Positions 1 to 64,000 of a stretch of DNA of 64,000 bases are shown here, piece by piece (the first letter of the stretch is position 1; each line of letters starts with the position of its first letter). Source of the stretch: Chaetoderma sp. LZ-2023a (lineage: Eukaryota > Mollusca > Caudofoveata > Chaetodermatida > Chaetodermatidae). Location of the stretch: positions 137,296,508 through 137,360,507 of the forward strand of contig CM067374.1 in the NCBI GenBank assembly GCA_034401795.1. The letters are read 5' to 3'. The position numbers and the translations under genes are program-made. Below the pieces are notes generated by a model. The model worked only from the letters and a program-made list of their open reading frames with translations. It did no database searches and was not told the DNA's origin.

Positions 1-690
1 AACAAAACTGTGAAGATTTAATGAGATTGGATAAGTTCTTCATTGATTAAATGTCAACTGAAAAACTTTAACTTTCATCTAATTTTTGGCACCGGAAAAG
101 TATGAAAAAAAATTGAAAATCACAATCATTATGATGGAGACCGATGCAATGATAGCGCAGAACAAATTTGTAACGTTTTATTGGCATCGGATAAGTCCTT
201 GATCAATTAAATGTCCATTGAATACCATTAACATTTACCCACTTCTTGCTGCAAAATAAGCTATGTCCAGACCCAGTAACAATCATTTCAATTGTGATGG
301 CGACTAGATGCAATGATGGATTGCATCAAATCTGTAAAGTTTTATTAACATCAGATAAGTCCTTGATCAATTAAATGTCCATTAAAAAACTTTGACCTAA
401 TTCTTGTCACGCCGGTCATCATTTGGATCAATTGCTATGTCGAGATCCTCCTCTTAGTTATGGGCTTGACAAAAATAGTCTTATCTTGTCCTACAAATGT
501 GCATTAAATAACTAAATACTTTAATTTTTTGAACAAAATTTAGTCATTAAAGCGCTAAAAGGTAGAATATATTAGATGATTAGATTTAGTAACGTGATAG
601 TCTTGGACAGTAGGATATGTTACGTGTGAGAAACATTGTCGATTCTAATTATTATTGGCCACTTTCGATGATTAAAACTAGTGAAGAAAC
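1..690. repeat. Diverged ~162-bp tandem repeat, three copies, then gene-free DNA
   Basis: Three diverged copies follow one another from about 10 to 470. Each contains a block like 'gataagtccttgatcaatta' followed by 'atgtccattgaa'; the blocks recur near 29, 189 and 353, so the period is about 160-164 bp. I found no parkin-like exon on the minus strand here, so the next parkin exons must lie further left. From 471 to 690 I see only AT-rich unique-looking DNA. Confidence 0.6.
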
Positions 691-1740
691 ATTTGTATAA
701 GCCATTACCCCACATCCCATTCCTGCTGTGACATTTGTATAAGCCATTACCCCACATCCCGTTCCTGCTGTGACATTTGTATAATCCATTACCCCACATC
801 CCATTCCTGCTGTGACATTTGTATAAGCCATTACCCCACATCCCATTCCTGCTGTGACATTTGTATAAGCCATTACCCCACATCCCGTTCCTGCTGTGAC
901 ATTTGTATAAGCCATTACCCCACATCCCGTTCCTGCTGTGACATTTGCATAAGCCATTACCCCACATCCCATTCCTGCTGTGACATTTGTATAAGCCATT
1001 ACCCCACATCCCGTTCCTGCTGTGACATTTATATAAGCCATTACCCGACATCCCATTCCTGCTGTGACATTTGTATAAGCCATTACCCCACATCCCGTTC
1101 CTGCTGTGACATTTGTATAAGCCATTACCCCACATCCCGTTCCTGCTGTGACATTTGTATAAGCCATTACCCCACATCCCGTTCCTGCTGTGACATTTGT
1201 ATAAGCCATTACCCCACATCCCGTTCCTGCTGTGACATTTATGTAAGCCATTACCCCACATCCCGTTCCTGCTGTGACATTTATATAAGCCATTACCCCA
1301 CATCCCATTCCTGCTGTGACATTTGTATAAGCCATTACCCCACATCCCGTTCCTGCTGTGACATTTGTATAAGCCATTACCCCACATCCCATTCCTGCTG
1401 TGACATTTGTATAAGCCATTACCCCACATCCCGTTCCTGCTGTGACATTTATATAAGCCATTACCCCACATCCCGTTCCTGCTGTGACATTTGTATAAGC
1501 CATTACCCCACATCCCGTTCCTGCTGTGACATTTATATAAGCCATTACCCCACATCCCGTTCCTGCTGTGACATTTGTATACGCCATTACCCCACATCCC
1601 GTTCCTGCTGTGACATTTGTATACGCCATTACCCCACATCCCGTTCCTGCTGTGACATTTGTATAAGCCATTACCCCACATCCCGTTCCTGCTGTGACAT
1701 TTGTATAAGCCATTACCCCACATCCCATTCCTGCTGTGAC
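691..1740 (-). repeat. 42-bp minisatellite, 25 units, made of a parkin exon/intron junction
   Basis: The span of 1050 bp divides exactly into 25 units of 42 bp. Read on the minus strand, each unit runs from 'gtcacagcaggaaygggatg' through 'tgggg taatgg' to 'cttatacaaat'. The first unit (1740-1699) holds the last 24 bp of the parkin IBR exon, the GT donor and 18 bp of intron. Units differ by a few substitutions (ATG/ACG codon, GTATA/ATATA/GCATA, one CGG for GGG near 1050). The period is a multiple of three and both minus-strand frames that span it are open, so the long ORFs seen across it are probably a property of the repeat. The unit repeats [14 protein letters not shown] if translated in the parkin frame; that frame ends at a stop at 652-654. 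Confidence 0.97.
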
Positions 1741-1866
1741 GAGGCATGTCACCTTACGATCATCTGTCTCTGGAAGAATGCCCGCTCCACATCCCCGCCC
1801 TGGACACAGCACACCACCATTTTGCAATACAAACTCTTCAGCACCAAACCTCTGATAGCGGTTATA
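1717..1866 (-). CDS. PRKN: Parkin exon: start of IBR domain (150 bp)
   Basis: The acceptor is 'tttgtttacag' and the donor is GGG|GTAATG at 1716-1715. The 50 codons begin [12 protein letters not shown] and end GMGCG; human exon 9 is also 150 bp with the same end points as I recall them. IBR zinc ligands are visible in VLCPGRGC and in the pair C-x7-C (VTC...GMGC). The last 24 bp are also the exon part of the first minisatellite unit, so this donor is followed by 24 copies of itself every 42 bp. Confidence 0.95.
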
Positions 1867-4800
1867 CTGTAAACAAAGACATACAATACATTAAACATTT
1901 CATAGAGAAATTTGGTCAAGAAAGTTACTCAAAATATTTGCTTATTGAATGTCCATTTGCAGGCTAAGAGGGGACTATTTTTACAAATTTACCAATGAAA
2001 TGACTGAGTCAGTTATTGAACCAGCAATTCTAGTTGTAAATTTTCAAACATAGTCTTCACTTGGTCGGCAAATGGACAATCCTCAAGACCACTGCAGAGG
2101 CTGGTTTTGGCCGGCTTTGCCATTGAAAGTGTTAAATGAACAGACTGACCACATCCACACTCCTTTCAGGGCCTTTGCTTACAGCGATGCTAATCTCATC
2201 TCAAATGTTGTATTGCACAGATAGAATATGGTTTATAGATTCCATATCATTCATATCCTGTCACATTCCCTGATCTGTATCGCAATTATCAGTTTTGTAA
2301 TATCGAGTAAATGTTGAACAGTGATCGACACCATTTTGTCTCCTCAAGCTATTGTGTGTGATGTCATGTAAGCGCCAATGTATCACAATCTTTATTATGC
2401 AATGCTCATCCAATTGAATATTTGAAACTAATTTGACTGGAAGTTGTTGCTGCCTATGGCAGAGAGGTTGTCTGGTCAGTAGGGTGGCGTCAATTTCTGT
2501 TATAAATACAGTCTACCATGTGTATAATGGCCAAATAAACTAAATTAAAGAATCAGCATATATTATATGCTGTCTGTGTCTGTATATTTATGCTGCCTCT
2601 ACAGATGTAATCGACCTTTCCAGTTTATCCATCAATCATATGATGACATAATCAACTATGTGACATGTAGGATGATGTCATTGTCATACTCAATAATGTC
2701 ATCAATGACGTAGATAAGCGCGCCACGAACACTTAATTGATGATGGACTAATTGTTGTTGTACGAATTATATGTCTTTACTATTTAATAAACATGCTGTT
2801 GAATATTTTGAAACGAATTTGACTGGGCACACCCAGTCAAATTAGTTTCAAAATATTCAACAGCTTAACTGTATAATTTTCTGGAAATTGGTAGTCAGGG
2901 ATCGATCGATCCTCACACAATCGAAGCATGAGTGGAGCTTAGCTAAAGATGGGTGGGGCATAGCTAAAACTGGTTTCATCCATTATAGAGCGTCTAGATG
3001 TATCTAACCTGTTCTTGGCCCAGCAGATAGAAATGATGTCCTTCCTCTATATAACCATTCTCACAATTAACTATAAACAAAACAGAAACAAGAGCGATCA
3101 GTGATTGTACAATCTTTGTCCTCAAATTTTTTGTCACATTATGATGATTTTCCTGATTTTTAGATCATACACAAACTAGTGAAATCCTAGTGCACAGCCA
3201 CTCCCTGTTGAAACTAGCCAAAAAACCCAGTAGTTTGCATAGATTCTAATTTTATCCAAGTCACGATTTAAAATTACATCATTTTAGAGACTTAGCTCAT
3301 GTAACTCAATGTAATGCAAAAATCTTAACATATGACATGTATGAAGAATTCATTCCATTTAAATTAATATCTTTTTAAGCTGTGAAATTTAATTAGAGGC
3401 ATGACTATATAAGACATGTGTTTAAAATACATTAACTTCAAGTACAGAAAATGTAAATAAAGATCTGTTGGAAGGTGCTGTGAAAATGCATAAATTAACC
3501 CCACCATAATTAGATTTCATCAACTTCATACATGTGATTAGACTGAGAATTACTCTCAGCTTGATTTTCAGGATTTGACCATCGATGAGATTGCAGCAAA
3601 CGCTGTAGACATGTAGAAACCACACATTCCATTCATATCAGCGGCACTGTGCGGTATGAGCGAATTTAGTCCCAAAATGGTGACCCAATACTGAGATATA
3701 ATACGGCAATATGTAGCGCTAAAACCAAAAACTTAACAGCTAACAAAGAGAGATAGACAGCCGGATAGACAGGCAGGTGGGCAGATAGATGGACAGACAA
3801 ACAAATGGACGGATAGCCTAACCAAAACAATTCATATTGGTTAGAATTCATATTTTGACCAATAACTATATCTTACCCGGGCAAGGAAGTGTGTAGCCAA
3901 TATCTGCTACATTAACAAATGCTCTGTTATTCAGCTGTGTGAGTCCATAAGCTGCAAAACACTCCAGACATATCACATGACCAGAGGCACAGGGGAAAAC
4001 GAGAACTGGACTGCTGCAAGAAAACACAATAGATCTGGCATCATGAACCTAGTCATGCTAGCATGTGAAAGGCCCAATGGGCCAGTATCGCTCACCTGGA
4101 ACATTGGCATTTCAACTAATCTTACATAAGTTTTACATCCATCGGTGTCACTTCCAATGACTTTCAGTCAAATGGTTTAGTTTTCGAGATATTGACAACA
4201 ATCTCTGAACTGTTTTTTTGCATTAGTGATTTTGAACAATGTTTAAGTGAAAATAGATGATATCAGTGCTAACAACAGGTGGTTTCTTAACTGTCTCACT
4301 GCTGCAAGCCAGTGCAGCCAATAATTTCAATTTTCAAAAGCTCTTGACTTGTTTAATATTTTGAAAACAATTCGACTGAAAGTTGTTGGCGACCTAGCCA
4401 CCAACAACTTTCAGTCCAATTGTTTTCAAAATATTTATCAGGTTCAGAGATATAACCTTTGGAATATGTCGTCTGCAAAAACGCAGCAGTCAATTGGCGA
4501 CTAGAGGTTTAAATACAATTGAAGAAAATGGTCTCTAAAGGCAGGTAGGTGGTCTTTATAGCAGGTTATTCCCCCACCACCACACAATCTATTTAACACA
4601 TGTGCATCTGGCTGAATCACCAAGTTAACAGCAGGGGTAGGGTTAGCTGGAGTTGATTTAGAAAATAATTTGACTGAAGCAGCAACAACTTTCAATCAAA
4701 TACATTTCAAAATATTTTTACGAGCATAGATGTCAGAGCACATAATACATATGTTAAATATTTAGCCAGTGATGGAAAGGTTAATCTGTTAATTGGAGTC

Positions 4801-7800
4801 TATATGGCAATAAAATCTGACATGGTGATAAATCAGTGGATGGTGAGAACAAACCTGTATTTTCCCTATGAAAGTGACACCACAAATATTTAAGGGGTGA
4901 TAACTCTGGCATTTGATGTCCTATTAGTTTCATTTCACAACACCAATATTAGATGATGACATTAACATTGTGACTAAGTTTGGTGTCAATCCGTTAAGAA
5001 ATAACAAAATGAGCCACCATTGTGGGTGACGGACAGACAGATGGATGGATGGACATACAGAAGACGGACGGGGTCATTGCTATACGACAGCTGACTGACA
5101 AGTAAGCGGTTAAGAAAACCAATTTCGGCTTCAAAATCCATCAAATAAAAAAATTGAATATGGCAGCCAAACACACTAAAATTTGATTGCTCCACGGCAC
5201 CATGTTTTCCACCTATCAACTTCCCATGAACTAATGGCCCTTAGTCCATAATCATATCCTCAAAATTTCAGCCCGATCCTTTCAGTGGTTCTGCAGAACA
5301 AGTGGTTTTCACGAAAACTAGGTCATCCAAGATGGCCGCTGAACCATTTGGCCAATCAAGTTCCTTCGAACAAATTGGTTCAGCTCTTGCCCTATATGAT
5401 ATTTCGTGAGTTTTGAATCGATCCACCAAGCGGTTTCCGAGAAGATTTTTAAAGACGCTTCCTAAAATTGGCCAAAATTCAAGCTGGCCACTGGCCCAAT
5501 TGGCCGATCGGCTTTGCTTGAACAAACTTGGATCCCTATGTCCTAAGGATACTTCCTGCCAAATATAATTGATATCGGCCCAATGGTTCTTGAGAAGTCG
5601 TTTAAAGAAAAAAGTTGATGGATGGACGGATGGATGGACGCCGGACAGACAGTCGCCATGGCATAAGCTCATTTGGCCATTCTGGCCAGGTGAGCTAATA
5701 ATACACGAGCAATGCAAGATGATGCTCAACTATCTGTATAACAAATAGAAATAGTATTTAATGGAGAGATCCCATCTGTCACTCAAGTATCAGACATCAT
5801 AATCAAATATATCACTTGCTAGCTGAGGTCACAATCAAAGATGTGGATCTGGCATGAAAGGGGAAAAGGTCAGGCGGTAACCATTTGAATTACATGTCTT
5901 TGATGAATTTACAATTTAATAAACAACTTATTTAAATGGGAGGTTAAAGAGGCAATAGAAATCTACAAACAAGAACTGACAAGAGTGACGTTGCCAGTGA
6001 CCGTCAGTTAGTGCTGAAGAACTTACTAAGATGGTCATGAAAGCTACACTCAAACAAATTCTACATCCCGGAGAGGTAACTAATTTTTCCGTATTATGAA
6101 TCACCCTGGGATTGGGACCAACTTTTTCGGAAATATTCTGTTGAATATTATGAAACTAATTTGACTGGGAGTTCCTGTCAAATTAGTTTCAGATTATTCA
6201 AGTTTACTCTGAAATTGCGATTCTGGGAATTCCGGGTTCAAAGTGTTAAAATCAATGTAAATGTGCATACAAAGTAGGTGGAGCTTAACTAAACATGGGC
6301 GGGGCATAGCTACAAATGTATCCGTCTATTCTAGACATGATTACAATGTAATAACTCAGTCTTATATTCTATTTCAATGGTGATTGGTGTTCATTTCAGC
6401 AATATTGATTCCAAAATATACACGAGCCTGACTTCTATTGGCTCGATACTTAAAACGATATTGACCTTTAATCTTGACCACATTATCTCGCACTGGAAAC
6501 TAGCTAATTGCAAAAAAATTAATGTTGGATAAACATTGTTCCCGCTGACCTTGCCGATTCCTAGGTTAGTGGTTAGCAAAGGGAACAATCTTCCGCATGA
6601 TATAATTGTAGACATATTGGATCAATAATTTCTGAGAAACTGACAAGGACAGAGAAGAACAGACAGATCAATGAAATCATCCCACCCAGTGTTTCTCATG
6701 TCATCTAACTTTTGGAGGTACCAGGGACCACAACCCCCTGAAATTTGGGGGTGGGTCTTAAAAACTGGAATTTGGTGTTCCAAAGCAGTATTTCTCATCC
6801 ATAGTAAAACTAGAGGGTACCATGGACTCAAAACTGAATTATGTTCCATAATTATGATCCATGCTGGATTCTGTAGATATTTAAAGGGATGCTAATCTCA
6901 TTTCAAATGTTGTATTGCACCGATAGATTATGGTTTATATATTCCATATCATTCATATCCTGTCACATTCCCGTTTCTGTATCACAATTATCTGCTTTGT
7001 AATATCGCGCAAATGTTGAAGTGATTGCCGCCATATTGTCTCCTCAAGCGATAGTGTGTGACGTCATGAAAGTGCCAATGCATTACATTCTTTATTATGT
7101 AACACTCATCTTATTGAATATTTTGAAACTAATTTGACTGGAAGTTGTTGCTGCCTATGGCAGCAACAACTTCCAGTCAAATTAGTTTCAAAATATTCAA
7201 CAGCTTACCTGTATGATTGCTTTTATACTACATTGCCAAACTATAGCTGGCACCTCTATTACGACTGAGCATATATCCCGAGGAAGACACGCTAAGCTTT
7301 TTCTGATTGGTTGAAAATTAAATCATAACAGCCATCATAGGCTGTAGAAATGTAGCAACATTTAGCAACATTCCCATTTCTGTATCACAATTATCTGCGT
7401 TGTAATATCGCGCAAATGTTGAACAGTGATCGCCACCATTTTGTCTCCTAAAGCGATAGTGTGTGATGTCATGCAAGTGCCAATGCATTACATTCTTTAT
7501 TATGTAACATTCATCTTATTGAATATTTTGAAACTAATTTGACTGGAAGTTGTTGATGCCAAATTAGTTTCAAAATATTCAACAGCTTACCTGTATGCTT
7601 GCTTTTATACCACATTGTCAAGCTATAGTTGGCACCTCTATGACTGAGCGCGTATACCGAGCAGACACGCTAGGTTTTTTCTGAATGGTTGAAAAGTAAA
7701 TCAAGACAGCCATCATAAGCTGTAGAAATGTACGAACATTTAGCTACTAAAATCTGAATATCTTTCATTGACGGGATGATAAGTGTAGAATTCCATGCAT

Positions 7801-10800
7801 AGTTTATGAGTGGCCTATTAGATCCTCTGTATCAATATTATAAGATGAGGTTAGTTATCCTTTAACAATCATACAAGATTTCCCCCCCCCCCATGGGGCC
7901 CACTAAAATTATTTTTAGGGGTCCCAAGTTGCATTATGGGGGTATATATACTCCCAAAAGGTCCCTTATGAGAATCCCTGCTACCACCCCACAAGCCCTT
8001 CCTATATATTTATATGAATTGGTTGATAAGTGAAGACAAAAACACGGTTAATACATTAATCCTTGGCACCGTCAAGGATAGGTAGTGAGTCTTATCGAGC
8101 CAGTCATTCAAGTGATAAATATTTGAAAACAGCCTTCTCTTGGCTAGCTCATGGACATTTCTTGTGTCCACTACAAAAGCCATTACTGGCCAGCTTGACC
8201 TCTAATGTGTTAACCCTTTCACCGATGAATTCCCATTATCTCAATTTCAAAGCAACCATACATAAAAACTGCTGAATATTTTGAAATTAATTTGACTGGA
8301 AGCCATTGCTGCCTAAAAGAAAACAATTTTTTAAGTCTTACAATCAGAATTAACTTCAAAATATTCCACAGAATAACTTTTATATCGTACAGAATTTACT
8401 TTTTCAGGGATTTGTGGGTGAGTGTTAATGTACATGTATTTTTTTGTGCATGATATTCTTACAAGACAGTCGAGCATGTGAGACAGGAAACAAGACGCGA
8501 GTTCTGTTTGATGTGATGCAATGGAACCACATTCTCATTTGCGCTGCAGACCACAGTACCTCCGTGATCAGTCTCCTGATGAGGTCGGGCACATTTAAAG
8601 TAAAACTCCTGCAGAAATATAGATTACATTGTTAATGATGTCTCACATGCTAAGAACGTGTCACACGCTAATGGGGTGTCACCCGTTAATGATGTGTCAC
8701 CCGCTAATGATGTATGACCTGCTAATGATGTGTCACCCGCTAATGATATGACACCCGCTAATGATGTGTCACCCGCTAATGATTTGCCAACAAATCTGAA
8801 TGCAAACAAGTCTAATGTACACCCGCATGCACATACCCACATGAGCGCTGCCTAATCATTATGTCCCAGGCCATCAATACCTTATGAAGAAATGGATCAG
8901 TGCTCGGCAATGTGCAAACTATTTTTAGAACAAAGCTTTACCACATTAATGAAGAAAATCTATCTAGCTGGTATCTGTTTAAATTAACTGAGTGCACTAA
9001 GTTATTAGCAGAAAACAATGAGTATTTATAGGAGCAAATCCAAATGCTGTTAACACCTTAATGGTAAAAAAAGACTATTTACTTTGAAACCTGAATTCCC
9101 AGAATCCCAATTTCAATGTAGGTAAGCTGTCGCCTATGGCAGCAACATTAACAGCGTCCAGTCAATTATTTTTAAAATATTCAACAGAATGTTTAATAAA
9201 TAATAGACATAATATTTGTACACTTGATGGCCTATTCAATACTCTTGACAGAGCTCTAGATATGTTACACATTACGCATTTTGATTTTAACGTCAGCCTA
9301 CATGTGACATAATTGATTATGATGTCATATACTTCAGTGACAGATCGGATCTATTCATTAAACAAGAAAGTAGAGACATTTTCTCAACGAATATCCATTT
9401 GCAGACCAAGAAAGGAATTATTTTAGAAACACTGGAATGACTGACTGGCAGGGTTATTGAACCATTAATTTAAGTCACAAAATTTCTCAAATCTCTTTGT
9501 ATGTAAATGGATATTTAACAAGATAACAACTAAAAACATTTTCGGCGTTCTTGGCAAGTAGAGTAAAATTCATTACGAGAGTATAATAACATGGAAGATT
9601 ATATTTCACACTTACAGGACTGGTTCCAGTACATTGCTTATTCTGACACTGTCCACCAATATTCTGTTGTCCTCGGTTACGGCGATATTCAAGGACATCA
9701 TCCCAGCCTGATGGACCCTAAACAAAGAATTCTAACACTTTAACACTTGAATTTGTTCAATAAAATTTCGTTTTCTCATCGAAAATATCCATTTGCAGAT
9801 CAAAACAAGACTATTTTAGAAAATTTACCACTGGAATGACTGGCTCTGTCATCGAGCCAGTCATTCAAGTGGTACATTTTCTAAAATAATCTCTTGTTCT
9901 GCAAACATGGCAAATGGATATTTCTCAAGACCGCTACAGAATCTGTTTTTGGCTGACCTAAGGGTTAAATAAAATCCATCAATTGTGTTTCCATTAACTA
10001 ATGTCGCTCCATATCACAGGGTTAGAAATAAATGAAAAGGTGTAGTTGCACGCAGGGCAATGTATGATGGCATTTCATGTATTTTCAGGTTGCCCGCCGC
10101 ATATGTTAAGCTAAATGACAAAGAAAATTAGAATCACTATTGCTTTGTCAAGTACATTCTGAAGAATGGACACAATTATTGAGAAATGGCATTAAGCATA
10201 TAGTTACTCTTTCTAATAAATAAATAAATAAATAAATGACTTAAAACAAAGAGTTAGTCAGTAGCTATCAAAACACAGTATAGTGCTATTAGTCTGAGTA
10301 TTTATCATGGTTGCCATGTGTACTATTAACAGCCAAAGTTTAGTTGCCCTTTTGAAAATCAGATTGCCCCGGGCAACATAGCAAATGGACATTTCTATCC
10401 ATGATATAATTTCAAATTTTTAAACAAATCACTTCAGTATGATAATATTCTGGAAATGTTTATTATGAAGTCATCATTCAGTGTCATAATTCATTAGGAC
10501 TAACCTGTGTTAATCATCTTTCTATCTACATCTAGTTTGTTAAAGAGGCCACTCCATATTTTAGTGCCTGTGAATAAATGGCCAGTGGAGCCATCATATG
10601 CCTGGACAGACATGGCTTTTGAAAGGGATCAGCCATGCAATATACAAAAGTACATTATTAGTTATACAGTTGTTTTGTGTGGTGTACAGGCTTCTATAAC
10701 CTGCACAAATATACTATTTCCCGATTGAAGTGAAGGAACTATCATTTGTACTTCCGAATCCCCAAGCATGCCAGTTATTCAAGCATGTACACACCCGACA

Positions 10801-13800
10801 ATAAAATACGGTATAAAAAATGTATTACCCCTCAAATTAATTAGCCACCAAAATGACGAATCGATTTATTTCATCACACGGCGCTTCAGGAAGAATATAT
10901 CAAAAGTGAAATACTATAGGTAAAGCTTGAATCACAAGCGGAAAAAGCACTTCAGCACAAAATGACAAGGCAATTTAACTGTCTCGCTGATGAAAGTCAC
11001 CAGACAATAATTTCAATGGACAATAACTCTGGACCCGCTAACTATTTTGAAAACAATTTGAATGAAAGTTGTTGGTGGCCAAGTCAAATTGTTTTCAAAA
11101 TATTCAACAGGTCCAGAGTTATTTTCCATTGAAATTATTGTCTGGTGGCTTGCATCAAACAGTTCATGTAGTTACAATTTTGCTAAGAAAAAGTGAAGGC
11201 TGCTAGCATATCAGTTAATATCAGTTAATACTCTAAAAAGCCAGATCAGTCCCCAATGAAAGAGCTCCACGCTTACCCTGTTCGTTAGAAAAGCGCCGTC
11301 GCCACAATCTCGACATCGGACTCTTAGCTTGCCTGACTGAATTGAAGCGCATGCCTTACAATAGACAAAATACTGGAAGCGTTTCTCCGCTGTCGCAGCG
11401 TGTGAATCACGGCTTATGCATGCACCAGCAGCTATAGTGTAAACAGGTAATGTGAAAGTTACATAGCACAAAACAAACAAGCGAAAACAGAGATTGCAGA
11501 CCCTCCCATTCCTGTCTTTGTAACATCTTAAACGTCTGACTGCTGAGTTATTGCAGATGACACATTACAGGGGATATATCTCTGGACATACTAAATACTT
11601 TGAAAACAATTTGACTGAAAGTTGATGGTGGAAGTCACCTTCAACTTTCAGTCAAATTGTTTTCAAAATATTCTGCAAGTGTTCCCTCATTGTAATTATT
11701 GTCTGGTGGGTTGCAGCAGTGAGACAGTTAAAAGAATCTTGGAACTTGTGAATCCAGATTTTTCCTACAGATCACACCCAATGTTGTGTATGGTCACAAT
11801 CGTTCTTGTGCTAAAATTTGAACAAAATCAGACAAGTAGTTGCAGAGATATCCATAGATCTCAATTTTGATCCGGATCAGGTTGCTTTAATCAGTGATTG
11901 TTGGCCTTTAAAAAAATCTCGAAGAGTGCGAAGTTGACTGTATGAGAATCCCTGCTCTGATATTGACAGACATACAGAAAAGGAATACATGCAGCTAGGA
12001 TGTTCCTACCTGAAGTGGTATCACCTTCATCTAAGACAGAATCAGATGGAAGGTGTGTATGCTGTGTGCTGGATGTCACCTCAGGCAATGGACATTGCCT
12101 TATGACAGCATGTAGCATGCTCTGTTCACCGATACCACAATCCTGCAGAATTATCAATCATCTCAATACACAGTAATGACACACATACATAGACAATTAC
12201 AACCAATTTCAAAACTAAAATAAATCACATCATACCCCTGCACACATGGCACACGGCAGATATTTTGGTCAGTGCCCTCTTAGTGGCAAGACATACAGAT
12301 CTAGGCAAATTGGTTAGCTAGACATACGTATAGTTGGACTGACCCAAAACCTAACAACCTTTGTCCTATCCCCATGGCAAACCCAACTATCTATGACGCT
12401 TCATAAACAAACATATAAGCTAAGTTAACAAATGAAAACAAACAAGGCAAATCAGTAAACTGATGGATGATCTCCGAAGACATACTCAGCAGGGAAAGGC
12501 TTGATACTATGGCCTAGACAAAGACAAAAGGATGGATGGATGGATGAATGGATGGATGAATGAATGGATGACTTACTAATTTTTGATACATGCACACATC
12601 CCAAAGATACATCCATGAACAAAAGTATGGATGGATGGACTAACCTAATTTGATGCATGCACACCTGCTACCTAAGATACATCCATGATCAGACGAATGG
12701 ATGGATGGATGATTGAAGGATGGATAGACTGACCTAATTTTGTGCATCCACAGCTGCTAGCTAAGTTGTATCCACATACATATATGTACAACGTTTCATG
12801 ATCATACATATAAAAATCTTGAAACTATGGCCCAGACAAACATGTAGACTGTAATGTTCAGTAAACCATGAAAAATAGGTGACACTGACCTCATTTCATA
12901 CACTGCATGTCTTTGCCATAAGATGCAGCCATATACCCATGATCATATATATAAAATTTTGAAACTATGGCCTGGAAAAACGTGTAGACTGTAATGTTCA
13001 GTGAACCGTGAAAAGTAGTTCAAAATAGGTCATGCTGACATAATTTCATACACTGCACGTCTTCTCCATAAGATGCATCCACATACCAAGTTTCATGATC
13101 ACACATATATAAGTCATGAAACTATGGGCCGGACAAACTTGTAGACAGCGAACAGACGGACAGACAAAGCGGGGCATAAAAACATATCCGACAAGGCGGA
13201 GAAATAACAAATATACATGTTCCAAGCACTTGGGATGTCTTCACTCCTCAGCAACTCTCCATAGATTCAATAACATATTTCTTGCTTCGTAAAGTAATTA
13301 TTATTGAATGCATTCACTTTGAATGCTCAACAACATTTTAACATTCTAATGGTCAAACCCGCTAAAACCCACCTTTCTCCATTCCAATTCCAAGAGAACA
13401 TTTTTTTTAGTTTTACCATCAGAATGAATGGCTCAATGAATGAGCCAGTCATGCCAGGATGTTCAGCGGTAAATTTTGAAAAATATCACCTCTTACAAAT
13501 TCATATTAAATTTAAGCACAATTTTTAATTTTCTTGACAAATATTGACTATTAAAAAGCTAATCATTAATAATTTAAAGAAAATTTAAACTTTTTCAGTC
13601 ACTGTTCATTTGCACGACAAGCATGGCAAGAGAGAACTATTTTTTTTAATTGATCACTTGATTATTGAGCCATTCAATCCAATGGTAGGCTACCAAAACA
13701 GACTTTTTCTTGACCTACAAATGGTTATTTCTCAAACCACTTTCGTCCGACTTGACCAATGTCCATGATGTTTTAACATACCTGTATTTTAATAGCATTG

Positions 13801-14045
13801 TCCAGCATCTGTCCACTGAATATAATGCGCAGATCCTGAGCTGACAGCTTCTGCTTTGCAGATATGACATGTTTCACCTGAGCCACGGTCCACTCCGGCT
13901 GCACAGTAACGGGAAATGTATGGACACTGTCCAGTCTCACATAAACAACAAATTCATCATCACGCCGGTCTCCACCATCTAGGCCTTTTTGCATTATATG
14001 GGCAAACATCGGAACAAACAAGCCACAGTTTGTAACACTGTCCGA
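1717..14045 (-). CDS. PRKN: Parkin, RBR-type E3 ubiquitin ligase (gene span, 3' part outside window)
   Basis: Eight minus-strand exons in order give an N-terminal ubiquitin-like domain, a linker, RING0, RING1 and the first part of the IBR zinc domain. All exon joins have GT/AG borders and agreeing phases (0, 1, 0, 0, 2, 1, 0). In the known family parkin acts with PINK1 on damaged mitochondria, building ubiquitin chains through a RING-HECT hybrid mechanism. The PINK1 target serine (human Ser65) is present in EQSMLHAV. The zinc ligand pairs I could align in RING0, RING1 and IBR are all Cys or His as expected. The catalytic RING2 cysteine is not in the window. Introns range from about 0.7 kb to 4.4 kb and carry hairpin repeats. 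Identity rests on motif-by-motif comparison with human parkin from memory, supported by three identical exon lengths. Confidence 0.95.
1930..2137. repeat. Hairpin element, family 2
   Basis: The left arm contains 'tgtccatttgcaggctaag' and 'aaatttaccaatgaaatgac'; the right arm contains the complement ('gtaaattttcaaacatagtc', 'ggcaaatggacaatcctcaa'). It ends 'ccattgaaagtg' then TTAA. It sits in the parkin intron next to the IBR exon. Confidence 0.75.
2188..2465 (+). repeat. Interspersed repeat, one of three copies (also 6889-7330 and 7369-7745)
   Basis: The block starting 'gatgctaatctcat' with 'tgttgtattgcac', 'catatcattcatatcctgtc', 'gatcgacaccattttgtctc' and 'gtgtgtgatgtcatg' recurs at 6.9 and 7.4 kb. 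It leads directly into the family 1 hairpin core ('gaaactaatttgactggaag'). This copy stops inside the hairpin. Confidence 0.8.
2796..2863. repeat. Hairpin element, family 1 core
   Basis: Arms 'ctgttgaatattttgaaacg' ... and its complement ending 'caaaatattcaacag' pair over about 32 bp around a four-base loop. Flanking DNA ('tactatttaataaacatg') recurs, inverted, beside the copy at 16.1 kb, so the core belongs to a longer element. Confidence 0.85.
3009..3070 (-). CDS. PRKN: Parkin exon: end of RING1 (62 bp)
   Basis: This exon is too short to stand out as an ORF. Acceptor 'tttgtttatag' and donor CAG|GTTAGA bound exactly 62 bp, the length of human exon 8. It encodes [20 protein letters not shown] after a split Val codon; human has the HHF and GxEQ motifs at the same place. 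The first Cys is the last RING1 zinc ligand. It joins the next exon in phase 0 (EQ|YNRY). Confidence 0.93.
3877..4013 (-). CDS. PRKN: Parkin exon: core of RING1 (137 bp)
   Basis: Acceptor 'tttcttgcag' and donor CGG|GTAAGA give 137 bp, the length of human exon 7. Translation begins [19 protein letters not shown] and ends GYTLPCP; C-x3-H-x2-C-x2-C and the later LPC are RING1 zinc ligands. The exon starts by completing a split codon from the previous exon (phase 2) and ends with one base of the next (phase 1). The reverse reading of this stretch has no coding look. Confidence 0.95.
4287..4495. repeat. Hairpin element, family 4 (TTAA + CTGTCTCACTGCTGCAA)
   Basis: It begins at a TTAA (4287-4290) followed by CTGTCTCACTGCTGCAA. 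The centre holds 'tattttgaaaacaattcgac' and its complement. The right terminus is degenerate ('cgcagcagtcaattgg'). Confidence 0.7.
4660..4720. repeat. Degenerate hairpin element, family 1/4 core
   Basis: 'gaaaataatttgactgaagcagcaac' is followed by 'aactttcaatcaaatacatttcaaaatatt'; one arm is partly lost. Confidence 0.5.
4990..5700 (-). repeat. Dispersed repeat with gacagac/gatgg tracts and 'ggccaggtgagcta' end
   Basis: Two 'ggacggacagaca'-like tracts (near 5030 and 5630) flank text about 'aagatggccgctgaaccattt' and 'cccaatggttcttgagaag'. The end 'ctcatttggccattctggcc' then 'aggtgagcta' resembles tails of repeats I recall from molluscan genomes. A 153-codon ORF on the minus strand over it has no recognisable domain. 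Similar tails occur near 4068-4100 and 61008. Confidence 0.5.
6138..6201. repeat. Hairpin element, family 1 core
   Basis: Arms 'ctgttgaatattatgaaact' and 'attagtttcagattattcaa' pair around the loop 'ggagttcc'. It is followed by a stretch with 'cttaactaaacatgggcggg', related to DNA beside the copies at 2.9 and 15.9 kb. Confidence 0.75.
6889..7745 (+). repeat. Tandem duplication (~404 bp) of the 2.2-kb repeat, each with a family 1 hairpin
   Basis: The text from 'cattcccgtttctgtatcac' (about 6965) recurs from about 7369. Both copies contain the hairpin core (7113-7203 with loop 'tatggc'; 7519-7584 with a shortened centre), then 'cagcttacctgtatg', 'ggcacctctat' and 'cagccatcata'. The second copy has lost one side of the loop. 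Confidence 0.8.
8272..8420. repeat. Hairpin element, family 1, with outer arm
   Basis: The core 'ctgaatattttgaaattaat' pairs with 'aacttcaaaatattccacag'. The outer right arm 'cagaatttactttttcaggg' matches the copy at 17.7 kb and, inverted, the one at 62.05 kb. An upstream TTAACCCTTTCACCGATGAA (from 8209) looks like the left terminus. It lies beside the 146-bp parkin exon. Confidence 0.7.
8463..8608 (-). CDS. PRKN: Parkin exon: end of RING0, start of RING1 (146 bp)
   Basis: Acceptor 'tatttctgcag' and donor TT|GTAAGA. It begins [10 protein letters not shown] and ends [10 protein letters not shown] and PH are RING0 zinc ligands and the final C-x2-C opens RING1. Human exon 6 is 116 bp, so this exon is 30 bp longer; the ten extra residues sit around [14 protein letters not shown], between RING0 and RING1. 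Phase 2 at its end agrees with the next exon. Confidence 0.92.
8636..8790. repeat. Degenerate 15-bp tandem repeat
   Basis: About nine copies of 'gctaatgatgtgtcaccc' variants follow one another just upstream (gene sense) of the parkin RING0/RING1 exon. The open frame it gives on the minus strand (SLAGDT repeats) is a product of the 15-bp period. Confidence 0.8.
9365..9500. repeat. Hairpin element, family 2, partial
   Basis: 'atatccatttgcagaccaag', 'cactggaatgactgactggc' and a weak complementary arm. The outer right arm is missing. Confidence 0.55.
9616..9717 (-). CDS. PRKN: Parkin exon: middle of RING0 (102 bp)
   Basis: Acceptor 'ctttgtttag' and a consensus donor CCT|GTAAGT. The 34 codons begin [11 protein letters not shown], matching the GPSxWDDVL signature at the same exon border in human, and hold C-x4-C (QCQNKQC), two RING0 zinc ligands. 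Human exon 5 is 84 bp, so six residues are inserted near [11 protein letters not shown]. Phase 0 at both ends. Confidence 0.92.
9740..9968. repeat. Hairpin element, family 2, complete (TTAA ends)
   Basis: TTAA at 9740-9743 and 9965-9968 bound a long inverted repeat. The centre is 'ctggaatgactggctc...gagccagtcattcaa'; arms carry 'atatccatttgcagatcaaa' and 'caaatggatatttctcaaga'. It starts only 23 bp upstream of the parkin 102-bp exon acceptor, in the polypyrimidine side of the intron. Confidence 0.85.
10975..11165. repeat. Hairpin element, family 4
   Basis: TTAA (10975) then CTGTCTCGCTGATGAAA; arms 'ccagacaataatttcaatgg' and 'ccattgaaattattgtctgg' pair without mismatch, and a central 'tattttgaaaacaatttgaa' core pairs as well. 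The right TTAA has become TTCA. Confidence 0.85.
11277..11431 (-). CDS. PRKN: Parkin exon: start of RING0 (155 bp)
   Basis: Acceptor 'acactatag', donor AGG|GTAAGC. The core reads [20 protein letters not shown] then RCRDC; human has FYVYCKGPC and GKLRVQCSTC here. Two C-x2/3-C pairs are RING0 zinc ligands. It starts in phase 1, completing an Ala codon with the last G of the preceding exon. The first 16 or so residues ([17 protein letters not shown]) are linker and poorly conserved, so the exact acceptor could differ. Confidence 0.88.
11528..11731. repeat. Hairpin element, family 4, complete (TTAA ends)
   Basis: TTAA at 11528-11531 and 11728-11731. Right end 'ggttgcagcagtgagacag' is the complement of the family terminus. 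The core 'aaacaatttgactgaaagtt' pairs with 'aactttcagtcaaattgttt'. It lies in the intron between the linker and RING0 exons. Confidence 0.85.
12010..12142 (-). CDS. PRKN: Parkin exon: end of Ubl and linker (133 bp)
   Basis: Acceptor 'aattctgcag', donor TCAG|GTAGG. It begins [20 protein letters not shown]; the serine in EQSM aligns with human Ser65, the PINK1 phosphorylation site. The border before DCG equals the human Q57/N58 border. The linker part [12 protein letters not shown] resembles the human activating element around residues 100-110 (LSSSVLPGD). The human exon is 241 bp, so the linker is much shorter here. Confidence 0.9.
12525..12720. repeat. GATG microsatellite tracts in a repeated block
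   Basis: Runs of 'ggatggatgaatggatgg' alternate with 'tgatacatgcacac' and 'aagatacatccatgaacaa'; the block occurs about twice with a period near 110 bp. Confidence 0.75.
12795..13200 (+). repeat. Diverged ~120-bp tandem repeat
   Basis: 'catgatcatacatataaaaa' followed by 'gaaactatggcccagacaaa' and 'gtagactgtaatgttcagt' recurs near 12800, 12940 and 13095. It ends in a 'gacggacagacaaagcgggg' tail. Confidence 0.75.
13340..13770. repeat. Diverged family 2 hairpin sequences
   Basis: 'ctgttcatttgcacgacaag' ... 'cctacaaatggttatttctc' form the arms; 'gaatggctcaatgaatgagccagtcat' near 13424-13452 is a second palindromic centre. Probably two degenerate copies. Confidence 0.5.
13782..14045 (-). CDS. 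PRKN: Parkin exon: ubiquitin-like domain (264 bp)
   Basis: Acceptor 'tatatcttttag' at 14047-14046 and donor CAG|GTATG. The Ubl starts at [16 protein letters not shown] and runs to [17 protein letters not shown], matching the beta-grasp pattern of parkin Ubl (VRF..GFPVEV, LRVIFAGKEL). About 30 residues precede the Ubl in frame (from [18 protein letters not shown]), which human parkin lacks. Translation could start at either Met in [11 protein letters not shown] if the upstream exon is untranslated. Ubl identity is firm; the start is not. Confidence 0.88.
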
Positions 14046-14091
14046 CTAAAAGATATAATAAACAAGAATTCTGTGACATTAAATGTCTCAC

Positions 14092-14210
14092 CTGTCTCAG
14101 GTTTCTCACAGTGACCTGGACCTTTGATCGTGTGACCTCAATGGTATCATGCGGCTTCCTAACATTATATTCAAGTTTAGTTCCAATCATGCCAATAGGA
14201 TTAACCAATC
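14092..14210 (-). CDS. Putative exon upstream of the parkin Ubl exon (119 bp)
   Basis: The stretch lies between 'acatatatttcag' and CAG|GTGAGA and is open in the frame LVNPIGMIGTKLEYNVRKPH ... QVTVRNLRQ. Its end is phase 0 and so is the following parkin exon, only 46 bp away, which is very short for an intron. I do not recognise the protein sequence. It could be a 5' exon of parkin, the last exon of a gene read through into parkin, or a chance ORF. Confidence 0.35.
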
Positions 14211-14653
14211 CTGAAATATATGTGTAAACTAGAATCTGAAATCAATGGCAAGTCATCGCAAATCCCCACGCTTCCACCAACTTTGACGTTCTGCTCACTA
14301 ATGTAAATACCGTCTTGCACTCCGCAATCATATTGGTAACTCACATACATTTTTTTTTTATTGATTTCCATCAAACAGTTTCGGAGGAGATAGCCGGATG
14401 GACACACAGAGAGGCGACTGCAATATCCCCTCCGCTTTCTGCCAACTAGAAAGGGGATAAAGCTGCGATGTGTCAGTGACACATGTGTGTGAGCAAACAG
14501 AAAGGTGATTTGTAATGTACTACTTAGTTGGCAGCTATATTCGTTATACGGGATGATACCGGTAAACGTTTGGAGAATCATGCGCCGATTCCTATAGCAC
14601 AATAGTGTTGAAGTGGATGTATGTGAATCAGGCATGGGTGAAGACGTAATCGT

Positions 14654-14845
14654 TTAACATTTATATCAGCCAAAAACGGCTTCTGCCGTGGTCTTGAATC
14701 ATGTCCATTTGCAGACCAACAGAAGACTATGTTTGAAAATTTACCCTTGGAATAACTGGCTCGATAACCTAGTCAGTTATTCCAGTGGTAAATTTTCAAA
14801 AATGGACATTTTCTATGAAATTCTTTGAACAAATTTGAGGGTTAA
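14654..14845. repeat. Hairpin element, family 2, complete (TTAA ends)
   Basis: TTAA at 14654-14657 and 14842-14845. The centre 'ggaataactggctcgataac' pairs with 'tagtcagttattccag'. The right TTAA is shared with the next element. Confidence 0.85.
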
Positions 14846-15040
14846 CCCTTACCACTCTGATGTCAATATTCTGTGTCAATAGCAAAGAAACTGGTGTACA
14901 TTTTTCAACAATTTTGATGGAAGATGTTGCTGTCTATGACAGCACCATCTCCCACCAAATTTGTTGAAAAATTAACACCAGTTCATCTTTTAATTTAATT
15001 TGAAAATTTAAAGTTTTGACATCAGAGTGGTAAGGGTTAA
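14842..15040. repeat. Hairpin element, family 3, complete (TTAA ends)
   Basis: TTAA at 14842-14845 and 15037-15040; termini CCCTTACCACTCTGATGTCA and its exact complement. Inner arms 'aactggtgtacatttttcaa' pair with 'ttgaaaaattaacaccagtt'; the centre is 'gatgttgctgtctatgacagcaccatc'. Confidence 0.9.
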
Positions 15041-15490
15041 AGTGTTAAGCAGAACCCAGGGACTAGAAACCCCACCGATTTGCGACACTCTCCTAATCCC
15101 GCGAACTGACAGAAACTCTCCTAATCCTGCAATATGTTGCAGAGTAAGGGAACGAATGAGACCCACCAGACATCAGTGTGGTTGATGAAGATCAGACGAG
15201 CTGACAGAAACGTTCCAAGTGAGGTAATAAGTTAACTTCGAGTTATTTAAGAACGTCTAATGATGAATCCGGAGATAGGTAACATCATATATCTGGACCC
15301 AAGTCTATTACTATTTTTCCGGTTTCCGAGAAATATTCAGATTTTATCAGTAATCATAAAATCAAAGCACGGATGGTATGTACATGTATTTGCAAGAAAT
15401 ATTTTCAAGTAATGACTAGTTGGCTGGCTATAACTTATTAGAGTATAATATATCTATAATTATTTAGTAAGGTGGTGGATGCTGAGGATA
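15041..15490. other. No gene or repeat recognised
   Basis: Unique-looking DNA. A short internal duplication ('actctcctaatcccgcgaact' / 'actctcctaatcctgcaatat') lies at 15088-15140. Confidence 0.5.
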
Positions 15491-15492
15491 GA

Positions 15493-15913
15493 GGTAAATT
15501 CCAATAGAATCTCAATAAATTATGTGAATGATCCGATACCTGGTTGCTGAGGTTCAACATAAGCAAATGTACGACAATACACATTGCAAATGGCAACCCT
15601 GACCACACATATACCATGTCAGAAAATGGACAAGAAAGGGTAGTCACCGCAGAAAATGAGGAGAAAGACCTGGGAGTAACTTCTGACAGGCAACTATTGT
15701 TCAGAAATCATATAACTAATTGTGTGAATAAAGCCAACAAAGTCCTAGGTATAGTCTGAAGAACTTTCGACTACTTGGAGAAGGAAATGTTTCTGAAACT
15801 GTACATGGCTATGGTGAGACCACATCTGGCATACGCTAACGCAGTGTGGAGTCCAAGATTCAAGAAAGATATCATCAAAATAGAGAATGTCCAGAGACGA
15901 GCAATGAAATGGA
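15493..15913 (+). pseudogene. CR1-like reverse transcriptase fragment
   Basis: Reads W-less but typical post-catalytic RT text: LRFNISKCTTIHIANGN, EEKDLGVTSDRQLLFRNHI, then after an in-frame TGA RTFDYLEKEMFLKLYMAMVR and HLAYANAVWSPRFKKDI, ending IENVQRRAMKW. The catalytic core is upstream of the fragment and absent. It is cut at 15913/15914 by a repeat. Confidence 0.85.
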
Positions 15914-16230
15914 CCTTTCCATTTTTAGCTATGCCCCGCCCATCTCTAGCTACACTACGCCCACACCTCGATCGTGATGAGATCGATCGATCTCTGAACT
16001 CCCTGACTATTAATTTCCAGAAAACTACACAGGCAAGCTGTTGAATATTTTGAAACTAATTTGACTGAACAACAGAGCCCAGCCAAATTAGTTTCAAAAT
16101 ATTCAACAGCATGTTTATTAAATAGTAGAGACATACAATTTGTACAATGTATCAGACTATTAAGAGTTAAAGACGGGACGTATATATCACAAAAACGGCA
16201 ATCTCGCAAATTATTTCATTGTTTCGGCTT
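15914..16230 (+). repeat. Long form of family 1 element, inserted into or abutting the RT fragment
   Basis: Contains 'tagctatgccccgcccatct', then the hairpin core at 16038-16109 ('ctgttgaatattttgaaact' and complement), then 'gtttattaaatagtagagac'. The flanks match, inverted, the DNA at 2.76-2.99 kb and partly that at 6.25 kb. Confidence 0.7.
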
Positions 16231-16239
16231 CTAACACTC

Positions 16240-16603
16240 TGTACTATTTGACAGACGACTGCCGATTCACTCATTTTTATTGCGTTGTACTTGAACATGT
16301 TCAGAACCCGTATTGCTCAACAACCGCGAGATATTCCCGGCAATAGGCAGTTTTCTATTGCAAGACGAGACCGGGACCCAATCGAATTAGATTCTGGCAA
16401 GATTGGTGGAAACGCGAGATTCCGTTCGTAAACAAAAAGATTGCGGTCGGAAAAATTAGGATTGCCGATATTTTAATTTTCCATACATTTTCCATACCAG
16501 TTGGCCCAAAATTGGAATTTCCATACTTTTTCCAGCCCTGGAAAAGGCTTTCCTAATTTTCCATACTTTTTCCAGACTTCCATACATGCGTACGAACCCT
16601 GTA
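16240..16603 (+). mobile_element. 3' part of a hAT-like element related to the one at 20.6-22.25 kb
   Basis: 'catgttcagaacccgtattg' , 'ttaattttccatacattttc' and the end 'cttccatacatgcgtacgaaccctg' match the right part and terminus of the 22-kb element. The left half is missing and there is no coding part. Confidence 0.7.
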
Positions 16604-17080
16604 TATGTGATGTAATTGATTATGAGGTTAATAGTTGAGTAACTAAACATATTTTATCTGTAAATTAGGTAATTGGTGGATAAGTCCATGCTGTAATCAA
16701 TATGCTAATGATAATTCAACAACATGCACTTTAAATTCATTATTAACTTAATATACAGATGAAATATGTTCAGATAAAGAAGGTTTGGATAAAAAATGGC
16801 GTAACCAATTTGCGCAACCAATTGGTTACGCAAACTGACTTTGCGCAACCGAACAATTGATTACGCAGACCAGAAAACACGGGTCCCAAAAATGCGTCTC
16901 GCAAATATTTGAAATTTTGAGGGCTGTGATTCCTAACCGTGTATATAATGTTTTATGGTTACCCTTAGCTACCTCCATTCTGCATTTAATGCTATGTGGC
17001 AGTTGTCCTCCAGTCTCATTTGAACGCACCATTACAAGATTTCGCTTTGCAGATTAATTCATTGTAAGTAAATATGGCAG
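16604..17080. other. No gene recognised; short inverted text
   Basis: Contains 'gcgtaaccaatttgcgcaac' next to 'caattggttacgcaaactga' (16800-16850), a small imperfect inverted repeat. ORFs here overlap on both strands and show no domain. Confidence 0.4.
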
Positions 17081-17081
17081 C

Positions 17082-17202
17082 ATTCCACCACAAAACTCAG
17101 GGGGCCTTTTGTAGGAGATCAAGAATTATGTTACAAAGTTGTTTATCCTCTCTTACAAGAAGAGCCCTGAGTTTTGTTGTAGAATTCTGCCTATATAATG
17201 AT
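17082..17202. repeat. Hairpin element, separate family
   Basis: Arms 'gcagcattccaccacaaaac|tcaggg' and 'ccctgagttttgttgtagaa' pair around a 70-base centre. No related copy seen in the window. Confidence 0.6.
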
Positions 17203-17639
17203 TAATCATTTAATGATTCAATGAATTTGCAGTGTTTATGTGATCATTCAGCATGGTGAACTTGATTGTTGTAATAAGTGAAACAATATGAAGAAAGATA
17301 TCACTAAGTCACCTATTTTATTGGGAGATTTGTTCATGAGACAAACATTATACATTAGATTACATACATAATTATCATACAGTAATAGTTATTATTATTA
17401 ATATATTGACATATATATAAGCCGGATTTTTACTAGATTAGAAAAGAGTACCTTTGCCAGGCTTGTAAATCATTGACTGTTACTCTACATAGATTATAAC
17501 AAGCAGGGGTAGAAATAAGAATTTTGTTCTACATGCACAAAGTGCATCTAACATTTGGATTTTACCTGCACAGCAAAACATCTACATACACATAAATTAA
17601 TCCTTTCCCCTGACACCTATGTATCCTCTATAGCTCAGT

Positions 17640-17790
17640 TTCAACACAAGGAAAACTGTTAAATATTAGGCAGCAACGTCTTCCAGTCAAATTAATTTCA
17701 AAATATTCAACAGAATAAGTTTTATATCGTAAAGAATTTCCTTTTTTCAGGGATTTGTTGGTGAGAGGGTTAACATTATAGCTTATCAGG
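17640..17790. repeat. Half of a family 1 hairpin element with outer arm
   Basis: 'caacgtcttccagtcaaatt', 'aatttcaaaatattcaacag' and then 'ttttatatcgtaaagaattt', 'tttttcagggatttgttggt', ending GGTTAAC. The left arm is missing. The outer arm equals that of the copy at 8.4 kb. Confidence 0.65.
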
Positions 17791-17799
17791 CAGAAATGT

Positions 17800-18500
17800 G
17801 CATGCCCCTGTGCACCCAGTATTACAAATTTACCTACACCAGTCATTTTTTACCTGCATTGTGCATGTAAAAGGGCCTTGTCAAATTACATGTATCTGTA
17901 AAGTAATAATGTATAGTATAATGTACAATGATTTACAACACTTTCAAAATTAATCTTTTCTAATATAGTAAAAGCCCTTGAGATTTTCATTGGATAACAA
18001 TAAGTAGTCTAATTAAAGAGAGGGCAGAGTTGCACCACTTGACTTCTATAATGGCAAAAAAGATTCAATAAAAACTGAACTTTTAATCATGATTATCTAT
18101 TAATAAATGTATTTAAAATGGCAATGAAAAGTTCATTTTCTGCAAAGAAACAATTTGCTGAAAATTGACATTTACCAGAACAGCAGAGTAATTTTTGAAA
18201 AATTATTAAACTGTTAGAAGAAAGTAACAAAATTGACCCTAAAATGCTGCAGAAGCCATCTCCGATCATCTATGGAGAACAATTTTCTGGGGCCCTAGGC
18301 GGGCCGCAAACCCTCAGCCTGGGTTAGTATGTCAGGCACTCATTCAAGCCTGGATAGAACCCTGAGCTAGGGTTTTGATGTTTATCAGAGTTTATGAGAT
18401 TGTTGAAAAAACAGGTTTGTAACTTTCCTAGCTGGTTTGAAAAAAGATGTCCATCTTGGCGCATGCGCACCCATAATCATAACCCATAGTCCACACAGGG
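17800..18500. other. No gene recognised
   Basis: AT-rich DNA without a domain-bearing ORF or a repeat that recurs in the window. Confidence 0.5.
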
Positions 18501-18506
18501 ACTACC

Positions 18507-18560
18507 ATGGACTCGCTATGCTCAGCCACTACTGGCAGTGGCTTAGCATAGCGAGTCCAT
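18507..18560. repeat. Compact hairpin: 24-bp arms, 6-base loop
   Basis: Arms 18507-18530 ('atggactcgctatgctcagc...') and 18537-18560 pair at 23 of 24 positions; loop 'actggc'. No second copy in the window. Could be the centre of a degraded hairpin element or a small folded RNA. Confidence 0.7.
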
Positions 18561-18715
18561 CGCAGTCAACGTATGGAGAAGCACACCCACTGATTTTCCA
18601 TATAGTAAACCTAAGAGAGGGCTTACAATCAAGATATAGACACATCCTATGACATTTGTGGTTTTTCAAATGCAATTATTTTAATGGATGAAATCATGAA
18701 CTTGAAAAAAAATTA

Positions 18716-18835
18716 CCACAGCCTCCACAAGTCAGCATGCAAACAAATGCTAGGCGCAACAGGGTGTAACCATGAGTGTAGGCGGCACACCGCCGCTGAT
18801 GCAGGGAACACCCATCTGCACCACAGCATTTCCAC
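18716..18835 (+). repeat. Repeat shared, inverted, with 55930-56052
   Basis: 'gcctccacaagtcagcatgc', 'caaatgctaggcgcaacagg', 'aggcggcacaccgccgctga' match the minus strand at 56 kb with few differences. In both places the tail of a CR1-like element follows downstream, so this is probably part of the same retroelement. Confidence 0.8.
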
Positions 18836-18847
18836 AAATCAGTGTTA

Positions 18848-19065
18848 GCCCTAACTGCCGCTCCGATGTCAAGATTTTAAATTTTCATATTAAATTAAAA
18901 GATGATCTGTTGTTAATTTTTCAGTAAAGTTGGTGGAGGATGTTGCTGTCATAGACACATCAACATCATCAACGGAGCAGTTGAGAAATGTACACCAGCT
19001 TCTTTGTTATTTACACAGCAAAATATAGAATATTGACATCGGAGTTTGTGATAAGACTAAGAGTT
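18848..19065. repeat. Hairpin element, family 3
   Basis: 'aactgccgctccgatgtcaa' at the left pairs with 'ttgacatcggagtttgtgat' at the right; inner arms include 'ggtggaggatgttgctgtca'. It separates the 18.7-kb repeat from the CR1-like tail that is contiguous with it at 56 kb. Confidence 0.75.
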
Positions 19066-19066
19066 A

Positions 19067-19232
19067 AACTCCAAATCTAACGGTTTCGAGGAGACGTAAT
19101 CAAACAACAACACTCAAATCATTCAAGAACAAACTAGATATCAAAGAACTATTGAATTGGACTGAGGAAGCCATACTACAACAAAAACATTGAGGCTATA
19201 ACAAGCCAATGGCTTATGATGATGATGATAAT
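19067..19232 (+). pseudogene. CR1-like 3' end: RT C-terminus and (GAT)n tail
   Basis: Contains 'tcaagaacaaactagatatc' (FKNKLDI), the usual end motif of these RTs, then 'ataacaagccaatggcttat' and a (GAT)n tail. The same end lies on the minus strand at 55712-55900. Confidence 0.7.
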
Positions 19233-19971
19233 GATATCATCAGCGGGATCTACATAGACGAAGATCCACGTTAAAAATTCTGTCGCCGCAAAATCTGATC
19301 AAAAATACATTTATATATCCTAAGACAATAATTCATACTTGTTTTAGACAGTATTTAGCATTATTACTTTGATTATTTTGTGTACACTGCGAAAATCGTT
19401 GAATCGACGGGTTAAATAGGGCTTTTTCTTAGTTGTCACCCCGTTCCGTGATTTGTTTACTGTAGCAACGGTAGATAGTCAGTTCTACCTGGCACATTCC
19501 TGCCAAAATAATCAATTTTCAATTGTATTGTAAACTTGAGAGAATCAAAATGTGCATAAAATAGTTTAAAATATGAGATTATTGTCCATATAAATCATTT
19601 TAAAAAAAGAGAAAAAAGCATGTTCTGTGCATTTGACTTTAGGATAAAATATTAACCAAAATTATTTGAATCAGTTTAAAATGCGATAATGATTTCCATA
19701 CATACTATAGCAATAATTGGTTATAGTTACAGTGTGTTGACATATACTTAAAGCTGAACACACACCGTAAACTTTTATGAATTGTTTCCCGTTTTTAGGT
19801 CTGCTGCATTGATCGTCAAGCGACATTGCATCATTATAATAGTATGCCAGAATAGATATAGTTAATTCAACAAATCAAAATCATTTGCAAATACACATAC
19901 ACATTTAAAAATAAATATAGAAATAAATAATAGAAATTAACTCTCAACTCAACTAACCAGTAGGAGTCTCT
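19233..19971. other. No gene recognised; may include the 5' UTR of the next element
   Basis: AT-rich. No ORF above 60 codons with a domain. The boundary of the CR1-like element that starts coding at 20008 could not be located. Confidence 0.4.
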
Positions 19972-20642
19972 TTGTTCTGTGGCGTCTTGCACTTTAGACA
20001 CTCAGAAATGACTGCATGTAATGACTGTGGTAAATCACACCATACTGCTAAAAATAGACATTGTGATTATTTTCTTTGTGATGCCTGCTTCTATGTTAGA
20101 TTTCCGCAGTATAGACCTAAGAGCACACCAGTAGGACAGAAGGTTCCCAAAGAAACAACCATAACAAGCAAAAAATGTATTTCTATTCTGCCATCTCCTC
20201 CGCCAAGCGATCCAGTGACACGAAGCGAGAATCTAACCTCCTGTATTACTAACACAACCTCTATCCAAACTAATGATTCAGTAACAAATAGCAATAAGTC
20301 TCCTACCCTAATCTCACTCTCAGCAGCACTGAGCACTATGACCATCAGTCAAGTAGATAAAACCAGCCAAGTAAGCCCCCCTAGTACCATTCTAACAGCA
20401 GCTGACATACACAATGATGCTCCAGTTAAATCTGCCTCCATAAATGCCAGTGACGTTAAACAGTTTGAAAACACACCTGAAAATGCCACCGAGAATAAAA
20501 CATCTGAAACCGCCCCAGCAAATGGTTGTAGGTGTGGAAACCCTAATAACAATTATATGATACTATGCTATGATTGCAGAAATTGGACACACTATACATG
20601 CACACACTTGCCAATCTACATGCTCTCAGCATTAGCTATACC

Positions 20643-22250
20643 CAGGGTTCCCATACCTTGGGGAGAATATTTTTCCATACCTTTTCCATACTTTTTCCAG
20701 ACCAAATTAAAAATTTTCCATAGCCATTTAAAGACATTTTAATAGTGGACATTTGGGGGAAAAAACAACTTATTTTTAACATTTGAGGCTTTTAATTGGT
20801 TCTATTTTGTACATCATATCACAATTAAACATGAGAAAACATTGCATAAGTAAATTTCATAATTAAACTAGTAAACAGTTTTAACACTACCCACTCTGAT
20901 GGCATTGTGTACCTTTGTAATCCACAGCTACATGTACCAATATTTATCATCCGCTTCTGAGTTTCATACTATATGGCCTTTGAAAGGATATCATATGTCT
21001 TCCAATTGACATTGGGTCCATCCATTGACAGTTGGAACATGCCACGAAGACTTAACTTATCACAACATTCTCAGAGTTTTTCATGAATATCTGTTGCTGT
21101 GGCATGCCCGAGGAATTCTGATGTGTAGAATCGAGTGGAAATCTGATCTGCTTGCCAGAACCGAACATGAACATCCATTTGTTTAGACTGAAGATGTCCA
21201 TTAAGGCTTTCGTCGAATAATAAAACATAATCCGTCTCAGCCTTCACCTTTGACAACAAAAATGACTGAAAATATGGTGCAATGCCAAAAGCAGAAATAT
21301 AAGCACACTTCGTCTCTCCACAAGAGAATTTCGAGGTGATCATACTATCTGGAAACATTATACGGAATAAATCTCCAACCTTCTCACAACTTTTGAATGA
21401 GAAGTGATTCAGTATGACATTAAGGCACCAGTAAATCTCAGATGAGAGGACTTCATTTGTTGTTACGAATGATCCTAACGAGGCTGATGGTGTAGAAACG
21501 ACTATGGGTTGCTTGGGAGGAATGACTGCTGGAGTTCTGAGGAGGTAAATAAAACAATTCATTATATTATTTCCTATATCAAATGACTTATCGCAAACAC
21601 TACATTTGGCTCGATGACTTGAAGTGTCATCCGGTACAATCCAACCCTTATACTTCTCGTTAGTTTGCCACAAAACTGAATATTTACACTTTCCAATGAT
21701 TGCGGTAGCATAAGAAATTCGAAAACTATACAACAAAATTTATCTCACTTTACTAACATAATATATACACAAAATCATTTTCGCAATACTCACATGAATG
21801 TTGATTATATCTAATTGATCAAACATGAAAATCGCGAGAATAAATAGTTATTTTCAGGATTCATGTTCAGACATGTATTACTCAAGTTCCCGGTAATTGC
21901 GATGTACCGGAGGTTTCTACGCAGTTTATACAATCACAGCGGTTACCAGGACCCAACCCAAACTTCAGACACGTATTGCTCACGTGTGAAACATTCCCGG
22001 TAATCGCAATGTATTGGAGCTTGGTGGTTACCGGTACCCAATCCAGACTTGCGAAACCAGGAACAAAGAAGTGTTTGTTGACAAAATGGCTGCGGGTAAA
22101 AAATTACAAATCCCGATATTTTAATTTTCCATACCTTTTCCATAGCGGTACCACGAAATATCAAATTTTCCATAGCTTTTCCAGCCCTGAAAATGGTTTT
22201 CTTAAATTTCCATACTTTTTCCAGACTTCCATACCTGCGTGGGAACCCTG
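20643..22250 (-). mobile_element. hAT-like DNA transposon in CR1 copy 1
   Basis: Ends CAGGGTTCCCATACC and GGTATGGAAG...GGGAACCCTG are inverted. The target text 'tataccca' occurs at 20637-20644 and 22251-22258, an 8-bp duplication if two bases overlap the terminus. CAGGG-type ends and 8-bp duplication point to hAT. It carries one decayed transposase-like gene on its minus strand. Confidence 0.8.
20860..21736 (-). pseudogene. hAT-like transposase remnant
   Basis: The 221-codon part reads HRAKCSVCDKSFDI (BED-like Cys pair), LSSEIYWCLNVILNHFSFKS, FPDSMITSKFSCGETKCAYI, VLLFDESLNGHLQSKQMDVH and FLGHATATDIHEKL. After an in-frame TGA it goes on with KLSLRGMFQLSMDGPNVNWK and, after a shift, VHNAIRVGS. 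I recall these motifs from a widespread animal transposase-like family, usually placed near hAT; the C-terminal part is missing. Confidence 0.7.
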
Positions 22251-24059
22251 TATACCCAAGCGTAGATACTCATGTATCGCATGCACAGTAATATCAAAGC
22301 AGATTAATGAGTTTTTAAAATGGCATAAGTCTGTATATGACTGCGAGTACAAGTGTGATTTACCTGAAGACACAATCTATGCCACAAACAGAAACCTAAA
22401 TGAAGAGTCAGAAACAGATCAGGCATCAGCAATTTCTCTCCAGTCGGCGATCAGTAACACTGACATTATTGAGCACAATACAAATATTGTAGATCTAACT
22501 GATGTCACACAATATAGCAATGCTGATGTTATTGAACAAATCACAACTAGTGGGAATCTAACTAGTACTAATGTGAATGCATCATCACACAAGCCCAGTC
22601 TTAGTACTGGCGTTTCTATATGCAGTCACATTGACTTATCGAAGGACACTTTCTATAGACATAATGCAACAGATAGCGACCCCGAAATGAGTACAAATGG
22701 TAGTATACTGAGATCATTGCTAAACGAAATAACAGAAATAAAGACAGGCTGTTATGAGGAAATAAAAGCAATAAAGGCGGGATATTTTGCCTTACAATGT
22801 CAGCTCAATGAAATATATATCGATCGTACGGGTGAGAATTGCAATCTGCAAAATAGTATACCAGTGATTGTAGGTAAACAAGCCAGTACGCAACAGGTTA
22901 GCAATCCCCTGAGACCACCTGTTAACCCTACTATTTCTAAAAGCACAATGAGAAATCCTAGCAATCCATCAGCTATGAGTACCCCTACTCAGCCTAGCTA
23001 CAGTCAATCAACTTCTCATCAATGTGAAACAGGCATCAATCAAATTGGCGCCACGAAACAAACACATGTCAACCAAAACATGGGTAGGATTGGCCGCTAT
23101 GCAGATGCTGTGGCCAGACCCAGGACAGCTGTGCAAAACAAAATACATACAACTAGCATGGATAATCAACAACTCATGCAGAACAGTAGGCCTGTAAATA
23201 CCACAGACCATGAAAGAGTTAATGGAAATATATCCTACTCTAACATACCTAACAAACAGATACAAGAGAAACATTCTATTTTATTGATAGGGAGTTCAAC
23301 CCTCCGCAAATTTAGCGGACGATACATGTCAAATGAAGAGAGAAATGTTGATGTAAGATCCTACAGTGGAGCATGTATCAAGGAGGTTCAATATCAGTTG
23401 GATAAATGTCTATCGCTCAAGAAGTATGATGCCTTTGTACTACATGTAGGTAGTAATGAGATTGGAAGACGAACGGTGGATGGAATGATAAGCGATTATG
23501 ATTCCATGATTAAGGATGTGCAATCAACTGCACCTAATAGAGCCATATTTGTGTCCGCCTTACTACCTAGGCCGTATGACAATTATGAAAATGGTCTGGT
23601 CCAAGAATTTAAATGAGAGGCTATACTCATTAGCAAATTGTCACGGTGCAGTATTTATTGACCATTCTCAACTATTCAGCAGTCCAGATGGCTATGTATA
23701 TCAAGATCTTTTCTTTGATTACATCCATTCCAAACATGCAAGGACTAAATGTAATGTCCCAACATATCTTAAGTTACTTGTGCATATCGTTAGCCATGTC
23801 ACAAAACCATCATGACCCTGAAAAAGAAAAACAGGATTTTATCTATGGGAGGAGATTAGGGAGGAGTCCAAGCAGTCAACCATACAATCAAAACAAACAT
23901 TACTACCAGAACAAACAATACTAAATAACAGAGTCTCTCTTTTAAGGGATGAACGTTATATGAAAGGTGTGCATGTAAATAACACAAAAGATGACATAAA
24001 TAAATTACATAATATCAACACAAAAAAATGCACACAAAAATAAAAGTATGTAAACGCAA

Positions 24060-24760
24060 ATTGTAATGGCTTTAAAGTTTTGTTTTCAAATGTTGATACA
24101 TTCAGTGCAGAAAAATTAATTGAACGTAAACAAAGATTAAACATCATGGAGGATAAACCTTGGGTATTTTCAGAAGTTAAACCAAAATATTTTAGACATG
24201 AAAGACAGATTTCAGAATACAATTTAGATGGATATGATATACTGCCCCTAAACATTACCAAGGACAGTATGGGCAGGGGACTGATGGTTTATATACTTTC
24301 ATCCTTAAGATATATACCAATAGACATTAACATATATTTTACTGAATTTATGTGTATGGAAATTAAATTAAATAACAGACAGATTATTAATCACATTTAT
24401 TTATCGTAGTTCCAGCTCAGCTATAGAAAATAACAGAAATCTGCAATTACTTCTGGAACAAGTAACTAACATGCACTATACACATATAATTATCATGGGG
24501 GACTTTAATTTCCCAGGCATAGATTGGACAGAATATTCAACCAATGGTGGCCAAGGGGATCCTGAATTTGATTTTATAGAGACCATAAGGGATTCTTTTT
24601 TATCAGCATGTAACAGAACAAACTAGAGGCAGAGGTACTAACAAGTCAACATGTTTAGACTTCATATTTACAAATGAAGAAGGTATGATAGGGAAACTTG
24701 ACATAAATGCCCCGCTAGGTAAAAGTGACCACTCAGTCATAACAGTAGATTTCTATGCAC
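24060..24760 (+). pseudogene. APE-type endonuclease domain of copy 1
   Basis: VLFSNVDTFSAEKLIERKQR, FSEVKPKYFRHERQ (catalytic Glu in SEVKPK), HIYLS/SSSSAIENN after a frameshift, IIMGDFNFPGIDW (Asp/Asn) and APLGKSDHSVITVDF (Ser-Asp-His). All known active-site residues of this fold are visible, but the frame is broken at least twice. Confidence 0.85.
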
Positions 24761-25468
24761 ATTTGCTAAACTCAGTTGAGCCCAAATCAAGATATATTTA
24801 TAATAAGGCAAATTATGAGCGAATGAAAAGTATTCTAGACATTGATTGGGACATCATCTTGAAAGATCGCGATATAGAGATACAATCGGATATTTTTACA
24901 AACAAATTAAGAACAGTAGTAAAAGAATGTGTACCTAAGGCCATCATTAAGCAGCAGTTTAAAAAGAATAATAAAAAGCACATGCTCCCGTCTAAACGTA
25001 AACTACTAAATTTGATAAAAGGCAAGCGAAGGCTCTGGGCAAAATACAGGAAAACAGGTGATGTTGTAACAAAAACAGAATATAACAGGGTAAGAAATCA
25101 GATCCGCAGAGAAACCAGAAAGACTGTAAAATTACATGAGCAAAAAATAGCCGTAAATATTAAGGGCAATCACAAAAAATGATCCAAGACAAGAACCAAA
25201 CAAGCAATTCCAGACTTATACATCGACAATAACCATAAGCACTTTACTTCTACAGATGTAGACAAAGCTGAGGCTTTATCAAATTTTTTCTCATCTGTAT
25301 TTATCATAGAACCTGATGGCGTATTACCAGAAATTGAGAAAGTGTCTTGCCCAGAAATAAATTCAGTAACTATCAATACAGAGATCATCAAGAAATATAT
25401 GGAGAACCTGAAAATTTCAAAATCCCCTGGACCCAACATCCACATATTTTAAAAGAACTTAAAGATAT

Positions 25469-26721
25469 CAGGGTTGGTAAGTTTTGGACACTAGTGGTTT
25501 AAACCGTCCGCTCAAAATCGGTTTTGGACATCTGAAGTGTCCAAAACTGTCCAAAACCTAAAATCCTGGTCAAAGATATGTCTCCATAAGCTTAAATTAT
25601 ATTTTAAGTTGATTAAAACCTGTTACTACCAGTCAAATTAGTTTAAAAAATATTCAGCAGGGTGTTTTCCTTATAATTGAGACTAGCCTGTGATTCAGGG
25701 ATTAAAACCTGGAAGACATACAACTGAATCTACTGATAGTGCATGTATTTGTCTAAACATTAAGTGCCTGTCTACCTGCTTTAAAATTGCCAACACATAT
25801 ATACACTGATCATAAGATCACAGCTCATACATGTAAGTGATAGTAAGTCTGTTAAGATGTTTTTACTTCTATTAGTTGACTTAGCCCTGCTAGTTAAGTT
25901 TTCTCATTGCTTTTTGATAGCTATCATGGCTATGTTTATACTACAATATTCCTCTGATACATGTTTACACAACTAGCATACAGTGACTAACATCTAGTCT
26001 GACATTTAATACAATTATCAGCTTATTTCATCACTATATAATTCTACTCCACTTTCTATTAGAAATCAGTTATCAAGTAAATCTTCTTAATTAAGTTCAT
26101 CTGTTTAGTTCCTGTCTGGATGTTCTCTCAGTATAATATTAACTTTTGATGTTATTTGAAATATTTGATCAAAGATGTATTTTACGGGTGGTAGGCCTAA
26201 GGATCCGAGATTTTATAGACATGGCCCTTCAATTGATGGATGCGCCAGCCTCACCAGCATCCATTAAAAGAATCTTTAGCAATTTCAGTTACATACATAC
26301 AAATATCCGGAACAGACTAGGAGTAGAGAAAGCATCAAAGCTTGTCTTTTGTTATAGGATGCTGAGAGGACTGTCTGATTTAGATTACTGAAGGTTAAAT
26401 GAGCATAAGCAACATGTCATACCTCTTACACATTTCATAAAACTGAATTTTCATGCCTGTAATCTTAATCTGTTAACATGCATAATATTTGTAATAACTT
26501 TATATATCTTAATATACAATGTAATACAATTTGTATGTTATTATGGTGTTTTGTTTCTTTTATTGCATTATTACTAAGACTAGTAAGTAAGCATGCATAA
26601 GCATAGTACAAATATGCTGAAATTAGTTTTGGACAGTTTTGGACTGGTTTAAACCCTTTAAGACAGGTTTTAGACAAAATCTGTTCAAAATTAGTTTTGG
26701 ACAGTCCAAAACCCAACCCTG
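25469..26721 (+). mobile_element. hAT element, internally deleted, 8-bp target duplication
   Basis: Ends CAGGGTTGGTAAGTTTTGGAC and GTCCAAAACCCAACCCTG; flanked by AAAGATAT at 25461-25468 and 26722-26729. At 1253 bp it is too short for a full transposase. A degenerate family 1 hairpin half (25612-25662) lies inside it. Confidence 0.93.
26146..26391 (+). CDS. hAT transposase C-terminal dimerisation domain (remnant)
   Basis: 81 codons with DAPASPASIKRIFSNFSYIH and RNRLGVEKASKLVFCYRML. This is the hAT C-terminal dimerisation block, where the Ala-Ser rich 'PAS(S/P)ASIER(I/V)FS' text is typical. The rest of the transposase is absent, so the copy depends on another source. Confidence 0.85.
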   Translation: MMLFEIFDQRCILRVVGLRIRDFIDMALQLMDAPASPASIKRIFSNFSYIHTNIRNRLGVEKASKLVFCYRMLRGLSDLDY

Positions 26722-28200
26722 AAAGATATTTTAGTAAAACCGTTACTGATAATTTTTCGGAACTCGTTGGGTACTGGTACCCTGCCTACACAGTGGAAAC
26801 AAGCCAATATAAGGCCCATATTCAAGAAAGGAGACAAAAAGTGTGTGGGGAAACTATTGACCTATAAGTTTAACTAGCATAGTATGTAAACTGTTAGAAA
26901 GTATTATAAGAGATAGTATAATGATACATATGAAGGAGAACAGATTGTTAAGTAAAAAATCAATTTGGTTTCATCCCGGGTAGATCAACTTTATTACAGC
27001 TATTACATGTTATAGACAAATGGACACAAATTCTCGATGGGGGAGGGACTGTTGACATCGCTTATTTTGACTTTTTAAAGGCCTTTGATAAGGTGCCTCA
27101 TGGGAGACTTGTTCACAAATTAACACAATATAATATAAGGCCTAAAATTGTGAATTGGATTAAATCATTTCTATCAGACCGCAAACAAAGAGTCATAATT
27201 AACGAAGAACACTCAGAATGGAAACCTGTATATAGTGGCATCCCCCCGGGCTCTGTATTGGGACCTCTTCTCTTTATCTTGTATATAGACGACCTACCCA
27301 ATTGTATAAAAAATGGCAGCGATGTATATTTATATGCAGATGACACAAAGTTGTTTCAGGAAATAAACTCCACATCAGATAGATTAAAAATGCAATCAGA
27401 TATATATTTGTTAGGGGAATGGACAGATAAGTGGCTCTTAAAATTCAACGCAGAGAAATGTAAATGCATGCGAATTGGTAAATCATCCTTAGAAGAGTAC
27501 AATTACAGATTACTAAAAGATGATACACCTATAGAATTCACTAACACTGAAATACATATTGGTGTTATCATTGATGATAAGTTGACCTTTGAAAAACAAA
27601 TTGTTGATAAGGTCAACAAAGCAAATGTAATCATGGGAATTATCCGGCGCACATTTGTGCATTTAGACATAAAATTGTTTAAAACACTTTACACATCATT
27701 GGTAACACCTCTTGTCGAATATGCAAACCAGGCATGGAGTCCTCATTATAGAAAACATATAGACCCTTCTGGAAAATGTACAGTGACGCGCAACTAAAGT
27801 AGTACCAGGCCTATCATACTTAAGCTATGAAGCCAGTCTTAAAATACTCGATTTACCAACTTTGGCATATCGAAGAAAAAGGGGGGGATATGATAGAGAC
27901 CTACAAAATCCTAACTAAAAAATATGACCCAGAAATCGGTGAATATTTTCAGTTAAGAGAAAATCTCATAGTCTAAAGTTATACAAACCAAGAGCAAGAC
28001 TTGACTTGCAAAAATACTCTTTCAAACATCAAGTTATAGACTTATAGAATAGCCTACCACAACACGTAGTTGAAGCCCAAACAATATTATCTTTTGAATC
28101 TAGGCTGGATAAGTTATGGAAGACTCAACCGTTATACTATGATTACCTCGCAGTCGATATAAACCCGATTGGTATCAGACCAACCACTAAAACCGGTACA

Positions 28201-28752
28201 CTAATTAATACCCTTAGATAACAATTTAAATACCCAAACAACCTGTCATAACATAGATTATGATCCAGTATTTCGTATTCCAAAACTGGCGTTTAAGATC
28301 AGTGATACACAGTGTTTTGTTTAATATATAGTGATTACTTTGTAGAACATGAATAATAAAATGTCAGATCGTGACATTTTCATAAAAATCTGCATCATCC
28401 TTATCACCTGATTGGATAGATTATCAAAAGTTCTAAATTGTATTCTATATTCGGGATTAATACACAAGTCGTTCCTAAGCAACCATCAAAGCGTATAGAC
28501 TGCCCGCTTACACAATAGAGGCAGAGAATCAAAATTATATCAACAATCTAATTATAATATACTATATTATTAAATGCATTAACTGTTTGCGCTTTGTTTG
28601 ATAGCATTAATTATTTGCTCTTTGTTGATAGTGTTCCCCATAGCAACCACAAGACCAAATCCCATCATGAATATCTTAAAAATCTAAAAATAAAATAACA
28701 TAGGTTAAATATACATTTATACAGTCACATCAACACTGACACACTAGTCATC
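28201..28752. other. Boundary zone between the two CR1-like copies
   Basis: AT-rich, no ORF. It should contain the 3' UTR of copy 1 and the 5' UTR of copy 2; I could not place the border. Confidence 0.4.
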
Positions 28753-29436
28753 ATGGTTAAGTATCTAGACCATAAGATATCTTGCCATGACTGTGGTGTA
28801 GGCAAAACAAAAGACCCGTCAGTTGAAAATCGGGAGTGTGACTACTTTCTATGTAATGCCTGTAATAATGCACGTAGGGCAAATAAAGAGATTGCAAACA
28901 ACCCGCTACAGGAAGGGGCTATCGCCATGCCACATTCATTTCATGTAGCAGACACGCAGACCACTGCACATAAGCCATTTAAATCACCACCAATCTCAAT
29001 AACGATCTTGTCACCTACTACTAATGCTAACACAAACAGCAATCCTACCTTACCATATACTAACTCTAAACCAATTTTTGATTCTGCTTCTACCTGTACT
29101 GCCCCTGCAATATGTACTACACCAGATCTTCCAATCTGCACAACAACAGACTCTGTTACAGCTACCCAGCCAGATACTAACCAAATAAATGGCACAAAAA
29201 ATAAACATAATGGCTGTCTATGTGGGGATCCTAGTAATCAATATATGATCAAGTGCGATGAATGCAGTTTGGATGCACTACGCATGTTCAGGGCTGCCCC
29301 CGTACATTTTGTCAATTCGGGTCACCCCATTGTATCCGCCACTGAGTCTTATTGTCCATTAAAAATTATGGAATATACAATTGTGTGTGGATGTATGCCC
29401 ACTCTGTCCTATGGTGTGTTATACAAACGAGCATAG
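28753..29436 (+). pseudogene. CR1-like ORF1 N-terminal part with PHD finger (copy 2), cut after CDEC
   Basis: Starts MVKYLDHKISCHDCG, then ECDYFLCNAC, a Thr/Pro/Ser-rich linker, then GCLCGDPSNQYMIKCDEC. After CDEC (about 29264) the reading leaves the family and runs into unrelated text, including the 143-bp repeat, to a stop at 29436. The equivalent position of copy 1 is also close to its insertion. Confidence 0.8.
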
Positions 29437-29459
29437 AGTGGGGGCATACATGCCTATCT
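29317..29459 (+). repeat. 143-bp repeat, identical to 42536-42678
   Basis: All 143 positions match the second copy 13.2 kb away, from 'tcgggtcaccccattgtatc' to 'gggggcatacatgcctatct'. Flanks differ at once on both sides. The right part contains 'tgcccactctg' and 'cagagtgggggca'-like inverted text ('tatgcccactctgtcctatg' / 'catagagtgggggcata'). Confidence 0.95.
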
Positions 29460-29912
29460 GCACTTAAACTTCTGAAACTGTACGAAAAACAGTCAGGATT
29501 TGACTAACCATCGGATAACACCACCGATGTATGAGAGATGACCGAATGTCATATGCGCTCCCCCCCCCCCTCCTTCCTGGGAGGAAGAGTCGACTGACCT
29601 CAATGTCCTATACGCTCTCTACGTACAAGTGCCATGTACTACAGGACAGAGACGAAAAAGCTCCATTTTCGTAAACTCTCAACAATGAACCACACAAATA
29701 CACAAACCATCACCATATTAATAACGGGTAACGTGACAATACAATCAACAACGGACAACACATGAACAAGACTGACCTTGTTGAAATGGCTGCTGACATC
29801 ATCTTCCCATTGGTGAAGACTGATGCAGGCCCAAAAAAGTGGGTGTTTCCATAAATTAATTGTGAAATATATAAGCAATGAGGAAAAACCTCCTCAAAAA
29901 ATATAAACCGAG
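29460..29912. other. 3' flank of the DIRS element (minus-strand sense)
   Basis: A poly-C run (29562-29573) and 'tccttcctgggaggaagagtc' palindromic text. The DIRS terminal repeat could not be delimited by eye. Confidence 0.4.
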
Positions 29913-32900
29913 TTATTTTTTCAAAATCGACAAGGCGAGAGGATTAGAGGTGTCACGGAGATAATGGTCTGTAAAACTTGACTCACAGTGCCACTGAGCC
30001 ACCGACATAATATCATCCACAGGGACCCCATTAAATAGGGCAGTGGATGTCACTACGCCGCGGACACTGTGAGCCTTGGCCACGTCAACCTGCTTCCCGG
30101 TGGCGGATTTATGGCAAAACTGAATGCATTCTACAATCCACCTGGAAATGGTGTCCTTAGAAGCCCTGCCATGGGGTTCAATATATGACAACCATAACGC
30201 TGACTGATCGGTGCGCCACTCCGCCGTACGTTGCTTGTACCGGCAAAGCGCCCGGACAGGACACCATGCTTTAGAATTAGGATCATATCTAGTTAAAGCA
30301 GGCAAAATAATAGGTTGACCTGGATATTTCAACGACTGATTTTTAGCCAAGAAATTAATCCTAGGTAGCAGCTTAAGGCCTTCCCCTGAAACCACAAAAC
30401 GGTCATCCTCGGCTGATAAGGCATGAATTTCACTCCTACGCCTAGCCGAGGCCGCAGCAATTAAAAACACAGTCTTCAGTGTTAATAGTTTCATAGAAAT
30501 GGAACTAAGTGGTTCAAAAGGCTTATCACCTAGTACTTGAAGCACTAGCGATAAACTCCAAGACGGAATCACCGGTGGATTCCTTGGTCTTAGATTGCCC
30601 ATGCCTTTAATTAATACATTTAATGTATTTACTTCCTCACTTCCCCTCTTAGCCAAGCAAGGAATAACAGACATTAATGCTGACTTATAACCAGCAATAG
30701 AGTTAGGCTTGAGGCTATAGGCATCATAGAGGTGACAGAGGAAATCAGCTACTACTTGAATAGATGAATCCATTGGATCAATACATCTTTTTGAGCACCA
30801 TTCTGCAAATCTGTTGATTTTATAATTATATGCTCTGGAGGTTGACCCCCTCCTGGCTTTGGCCATAAACATGGCTGCTTGCTCAGAAAAGCCCTCCTTA
30901 ATTCTAGATTCCTTGACAACATCCACGCAGTCAATCTGAACATTGACGGATTGTTGTGAAGGACCTTGCCCTGGAAGATAATATCGTCCATCAGAGGCAG
31001 AGGAACCGGATTGCAGACCAGAAGGTCCAGCAGATCCGTATACCATGATCGGCTTGGCCAATCCGGGGCGATCAGAAGCACTTGGCATTCCTCTTGTCTG
31101 ATTTTCTGAAGAATTTTTGGAATCAGGATTGCTGGAGGGAATGCGTATGCATACATTCTCCCCCAGCTGATAGCTAACGCATCTGTTGCGAAAGCGCTTG
31201 GATCCGGAATCGGAGAGACGTACGTCGTCATCTTCGCATTCTTCTTCGTTGCGAACAAATCGATGTTGGGTTTCCCCCAATGGTCGAACAGACGATCCGC
31301 CACACATTGATTTAGTTGCCATTCCGTGGGTAAAACACTCATCCTTCGGCTCAATGAGTCTGCTAGCAGGTTTAACCTTCCCGGAATATGAACTGCTTTC
31401 AAGGTAGGTAATCTGGTGATCCAGACACCAACAAAGCAGTCTCCATGTCATCATACAGAGACTGGGCGACTTCGTTCCGCCCTGGCGGTTTATGTAAGTC
31501 ACAACTGTTGAGTTGTCTGAACGAATAAGAACAATCTTGCCCTGAACTTTCTGTAAGAAATGTTCCAGGCCCAGGACTACTGCTCTTAGCTCCAGTAGAT
31601 TTATATGTTCCTTTGACTGTTCCAGATTCCAAAGCCCTGATATCGTGGACTCTTCCAGGCAAGCCCCCCAGCCCTCCATCGATGCATCTGTATACACAGT
31701 CACCTGAGGGTGGGGAGGGGTCAGCATAACCCCCACCAAGAGATTCTCTGTGAGCAACCACCATTGCAGGTGGTGAATCAGAGGCGCCAACACTGACACG
31801 TTCGAGTCCAGCGAACCTGTACTCTGGGTCCATTGTGTCATGAGAAACAACTGGATTGGCCGCCTGCGTAAGGCGGCCTGAGGAATGACTGGTTCCAAAG
31901 AAACCATCAACCCCAGCATTCTCAAGTAAACCCGTGCCAGGACATGACGACTGTCGCACACTGACTGAATTAACGAGATGAGTTTCTGCACTCTCTCCTG
32001 AGTAGGATAAACATATCCCGTCTCCAGATCGAAGAACATTCCCAGGTAAACAAACCTCTGGGATGGAGTCAGCTCTGATTTCGGAAAATTTATCATCCAG
32101 CCCAAATCCGAGAGAGTTTTCAAAACAATCACCAGATTGGCCGATAAAGCTTCCTTGTCGTGTGCCTTTAACAGCCAGTCGTCTATGTACGTGTGGACTG
32201 CTATGCTTCTCCTGCGGAGGTATGCTGTGATCGCAAGAACCACACGGGTGAAAACCCGAGGAGCCGTGGAAATTCCGAAGGGCAACACCCTGAATTCCCA
32301 CTGTCTGCCCTGGAATGCAAATCTCAGGAAGCGACAGAAACTCCCGTGGATGGGGATGTGGAAATAAGCGTCCTTCAAATCTATCGACGCCGTCCACATC
32401 CCCCTCTCCAACCCCGCCAACACCGAGCGCACCGTTTCCATCTTGAAACTGGGCGTCTCGATGAACTTGTTCAATGGCTTGAGGTTGAGAATCGGTCTCC
32501 ACCCTCCGGTGCGTTTTGTTACTAAGAACAGGGTTGAATAGAAGCCCGGACACCTTTGTGCCGGCTGAATAGCTCCCTTTTGTACGAGGGAATCTATCTC
32601 CTCCTCGATACACAACCTTTGCTCTGGATCTCTCGGAATGGGAGTCCAGACTGGCACTAGAGACAGTCGCGACGGCGGGCCTGTCATCTACTCTGGATGA
32701 TACCCGACGGAAAGCCATCGCAAGACTAAACGGTCCTGAGTTAACCGTTCCCACTCTTGCATGTGGTCGGCTAGCCGGCCTCCCACCGGTCCACCTAGGG
32801 ACAGAGGTGGACACGAGGCATGCAAGAGCGGCACTGTCCCCGTCGCCATAAACACCGGAGTGGTTCTTACCGCGGTAACCGTCCCGTCAGGACCGATAAC

Positions 32901-33137
32901 CACGCCCAGATCCTCGCGCACCACGCCCCGCCCCGCGCGCACCTCGGTGCGCGGGCGGCTGCCTGGCTGACGGCGCCTGAGGAACCTGCGCCCCCCTCGC
33001 TGCTGGCCGAATCGCACGCGGCCGAGGCCGACGCTGCGACGGTGGCTGGCCTCTGACTTGGCCAGCACCACCTCGAGCCTGCAGGGGACGATACGCAGGG
33101 GGCGCGGCGCGAACGTTAGCACGACGCAGCACCTCAA
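29913..33137 (-). CDS. DIRS RT, RNase H and tyrosine recombinase reading frame
   Basis: One frame runs from 33137 with a single amber TAG at 32688-32690 (GYHPE|TAG|MTGPP). Before the TAG lies GPVGGRLADHMQEW, the usual start of DIRS RTs. After it: RPILNLKPLNKFIETPSFKM, SIDLKDAYFHIPI, FGISTAPRVFTRV, catalytic YIDD (32178-32189), then RNase H with VTVYTDAS, LLELRAV and RSDNSTVV. At the far end the recombinase shows ARRRSEIHAL (Arg), AHSVRG (His-x2-Arg) and FTDHYLRD (Tyr), the R-H-R-Y set. Between about 31410 and 30870 the family text lies in the +1 frame instead, though this frame stays open. Confidence 0.88.
30752..31402 (-). CDS. DIRS region between RNase H and recombinase, in the +1 frame
   Basis: Reads VHIPGRLNLLADSLSRRMSV, NIDLFATKKNAKMTTYVSPI, PDPSAFATDALAISWGRMYA and VLLIAPDWPSRSWYTDLLDL. 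These are typical of DIRS polyproteins right after RNase H, so this frame is the real one here. It overlaps the recombinase frame until its stop at 30752. Joining it to the RT frame needs one +1 shift near 31400-31412. Confidence 0.85.
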   Translation of the reverse strand: MKAVHIPGRLNLLADSLSRRMSVLPTEWQLNQCVADRLFDHWGKPNIDLFATKKNAKMTTYVSPIPDPSAFATDALAISWGRMYAYAFPPAILIPKILQKIRQEECQVLLIAPDWPSRSWYTDLLDLLVCNPVPLPLMDDIIFQGKVLHNNPSMFRLTAWMLSRNLELRRAFLSKQPCLWPKPGGGQPPEHIIIKSTDLQNGAQKDVLIQWIHLFK

Positions 33138-34902
33138 ACTGCTCGCGCAGCGCCCTCTGGTTATTCACCAGGGTGACCGTCTCCTGGAGGTGTCGACATC
33201 CCTCACCTCCAAAAAGACCAGGACCCGTCATAGGCGTACGCAGTAGCCTATTGTACAGGTCCTGAGACGGGCACAGATTGTCCAGGGCAAACGTGCGTCT
33301 TGCCCGGACACTCCTGGTCACCGCCCGAGTCATACAGTCCAGCGCCAGGTTAATACCATCCTGGATGGCTCGCTGGACCGTGACCGGACTTGGCTGGCGC
33401 GATGCGGATGCCGTTACTACCCCCTGTAACAGCTGGGAGACGTGGGACAGAGCGGCAATCGAAGCCCTCCCACTCTCCTCCGCATCACGCAACGCGGTAT
33501 TCGCCGAACGCAACGCGTTCGAGCACAAGACCCCCGTGTCAGAACGGGAGCCTGGCCGCGCATCCTCACCCAAAGCCGCGCGGTCATCCACGCTGGGCTT
33601 GGGTACCACACCGTACCGCTGGTAATCCAGGGGCACGATGCGACAACGCCTGGCCACCTCGCGAGGGGCCTTCGCGAGACGTCCACTCGACTTAATGGAC
33701 GACTCCGCCGCCTCGAACATGTCAACGACATGCTCCGCCAGCGGCAGAGAAGGCATAGCGTTAGCAGTCGGTTTCCCAGCTAACCACGGCCTGTGGTCAC
33801 GCTGGCTAGCCGACTGCTCCACGGGCAGATCAGGCCTAACGCTCACCAACCACTGGCAAGCGTCAGACCAATCCTCCTCCGTGGCTAACTGCGAGCGCTC
33901 TACAAGACGGGGGCCTTCGTCTTCCTCCTGAGCGCAAGCAGCAGAGCTTGACGGCGGGTACGCTGATACACCTGGCAAGCCAGGGAAAACATGCGGGCCT
34001 GACAGCACCGGCATGACAATATCACTGGTTTGACCAGGAGCAGGTGCCGTGGCAGAGCGCGGGGCACATACCGCCCCACCACGGGCCCGGCCAGCACCAG
34101 CAACACCCTCGGCAAGCCGAGGTATGCGGTACCGCTGGCCATCAGCAGCGCCCTGGGCCACCACCTGAGCCGCGGACTCTACTCCAGGGTGAGTAAAACC
34201 GTGGAAGAAGCCGCCTGTATTCCCCGCGAGGGGTGCACAAACGTCTTCATCCATGTCCACGTCGTCAGACGGCGACCCTAGCAGGTAATCCTCATCACCC
34301 TGGTCAGAAAGATTAGACCCCGGGTCAGCAAAGAGAGCTAACCCGGGCTGACCAGGAACGGTGCCATAGGAGGTACTGGCCACCGCGGCGTGCGGATACC
34401 CCTGGACTGATAAGCAGCCCGCGGGTTCCAGCGACAGCCGTCCACGGTCCCCTATCGGCGCGGCAATAAGCCTGCTGCCAGGGTCGTGGAACGCCCCCTC
34501 TAATGGGGCCACCTCTGAATTGTCGAACAACGGAAGCGGTCTAAGGAAAACCGATCCAGAGGCGGGGATTACCTGCTCCGAAGCCGATGATGAGGACAGT
34601 AAAGGATTTGGTCCAGGAAGCATGCCACGAAGCAACTCTGGAACCAAATCCTTTATTGTCCTCTTCATCTCTCTCAACATCTCGGTCCGGAAGGCCTCCA
34701 TATCCACCGCGGACGAGGCCTTCCCCTTACCCTTCCTACTTACAACCTCTCGTTTCCGCTTCTTCTTCTTCTCCTCCTCTACCACCTTGTCCGTCGCCTG
34801 CAAGCACAAGAATTCGGACATTAACTCGCCCCCCCAGTGCTTACATATCTCACAATTACCCGAGGGACCACAAGGGCTACATTGATAGCAAAGATGAGGC
34901 AA
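32887..34902 (-). CDS. DIRS Gag-like protein (671 aa)
   Basis: Starts MPHLCYQCSPCGPSGNCEIC with four closely spaced Cys, then a Lys/Arg run (EEEKKKKRKREVV), a predicted amphipathic stretch, a long acidic low-complexity middle (SDQGDEDYLLGSPSDDVDMD) and an Arg/Gly/Pro-rich C-terminus ending RGARGSGRGYRS. Such a basic tail suits RNA binding. It is uninterrupted and overlaps the start of the RT frame by about 250 bp in another phase. Confidence 0.8.
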   Translation of the reverse strand: MPHLCYQCSPCGPSGNCEICKHWGGELMSEFLCLQATDKVVEEEKKKKRKREVVSRKGKGKASSAVDMEAFRTEMLREMKRTIKDLVPELLRGMLPGPNPLLSSSSASEQVIPASGSVFLRPLPLFDNSEVAPLEGAFHDPGSRLIAAPIGDRGRLSLEPAGCLSVQGYPHAAVASTSYGTVPGQPGLALFADPGSNLSDQGDEDYLLGSPSDDVDMDEDVCAPLAGNTGGFFHGFTHPGVESAAQVVAQGAADGQRYRIPRLAEGVAGAGRARGGAVCAPRSATAPAPGQTSDIVMPVLSGPHVFPGLPGVSAYPPSSSAACAQEEDEGPRLVERSQLATEEDWSDACQWLVSVRPDLPVEQSASQRDHRPWLAGKPTANAMPSLPLAEHVVDMFEAAESSIKSSGRLAKAPREVARRCRIVPLDYQRYGVVPKPSVDDRAALGEDARPGSRSDTGVLCSNALRSANTALRDAEESGRASIAALSHVSQLLQGVVTASASRQPSPVTVQRAIQDGINLALDCMTRAVTRSVRARRTFALDNLCPSQDLYNRLLRTPMTGPGLFGGEGCRHLQETVTLVNNQRALREQFEVLRRANVRAAPPAYRPLQARGGAGQVRGQPPSQRRPRPRAIRPAARGAQVPQAPSARQPPAHRGARGAGRGARGSGRGYRS

Positions 34903-36040
34903 GAACTTATCATGCAGAAATCGTCCACAGGACGCGCAACCCGGTCCCTGAAACAGGGCAAAGGACGAGGAGTATGAGCAAACTAGTTAAGCTTAGACAC
35001 TCAAACCAACTCAAAGAGAAGGAAAACGATCATAAAGATCAATATACATCAGAAAACCAGCATTGCAACTTGAATTGCTGATAAATACATAGCCAGGCTG
35101 ATTATGACGTCATTAATCCCGTGACAGGAAAAAATCGATCCCAACAAACATCCAAGTGCAAGGACGAATTGTATGCTGAATGGATACGTCGACTACACAA
35201 CCATCAGATACACATAGATAACTCTTTTCTGGCAAAAATGTTAATTATCTCCCTTTGCTTACTATAATTAACATCACCACATTATCAATAACTAGATACC
35301 TGACACCTTGTATAGACAAACCATCCAACGTGACGAACCGGAGTACTCCACCACCTGCACGCCTCTTAACTCTCTCCACCTCATGGGGAAGGAATTGGAT
35401 CAAGAGGGCAAAGCGAGAAGACCTTTATACTAGGCCTCCAACTCACTGGACATAAATCATTTGGTTAGATAACCTAACAGTGTTAGTAGGAAATGGAACC
35501 ATGGTGGAGAGAAAACTAACTCTCTGCTGCTGTGATGCCACCACCTAGCATCATACAGACCTGTGGACATAAACAGAAAGAGAAATTAGCCTTAGGTAGC
35601 ACCGAGTTGACATAAACCAACTAACCAAGGCGCTTATCACGGTAAACGCGAGTCCCGGAAACACAATACACCGGGGAAAAAAACTCGCTAATTTTACTAG
35701 AAGTCACCTGATTCAAAGGTCCTAGGTCCCCCTTTGGCGAAGTGATCCTTCCTGCCATCCTAATCAGTGACTATCACTCCAAAATAACACAACCAAGTTA
35801 TGAAAACAGTTTAAGAGCAAGGAAAAGCTTTTGCACAAAAAAACATGTGTGATCTCTCTGCCAATAATCTAGCAAAGAGGAAGTGCTAGTCTGCGCATGC
35901 GCGGTGGTGGGGCTGGCATCCGCCAGACTACGCTCTGACTCCCTGCCCAGTAGGGGCACCTAACTGTTTTAATCTGAGTGTTTATTGAGTGAAAGCCAAT
36001 ATTTAGCAATATCAAAAGTATTAGGGAGGTAAGTATACTC
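34903..36040. other. 5' flank of the DIRS element and junction with CR1 copy 2
   Basis: No domain-bearing ORF. Contains 'gtctgcgcatgcgcggtggt' and 'ctgcccagtaggggcacc' near 35890-35960. One end of the DIRS element must lie here, but I could not define it. Confidence 0.4.
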
Positions 36041-36045
36041 TTGAA

Positions 36046-39000
36046 GTGAAAACACGTAGGCCTAATAGACAGACAACCCAACAGGAACAAACAACTACAA
36101 AAAATATCCTTGTAATTGGAAGTTCGACACTGAGGAAACTCAGTGGAAAATACATGTCAAATGACTGTATCAACACAACAGTTCGATCGTACAGTGGAGC
36201 ATGTATAGATGACATTACAAACCGAGTAACTGACTTCCTTAGTCCAAATCACTTTGATGCTGTAGTCATACACGTCGGTAGTAATGATATGCGTAGGCAA
36301 TCCACCACTGACATGATATATGATTATGATGGTTTAATTGACCACATCAAGGCACTAGCACCTGGCATTACCATTAGCCTATCAGCTCTCTTGCCACGAC
36401 CCACCAGCATATATGCCAATAGGAAAATTATGCAGTTCAATCACATGTTGCACTCCCTTGCCACATGGCATTCTGTAAATTTCATAGATCATAATAATCT
36501 CTTCTGCCATCCAGATGGACACATTATGCAAGAGCTTTTCCATGACCACGTACACCCAAACTACGATGGTATGAGGTTATTGTCAAATAACATTATGAGT
36601 TGCGTAGAAAGCATATTTTATTCAACTGTAGCTCAAAGCAAACCATCAAAACCTAATAATTTTTTATCCACAGCCCCCCAGGACGAGTGCGTTTGTTCAA
36701 CCATGCTAAATATTAATCCTATAAACGCAACACAAACCAACACAACAGAGTGCATGTATTTTAATCAATCTAGAACAAAAACAAACAATAATGAATGTCA
36801 AAAGAACCAATTAAAATTATCCAATCGTTTTAAGATCCTTCCAGATTTATGCAACACTACAAATCCAGCCACTGATATGGATGCTGATGGAAATTGTAAT
36901 GATAAACATAAAAACACAACAATTCAATCAAGATCAATAGCCAACAAAACAAAAACAACCAAAAGTAACAAATTGCTAAATAAGCACCGTCACAAACCGT
37001 ATATTACTAATGTTTTAGAAAAAGATTTCAAAATTATAGTTACAAATACTGACACTTTGAATGCAGATAAAATAAATGAGCTTAAGTTACGACTGGAACT
37101 TATGGACAGCAAACCAGCAATATTAGCTATCTCAAAAATCAAACCCAAGCATTTCCGATATGAAAGAGTATTAGCTGAATATAACATAAACGGCTATGAT
37201 ACTTTACCTTTGAACATATCTAAAGAGACAGAAGGCAGGGGAATGATCATTTATATAAAATCATCATTGCCATACAAACTCATAGATACTGACCTTGAAT
37301 TTTCCGAATTTATCAGCATTGGAATTGATTTTGGTGGTGGAAATAACCTGTTGTTCACATGCATTTATCGCAGCCCAAATTCAACATTAGAAAATAACAA
37401 AAATCTACAAATACTTTTAGGAGACCTAGTCCACAAGCCATTCTCCCACTGCATTATTGTTGGAGACTTCAACTTTCCATGCATCAATTGGGTAAATAAC
37501 TCAACTACAAATGGGCCAGGCCATACAGAATATGAATTTATTGAGACTGTAAGAGATTACTTCTTGTACCAACATACTACAGAACCAACAAGAGGGAGGG
37601 GAACAGATAGATCATCATGCATTGATCTACTATTTACAAATGAAGAGGGGATGGTAGATCAAATTGACATTGGCGCACCCCTTGGAAAAAGCGATCATGC
37701 ACTAATAACCTTTAAGTTTATTGCTGAAGTGACAGGCTTGCCAAAACCAAAAACAAGATATTTGTATGAGAAAGCCGATTATGAGAAAATGAAACAAATG
37801 CTTGATATGGATTGGGATGAGATGTTGAAGGATAAGGAAGTAGACGATCAGTGGCAAATTATTACATCAGAATTAAATTCGGCTATTCAGGAATGTGTAC
37901 CACAAACATGTATTAAGAGAGATTTTACAAACTTCAACAAACACAAACTCCCATTCAGTCAAAAAAATGTGTCCAAGATTCACCGCAAGCGTAGACTATG
38001 GGCAGAATATAAGCTAACAAGAAATGATACTGTGAGGATTAAATACAATAAAGTACGAAATCGAGTCCGTCAGGAAACTAGAAAAATTGTTAAGTTACAT
38101 GAGCAAAAAATTACAGAAAAAATTAAAATAAACCCAAAGAGATTCTGGACATATGTTCAAACTAAGACTAAAACTAGACTATCTATACCAGACTTATATA
38201 CTGATAACAATAAGAAAAACCTTACTACTTCTAACTGTGAAAAAGCAAATGCCGTAGCAAATTTCTTTTCTTCTGTATTCGTCTGCGAACCTGACGATAC
38301 TCTACCAGAGCTGAATAGACTATCTAGCCCGCAGCAAAATATCTTACAAATAAAGCAAAATGATATCAAAAAGAGTTTAGATAAATTAAAAATATCAGAG
38401 TCACCCGGTCCTGATGGCATCCAACCACGTATCCTAAAAGAACTTAGTAATACTTTAGCCCACACGCTCAAAATATTATTTCAAAACTCATTGAACTCCA
38501 GTACATTACCAACACCATGGAAGCAGGCCAATATTACACACATATTTAAAAAGGGAGACAGAAAAGTCACAAGCAATTATAGGCCAATAAGTCTGACAAG
38601 TGTCGTCTCCAAAGTACTTGAAGGTTTAATTAGAGACAGTATCATCCAGCATATGAAAACGAATGGCTTATTTAGTAAATGTCAATTTGGTTTCATCCCA
38701 GGTAGGTCCACCACACTGCAGTTATTGACGGTAGTGGATAAATGGTTACAAATATTGGATAGTGATGGTGGTGTGGTGGACGTTGCGTATTTTGATTTTT
38801 TAAAGGCATTTGACAAGGTTCCCCATTGTAGACTTGTACATAAACTGAATCTATATAACATCAATCCACAGATTATTAAATGGATAGAAAGCTTTTTGTC
38901 ACAGCGTAGCCAGAGAGTAATCATTAGTGATGAACCCTCTGAATGGAAATCAGTATTTAGCGGGATACCACAGGGATCAGTTTTAGGACCAGTGTTGTTT

Positions 39001-39936
39001 GTTTTATATATAAATGACTTACCTAATGTGAAAGCTAACAATAGTGAAATATACCTGTATGCGGATGACACAAAACTTTTTCATGGCATAAAATCCAATG
39101 ATGATGCTAACGAAATGCAACAAGATGTATACTTGTTAACAAAATTGACCAGTAAATGGTTACTCCAATTTAATGCTGATAAGTGTAAATCTATGCGAAT
39201 TGGCAAAATCAATTTACAAAATCATAGCTATAGTCTCGGTAAAGATGGGTCCCGTATTAATCCAAGCGAGGCTGAAAAGGATATAGGTGTTATTATTGAT
39301 GATAAACTATGTTTCGAGAAGCACATAATAGATAAAGTTAATAAAGCCAACTCCATTATGGGTGTAATAAGGCGCACATTTGTATCCCTTGACACAAACA
39401 TATTTAGAACCCTGTATACATCATTAGTGCGACCACATCTGGAATTTGCTAATCAGGTTTGGAGCCCTTATCTCAAGAAACATATAGAGCTGTTAGAAAA
39501 TGTTCAGCGAAGGGCGACAAAAAGTGTCTCGGGACTATCAAAACTAAATTATGAGACTAGGCTCAGGGTCCTTAATATACAAACTCTTGCATACCGTAGA
39601 GTACGAGGAGACATCATTGAAGCGTACAAAATTATAACCAAAAAATATGATCCAGAAGTGTGCAACCTATTTGAATTTCGATCAGACTCAAGAACCAGGG
39701 GACACAGGCTAAAACTATACAAATCCAGACCACGTTTAAACATACAAAAATACTCCTTTAAACATAGAATTGTGGACTTATGGAACAGTCTTCCGAACCA
39801 TGTTATAGAAGCAACAACCATGATATCATCTGAAACAAAATTAGATAAACTATGGGATAACCAACCCCTATACTATAACTATCTAGCTGGCAATATAAAT
39901 CCCATGTTTTATAACCAAATTGAAAAAGGAAATTAG
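36046..39936 (+). CDS. Intact SGNH esterase, APE endonuclease and reverse transcriptase in one frame (1296 aa)
   Basis: Residues about 20-205: SGNH esterase with VIGSSTLRKLSGKYM, HVGSNDMRRQ and HDHVHPNYDG, which supply Ser, Asn, Asp and His. About 320-560: endonuclease with FKIIVTNTDTLN, GDFNFPCINW and GKSDHALITF; where copy 1 has SEVKPK this copy has SKIKPK, so the metal-binding Glu is Lys. About 560-700: basic connection. About 780-1040: RT with SPGPDGIQPRIL, NYRPISLTSVVSKVLE, FDFLKAFDKVPH, GIPQGSVLGPVLFVLYINDL and YLYADDTKLF (YADD 39058-39069). Tail: FKHRIVDLWNSLPNHVIEA. In copy 1 esterase and endonuclease are separated by stops; here they are continuous. The true start is unclear because the upstream part is displaced by the DIRS element. 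Confidence 0.93.
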   Translation: MKTRRPNRQTTQQEQTTTKNILVIGSSTLRKLSGKYMSNDCINTTVRSYSGACIDDITNRVTDFLSPNHFDAVVIHVGSNDMRRQSTTDMIYDYDGLIDHIKALAPGITISLSALLPRPTSIYANRKIMQFNHMLHSLATWHSVNFIDHNNLFCHPDGHIMQELFHDHVHPNYDGMRLLSNNIMSCVESIFYSTVAQSKPSKPNNFLSTAPQDECVCSTMLNINPINATQTNTTECMYFNQSRTKTNNNECQKNQLKLSNRFKILPDLCNTTNPATDMDADGNCNDKHKNTTIQSRSIANKTKTTKSNKLLNKHRHKPYITNVLEKDFKIIVTNTDTLNADKINELKLRLELMDSKPAILAISKIKPKHFRYERVLAEYNINGYDTLPLNISKETEGRGMIIYIKSSLPYKLIDTDLEFSEFISIGIDFGGGNNLLFTCIYRSPNSTLENNKNLQILLGDLVHKPFSHCIIVGDFNFPCINWVNNSTTNGPGHTEYEFIETVRDYFLYQHTTEPTRGRGTDRSSCIDLLFTNEEGMVDQIDIGAPLGKSDHALITFKFIAEVTGLPKPKTRYLYEKADYEKMKQMLDMDWDEMLKDKEVDDQWQIITSELNSAIQECVPQTCIKRDFTNFNKHKLPFSQKNVSKIHRKRRLWAEYKLTRNDTVRIKYNKVRNRVRQETRKIVKLHEQKITEKIKINPKRFWTYVQTKTKTRLSIPDLYTDNNKKNLTTSNCEKANAVANFFSSVFVCEPDDTLPELNRLSSPQQNILQIKQNDIKKSLDKLKISESPGPDGIQPRILKELSNTLAHTLKILFQNSLNSSTLPTPWKQANITHIFKKGDRKVTSNYRPISLTSVVSKVLEGLIRDSIIQHMKTNGLFSKCQFGFIPGRSTTLQLLTVVDKWLQILDSDGGVVDVAYFDFLKAFDKVPHCRLVHKLNLYNINPQIIKWIESFLSQRSQRVIISDEPSEWKSVFSGIPQGSVLGPVLFVLYINDLPNVKANNSEIYLYADDTKLFHGIKSNDDANEMQQDVYLLTKLTSKWLLQFNADKCKSMRIGKINLQNHSYSLGKDGSRINPSEAEKDIGVIIDDKLCFEKHIIDKVNKANSIMGVIRRTFVSLDTNIFRTLYTSLVRPHLEFANQVWSPYLKKHIELLENVQRRATKSVSGLSKLNYETRLRVLNIQTLAYRRVRGDIIEAYKIITKKYDPEVCNLFEFRSDSRTRGHRLKLYKSRPRLNIQKYSFKHRIVDLWNSLPNHVIEATTMISSETKLDKLWDNQPLYYNYLAGNINPMFYNQIEKGN

Positions 39937-40236
39937 GAATCTGTCATTACATGCTTTTAGCCTTCTCACAGAAATAGAATATGATTGATGATTATGCAGA
40001 GGCTTGGCAGCGAGACAGTTAACTATATGTATATATAGGACTATAACATGTTAACCTTTAATACCTTGCTTATGTATTCAGTATTCTCATGTCCTATATT
40101 GTTGTTATATGTTATATGTAGGGGTCCACCGCCACATAGGCTCTGCCTTTGGTGGACTACCTATTGTGAAACTGTAAATGTATATTCTATATCAAAATAA
40201 ATAATCTTGAACTTGAACTTGATTGATTGATTGATT
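39937..40236 (+). repeat. 3' UTR of CR1 copy 2 with hairpin and tail
   Basis: 'gtccaccgccacataggctc' with 'ctttggtggac' makes a 7-bp stem (40134-40156), followed by 'aataaataatcttgaacttg' and (GATT)n. 3' ends with the same layout occur at 48116 and 50529. Confidence 0.85.
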
Positions 40237-41055
40237 GATATCAAAATACTAAAACTGGTAACAATGGATATTACATGTTAAATAGTTAGTCAAGTTTGTT
40301 AACACAAACAAAGCAAGATAGCACTTAATCAGGATAAGGCATTATAAGTTAAATTAGTTGCGGGTTTTTTCCAAAACACACGTACCTTTTGCCAAGAATA
40401 GTTCGGATGAAATTTTTCTTGTTCTGTATATTCCTCTGTTTTATGTAAACCGTAACCTTGGGTTCCACTATCATCATCATCATCATCTGTTGCGACGTTG
40501 GAGGCCCGTACAGTGCCTATTGTCGATCTCAAACATTTTTTCACAACACCGATGGTTGCGCAGTTTGCGAATAGTGGTTGTAGTTCTTTGTGGTTTTTTG
40601 TGGGTTTTTTAAATTTTTTACACTTTTTTGCATTTCCTTTTTGTGCGATAGGGTGTATAGTCTATTTGATTTGACATATGTACACTTTACAATGTACATA
40701 TTTACATCATATGACCGGTAGACCTAACCCACCAAGCTGACAGTGGAGGGGGTGGAGGGAGGGATAATGAGCCAAATTTCAGTTAGCATTGGTGCTTGAG
40801 AAGATGCTTACTACAGCTATGCTACTACTAGACTGGTAGGACACGCCCACTGTATATCTGTGTTTGAGGAGAAACATACACGCATACTACACGTATGTAC
40901 ACATTTTTCCATATATAATGTACATGGATGACTGGCAGGTCTAGCCCACCTAGTATAACCGTTAGAATTTTTAGTTAACTCACATATATGTGACAGGTAG
41001 TGGTTATAGACATTCGACCAGTATAAATACACCAGGTGTCAGCTGTCAATGTACA
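40237..41055. other. No gene recognised; (CAT)n short tract
   Basis: Only a short 'atcatcatcatcatc' tract at 40470 and 'tgacaggtagtggttatag' type text that partly recurs near 40880. ORFs on both strands overlap and carry no domain. Confidence 0.4.
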
Positions 41056-41057
41056 TG

Positions 41058-41187
<130 letters not shown>

Positions 41188-41234
41188 GACTGGTAGGACA
41201 TGCCCACCTTGCTACAAAGCATGAGCAAATTATT

Positions 41235-41675
41235 CTACACAGAAAGGCTGCACATTCTCAAGCCACCTTCATTGGCATATCGGAGACACCATGGTGATAT
41301 GATCGAAACATATATAAATATCTACATGTTAAATATAAAACCCACCTTCCAGGCTTGAATTAAAAACCTCTCAAGAAACACGTGGGCACAGTCTCAAATT
41401 AATAAAGCGCTGCTATAATATGTAATCATCCCTTCGTCTTCACGTCTTCAGTAACAGAGTGGTAAATTACTGGAATTCACTTACGGAAGACGTAGTTCAA
41501 GCACCGTCCTTGAACTGTTTCAAAAATCGTCTTGACAAGCTCTGGTCATGTCATTTGTACAGTACTGTTTTTTCTGGACTACCACTGTACATAAGATACT
41601 TCGGCAGTCGACAGAGATTCACACTAACACATGAAATGCACAAGAAGCCTAAGGCTTAAGTCTTGAAAACACGAC

Positions 41676-41716
<41 letters not shown>
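41235..41716 (+). pseudogene. CR1-like RT C-terminus with (GAT)n tail
   Basis: LHILKPPSLAYRRHHGDMIE, TRGHSLKLIK, then NRVVNYWNSLTEDVVQAPSL and FKNRLDKLWSCH; the last is the usual end of these RTs. Frames are broken near 41420. The tail is (GAT)n at 41670-41716. The (CTA)n tract lies directly at its truncated 5' side. Confidence 0.85.
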
Positions 41717-41717
<1 letters not shown>

Positions 41718-42535
41718 ACCAAATCTCATTGCATTTATAGATTTAGATGCAGTGCCGGATTAAGCCTTACCAGGGCCGGGGGAGGGGGGCAAAGCATATT
41801 TGTGGAGTTGAGTGGAAGCGAAAGGCAGAACCTAAGGGTGTGGTGGGGTGGGACTGGCCCTGGAAAATTTTGAAATCTAGATGCTCGCAGATGGCATCTC
41901 CTGCATTTCCATAGGTAAATATGGACCATCAGTTGGCTGTTAAATTACGTTTTATCCATTTAATTTCTTTTTCTTTGTTCAGGGTATTTTTTTAGCCATT
42001 CAGTTGTGAAAACATGACTGGATAAAAAACTGATTGAACAAAAAAATGAAATCAAATAGCTAAAAATAAAAGAATTTATATATTTTTATATAAAATATTT
42101 ACCTCGGGAAGTGCAAGTGGTGCCATCTGATAGCATTGAGAAGATAAAAAAATAATATTAATCTGTAGTACAATCATGAACCATCAGACTCCAGAACATC
42201 AGAAAAGTAAAAAAAAACCAAACACTCCTTAATAAGAATAATACTGAAACAATATATAATGGACAAATAAGACAATAAGCACCCCCCCCCCACACGCACG
42301 CACGCACGCACGCACACACACACCTTACAACATGGAGCCACATATGGTTATATGGTCATACTGTCACATAAGGTGATATCATACATATTCCAAAGCCGTA
42401 TGATTGTCTTGAAATTCAGATTTGATGGCTTCAGGGTTCAAAGGATCATAATTTTCCATGACTTCTTCATGACTTATGAGAAAAAGTTTTAGCTAAGGGG
42501 AGAGGTGGGGGAGGGGGGGGGGTTGGCTGGGCCAC
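41717..42535. other. No gene; low-complexity tracts
   Basis: Contains 'gtgccggattaagccttacc', a poly-C run and (ACGC)n at 42280-42320, and G-rich text at 42500-42525. No supported gene. Confidence 0.4.
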
Positions 42536-42678
42536 TCGGGTCACCCCATTGTATCCGCCACTGAGTCTTATTGTCCATTAAAAATTATGGAATATACAAT
42601 TGTGTGTGGATGTATGCCCACTCTGTCCTATGGTGTGTTATACAAACGAGCATAGAGTGGGGGCATACATGCCTATCT
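42536..42678 (+). repeat. 143-bp repeat, identical to 29317-29459
   Basis: Perfect match to the first copy and same orientation. It is followed by an imperfect hairpin (42712-42811: 'ttatgcaatttctctctttt' with 'aaaaagagaaactgcataaa'). Confidence 0.95.
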
Positions 42679-42711
42679 TTTTATTTTATACTACAAATCG
42701 CAAGTTTGTAC

Positions 42712-42811
42712 CATATCCAGTTATGCAATTTCTCTCTTTTCAAACGAAAATAGCTCTCTGGACATGATGTCCAGACAGCTATTCTCGTTTGTAAAAAGAG
42801 AAACTGCATAA
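42712..42811. repeat. Hairpin, separate family
   Basis: Arms 'gcaatttctctcttttcaaacg' and 'cgtttgtaaaaagagaaactgc' with the centre 'agctctctggacatgatgtccagacagct', itself palindromic. Confidence 0.7.
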
Positions 42812-43525
42812 AGCACATCATTCATTCCCCAAAAAAAATTTGATAGAAGAAATTGGGGACTGGTCAAAATCTGGGGCCGGGGGCAATGTGCCTGCTGCCC
42901 CGCCCCTATTATAATCCACTACTGTTTAGCTGATCACGAGAAATCTGGTGGTGATGGCCCCATCTGATTCATTACCGTCTTCCAGAGGCACACTAACACA
43001 TGTAACCAAATCCCATTGTATTTATAAACTGAACTGACCAATCAATAGTGGATTTATAAAATTCAATCGTCTGATGTAATGTAATGCTAAGTTTGATTGG
43101 ATAAAATGCCCGTAATGCGTGTGTATTTAGCGATCGAAAACTGGTGCTGTTAAAACCATCCAGATGGCGCATAGGTTTGCACGTCTGCTTATTGAAAAAC
43201 GTCCATACAGCTGTTAGGTTTATTTGTACACATTTTGCGTGGCGTCCAGACAGCACCTAGGTTCCTTATGGTTAAATTGGGCAGCACTTATAAATTTCGA
43301 GGATAAACCATTCTGAGCTGGTCAATGCTGAATCTTTTCGGATTGGGTAGACTGGTGGCACCTGATTTAACTCATACAGTAGCAGCTTTCAGGCTGGCTA
43401 TAGTCCTAGCATATCCAGATATTACACAAATAAAGGGAAATAAGAGAATGGAGCAGACGCGTCGAAAGTGTCTAATCTAATCCTTTTTCTCAGCTAGCAG
43501 CTAGATCTCATATTTACTCTGTACC
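42812..43525. other. No gene recognised
   Basis: ORFs without domains; 'ggggccgggggcaatgtgcc' resembles dispersed text at 41776. Confidence 0.4.
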
Positions 43526-43527
43526 TT

Positions 43528-43765
43528 CTTCTTCTTCTTTTCGTTCGCTGATCATACCGCCAGTCCTGTAAGTGACTATCGACATGATCATAAGCGTTAA
43601 GTGCGTGGATCCATGGTTTATTAGAGTGCGCCGTGCGGCCTGGAACCTCCGTCTTCAGCACTCAAGGTTTCTGTCAGGGTTACCTCACCCTTACCTCCTT
43701 TAGTCGCCTCTTACGACATGCAGAGGATACGGAAGGTGTATTCTAAGCCCCACCTACAGGGCAAA
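43528..43765 (+). repeat. Dispersed SINE-like repeat (second copy 56542-56725)
   Basis: Starts with a CTT run, then 'cgctgatcataccgccagtc', 'gatcataagcgttaagtgcg', 'ggatccatggtttattagag', 'ctcacccttacctcctttag' and 'tcgcctcttacgacatgcag'. The end 'ccccacctacagggcaaact' resembles tails of repeats I recall from molluscs. No pol III box was confirmed. Confidence 0.75.
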
Positions 43766-44111
43766 CTCTGTACCTGTAGTGGGCAGTTACTGTCAGTATG
43801 AGTCAATCCTGGCCACCCTATCTATTCCAATTCTTCGTCAATGCTTTTTATTTATTTCAAATTCTGATCCAATACTCCCCATGTTATCAATCTACAACTA
43901 CAATAAGAGACACAGCTCAATACTAGCTGATTAATTACTGTTATTATTAATACTATTACTATTATCAAGTTATTATGTGATGCATCTGTTTCGGTTTGTT
44001 GGCTTGCCTACATGTATCTGTACATCTGTCATAAAAGCTGTGTCCAGGCCAGATGGCACCTCCCTAATGGACAGATTCTGAATAGACAAGTCTCAGGATT
44101 TCGCTTCTTCC

Positions 44112-44330
44112 CTAACCCTTTGTACTCGGATGGCAAAATTTTAAATTTTCAAAATAAAATAAACGAAAAAATATAATAAATGTTACATTTTCTAGGCAGG
44201 TTTGATGGAAGATGCTGCAGTCGTAGACAGCAACATCGTCCACCAAAATTGCTGACTATTGGATGCCAATTTCTCTGCTATGGAGATAACAAAAGCTGGA
44301 AAATTGTCATCAGAGTGGGAGAAGTTATCA
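44112..44330. repeat. Hairpin element, family 3
   Basis: Left 'aaccctttgtactcggatgg', right 'gtcatcagagtgggagaagt'; centre 'gatgctgcagtcgtagacagcaacatcgtc'. Ends are degenerate compared with the copy at 14.8 kb. Confidence 0.75.
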
Positions 44331-44790
44331 GACTTAGGATAGATATACCATGCTGAAAAGCATGAAATGCGCCAAAACAGATGGACCCAATCAAATCTCA
44401 ATCATCTTGAATCTTCATCTGATATTCGTTTTCTCAATCAATATATCAGATGCCGACACTCTCTATCTATCTATCTAAGTCACTCCTACCAACAACTTCT
44501 TTCACGCCAATACTGTGGTGACCTTGTTGAGTACACACACACACCCACTCCCCCTTTCACACCCAATATATTAAAAAACCTGTATCTACAAGGAGAATTC
44601 TAGTTGTAATCTAAATATAAAATAATATGAAAACCCTTTTTATGTAGAATAGGCTACATGTAGAACATTCATGACAATATAGTACAAAAATAGATGTGCT
44701 GTCCTGTGTATACTTATGGATGTTTGTATAATTAGCTTTCACCCTATATATTGTAATCTTACTTACTAGGTCTTACTAGGTGACGAGTGG
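44331..44790. other. No gene recognised
   Basis: A short (CTAT)n tract at 44462 and AT-rich DNA. A 78-codon ORF has no domain. Confidence 0.4.
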
Positions 44791-44799
44791 TCGCAGGCT

Positions 44800-47720
44800 C
44801 TAGTCCTCTATAACCACATCTTCTTCATCTGCCTCCTGGTTAACTGTGTGACTTCCGGTAATCAGGGGCATTTTATAATTAAATAATACATCCTGGTTTC
44901 TCCAGGCCTTATCCAATCTATTTTTAAAAGCATTTAAACTGGGTGCATTAACCACATTGTTTGGCAGATTATTCCAAATATTTACTATTCTAGATGGAAA
45001 TGCTTTAAGTCTTATATTCTTTTTAGATCTTTGTTTGCTTAATTTATGTTTATGTCCTCTTAATAGGCTGAATTTTTCAGTTGATAGCTTTAACTCAGGT
45101 GCTACTTCAGGATCATATATATTATTAAGTAGGTAATCCATGATACTTCAATCATATCTGCCCTATGTCTCCGGTATGATAATGTTGGCAACTTTAACAC
45201 TCTAAGTCTATTCTCATATGACATTTCTTTTAGGGCGGGTAGCTGCTTTGTTGCCTGTTGCTGGACACTCTCTATTGCATCAATGAGGGTGTGTCTGTAT
45301 GGGCTCCAGACTGGAGTTGCATAGTCAAAATGCACTCTGACAAGTATTTTATACAGAGGGATGAATATCTCATTATCTAGAAATATATACAATCTTCGAA
45401 TTAGTCCTGCCATCATGTTTGCTGTTTTGATTTTAGCATTGATATGCTCGTCAAAGCTGAGCTTTTTATCGAAGATCACTCCCATGTTCTTCTCTGTGGT
45501 TGCATGCTCCAGAATGTGTTCTGTATTGTTCAAAGATGGTTTATAATCAAATTCATTATGTGGGTCAGAGTGTATATGTAGCATTTTGCATTTACCTGGG
45601 TGGAATTTTATCAGCCGTTTCTCACTCCAGTTCTGTAATTCTTGTAGATCCTTTTGGAGTTGCTGTTTGTCGGCCTCAGCCTTGATGATTTTTTACATTT
45701 TTCTATCATCAGTAAAGAGCATTATGCCGCTTATTACTTTACCTGGGAGGTCATTTATGGATATAATAAAAAGTATGGGTCCCAAGACACTTCCCTGTGG
45801 GAATGCCACTTGTTGCCGCTCTCCAATCTGACTCTGCTCCATTCCCAATTACTTTTTGTCTCCGGTCTTTTAGAAAGTCTTCAATCCATCCAAGTATGTT
45901 ATTATGGATGCTATATGATTTTGCTTTTAGGAGTAATCTTCTATGGGTCACTGTATCAAAAGCTTTCATAAAATCGAGATATATTGTGTTTATTTCATAT
46001 CCCTCATCTAGAGCTTCTGTCCACGCATCTATCAATTTGAGTAGTTGAAGTGTTGTTGATTGCTTGTCAATGAATCCATATTGTTTGGTGCTAAAAAGTG
46101 ATTTGTTCTCATATATTTGATGATCTCTCTATGAATGATTTTTGCCATTAGTTTGCAGACTATGCTCGTTAGGCTCACTGGTCTATAGTTTGATGGTAAT
46201 TTTTTGCTTCCTTTTTGTAAATTGCAGTTATGTTAGCTTCTTTCCAAGCATCTGGGAGTTTTTGTAGCCTAATGGAATTGTTGAAGATAATACACAGTGC
46301 AATTTTGAGTTCATTACTTAGAGTCTTGAGAAAGTATGGGTGTAATTAATACGCCCTGCCGATTTTGATATGTTCAGCTGAGTCAGTTGCTTTTCTATAC
46401 TCTCTTCATCAATAATTTTATCTTGCATGACATTTTCTACTTCCTTCATCTCCAGTGTGGCTAGATCACCAGCGTTTTCCTTTGTGAAAACACTGCAGAA
46501 GAATTCTTGAAGCGTGTCTGCCTTTTCTTTCTCTGTTTTTGTAAGTTCTGATGTTGGATCCTCTGGGTTCAGCAATAATGGCTGTATCCCATCTTTGACT
46601 TTGTACTGTGACTTAATGTGCTTCCATGCTGATTCATGATTGATTTTTATATTCATAGCTGTGCTTCTTTCAAAATTATTTCTTAGCGTTTTCATCATTT
46701 TTTCTACTTTGTTTCTGTCTCTGCAGTATAATTCATAGTCACCCTCCTTTCTCGTCTTTATATATTTCTTCCAGAGTCTGCGTTTATTCCTTACATTCTT
46801 TAGCTGATCTTTGTTAAGCGGTACCTTGTCTTTATTGTTTCCTATTTTGACTTTCTTGCTTGGAACATGCTTGTCTTCTATTTCACGAACTATGGCCATA
46901 AAGGTTTCCCATTGCTGGTTGAGGTATAAACTATTCAATTTCTCCTGCCAATTTATCATGTTAATTTCTTTATTTGTATTGTTATAGTTGGCTTTATCAT
47001 AATATTTCTTTATTCTAGAATACTCTGTACGATGGAGATAACAGTTCTATGTGAATATTAGTACACTGTGATCGCCCTTACCATATGGGCTGTTATATTC
47101 TAGGTTAGATATGTTCCCTTGTTTGAATGTGAAGCTAAGGTCCAGTATGCTTGGCATATTTGATCTTCTACCTCTGGTTGGTTTGTCTACATTCTGGTAC
47201 AGATAACAGTCATGAATAGAGTCAATGAATTTGTTTTCATTACTGCTTGGGTTTTCAGATTGTGTTGTCCAGGTCTACCGGTTTATGTCAGGGTAATTAA
47301 AAGTCACCCATAATCAGATAATTCGCCACCTTCTATGCATGTACAAGCTTCCTTCAATAATTCACAGAGATTTGAATTGTTTTCATTTGGTTGACTTCCA
47401 CTTCTGTAGATGCAGCCCACCAGAATGTGGCTCGCCGAGCTAGTTTTGACATTTATTCAAAGAGATTCCTGATAGTTAACTTTAAGCTGTAATTCATGGC
47501 CTTCAAGTGAGTTGCGCAGGTATATTGTGATGCCCCTCCCTTCTTTGTTCTCTAAGTTGATTGTGTATAGTTCATAGTTTGCTAAGTTTATCTGACCTTT
47601 TGTCAGGGGGAATCGTGAGTTTTTTGGCTTCAATTATGTAACTGCGATGACATCTGGTGTGTAGTTTGCGATGTCAACTTTAAATTCATCAAATTTGGTT
47701 ACTAGGCAGTCTGCATTTGT
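44800..47720 (-). pseudogene. CR1-like endonuclease/RT, minus strand, decayed (copy 3)
   Basis: On the minus strand: endonuclease remnants 47700-47050 (frame-broken), connection domain 46959-46320 (KNVRNKRRLWKKYIKTRKEG), then RT pieces: AFDTVTHRRLLLKAKSYSIH and ATSGIPTGKCLGTH (46035-45751), an altered catalytic motif LFTDD (about 45700), HEHINAKIKTANMMAGLIRR and HFDYATPVWSPYRHTL (45584-45102), and FPSRIVNIWNNLPNNVVNAP with FKNRLDKAWRN (45141-44800). The Ala of the xADD motif is Thr and several frames are broken, so it is dead. Confidence 0.88.
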
Positions 47721-47999
47721 ATATAAACACTTTAAGGTTTTGGTGTGGCTGACTGCATTCATGACGACTATTTACAATGTTATTTACATATATACATTTA
47801 CTCTGCTCGGTTTTTGTCTTTAAATTTCTTTGGGCATCGTGGTTGGTAGCCTTTTTATGTGTCAATTCCATGGTGGGCCTCTGACTCAGCGTAAACAGTT
47901 TCCAGATGATTTATCTCTTGCCGCTGCTTTTAGTTACTTAAGCTCATCTCTTTGCAGTGGGGTTAGGTCATGTGCAATTGAAATTTTCTCCTCTTGTTG

Positions 48000-48236
48000 C
48001 AAGTTTGACATCTTAAGCTTATGTAGACTCGTGAAGATGCACTGCTTTGTTTCTGCCGATTTTGTACTTCTGCTCAGTGGTCTTGTTTTGGTAATGTTTT
48101 GTTTTGTGTGTGTAGGGGGTCCATCGATTCATAGACTCTTCCTTTGCCGGACTGGGCAATTGTGATGTTTGTATATCGTATATCAAGCATGAAATAAATA
48201 ATAAATAAATAATCTTGAATCTTGATCCAATCTTGA
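48000..48236 (+). repeat. 3' end of a CR1-like element, plus strand
   Basis: 'gggggtccatcgattcatag' with 'tttgccggac', then 'aataaataatcttgaatctt'. It matches the layout of the 3' end at 40130. It lies directly beside the 5' side of the minus-strand copy 3. Confidence 0.8.
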
Positions 48237-48389
48237 CCAAATTAACAAAATTGCAAAGCATGCAGAAAAAAATGCATTGAAATGTTCTAAAAAACAGCAA
48301 AGGGTCAAAACATCTTCAAAACATAGACACTTCTTAAACTCACAGACATAGGCAAGTCACAGATGATCAACATTGCCAGAGCCTTTCAT

Positions 48390-48640
48390 CACACAATCTT
48401 ACCTAAATCTATAACCCACAGCTTTGCAAACAACATTGAAATCAACACATATAACACTTGGAACAAACATGATCTCCACACTAGATACACACGAACAGAC
48501 ACAGGGAAACGTAGAATTTCCGTTGGTGTCGTCAAAGCGTGCAATAATATAGATAAACACACACGCGAAAAAATATTAACACCAAAATCATACAAAGACA
48601 TAACTAAAACTAGCATACTCAATACATACCAGATCTAAAA
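48390..48640 (+). pseudogene. Non-LTR RT C-terminal fragment, unassigned clade
   Basis: INTYNTWNKHDLHTRYTRTD, GKRRISVGVVKACNNIDKHT and SYKDITKTSILNTYQI match the loose end pattern 'YNTR...R...G..S....G...WN.IP...K....FK....N.YQ'. Only the last 80 or so residues remain, followed at about 70 bp by (CTA)n. Confidence 0.6.
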
Positions 48641-48710
48641 ATTACAATGCCAAGATAACTAAGATCACACATTTCCTGTATCATTGGCATAGCTACTATC
48701 ATAACAACCA

Positions 48711-48711
48711 C

Positions 48712-48762
<51 letters not shown>

Positions 48763-48763
48763 T

Positions 48764-48826
<63 letters not shown>

Positions 48827-48827
48827 A
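48711..48827. repeat. (CTA)n microsatellite
   Basis: About 38 units with one CTA to TTA change. Confidence 0.97.
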
Positions 48828-49122
48828 ACATCATAATGCACTATTACAGCTATCGGTGACTACTGCTTCCTTCAATCTGACGCACCTCAACAAGTGCTAC
48901 TACTAAATAGCAACCTATGGGCTGAGCTGGGGGTAATTAGCATGCATCACCTCCATCCCCTTTCCTTCTCCCCCCCCCCACCCCACCCCCAAATACAAAT
49001 CTCTTATCTGAATAACTTAAAGGAAAAACATAGATGTATTGTATCGTTTGTTCTTTTTTCTATGTCCACTTAGCTCAGTACCGTATCTGTACATTCACAA
49101 GTATGTCGCACATTCTATGTTA

Positions 49123-49131
49123 AGCTGTGTG

Positions 49132-49199
<68 letters not shown>

Positions 49200-49312
49200 T
49201 GTGTGTGTGTAATAACATAACATAACATAACATAACATAACATAACATAACATAACATAACATAACATAACATAACATAACATAACATAACATAACATAA
49301 CATAACATAACA
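49123..49312. repeat. Compound microsatellite (GT)n-(GCGT)n-(GT)n-(TAACA)n
   Basis: (GT)n then (GCGT)n to 49198, (GT)n to 49210, then about twenty 5-bp units 'taaca' to 49312. On the minus strand the last tract is (TGTTA)n and follows the 3' UTR of the next element, so it is probably its tail. Confidence 0.95.
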
Positions 49313-50496
49313 AGTATACAGCTTACCAGGACTTTTACGTCCTATTATCAGCTGGTGTATAAACCATAATTATTAATTATTAGTGTATGGTGATTTCCGG
49401 TTGATTTGGCTTATCTAATGCTCTATAGTTGTAGTACACTGGGTGTGTTACATAGATTTTGTCTAGTCTAGCTTTGAATGTGTTTATGGTAGGTGCATCA
49501 GCCACTGTTTCCGGTAATGCATTCCACCAGTCTATGATTCTGTTGGAGAAAAAATTCAGTCTATTGTTAGTATTCGCTCTAGTTTTTCTAAGTTTGAATT
49601 TGTGGCCACGTGTTCTGTCATCTTGATTTAATGTGAATAGTTTACTGGGATTTACTGAGTAGATATTATTAAGATACTTAAACACATTTATGAGATCTCC
49701 TCGTATTCTTCTATACATTAAGGTAGGTAAGTTGAGATTTCGAAGACGATTTTCATAGGACATGTTCTGCAAAGCGGGTACCATTTTACTGGCTCGTTTC
49801 TGAACCTTTTCTAATTGTTCGGCAAAGTTCCATGTGTGTGGGACCAAACGGGACCAGCATACGCCAGATGAGGGCGTATTAAACTTTGGTGCAGCATCTT
49901 AAAGATGTCTGTAGTAATGGAATGAAACGTTCTCCATATAAGCCCTGTCATTCTGTTGGCTTTTGATGTGATGTTATTTATATGGGTTTCAAATGTTAAG
50001 TTTGAATCGATTATTATACCCAGGTCATTGATCTTGCACTCCTCCTTTAGGGCTACTGTTATATCATTATCAAGGAGTCTGTACTTACAATTACTGGCAC
50101 GTGGCTTGTGGCCAATGTGCAGAACAGAGCTTTTGTTTGTGTTGAACATTAATTGCCAATTTTGGGCCCAGTTTTGAATGGCCTCTAGATCATTTTGCAG
50201 GATTTCACAATCACTCACATCAGTTATTGAGTTGAACAGTTTAGTATCATCTGCGAAAAGATAGAGTCTGGATTTTATGTTTCTTGGCATGTCATTTAAG
50301 TATATTACAAACAGTAGTGGGCCAAGTACACTGCCCCGTGGGACACCGCTTATGACCCTGGCCCAATCTGAGGCTGCCCCATTAACCACGACTCTCTGAT
50401 TTCTTCCTATTAGAAATGACGTAATCCATTCTAGGGGTTTCCCAGAAATACCATATGCGTTTAACTTGATAACCAATCGCTCGTGTGGTACAGAGT
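49313..50496 (-). pseudogene. CR1-like RT, minus strand, 5'-truncated (copy 4)
   Basis: Starts inside the palm at VPHERLVIKLNAYGISGKPL, then GVPRGSVLGPLLFVIYLNDM, catalytic YLFADDTKLF, KINDLGIIIDSNLTFETHI, LIRPHLAYAGPVWS; after one frameshift near 49845 QLEKVQKRASKMVPALQNMS, TRGHKFKLRKTRANTNNRLN and FKARLDKIYVTHPVYYNYRA to a stop at 49380. The 3' UTR holds a hairpin (AGGACGTAAAAGTCCT) and ends at the (TGTTA)n tract. Apart from one shift it is fairly intact, so it is young. Confidence 0.92.
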
Positions 50497-50632
50497 AATG
50501 TGTAATCGTTTATGTATGTTTAATGTTAGGCGTCCGCCACGACTATAGGCAATGACTTCGGCGGACAACCTGCATTGAAAATATGTAAATTGGTATCCAA
50601 GAAGCAAATAAATAATATTGAATCCTGAATTT
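50497..50632 (+). repeat. 3' end of a CR1-like element, plus strand
   Basis: 'ggcgtccgccacgactatag' pairs by GTCCGCC/GGCGGAC (50532-50566), then 'aaataaataatattgaatcc'. It abuts the truncated end of copy 4, opposite strand. Confidence 0.8.
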
Positions 50633-51595
50633 TGATTCGTCATAGCAAACAAACTACCACGGTTCACCTACGACAGGAGGAATATGCACAACAAGAAAAA
50701 ATAGGAGAAACTAGTTTGTCTTGTAGCACATTACACGTGTGTTGAAGAAAACACCCATTTAACTTGCGATGCATTAGAATGAATAAGTGGTCTCTTACCT
50801 TGTGTGTTAACGAACTATTTATCGTTGTAATATATATAGTTACCAGTTTTCGAATTTATTTTTCACTTCCAATAATCTACAGGATAATAAGCTATCTCGG
50901 AGTTACGGCGTCTCAAAGAATTATGGGTAATGTCAAAGGTCAAAGCACATAAACAAACCTCTCGAGTCTGACAGCTCTGCGGCTACGCTACGAACTTTCC
51001 TCCTCATACATGCGTGTTTTATGGTGTTCTTATGTGTGAACTTCTTAGCGACAGCTTGATATGGAATCATATCAAGATATTTATGCAGCAGAATTAGAAA
51101 ATCAAATAATATTTACGCAACTGGAGGCGGAAAACAACGCAGTCAAGCGCATTCGCCCCGGTGCCAATTCGGCCCATTAACTCGCTGTTCCGATTAGAAG
51201 TGGATTCACACTAATGTATTTTGCATAAATTCAACAAATAAATGTAGTTATTATATGTATTTTAGAAGTACAATTGCAATATGCTTATTTTTAAGTCTAT
51301 GTAATGTCAGCGATTATGTGAGACTGACAGTGTAGGCCTACACACGTACACCAGCTTCATAGTTAGGCCTATATATATATATATAGTTTGTGTGTATGGT
51401 ACTACATTGTTCTAATATTCCCAATTTAACACTATATAATTCTCTAGTCTCCTAAAGGCACTATTAGGCTACCTAATGTAATCATTCAATGTAATACGTG
51501 CGCGTAGATTGCGCTATTCATTGATAAAGGAATTATCCCAAACAGAGTATAATTATGTTTATCATATTATTCATAAATAAACATCAGTCAAACAA
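50633..51595. other. No gene; one arm of a distant inverted repeat
   Basis: At 50885-50965 'agctatctcggagttacggc' and 'gtcaaaggtcaaagcacata|aacaaacc' match the minus strand at 55555-55630. A (TA)n tract lies at 51371. Otherwise no feature. Confidence 0.6.
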
Positions 51596-51599
51596 ACCA

Positions 51600-52190
51600 C
51601 TCAGGCCGGCGGCCAGGGCAGGACCGGTGCACTATGTAATATTACTCCCAATCAGGCAGGCATGGCAGGGCAAGCAATCAGGCAGCAAGGGCAGGGCAGG
51701 CAGGCAGACAGGGGAGGGCAGGCAGGCAGCCAGGGTAGAGCAGGCAGGCAGCCGGGGAGGGCAGGCAGCCAGCCAGCCAGTGCTGGCAGTCAGTCAGGAC
51801 ATGGCAGCTAGGTAATCAGCCAGCCAGATCAGAGCAGGCAGGCACAAGGGCATGGCATGGCAGCCATGCAATCAGGCAGCCAGGGGTGGACAGGAAGGCA
51901 GTCAGCCAGAGCAGAGTCAGTCAGGGCATGACAGGCATCCAGAGCAGGACAGGCAGCCAGGGCAGGGCAAGCAATCGGGCAGCCAGAGTAGGGCTGGCAG
52001 GCAGCCAGTAGAGGACAGGCAGGCAGCCAGTCAAGGCATGATAGGTAGTCAGGCAGCCAGGGCATGGCAGGCATGCAGCCATGACTGGGCTGGGCAGTGC
52101 AGGGCAGTGTAGGGCAGGGTACGCAATTAGGCAGCCATGTCAGACAACCAGGCATGTGGCAGCCCCAGCGGCAGACAGACATCGACCTAT
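51600..52190. repeat. Degenerate GCAG/CAGG/CCAG tetranucleotide region
   Basis: About 550 bp of 'ggcaggcaggcagccagg' type text. The 4-bp period keeps several frames open on both strands; no gene is supported. Confidence 0.9.
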
Positions 52191-52717
52191 GACCCAATCC
52201 ACCACTGACCCAGCTTAGTTGGTCGGTTGACCAGCCAGTTGGTCAATCATCCTACCACTCACTCACCCACACAATTTATCAGTCACTCACTCGTGAGTGA
52301 GTGAGTCGGTCAGTGAGTTGGTCAGTCAGTGAGTGAGCCACTGAGCGAGCAAGCCAGCCAGTGACTGAGTGAGCCAGTGAGCGAGCCAGCCAGCCAGCGA
52401 GCGGGTGAGTGAGTGAGTGAGTGAGTGAGCGAGCGAGTGAGTTGGTCAGTCAGTGAGTGGATGAGTGAGTGGGTGGGTGGGGTTTGTCGGGCGGGGCGGG
52501 TCGGATCGGCCGGTCTGTTAGTCGGTCGGTCTCTGAGTCGGTCTGTCTGTCTGTGAGTCGGTCGGTCTATGAGGCGGTCGTTCTGTGAATCTGTCGGTCT
52601 GTGAGTCGGTCGGTCTGTGAGTTGGTCGGTCTGTGAGTCGGTCGGTCGGCGGGCCAGCCAGCCATGTCAGACAACCAGGCATGTGGCAGCCCCAGCGGCA
52701 GACAGACATCGACCTAT
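52132..52717. repeat. Pair of 59-bp direct repeats (52132-52190 and 52659-52717)
   Basis: Both read from 'cagccatgtcagacaaccag' to 'acagacatcgacctat' without a mismatch. They bracket the 468-bp tetranucleotide region. Confidence 0.93.
52191..52658. repeat. Degenerate GTCG/GTGA/GCCA tetranucleotide region
   Basis: 'gtgagtgagtgagtgagcga', 'gagtcggtcggtctgtgagt' and related text. It lies between two identical 59-bp copies. Confidence 0.9.
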
Positions 52718-53372
52718 TCTGTTGGTTAGTCGATCACTCACTCATGCATTTAGGCTACTTGGTAGCCCAAACCGCCCATACACGACGCCACTGCAATGGT
52801 GCGTATATGTACCTAATTGATTGGCCGAACGATCGCATGGCTGGCTGTAATTGAATTGAATTGAATCCAACTATTGATTGATTCATTTCTTTATTCTTTA
52901 ATCATTGATTGACTGAATGATTATTCTGATTGCTATAGAGTGGCTGACTTGTTGATCCTTTGATTGCTAGATTGTTTAGGTGCACAGGTGATCAGTAATC
53001 GCATTGTTCTGACAAATTATTTGATTGACAGTGTGGCAGGAGGAAGTGTCGGGAGGGTGTGAGGTAGATCTTCCCAATGAAAATCTTTGAAGATTAAGCT
53101 CGATCTGAGAATCCTTCTAATACTTTAATGGTAGAGTTTAGACATAGGGTTGCTCTTAAAATAAAATTAAAACAATGCACCACAACATACCATACTTCAC
53201 CCTAATTTTGTTTACAAATTTGGATTTTTCAAACAAAAAAAATCACCGGATAGCCATTGTCACACCCATATAGTTTAGCACCATCAACCCCCCCCCCCCC
53301 AACCCCACCCCAACAACACCACCACCCCGTCAAAGTACGTTCCTACACACCTATAAATGTAGGCGCTATATA
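52718..53372. other. No gene; poly-C tract
   Basis: TGATT-rich text at 52850-52990 and a C12 run at 53290. Nothing else supported. Confidence 0.5.
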
Positions 53373-53398
53373 TACACCTGTGCAAAAGTTAAGCACCA
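53373..53398 (+). repeat. Tc1 element left terminal inverted repeat
   Basis: Identical to the complement of 55008-55033. TA at 53371-53372 is the target duplication. Confidence 0.95.
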
Positions 53399-53696
53399 CC
53401 CTATTTTTACGCACATGCGAGGGTATATTCATGTGCTATGAAGAAAGCAATAGCATAAACATTTATGTACCCATCCATCTTAGTGCAAGAGGTAATAATG
53501 CAACTAGAGGAATGCTGATTATGATGGTGGGGAAACACTGTATGTTTTTGTTTGAACTTGAAAACGAGGCCTGAATATGGTTACGTTGACACAACTGACA
53601 ACTATTGCCCTACAGTTGACACACGTGGCTAGATTGTCATTAATGGTGTCTGAAAACGAAGTTTAACATCTGTGCACGAGTTTGAGACTGTCATTA

Positions 53697-54722
53697 TTAA
53701 TACCGGGTATATCCACCTTGTGCCTGGATGACGGCCTGGACACGACGTCTCATGCTGGTCACCAACCGACTGATACACCATTGTGGTATTCGTTGCCATT
53801 CAAGATGGAGTGCGTCTGTTAATTCCTGTAGGTTCTGCACAGGAGGATCCCTCCTTCTCACCATGTTTCCCAGAATGTCCCAGATATGCTCAATAGGGTT
53901 CATGTCAGGGCTCCTTGCTGGCCATGGTAGGGTTTCGATGGCATTCTGGCGGAGGTATTCATGCACAGCTCTAGCACGATGTGGTCGGGCGTTGTCATCC
54001 ATGAATATAGGGTGGGTTCCAGGTGCATGATTTACAAAATGAGGGACCACAACTCTATCCAGTATGGAATCTTGATATCTTTGTCCATTTAGTGTTCCAG
54101 GTACAGTCAACAGATCCAGCTTACAATCAAATGAGATGCACCCCCATATCATAACGGAACCTCCACCAAATGGAACTTCTTCCATGATGTTACGTTGGTC
54201 GTACGCCGTGCGTCTGGACCTCCATACACGAGTTCGACCATCTGTGGCATGAAGCAGGAACCGACTTTCATCGGACCAGTGTACCCGTCTCCAGGATCTC
54301 ATGTTCCAGTGTCTTCTTTCGTTGCACCACCTCAGACGCTCCTCTTTGTGGTGTGCAGTGAGGAGAGGACGTCTGACAGGTCTCCTAGCTTTCATGCCAG
54401 CAGCATACAGTCTCCTTTTGACGGTAGACATTGACACTCTATTGCGCGTTTCCCATTGCTGGCTGAGCACTCTGCTGTTGGTGAATGGAGATCTCCTAAC
54501 AAGGCATACTAGGGCTCGATCATCACGGGCAGTAGTCTTCTTCGGTCTTCCAGATCTAGGCCTGTCCTTCACCTCGTTAGTTTGCCCATGTTTTGCAATC
54601 AAACGACTGATTACAGTATGGTTAATGTTCAGCTGTCTGCCAATCTCTCTGCATGACATACCAGTGGTATGCATGCCTATGATTTGCCATTTCACACGAT
54701 CACTTAACCTTCGTCTTGCCAT
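53697..54722 (-). CDS. Tc1-family transposase, DD34E (341 aa)
   Basis: N-terminal paired-type helix-turn-helix: LSDRVKWQIIGMHTTGMSCR and LNINHTVISRLIAKH, then a linker RPRSGRPKKTT (the GRPR-like motif) and a second helical region. Catalytic core: VHWSDESRF (first Asp), IFMDDNARPHRAR (second Asp) and DMNPIEHIWD (Glu), with 34 residues between second Asp and Glu. Length is normal for the family (about 340). It cuts and pastes at TA. No stop, shift or missing key residue is visible, so it may be active or recent. Confidence 0.96.
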   Translation of the reverse strand: MARRRLSDRVKWQIIGMHTTGMSCREIGRQLNINHTVISRLIAKHGQTNEVKDRPRSGRPKKTTARDDRALVCLVRRSPFTNSRVLSQQWETRNRVSMSTVKRRLYAAGMKARRPVRRPLLTAHHKEERLRWCNERRHWNMRSWRRVHWSDESRFLLHATDGRTRVWRSRRTAYDQRNIMEEVPFGGGSVMIWGCISFDCKLDLLTVPGTLNGQRYQDSILDRVVVPHFVNHAPGTHPIFMDDNARPHRARAVHEYLRQNAIETLPWPARSPDMNPIEHIWDILGNMVRRRDPPVQNLQELTDALHLEWQRIPQWCISRLVTSMRRRVQAVIQAQGGYTRY

Positions 54723-55007
54723 AGCGGTTCACAATCAAGAGCTAATTCTCTCTGTACAAATAAACCACAGTCATGAACATAAAATTCCTAATCTTGTCGC
54801 CTAAATCTGTATGTAATGTTCTACACCTCAAACTGGACTTTTACATAACTGAACACGTGTGCTGTTTCCCGACACGCACGGACATCAAGCGGCGTGAAGT
54901 CATGCATGCATGTGCATTTCGTACTTGGAATTATGTCAGCTAACGCGGGGACAAAAAGTATGGCAGCCTAGTTGTACCATCATGTTTCTACGATCTATTG
55001 TTTTTGC

Positions 55008-55033
55008 TGGTGCTTAACTTTTGCACAGGTGTA
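55008..55033 (-). repeat. Tc1 element right terminal inverted repeat
   Basis: Complement of 53373-53398; TA at 55034-55035. Confidence 0.95.
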
Positions 55034-55710
55034 TATGATGTGATATAAATTTCAAAAGGGTTATAGCAGCTAATTGCTATTGGGGGGGGGTGTTTGGGGG
55101 TGGGTGGGAATGGGTTAAAACATACAGCCGAACATGAGGGGGTGGTGGGTTTATTTATTTGGTGGGGGGGGGTCTGCGTGTTGGGGCGCGGGTGTCGACG
55201 CGCTAAACGCCGAGGCTGCGAATTATATATAAATAAAAAATAATAGTTACAAACTGTTGATTTTGTAGGTTTTAATCAATATGGGTATGAAATATAAAAA
55301 AAATTTATACCCGGCGACAGTCCCTGGAATCAAACATAGCAGTACTACATATTATATAGGCTAACTATTATATAGGGCATTTACGAAAATAGGGTATTTC
55401 GTGCGATTTGTGTTAGCATATGAAGTTTCTTTTATAAACACGCAGTGATTCTACGTAAGAATATTATCTTTATGAAGCGAGATGTTTGTAAAAAGTTTAT
55501 TTCGCTGAAAACGCCGTAAAAGCTATGTGATTATTGCTAAGCGAAAGCACACAAAGTGGTTTGTTTATGTGCTTTGACCTTTGACCCGACGTTTGCTGCA
55601 CATGCGCATTCGGAACTCCGAGATAGCTCATTCACCTTTCCAGAGTATTCATCTATCAATCTGGCGGCATATGATGTCATAATGCCAATATCCTTATTCT
55701 TATGGTAACT
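55034..55710. other. No gene; G-rich tracts and an inverted-repeat arm
   Basis: G runs at 55081-55110 and 55162-55170. At 55555-55630 'tttatgtgctttgacctttg' and 'actccgagatagctcattc' mirror 50885-50965. Confidence 0.6.
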
Positions 55711-55711
55711 C

Positions 55712-55900
55712 GCGTTTCATCATCATCATCATTTTACGAGGCATAAGCCATTGGCTTGTTATTGCCTCAAGTGTTTTGATTATCGTATGGCTAGCGCAGT
55801 TCAATTCAAAAGATTGTTATAGATCTAGCTAGTTTGTATTTGAATGATTTAACCATTGGTGCTCAATTAGGTCTCCTCGAAGCCGTCAGTATATCAGTTA
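55712..55900 (-). pseudogene. CR1-like 3' end with (GAT)n tail, minus strand
   Basis: Minus strand: 'cttcgaggagacctaattga', 'caataacaagccaatggctt' and (GAT)n, matching 19067-19232. With the repeat at 55925-56055 it forms the uninterrupted version of the 18.7-19.2 kb unit. Confidence 0.7.
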
Positions 55901-55924
55901 TATTAGATTTAAAACGTTAGCTGT

Positions 55925-56055
55925 GTTTGGGAAATGCTATGATGCAGATGGGTGTTCCCCGCATCAGCTGCGGTGTGCCGCCTAGACTCATGGTCACACC
56001 CTGCTGCGCCTAGCATTTGTTTGCATGTTCACTTGTGGAGGCTGTGGTTGGTCTA
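55925..56055 (-). repeat. Repeat shared, inverted, with 18716-18835
   Basis: 'gatgcagatgggtgttcccc', 'gcggtgtgccgcctagactc' and 'gcctagcatttgtttgcatg' match the complement of the 18.7-kb copy. Confidence 0.8.
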
Positions 56056-56540
56056 ATTGCTGTTGTTTTCATACAATACTATGGAGTGAGTACAGACTGG
56101 TGCCAGTCTATATCAGTTAATATACTGGAGATGGACCTAACCAGTAGCCTGGTTGAGGGTCCATATTTATAAGAATGGGCATGGGGAGGAGTATATGCAA
56201 GCATAAAAATCTTATTCTGGTAGCTAAATACAGATAATTGATTTAGCAAGTAGTGATTGAACGGTAAGTATATTTTTATAGTGGTTAATAAAACAACAGA
56301 CCAACCTGCTAGGGGGGATCTGTGGGGTTTTTTTCACTACACAGATATCAAAATGGATAGATAATCACTTGTTCTATGTGCATCATTTTAAAATTGGCAG
56401 ATGTGGTGTAAAAATAGTGTAACTACCGGTATTTAAAGACAAATGATTTGTTGATGTCACATAAACGACGCACGCATGAGAACATCAAAACTACGTACCC
56501 TCGAAATCGTATGACTCTCAAAAACACTTTACTGGACGAT
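56056..56540. other. No gene recognised
   Basis: AT-rich unique-looking DNA. Confidence 0.5.
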
Positions 56541-56541
56541 A

Positions 56542-56725
56542 TAGTCTTCTTCTTCTTTACATTCGCTGATCATACCGCCAGTCCTGTAAGTGACTATCGA
56601 CATGATCATAAGCGTTAAGTGCGTGGATCCATGGTTTATTAGAGTGCGCCGTGTGGCCTGGAACCTCAAGGTTTCTGTCAGGGTTACCTCACCCTTACCT
56701 CCTTTAGTCGCCTCTCACGACACGA
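56542..56725 (+). repeat. Dispersed SINE-like repeat (second copy of 43528-43765)
   Basis: Matches the first copy closely; 'cgtcttcagcact' between 'aacctc' and 'aaggtttctg' is missing and the copy stops at 'cgcctctcacgacacg', without the last 45 bp. Confidence 0.8.
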
Positions 56726-57110
56726 TATAGTTATAAATACTAACTGGATTGGACAAGCAAGGTCAAATCTTGTGACAAAATCATCCCACAGAGCCTTTGC
56801 GACATCGTTAACCTAATGACATCATTTTTACATCACAAGATACCATCTCACAGTATTTTAGGTAATTCCCATAGATATATATATATGGTATATATACATT
56901 CTGGCTCTGCTGAATGACGTAGTTGTTAAAGGGGCGGTATAACTAACTTTCTTTCTTGGCATAAATTTAGTGACACCGGTTTTAATGATTCAGGTACATG
57001 GAAATATACCTGTAGCTGCTGGTTAGCTGCATCGGCTGTTACTGCGGACGACGTTAGAATTAAATACAGCTTCTGTAGTGGTGTTTCCCTCTATTTATTT
57101 ACTAAACAAA
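56726..57110. other. No gene recognised
   Basis: A short (TA)n tract at 56872-56895; otherwise nothing. Confidence 0.5.
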
Positions 57111-57112
57111 GA

Positions 57113-57575
57113 TACCGTGTTGAATATTTTGGATATACATGTAATCGGACCGAGTGGTGTTACTACCATGGGCGGCATTAGCTCCCAGCCAAATTAGTGT
57201 CAAAACATTTCACATAATATTTGCTAATGATTTTACCGATACAGAGAAAATGACAAATTCATTACAACAAGAAATAACCAGTTGAATATTTAAAAAATAA
57301 TTTGATTGTCAGTTGCTCCTAACTTAGGCAGAAATTACTTCCAGTCAAATTATTTTCAAAATATTTAACAGAATATTTACTTGATAAAGAATATTTTGAA
57401 TTCCTGGTATGATTGCAATGCATAATATAAGGCTTCATCAGTGAAAGGGTTAAATTAGAGATACTTTATTTCAGATAAATGGTGTAGTAATGTTGAATAT
57501 TTTGAAATTAATTTGACTGATAAACATTACTGCTGATGACAGCATTCGCTTCTCGTTAAATTATTTTCAACATTG
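57113..57575. repeat. Three family 1 hairpin elements in a row
   Basis: Cores at 57116-57216 (diverged; arms 'gttgaatattttggatatac' and 'aaattagtgtcaaaacattt'), 57280-57372 (loop 'aactta') and 57491-57573 (right arm weak). Confidence 0.7.
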
Positions 57576-57639
57576 AATTTTATTGTTAAAATAGTTTATG
57601 TAATATTAACATTGATTAATCCTTTAACCCTCAAATTTG

Positions 57640-58262
57640 TTTAAGAATGGTTCATTTTCCTCATAGAAATTGCAGGATGACCTGTGAAGTTCTGGTCAAC
57701 CATCTTCCCACACTATCCCAAGCACGAAATCCTTACAATATCCGTCATCCAAATTTCTTCACTCCATTCCGTTGCCGTACTGAGCTCTTCTATGGATCCT
57801 TTTTCCCAGCAACCGTCCGCGCCTGGAATATGCTTCCTGTGCCGGTGAGAGATTCTGTCACTCTTCTAGAATTTAAAAGCAAACTCAAGGCTATGTCACC
57901 CATATGACAACCCCCTGAGTGGTATTACGTAGGCCCGAGGTTTGCCAACATAATGCTATGCAGGCTCCGAAACGGTTGTAGTTCTTTAAACCGACATCTA
58001 TTTGACAACTTTCTGTCGGAAATCTTCCAATTGTTCTTGTGGGCACAATGATGAATCTACAAACCACTACCTCTTACATTGTGCCCTTTTTAACGAGCTA
58101 AGAGTCGTTTTCCAAAATCAGCTTGCCTTGAACGATACTTCTCTTGCTAATCTTACGGTCAACCAGCTTCTATACAGGACTTATACTGCTAACTTGGAAA
58201 TGAACAAACTGATCTGTAATACGGTATGTCAATACATAATTAACACCAACCGCTTTCAGTAG
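57640..58262 (+). pseudogene. Non-LTR RT C-terminus with CCHC-like finger
   Basis: First part: RNPYNIRHPNFFTPFRCRTE, FFPATVRAWNMLPVPVRDSV, FKSKLKAM. Second part, in another frame: CSCGHNDESTNHYLLHCALF, a C-x-C...H-x4-C finger as found at the end of several non-LTR RT clades, then FNELRVVFQNQL. One or more frameshifts lie between 57905 and 58010. A pyrimidine-rich stretch follows to 58500. Confidence 0.75.
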
Positions 58263-58591
58263 CTTCCCGTTCGCAAACTTATAGTTTAAGGGGTAAAAGG
58301 ACAGCAGCCCAACACGTACAGGTCGGGGCGAAGGCAGCACCTAGAGCTCACCTCTCCTATTCTTCCATTTGATCTTATTCCTCGCTCGCTCTATCTCTCA
58401 CCCCCTCTCTCCCCTCCTTTCCCCCCCCCCTCTCTCTCTTTCTCGGTCTTTCTTCCTACTCTCCCCCACCTCACACTCACCATCCACACACTTATGCACA
58501 CTAATAGACTACAATTAATTAAACTATTATGATTTGCCACCATTTTGTTGTAAAAAAGTTTTGTATAATCTGTATGTGTATGGGAGACTTA

Positions 58592-58801
58592 TCGTGCTTC
58601 CATCTAAACAAAATAAATCACGTTTAAACCAATTTGCAGATTATCTCTGAAAATTTACTACTGGAATTACTAGCTTTCTTATCAAACCAGTTATTCCAGC
58701 GTTAAATTAAAAAAAATAGTCTTCTCTTGGCCCCCCCCCCCAAATTGACGTTTTCCAAAACCACTGCCAAGAAGTCTTTTTTTCGCTGGATTGAATGTTA
58801 A
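58592..58801. repeat. Hairpin element, family 2
   Basis: TTTAAACC at the left, 'ttactactggaattactagc' and 'ccagttattccagcgttaaa' in the centre, 'aaaccactgccaagaagtct' and TTAA (58798) at the right. A C12 run interrupts the right arm. Confidence 0.7.
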
Positions 58802-59080
58802 AAGTTGGTAAGAGTTGGGAGGTCTGATAATAAAGCCTGAAATAATGGGCTTTGTCCAATTTCATTGTCATGACTACCATGCGTGAACGGTATCTTATTA
58901 GTAGGCATATAATTGCCCAGGCCAAGTATTTGTTGACATAAGGCTCTTGGACAAGTTTTGTTCTAATCCGCCCTACATCTCTCAACACTTTCAATGATAA
59001 AAGACCAGAAATGACAATTTGAATGCTGCTAAATAAGATTCACAACATCCAGAATTTCAATTTCAAACCCAATTAACAGC
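58802..59080. other. No gene recognised
   Basis: A 95-codon minus-strand ORF overlaps the previous hairpin and shows no domain. Confidence 0.4.
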
Positions 59081-59083
59081 TAA

Positions 59084-59178
59084 GTTTTTTAAATATTTTG
59101 AAATTAATTTGGCTAGAAGCAGTTGCTGGCTCAAGCAGCAATGTATTCTGGTCAATTTATGTTTAAAATATTTAACAG
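59084..59178. repeat. Hairpin element, family 1
   Basis: 'aatattttgaaattaatttg' and 'tcaatttatgtttaaaatat', centre 'agcagttgctggctcaagcagcaatg'. Confidence 0.65.
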
Positions 59179-59504
59179 TTTCCTGTCTGACAGCCTTGAA
59201 ATTTAGATGAAAAGGTTTTATTGGTGTCATTAATCAAATGCTTGTTATCTTATTCCCTATAAGCATACTTACTACAGCGATTGCCATTTTCCAGGCAAAC
59301 ATCAAGAATTTCAATTTAAATCATATGTATAAAAACATATTACAAGGCAGATAATTTCAAAATTTTGAGCAGATAGCACCAAGTCAGTCAAATTGTTTTC
59401 AAATATTAACTAGATTTCATATCACCTCTCTGAGAACCAGTGCTTGGAATTTTGAATGAAAAGAATAAAGTATGCGTATAATCTGAATGTAGAAAATGAT
59501 AAGT

Positions 59505-59670
59505 ACTCAAAAGTACAAGTACAGAGTATGTACTCGAGTACAAGTATAAGTACTTTGGAAATGTACTGAGGCTGAGTACAAGCACATGTACTCATAAAAA
59601 GGCATGAGTACTGAGTACATGCGAGTACTTGAAAATCTGTACTCGAGTACATGAGTACATTGGCCCAACC
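59505..59670. mobile_element. hAT-like non-autonomous fragment rich in GTAC
   Basis: Many 'gtactcgagtac' and 'agtacaagtac' motifs; the right end 'gtacattggcccaaccctg' is the complement of a CAGGGTTGGGCC terminus, related to the terminus at 25469. No left end found. Confidence 0.6.
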
Positions 59671-59799
59671 CTGTAGCATTTATTGAATAGTTTAAAAAAA
59701 GGTAGGAATACAGCCTACAGAATAAGGAAATCCCATGCCTACTACTTACAGAATTAATTGGTAAATTTTTGGGGTAAAATTCTTACATTTTTTGAAACA

Positions 59800-60970
59800 T
59801 TTAGTGGAAATTTTCAAAATGCTACTCCTCATTAATCACTTGGCAGATTTCAGGATAATTTGTCTGTAATGACCCTATGGGTGTAGGCTTCAAACATCTC
59901 AGATCTTGTATGACAGAATTTTGATTGGTCCATCTTTTTGGTAAAAATCTTGAAATCCTGAGATTTTCAAAACGCTACTCCTCATTAACCGCTTGACAGA
60001 TTTCATCTTAAGTTGGCTGGAAGGAACCCTATGGGGCTAGTCTTTAGATCTTATATACAAGGTTTTTGATTGGTCAATTTTTCGGCCACCATTTTGAAGT
60101 TTCCAAAAAATGGTGTTAAATCGTTTAAAAAGCGACTCCTCACTAAGTGCTTGGACGATTTCAATCAGACTTGTTTGGAAGGACCCTAGCGCGCTAGGCT
60201 CCCGAATTTTTATACAGAATTTTGATTGTTCAATTTTTCCGACAGTCATCTTGGATTTTCTGACAGTTTTGGGAACTCAATTAAACGGCTACGCACCATT
60301 AACAACGTGGCCAATTTCAACCAAAAACAGCTGGAAGGACCCTAGCTGGGTTAGGATTCATAACATGTATACAGAATTTTGATTGTTCAATTTTGTCCGA
60401 CTGTCATCTTGGATTTTCCATAAATCCTTTAAACGCTACTCTTCCATAATCAAAAGCCTGATTTAAACCAAACTTGGGTGGACTGCTCCTTTGGTGATCG
60501 GCTTCAAGACTCCATCTTGGATTGCCTTAGGAAATCCTTTTACCATGAACCTTTAGTGATGAAATTTGGTCAAGAAATGAAAAAATTTGCTTAATAAATG
60601 TCTGTTTAGATTATCCAGCCAGTCATTCCTGTGGTGTAAATATTCTTCTCTTGGCCTGCAAATGTGCACTGTAGAGGTCAGTTTTGGCGGGCTTCGGCAT
60701 GAAAGGGTCAACCAATGGCCTGATTTCAATGAAACATGGCTGGATGCATTCTCTGACCAGTCATATATTTCCGAACTTGTATATAGAAATTTGATTGATT
60801 AATTTTTTACAGCGCTCATCTTTGATTTTCCAAAAAATTTCCAGAAGCCTTTAAATCGCTACCAATACTTAATCAATGCCTCAATTTCACCCAAACTTGA
60901 GTGGAACAATCCTATGAGGATGGCTTCAAGAACTCAAATGAGGATTGGTCAGTATTATTGGCAGCCATTT
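59800..60970 (+). repeat. Diverged ~155-bp tandem array
   Basis: Units hold 'acgctactcctcattaa', 'ggaaggaccctagc', 'atacagaattttgattg' and 'catcttggattttc'. About six units are readable (near 59817, 59970, 60125, 60290, 60430, 60850). A family 2 hairpin (about 60550-60712) interrupts it. Confidence 0.8.
60560..60712. repeat. Hairpin element, family 2, inserted in the tandem array
   Basis: 'aaatgtctgtttagattatc', 'cagccagtcattcctgtggt', 'ttctcttggcctgcaaatgt' and 'gttttggcgggcttcggcat|gaaagggtcaac'. The left arm is short. Confidence 0.6.
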
Positions 60971-61064
60971 TTGATTTTTAAATTCAAATGGCTTAAATGC
61001 TAATGGTCCAGGTGAGCATCACAGGCCTCTTGTTTAAAAGGAGGCCATAATTTATCACATCTCA

Positions 61065-61945
61065 ATTTACTACACATATTTAGGCATTTGCTATACATAT
61101 TTAGGCATTTGCTACACATATTTAGGCATTTGCTATACATATTTAGGCATTTGCTATACATATTTAGGCATTTGCTACACATATTTAGGCATTTGCTATA
61201 CATATTTAGGCATTTGCTACACATATTTAGGCATTTGCTATACATATTTAGGCATTTGCTATACATATTTAGGCATTTGCTACACATATTTAGGCATTTG
61301 CTATACATATTTAGGCATTTGCTATACATATTTAGGCATTTGCTACACATATTTAGGCATTTGCTACACATATTTAGGCATTTGCTATACATATTTAGGC
61401 ATTTGCTATACATATTTAGGCATTTGCTACACATATTTAGGCATTTGCTACACATATTTAGGCATTTGCTATACATATTTAGGCATTTGCTACACATATT
61501 TAGGCATTTGCTATACATATTTAGGCATTTGCTATACATATTTAGGCATTTGCTACACATATTTAGGCATTTGCTATACATATTTAGGCATTTGCTATAC
61601 ATATTTAGGCATTTGCTACACATATTTAGGCATTTGCTACACATATTTAGGCATTTGCTACACATATTTAGGCATTTGCTACACATATTTAGGCATTTGC
61701 TACACATATTTAGGCATTTGCTACACATATTTAGGCATTTGCTACACATATTTAGGCATTTGCTACACATATTTAGGCATTTGCTATACATATTTAGGCA
61801 TTTGCTACACATATTTAGGCATTTGCTATACATATTTAGGCATTTGCTATACATATTTAGGCATTTGCTACACATATTTAGGCATTTGCTACACATATTT
61901 AGGCATTTGCTACACATTTAGGCATTTGCTACACATATTGAGGCA
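61065..61945. repeat. 21-bp minisatellite, about 41 units
   Basis: Unit 'tttgctacacatatttaggca' with one common C/T variant (tacac/tatac). All units keep the 21-bp length except the last ones near 61915-61940. Frames on both strands are open only because 21 is a multiple of three (MCSKCLN / MYSKCLN on the minus strand); I do not regard them as genes. Confidence 0.97.
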
Positions 61946-62039
61946 GTTGCTATACATTCTGCAACATGCATAGCTATATCCGCTGTCCAAAATTTGTACA
62001 GGAATGCAATTTATTATTTGATTTCTTAAGGTCTATTAT

Positions 62040-62250
62040 TAACCCTTTCAACGGCAAATCCCTGAAAAAGTAAATTCATTACTATGTATAGCATATTCTT
62101 TTGAATATTTTGAAATTAATATGACTGAAAGACATTGCTGCCTTAGGCAGCAATGGCTTCCCATTATATTAATTTCAAAATATTCAACAGCTTTCCTGTT
62201 TGGTTCCTCTGAGATTGATATACAGGGAATGTGTCCGTGAAAGAGTTAAT
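62040..62250. repeat. Hairpin element, family 1, with outer arms
   Basis: TTAACCCTTTCAACGGCAAA at the left; core 'gaatattttgaaattaatat' pairs with 'atattaatttcaaaatattc'; loop 'ccttaggc'; the right ends 'tccgtgaaagagttaat'. TTAACCCTTTCA is the full family terminus. Confidence 0.8.
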
Positions 62251-62495
62251 TGTTATACATTTTTGCCGACAACTATACAATTTATAAATAATTTGTATAG
62301 CAATACATGCTATGCAAATATCAAATTCTAAATTATGCCCTGTGTGCATGAACACTTCAAGAACTATATGCTTGCTCACCCACACAGTGTAGGGGTTACC
62401 AATCTGTGTGATTAATGTCTACATTATCCATGCTAGGTAGTTAGTGGATCCAGTAAGATTCACGATCCTTGTGTGGAGTAGTTGCTCCCTCACTA

Positions 62496-63110
62496 TCAGG
62501 ATTGTGGCAGAGGACTAGCTTCAATGACCCTATATTTCATACAGTTTGTGTCATGGCCTGGCAAGTTAAAATGGTGTAAGACTGGTCTGTCTTTTTTGTT
62601 TTTGATATCTCTAATGTGTTCTTTGATATGTATCTGGACTTCATGTTTTGTTTCACCCACATATTGCATGTTGCATTTGTAACATGTGAGGAGATATATG
62701 ATGTTTCTAGTCGTGCAATACGTCTTAACATGGCAACGGTAGCTCAATCCTGTATGTGTGCTATTAAGAAAGGTTTCTATTTTCCTAACTGGCTACAAAA
62801 AACAGTTTTTTGTTTTTTTGACACGGTTCTATTTTGTTTGGAATATAACTTCCTTGAAATCCTCTTTTATTCAGGTAATTAAAGGAGATGCGCACAAGTT
62901 GGTCTTTGATGGTGGGATTCCTTCTATAGCCAAAAAGAGGTTTTTCTGTGAAGGTGTTCCTAGATTTGGTGCTTGTCTAGAACTATCCTTGAACAAGTAC
63001 TTCTAGAATATAAGTTCTTGAATAGTTGAGTAGAACATTTCCAAAACTCCTAACTGTTCTCATATAATTTTCAGGAACTCTACCCCGAACTGTTGTTTTT
63101 ATTTTTGGCT
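62496..63110 (-). pseudogene. Penelope-like element: GIY-YIG endonuclease and RT tail
   Basis: Minus strand: RRNPTIKDQLVRISFNYLNK (about 62930-62860), a connection with Cys residues, then NIIYLLTCYKCNMQYVGETK, IKEHIRDIKNKKDRPVLHHF and NLPGHDTNCMKYRVIE to a stop at 62496. YLLTC...YVGET is the GIY-YIG nuclease start and HF-N-x2-GH the later block. The RT catalytic core is not seen; the upstream part is frame-broken. Confidence 0.85.
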
Positions 63111-63400
63111 GTAGTCCTTCAAATCGTGTATTTCAATGAACTGTTGGTTGGCCAATGCAGTTAGTCTGTTTGTTCCATCTAGTTACTTTATAGAAATACA
63201 AACAATTTTGACATTCCTTGATCTAAGCAAGCGATATTGGCATTTTCCTACCCCAACGATTTTGCCACGGAAAGGCATAAAAAAGCATAAAAACCACTCA
63301 TTGGGCAAAATGCCTAATTTGTCAAACAAACACAGATTCTGAGGAGAGCCGGAGATGAGGGAATTGCAAAGTTTGTATCAGCTGCAAAATACAGACATGA
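63111..63400. other. No gene recognised
   Basis: ORFs without domains; part may belong to the Penelope-like or the next element. Confidence 0.3.
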
Positions 63401-63469
63401 AACCTACCAACATCTTGAGACTGTTATTAATCAATTGCACACCATAGACATTGTGTTTGGCATCGTGCA

Positions 63470-63985
63470 TGCTACCAGTCGTACACAAGCTCACATAACC
63501 TCAAATACGTTCACAGGAGACCAGATGATGCCTGCTGCTCCATGGATGTTAATATAAGCACTACTAGACTGGGACGTTCATCAGCTGCTATTGACTGGTC
63601 GCTATGTCTCTTCTGCCAACGGGAGTACCACAGAAAAAGCAAGACATTGTTCTACATTTCAACCTTCGATGCTTGTACAACAATACAACAATCAGCGTAT
63701 GCAAAGGGGATGAAGAGATGCTAGCAAAAATAAATGGTATTGCTGAGGCCAAATATCACAACCCATGCAAAGCTCAGTACATAAGCAAATCAAACCTCAG
63801 GTACACTGCATTCATGGAAGAGAAGCTAATAGAAGATGTCTATTCAGATGCCTTGCAGACCTCATTTGCTCAGTTGAGATGGGCATCCAGCGAGAAAAAG
63901 CTTATGAGCTTATGTGCCATCTCTCAAAGTACCAGACCATTTTGATGGTCAGGGGTATCGCTACAGCAGCGAGTTATATATAAGT
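63470..63985 (+). pseudogene. Cys/His-rich domain of an unknown, probably mobile, protein
   Basis: SSAAIDWSLCLFCQREYHRK, then (other frame) GDEEMLAKINGIAEAKYHNP and CKAQYISKSNLR. The spacing W-x2-C-x2-C ... YH-x2-C resembles an N-terminal zinc-binding region I remember from many uncharacterised repeat-like proteins of cnidarians, molluscs and fish. At least one frameshift lies near 63700. The window ends before any catalytic part. Confidence 0.45.
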
Positions 63986-64000
63986 CAGCGTCTCAAACTA

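Follow-up and report, generated by a model that had tools for sequence, protein, structure and literature searches.

In the human gene IFI6 (6-16, G1P3), downstream repeat units of a minisatellite act as splice donors, as stated in passages of PMC4526556. The multiple-donor minisatellite itself is credited to Turri, Cuin and Porter (1995, NAR 23:1854) in passages of the same source as well as of PMC2572611 and PMC2915984. In human UBC, AGGT motifs spaced by 228 nt are spliced in frame, such that a variable number of units is included, according to excerpts of Duan et al. (2024, PMC10809524). Furthermore, duplicated human genes carry internal tandem repeats at their exon-intron boundaries, with effects on splicing, as far as excerpts of PMC2812944 report.

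Here, we analysed a stretch of 64,000 nt from Chaetoderma sp. LZ-2023a (GCA_034401795.1, contig CM067374.1, positions 137,296,508-137,360,507 of the forward strand), in the following called the window; positions are window-relative. It holds a minisatellite that spans the border between exon 9 and intron 9 of parkin, a mitochondrial quality-control gene that encodes an RBR E3 ligase. As in IFI6, the minisatellite stands at an exon end and supplies several 5' splice sites: the array crosses the exon/intron border, a GT donor is found in 25/25 units and the frame is kept. It differs from IFI6 in the gene and in the unit (about 12 bp in IFI6), in the location of the unit within a conserved zinc domain, and in that the use of extra donors is reported there but predicted here from the sequence. 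With UBC, going by the excerpts of its report, the locus shares a tandem array, a splice site per unit and a frame-preserving period. The UBC unit, in contrast, is a whole ubiquitin monomer, and AGGT serves there as donor and acceptor, whereas the 1,050-bp parkin array contains 0 AGGT motifs, which rules out dual-specific splicing of the UBC kind. The repeats of PMC2812944 are likewise tandem repeats at exon-intron borders, with altered splicing in the human cases; in the excerpts, however, they belong to novel introns of recent paralogs, while the gene studied here has one strong genome match. Two further candidates were dropped as precedents, i.e., the miR-137 VNTR, whose donors lie in pre-miRNA sequence, and DDX3Y MSY2, whose repeat, as far as passages of its description go, holds transcription starts and not splice donors.

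The original prediction had known of no description of such an array in parkin, and no parkin array was found among the titles and abstract openings listed from open-licence literature searches. The kind is known, since a multiple-donor minisatellite is described for human IFI6 (6-16) in the passages cited above.

Such an arrangement, i.e., 25 practically identical 5' splice sites at 42-nt spacing, all in frame and facing one acceptor, constitutes a natural test of the choice among equal donors, in which the contributions of proximity, exon length and U1 occupancy can be addressed. It concerns a conserved gene in which only one donor choice leaves the zinc domain plainly normal. If more than one donor is used, the array would be a copy-number-dependent source of parkin variation. 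Our main reading, to which we assign a probability of about 0.6, is that of a passenger minisatellite that expanded recently over the splice junction, such that the first donor would dominate and later donors would rarely be used.

The parkin gene around exon 9

The coordinates of all features are collected in Table 1. Exons 2 and 4-9 in the window as well as exons 10-12 downstream, i.e., left of the window, all lie on the minus strand in parkin order. These exons encode the domains Ubl, RING0, RING1, IBR and RING2 in this order. Exon 12 encodes GGCMHM, the Cys of which corresponds to the RING2 catalytic Cys (human C431). With human parkin as tblastn query, exons 1 and 3 could not be placed, so that an intact gene is not fully shown.

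Table 1. Features of the parkin locus in window coordinates (exon 10: coordinates of the sampled stretch L010).
Feature	Position	Strand	Remarks
Minisatellite, 25 x 42 bp	691..1740	-	unit: terminal 24 bp of exon 9 plus 18-bp opening of intron 9 with GTAATG
First 5' splice site, GTAATG	1711..1716	-	24 further copies, one each 42 bp; last at 703-708
Open frame, parkin reading frame across the entire array	652..1890	-	412 aa between stops
Parkin exon 9, 150 bp, IBR domain (first donor used)	1717..1866	-	includes first 24 bp of unit 1
Exon 9 acceptor TTTGTTTACAG	1867..1877	-	directly precedes exon 9
Dispersed element, internal inverted repeat, MITE-like	1890..2136	-	stops some 23 bp short of exon 9, on its upstream side
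Parkin exon 8, 62 bp	3009..3070	-	tblastn with human parkin
Parkin exon 7, 137 bp, RING1	3877..4013	-	tblastn; boundaries read by hand
Parkin exon 6	8463..8608	-	tblastn; boundaries read by hand
Parkin exon 5, RING0	9616..9717	-	tblastn; boundaries read by hand
Parkin exon 4, RING0 start	11277..11372	-	5' edge not pinned; 3' edge by hand
Parkin exon 2, ubiquitin-like domain	13782..13952	-	tblastn; 5' edge not pinned
Parkin exon 10, 81 bp, phase 0	L010:8730-8650 (left of window)	-	followed by GTAAGA

The exon next to the array had been predicted to be the parkin IBR exon, ending at exactly 150 bp at the first donor, and both statements hold. The IBR Pfam match of exon 9 alone stays under the cut-off (16.6 vs. 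24.3 bits); the identification rests on the alignment with human parkin, which covers 50/50 positions of the translated exon without a gap (2jmo, E 4.3e-19). Human exon 9 is also 150 bp long. Given the first donor, exon 9 joins in phase with exon 10, which sits 2.6 kb downstream outside the window, and intron 9 measures 2,593 bp, of which the array fills the first 1,026 bp. The exon 9/10 border follows GCG in phase 0, which we take to be the same intron position as in human parkin; in contrast to the novel introns of the human paralogs mentioned above, the affected intron thus presumably stands at its human place. The exon 9-10 product of the first donor (n=0) retains 8/8 zinc ligands, for which we adopt the numbering of human parkin, and shares 46 of its first 66 positions with human parkin.

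When the 2.44-Gb assembly was searched with human parkin, 44 matches were obtained at E values up to 10. One of them is a strong match to the IBR exon (E 2.7e-15, 70%), and the sole other match over that part is at E 0.9 and 30%. The remaining matches mostly concern the ubiquitin-like N-terminus, partly in tandem copies resembling polyubiquitin, and a few on other contigs cover the C-terminal part. A single locus in this genome thus matches parkin strongly, and it includes the catalytic Cys. PACRG adjoins parkin in vertebrates; synteny with it was discarded as support for orthology, as the best of its two matches lies on contig C12 and the other on C11. The former (L057 of genome G000) covers all 183 positions of the PACRG-family model in one open frame and is not beside parkin, while the C11 match is partial.

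Two observations concern exon 6. Compared to human, it encodes about 10 extra residues after EFYFKC (a 10-residue alignment gap). A second parkin minisatellite (18 bp x 8.4, 8633-8783) ends 25 bp upstream of this exon, and its end falls in the likely branch-point region.

Structure and uniqueness of the array

TRF reports a period of 42 bp with 25.0 copies, 97% matches, zero indels and a score of 1971 at 689-1740, and unit starts are spaced by exactly 42 bp in 25/25 units. On the minus strand, the unit reads GTCACAGCAGGAACGGGATGTGGG|GTAATGGCTTATACAAAT (bar: exon/intron border), such that the proposed composition, i.e., the last 24 bp of the IBR exon followed by the donor within 18 bp of intron, is seen in 25 units. 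The span of 691-1866 given in the original prediction contains both array and exon; the array alone is shorter (Table 1).

Variation among units is confined to 7/42 columns, which define nine distinct unit types with a mean pairwise identity of 97%. Adjacent units differ on average by 1.25 positions vs. 1.26 for distant ones, i.e., neighbours are not more alike. Given this homogeneity and the lack of neighbour likeness, the expansion would be recent or the array would have been kept homogeneous. One codon of the unit is Thr in 17/25 and Met in 8/25 copies. Since unit 1, i.e., the real exon end, has Met and not Thr, and unit 25 likewise has Met, the Met state may be ancestral among the units. 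In unit 17, CGG replaces GGG in front of the donor, and this unit ends in GCR.

Next, we considered whether the array size is an assembly artefact, i.e., whether the array was collapsed, expanded or represents a single haplotype. Tandem arrays are prone to assembly error, and the locus is present as one copy in one assembly. However, nine unit types among 25 and neighbours that are no more alike than distant units are unlike a simple copying error, and gene sequence is found on both flanks of the array. We therefore consider such an artefact very improbable.

A 1.4-kb DNA query matched the array at one place only in the assembly, a result limited by the search tool, which passes over simple repeats and very common words. 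All 43 other matches of this query lie within the adjoining dispersed element. A 38-bp pattern with at most 3 mismatches yielded 24 matches in the assembly, every one in the parkin array, while the reversed 38-bp control pattern yielded zero. The 43 further matches of the dispersed element are spread over many contigs, and its edges differ by copy (1882-1908 and 2055-2137 in a comparison of 7 copies). On the other side of the array, in intron 9, window positions 1-690 hold a decayed tandem duplication with a shift of about 160 bp and 72% identity.

Candidate donors and predicted isoforms

GTAATG is present at 25/25 expected sites, and the parkin frame has stops in 0/25 units. The first such stop past the array lies at 652, and two further long open frames, one per strand, are found in the array region. 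Thus, the 25 tandem in-frame candidate donors of the original prediction are borne out with respect to motif, period and frame.

In terms of U1 duplex energy, 24/25 donors score -6.3 kcal/mol and the donor of unit 17 scores -7.5. The eight other readable donors of parkin range from -4.3 to -10.6 kcal/mol, three being weaker and five stronger than the array donors, where all values are simple pairing energies and not splice-site scores calibrated for the host species. At +5/+6 the first donor is weak, and it pairs with U1 no better than the other 24, of which 23 are equal to it and that of unit 17 is stronger. Its dominance is thus assumed from its position. Within exon 9, four further GT sites pair as well or better, i.e., AAG|GTGACA (-6.6), two in phase 1 (-6.7) and one in phase 2 (-6.3), and therefore U1 energy alone does not single out unit 1.

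The exon could accordingly end elsewhere, namely at the upstream AAG|GTGACA or, as the frame is open through the array, at the last donor with the whole array coding. Use of the upstream site would, however, delete the ligands C352 and C360, and inclusion of the whole array would place 336 more residues (24 x 14) within the zinc domain. Moreover, the alignment with human parkin runs without gaps through the 50 codons that precede the first donor and goes on in exon 10. Such alternative exon ends are hardly credible to us.

A different possibility is that the run of U1-pairing sites alters splicing efficiency without giving rise to isoforms, either by U1 recruitment or by competition that leads to intron retention, with only n=0 being productive. 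That 24 extra sites, none of them weaker in U1 pairing, lie within about 1 kb is in line with this, as is the fact that the frame of a retained intron stops at 652. Against it stands the predicted RNA structure of four units, whose stability falls below that of most shuffles (z +1.18; 182/200 shuffles at least as stable). Two units folded as DNA are similarly unremarkable (z +0.32; 126/200 shuffles). Without special fold stability, structure gives no support for a regulated exposure of donors, and a modifier role of this sort appears decidedly unlikely.

Each donor choice is in frame, and with later donors the stretch from ligand C352 to C365 would grow by 14n residues. This agrees with the expectation that each alternative donor would insert n x 14 residues into the IBR domain without a frame shift (42 bp; stops in 0/25 units). 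Of the 14-residue peptide proposed for the extra unit, length and frame stand, while its sequence had to be corrected for the Thr/Met codon (17/25 and 8/25) and for the GCR end of unit 17. As each unit ends in GCG (unit 17: GCR) before the donor, the last included unit would adjoin exon 10 as GCG|HVFC. Two readings of the extra residues are therefore possible: either they follow C360 as an insert, or they lengthen the loop that runs from C352 to a new C360. From the sequence, the longer-loop reading makes a folded long isoform conceivable; parkin proteins with such extra residues are probably impaired. The read-through product also gave a match to the Galaxin repeat below the Pfam cut-off (E 9e-4, 19.6 vs. 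28 bits), which was rejected as an artefact of Cys-containing repeats.

These data bear on the idea of a functional splice ladder in which several donors are used, yielding IBR inserts of 14n residues, and copy number tunes parkin activity between individuals. It would draw on the 25 intact, near-equal, in-frame donors in a stop-free frame as well as on the last unit of any longer isoform, which would restore VTAGxGCG beside exon 10, such that a folded longer loop is conceivable. Precedents are the downstream donors of human IFI6 (passages of PMC4526556) and the in-frame ladders from the tandem splice-site array of human UBC (excerpts of PMC10809524). On the other hand, the insert falls among zinc ligands and the units are without coding constraint (see below); overall, we deem such a ladder unlikely. 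More doubtful than either the ladder or the modifier role is a graded version, in which donor number would vary among individuals and set the share of 14n isoforms, the last unit would restore GCG|HVFC, the long loop before C360 would fold, and mitophagy capacity would become a copy-number trait.

Sequence constraint and genomic background

Among the variable columns of the unit, 5/7 are nonsynonymous compared to 88/126 of the possible single changes. The invariance of the six donor columns is expected by chance with P 0.31, and at most one variable column in 9 with P 0.53. Judged from these sequence statistics, the array appears to be without sign of selected function, and the differences between units look neutral.

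To place the array in its background, we used a sample of 188,352 bp in 19 stretches, among them the window and loci sampled for other reasons (L010 and the window overlap by 293 bp). It contains 15 minisatellites of at least 4 copies, three of which lie near one another in L053 and are perhaps a single broken array. The period is divisible by 3 for 9/15, and each of these 9 has 1 to 6 open frames. An in-frame, stop-free array is thus not remarkable in itself, which weakens this part of the original prediction. Within random stretches, minisatellites make up 1,966/50,000 bp (3.9%, summed by hand), where the sample is small (five stretches placed on parts of 14 contigs). Given this density, an array across some splice site is unsurprising without selection.

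We therefore return to the passenger minisatellite. Here, a 42-bp stretch spanning the exon 9/intron 9 junction would have been tandemly duplicated and then have grown to 25 near-identical copies, recently and through either slippage or unequal exchange. At 150 bp from the acceptor, the first donor gives the normal exon with a complete IBR zinc domain, and it would most likely produce most functional mRNA. The remaining 24 donors are then intronic, inside the first 1,026 bp of intron 9. Unit length and frame would fit probably by chance, and the simplest reason why the array is tolerated is that it fits in both frame and phase. If donor 2, 3 or a later one were used now and then, the resulting proteins would carry 14, 28 and more extra residues; as the longer isoforms are in frame, premature-stop decay would not remove them. 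The array would then persist because it is nearly neutral and not because a ladder was selected.

Further repeats were observed in and near the window. A 45-bp x 116.5 array (L013, 1-5239) lies about 44-49 kb left of the window and starts at the edge of the sampled stretch. A 21-bp x 42.6 minisatellite at 61065-61957 contains three long open frames. Finally, positions 36025-39936 (plus strand) hold a single open frame of 1,303 aa with GDSL lipase, endonuclease and reverse transcriptase matches, i.e., a LINE-like element whose frame also covers an esterase-like domain.
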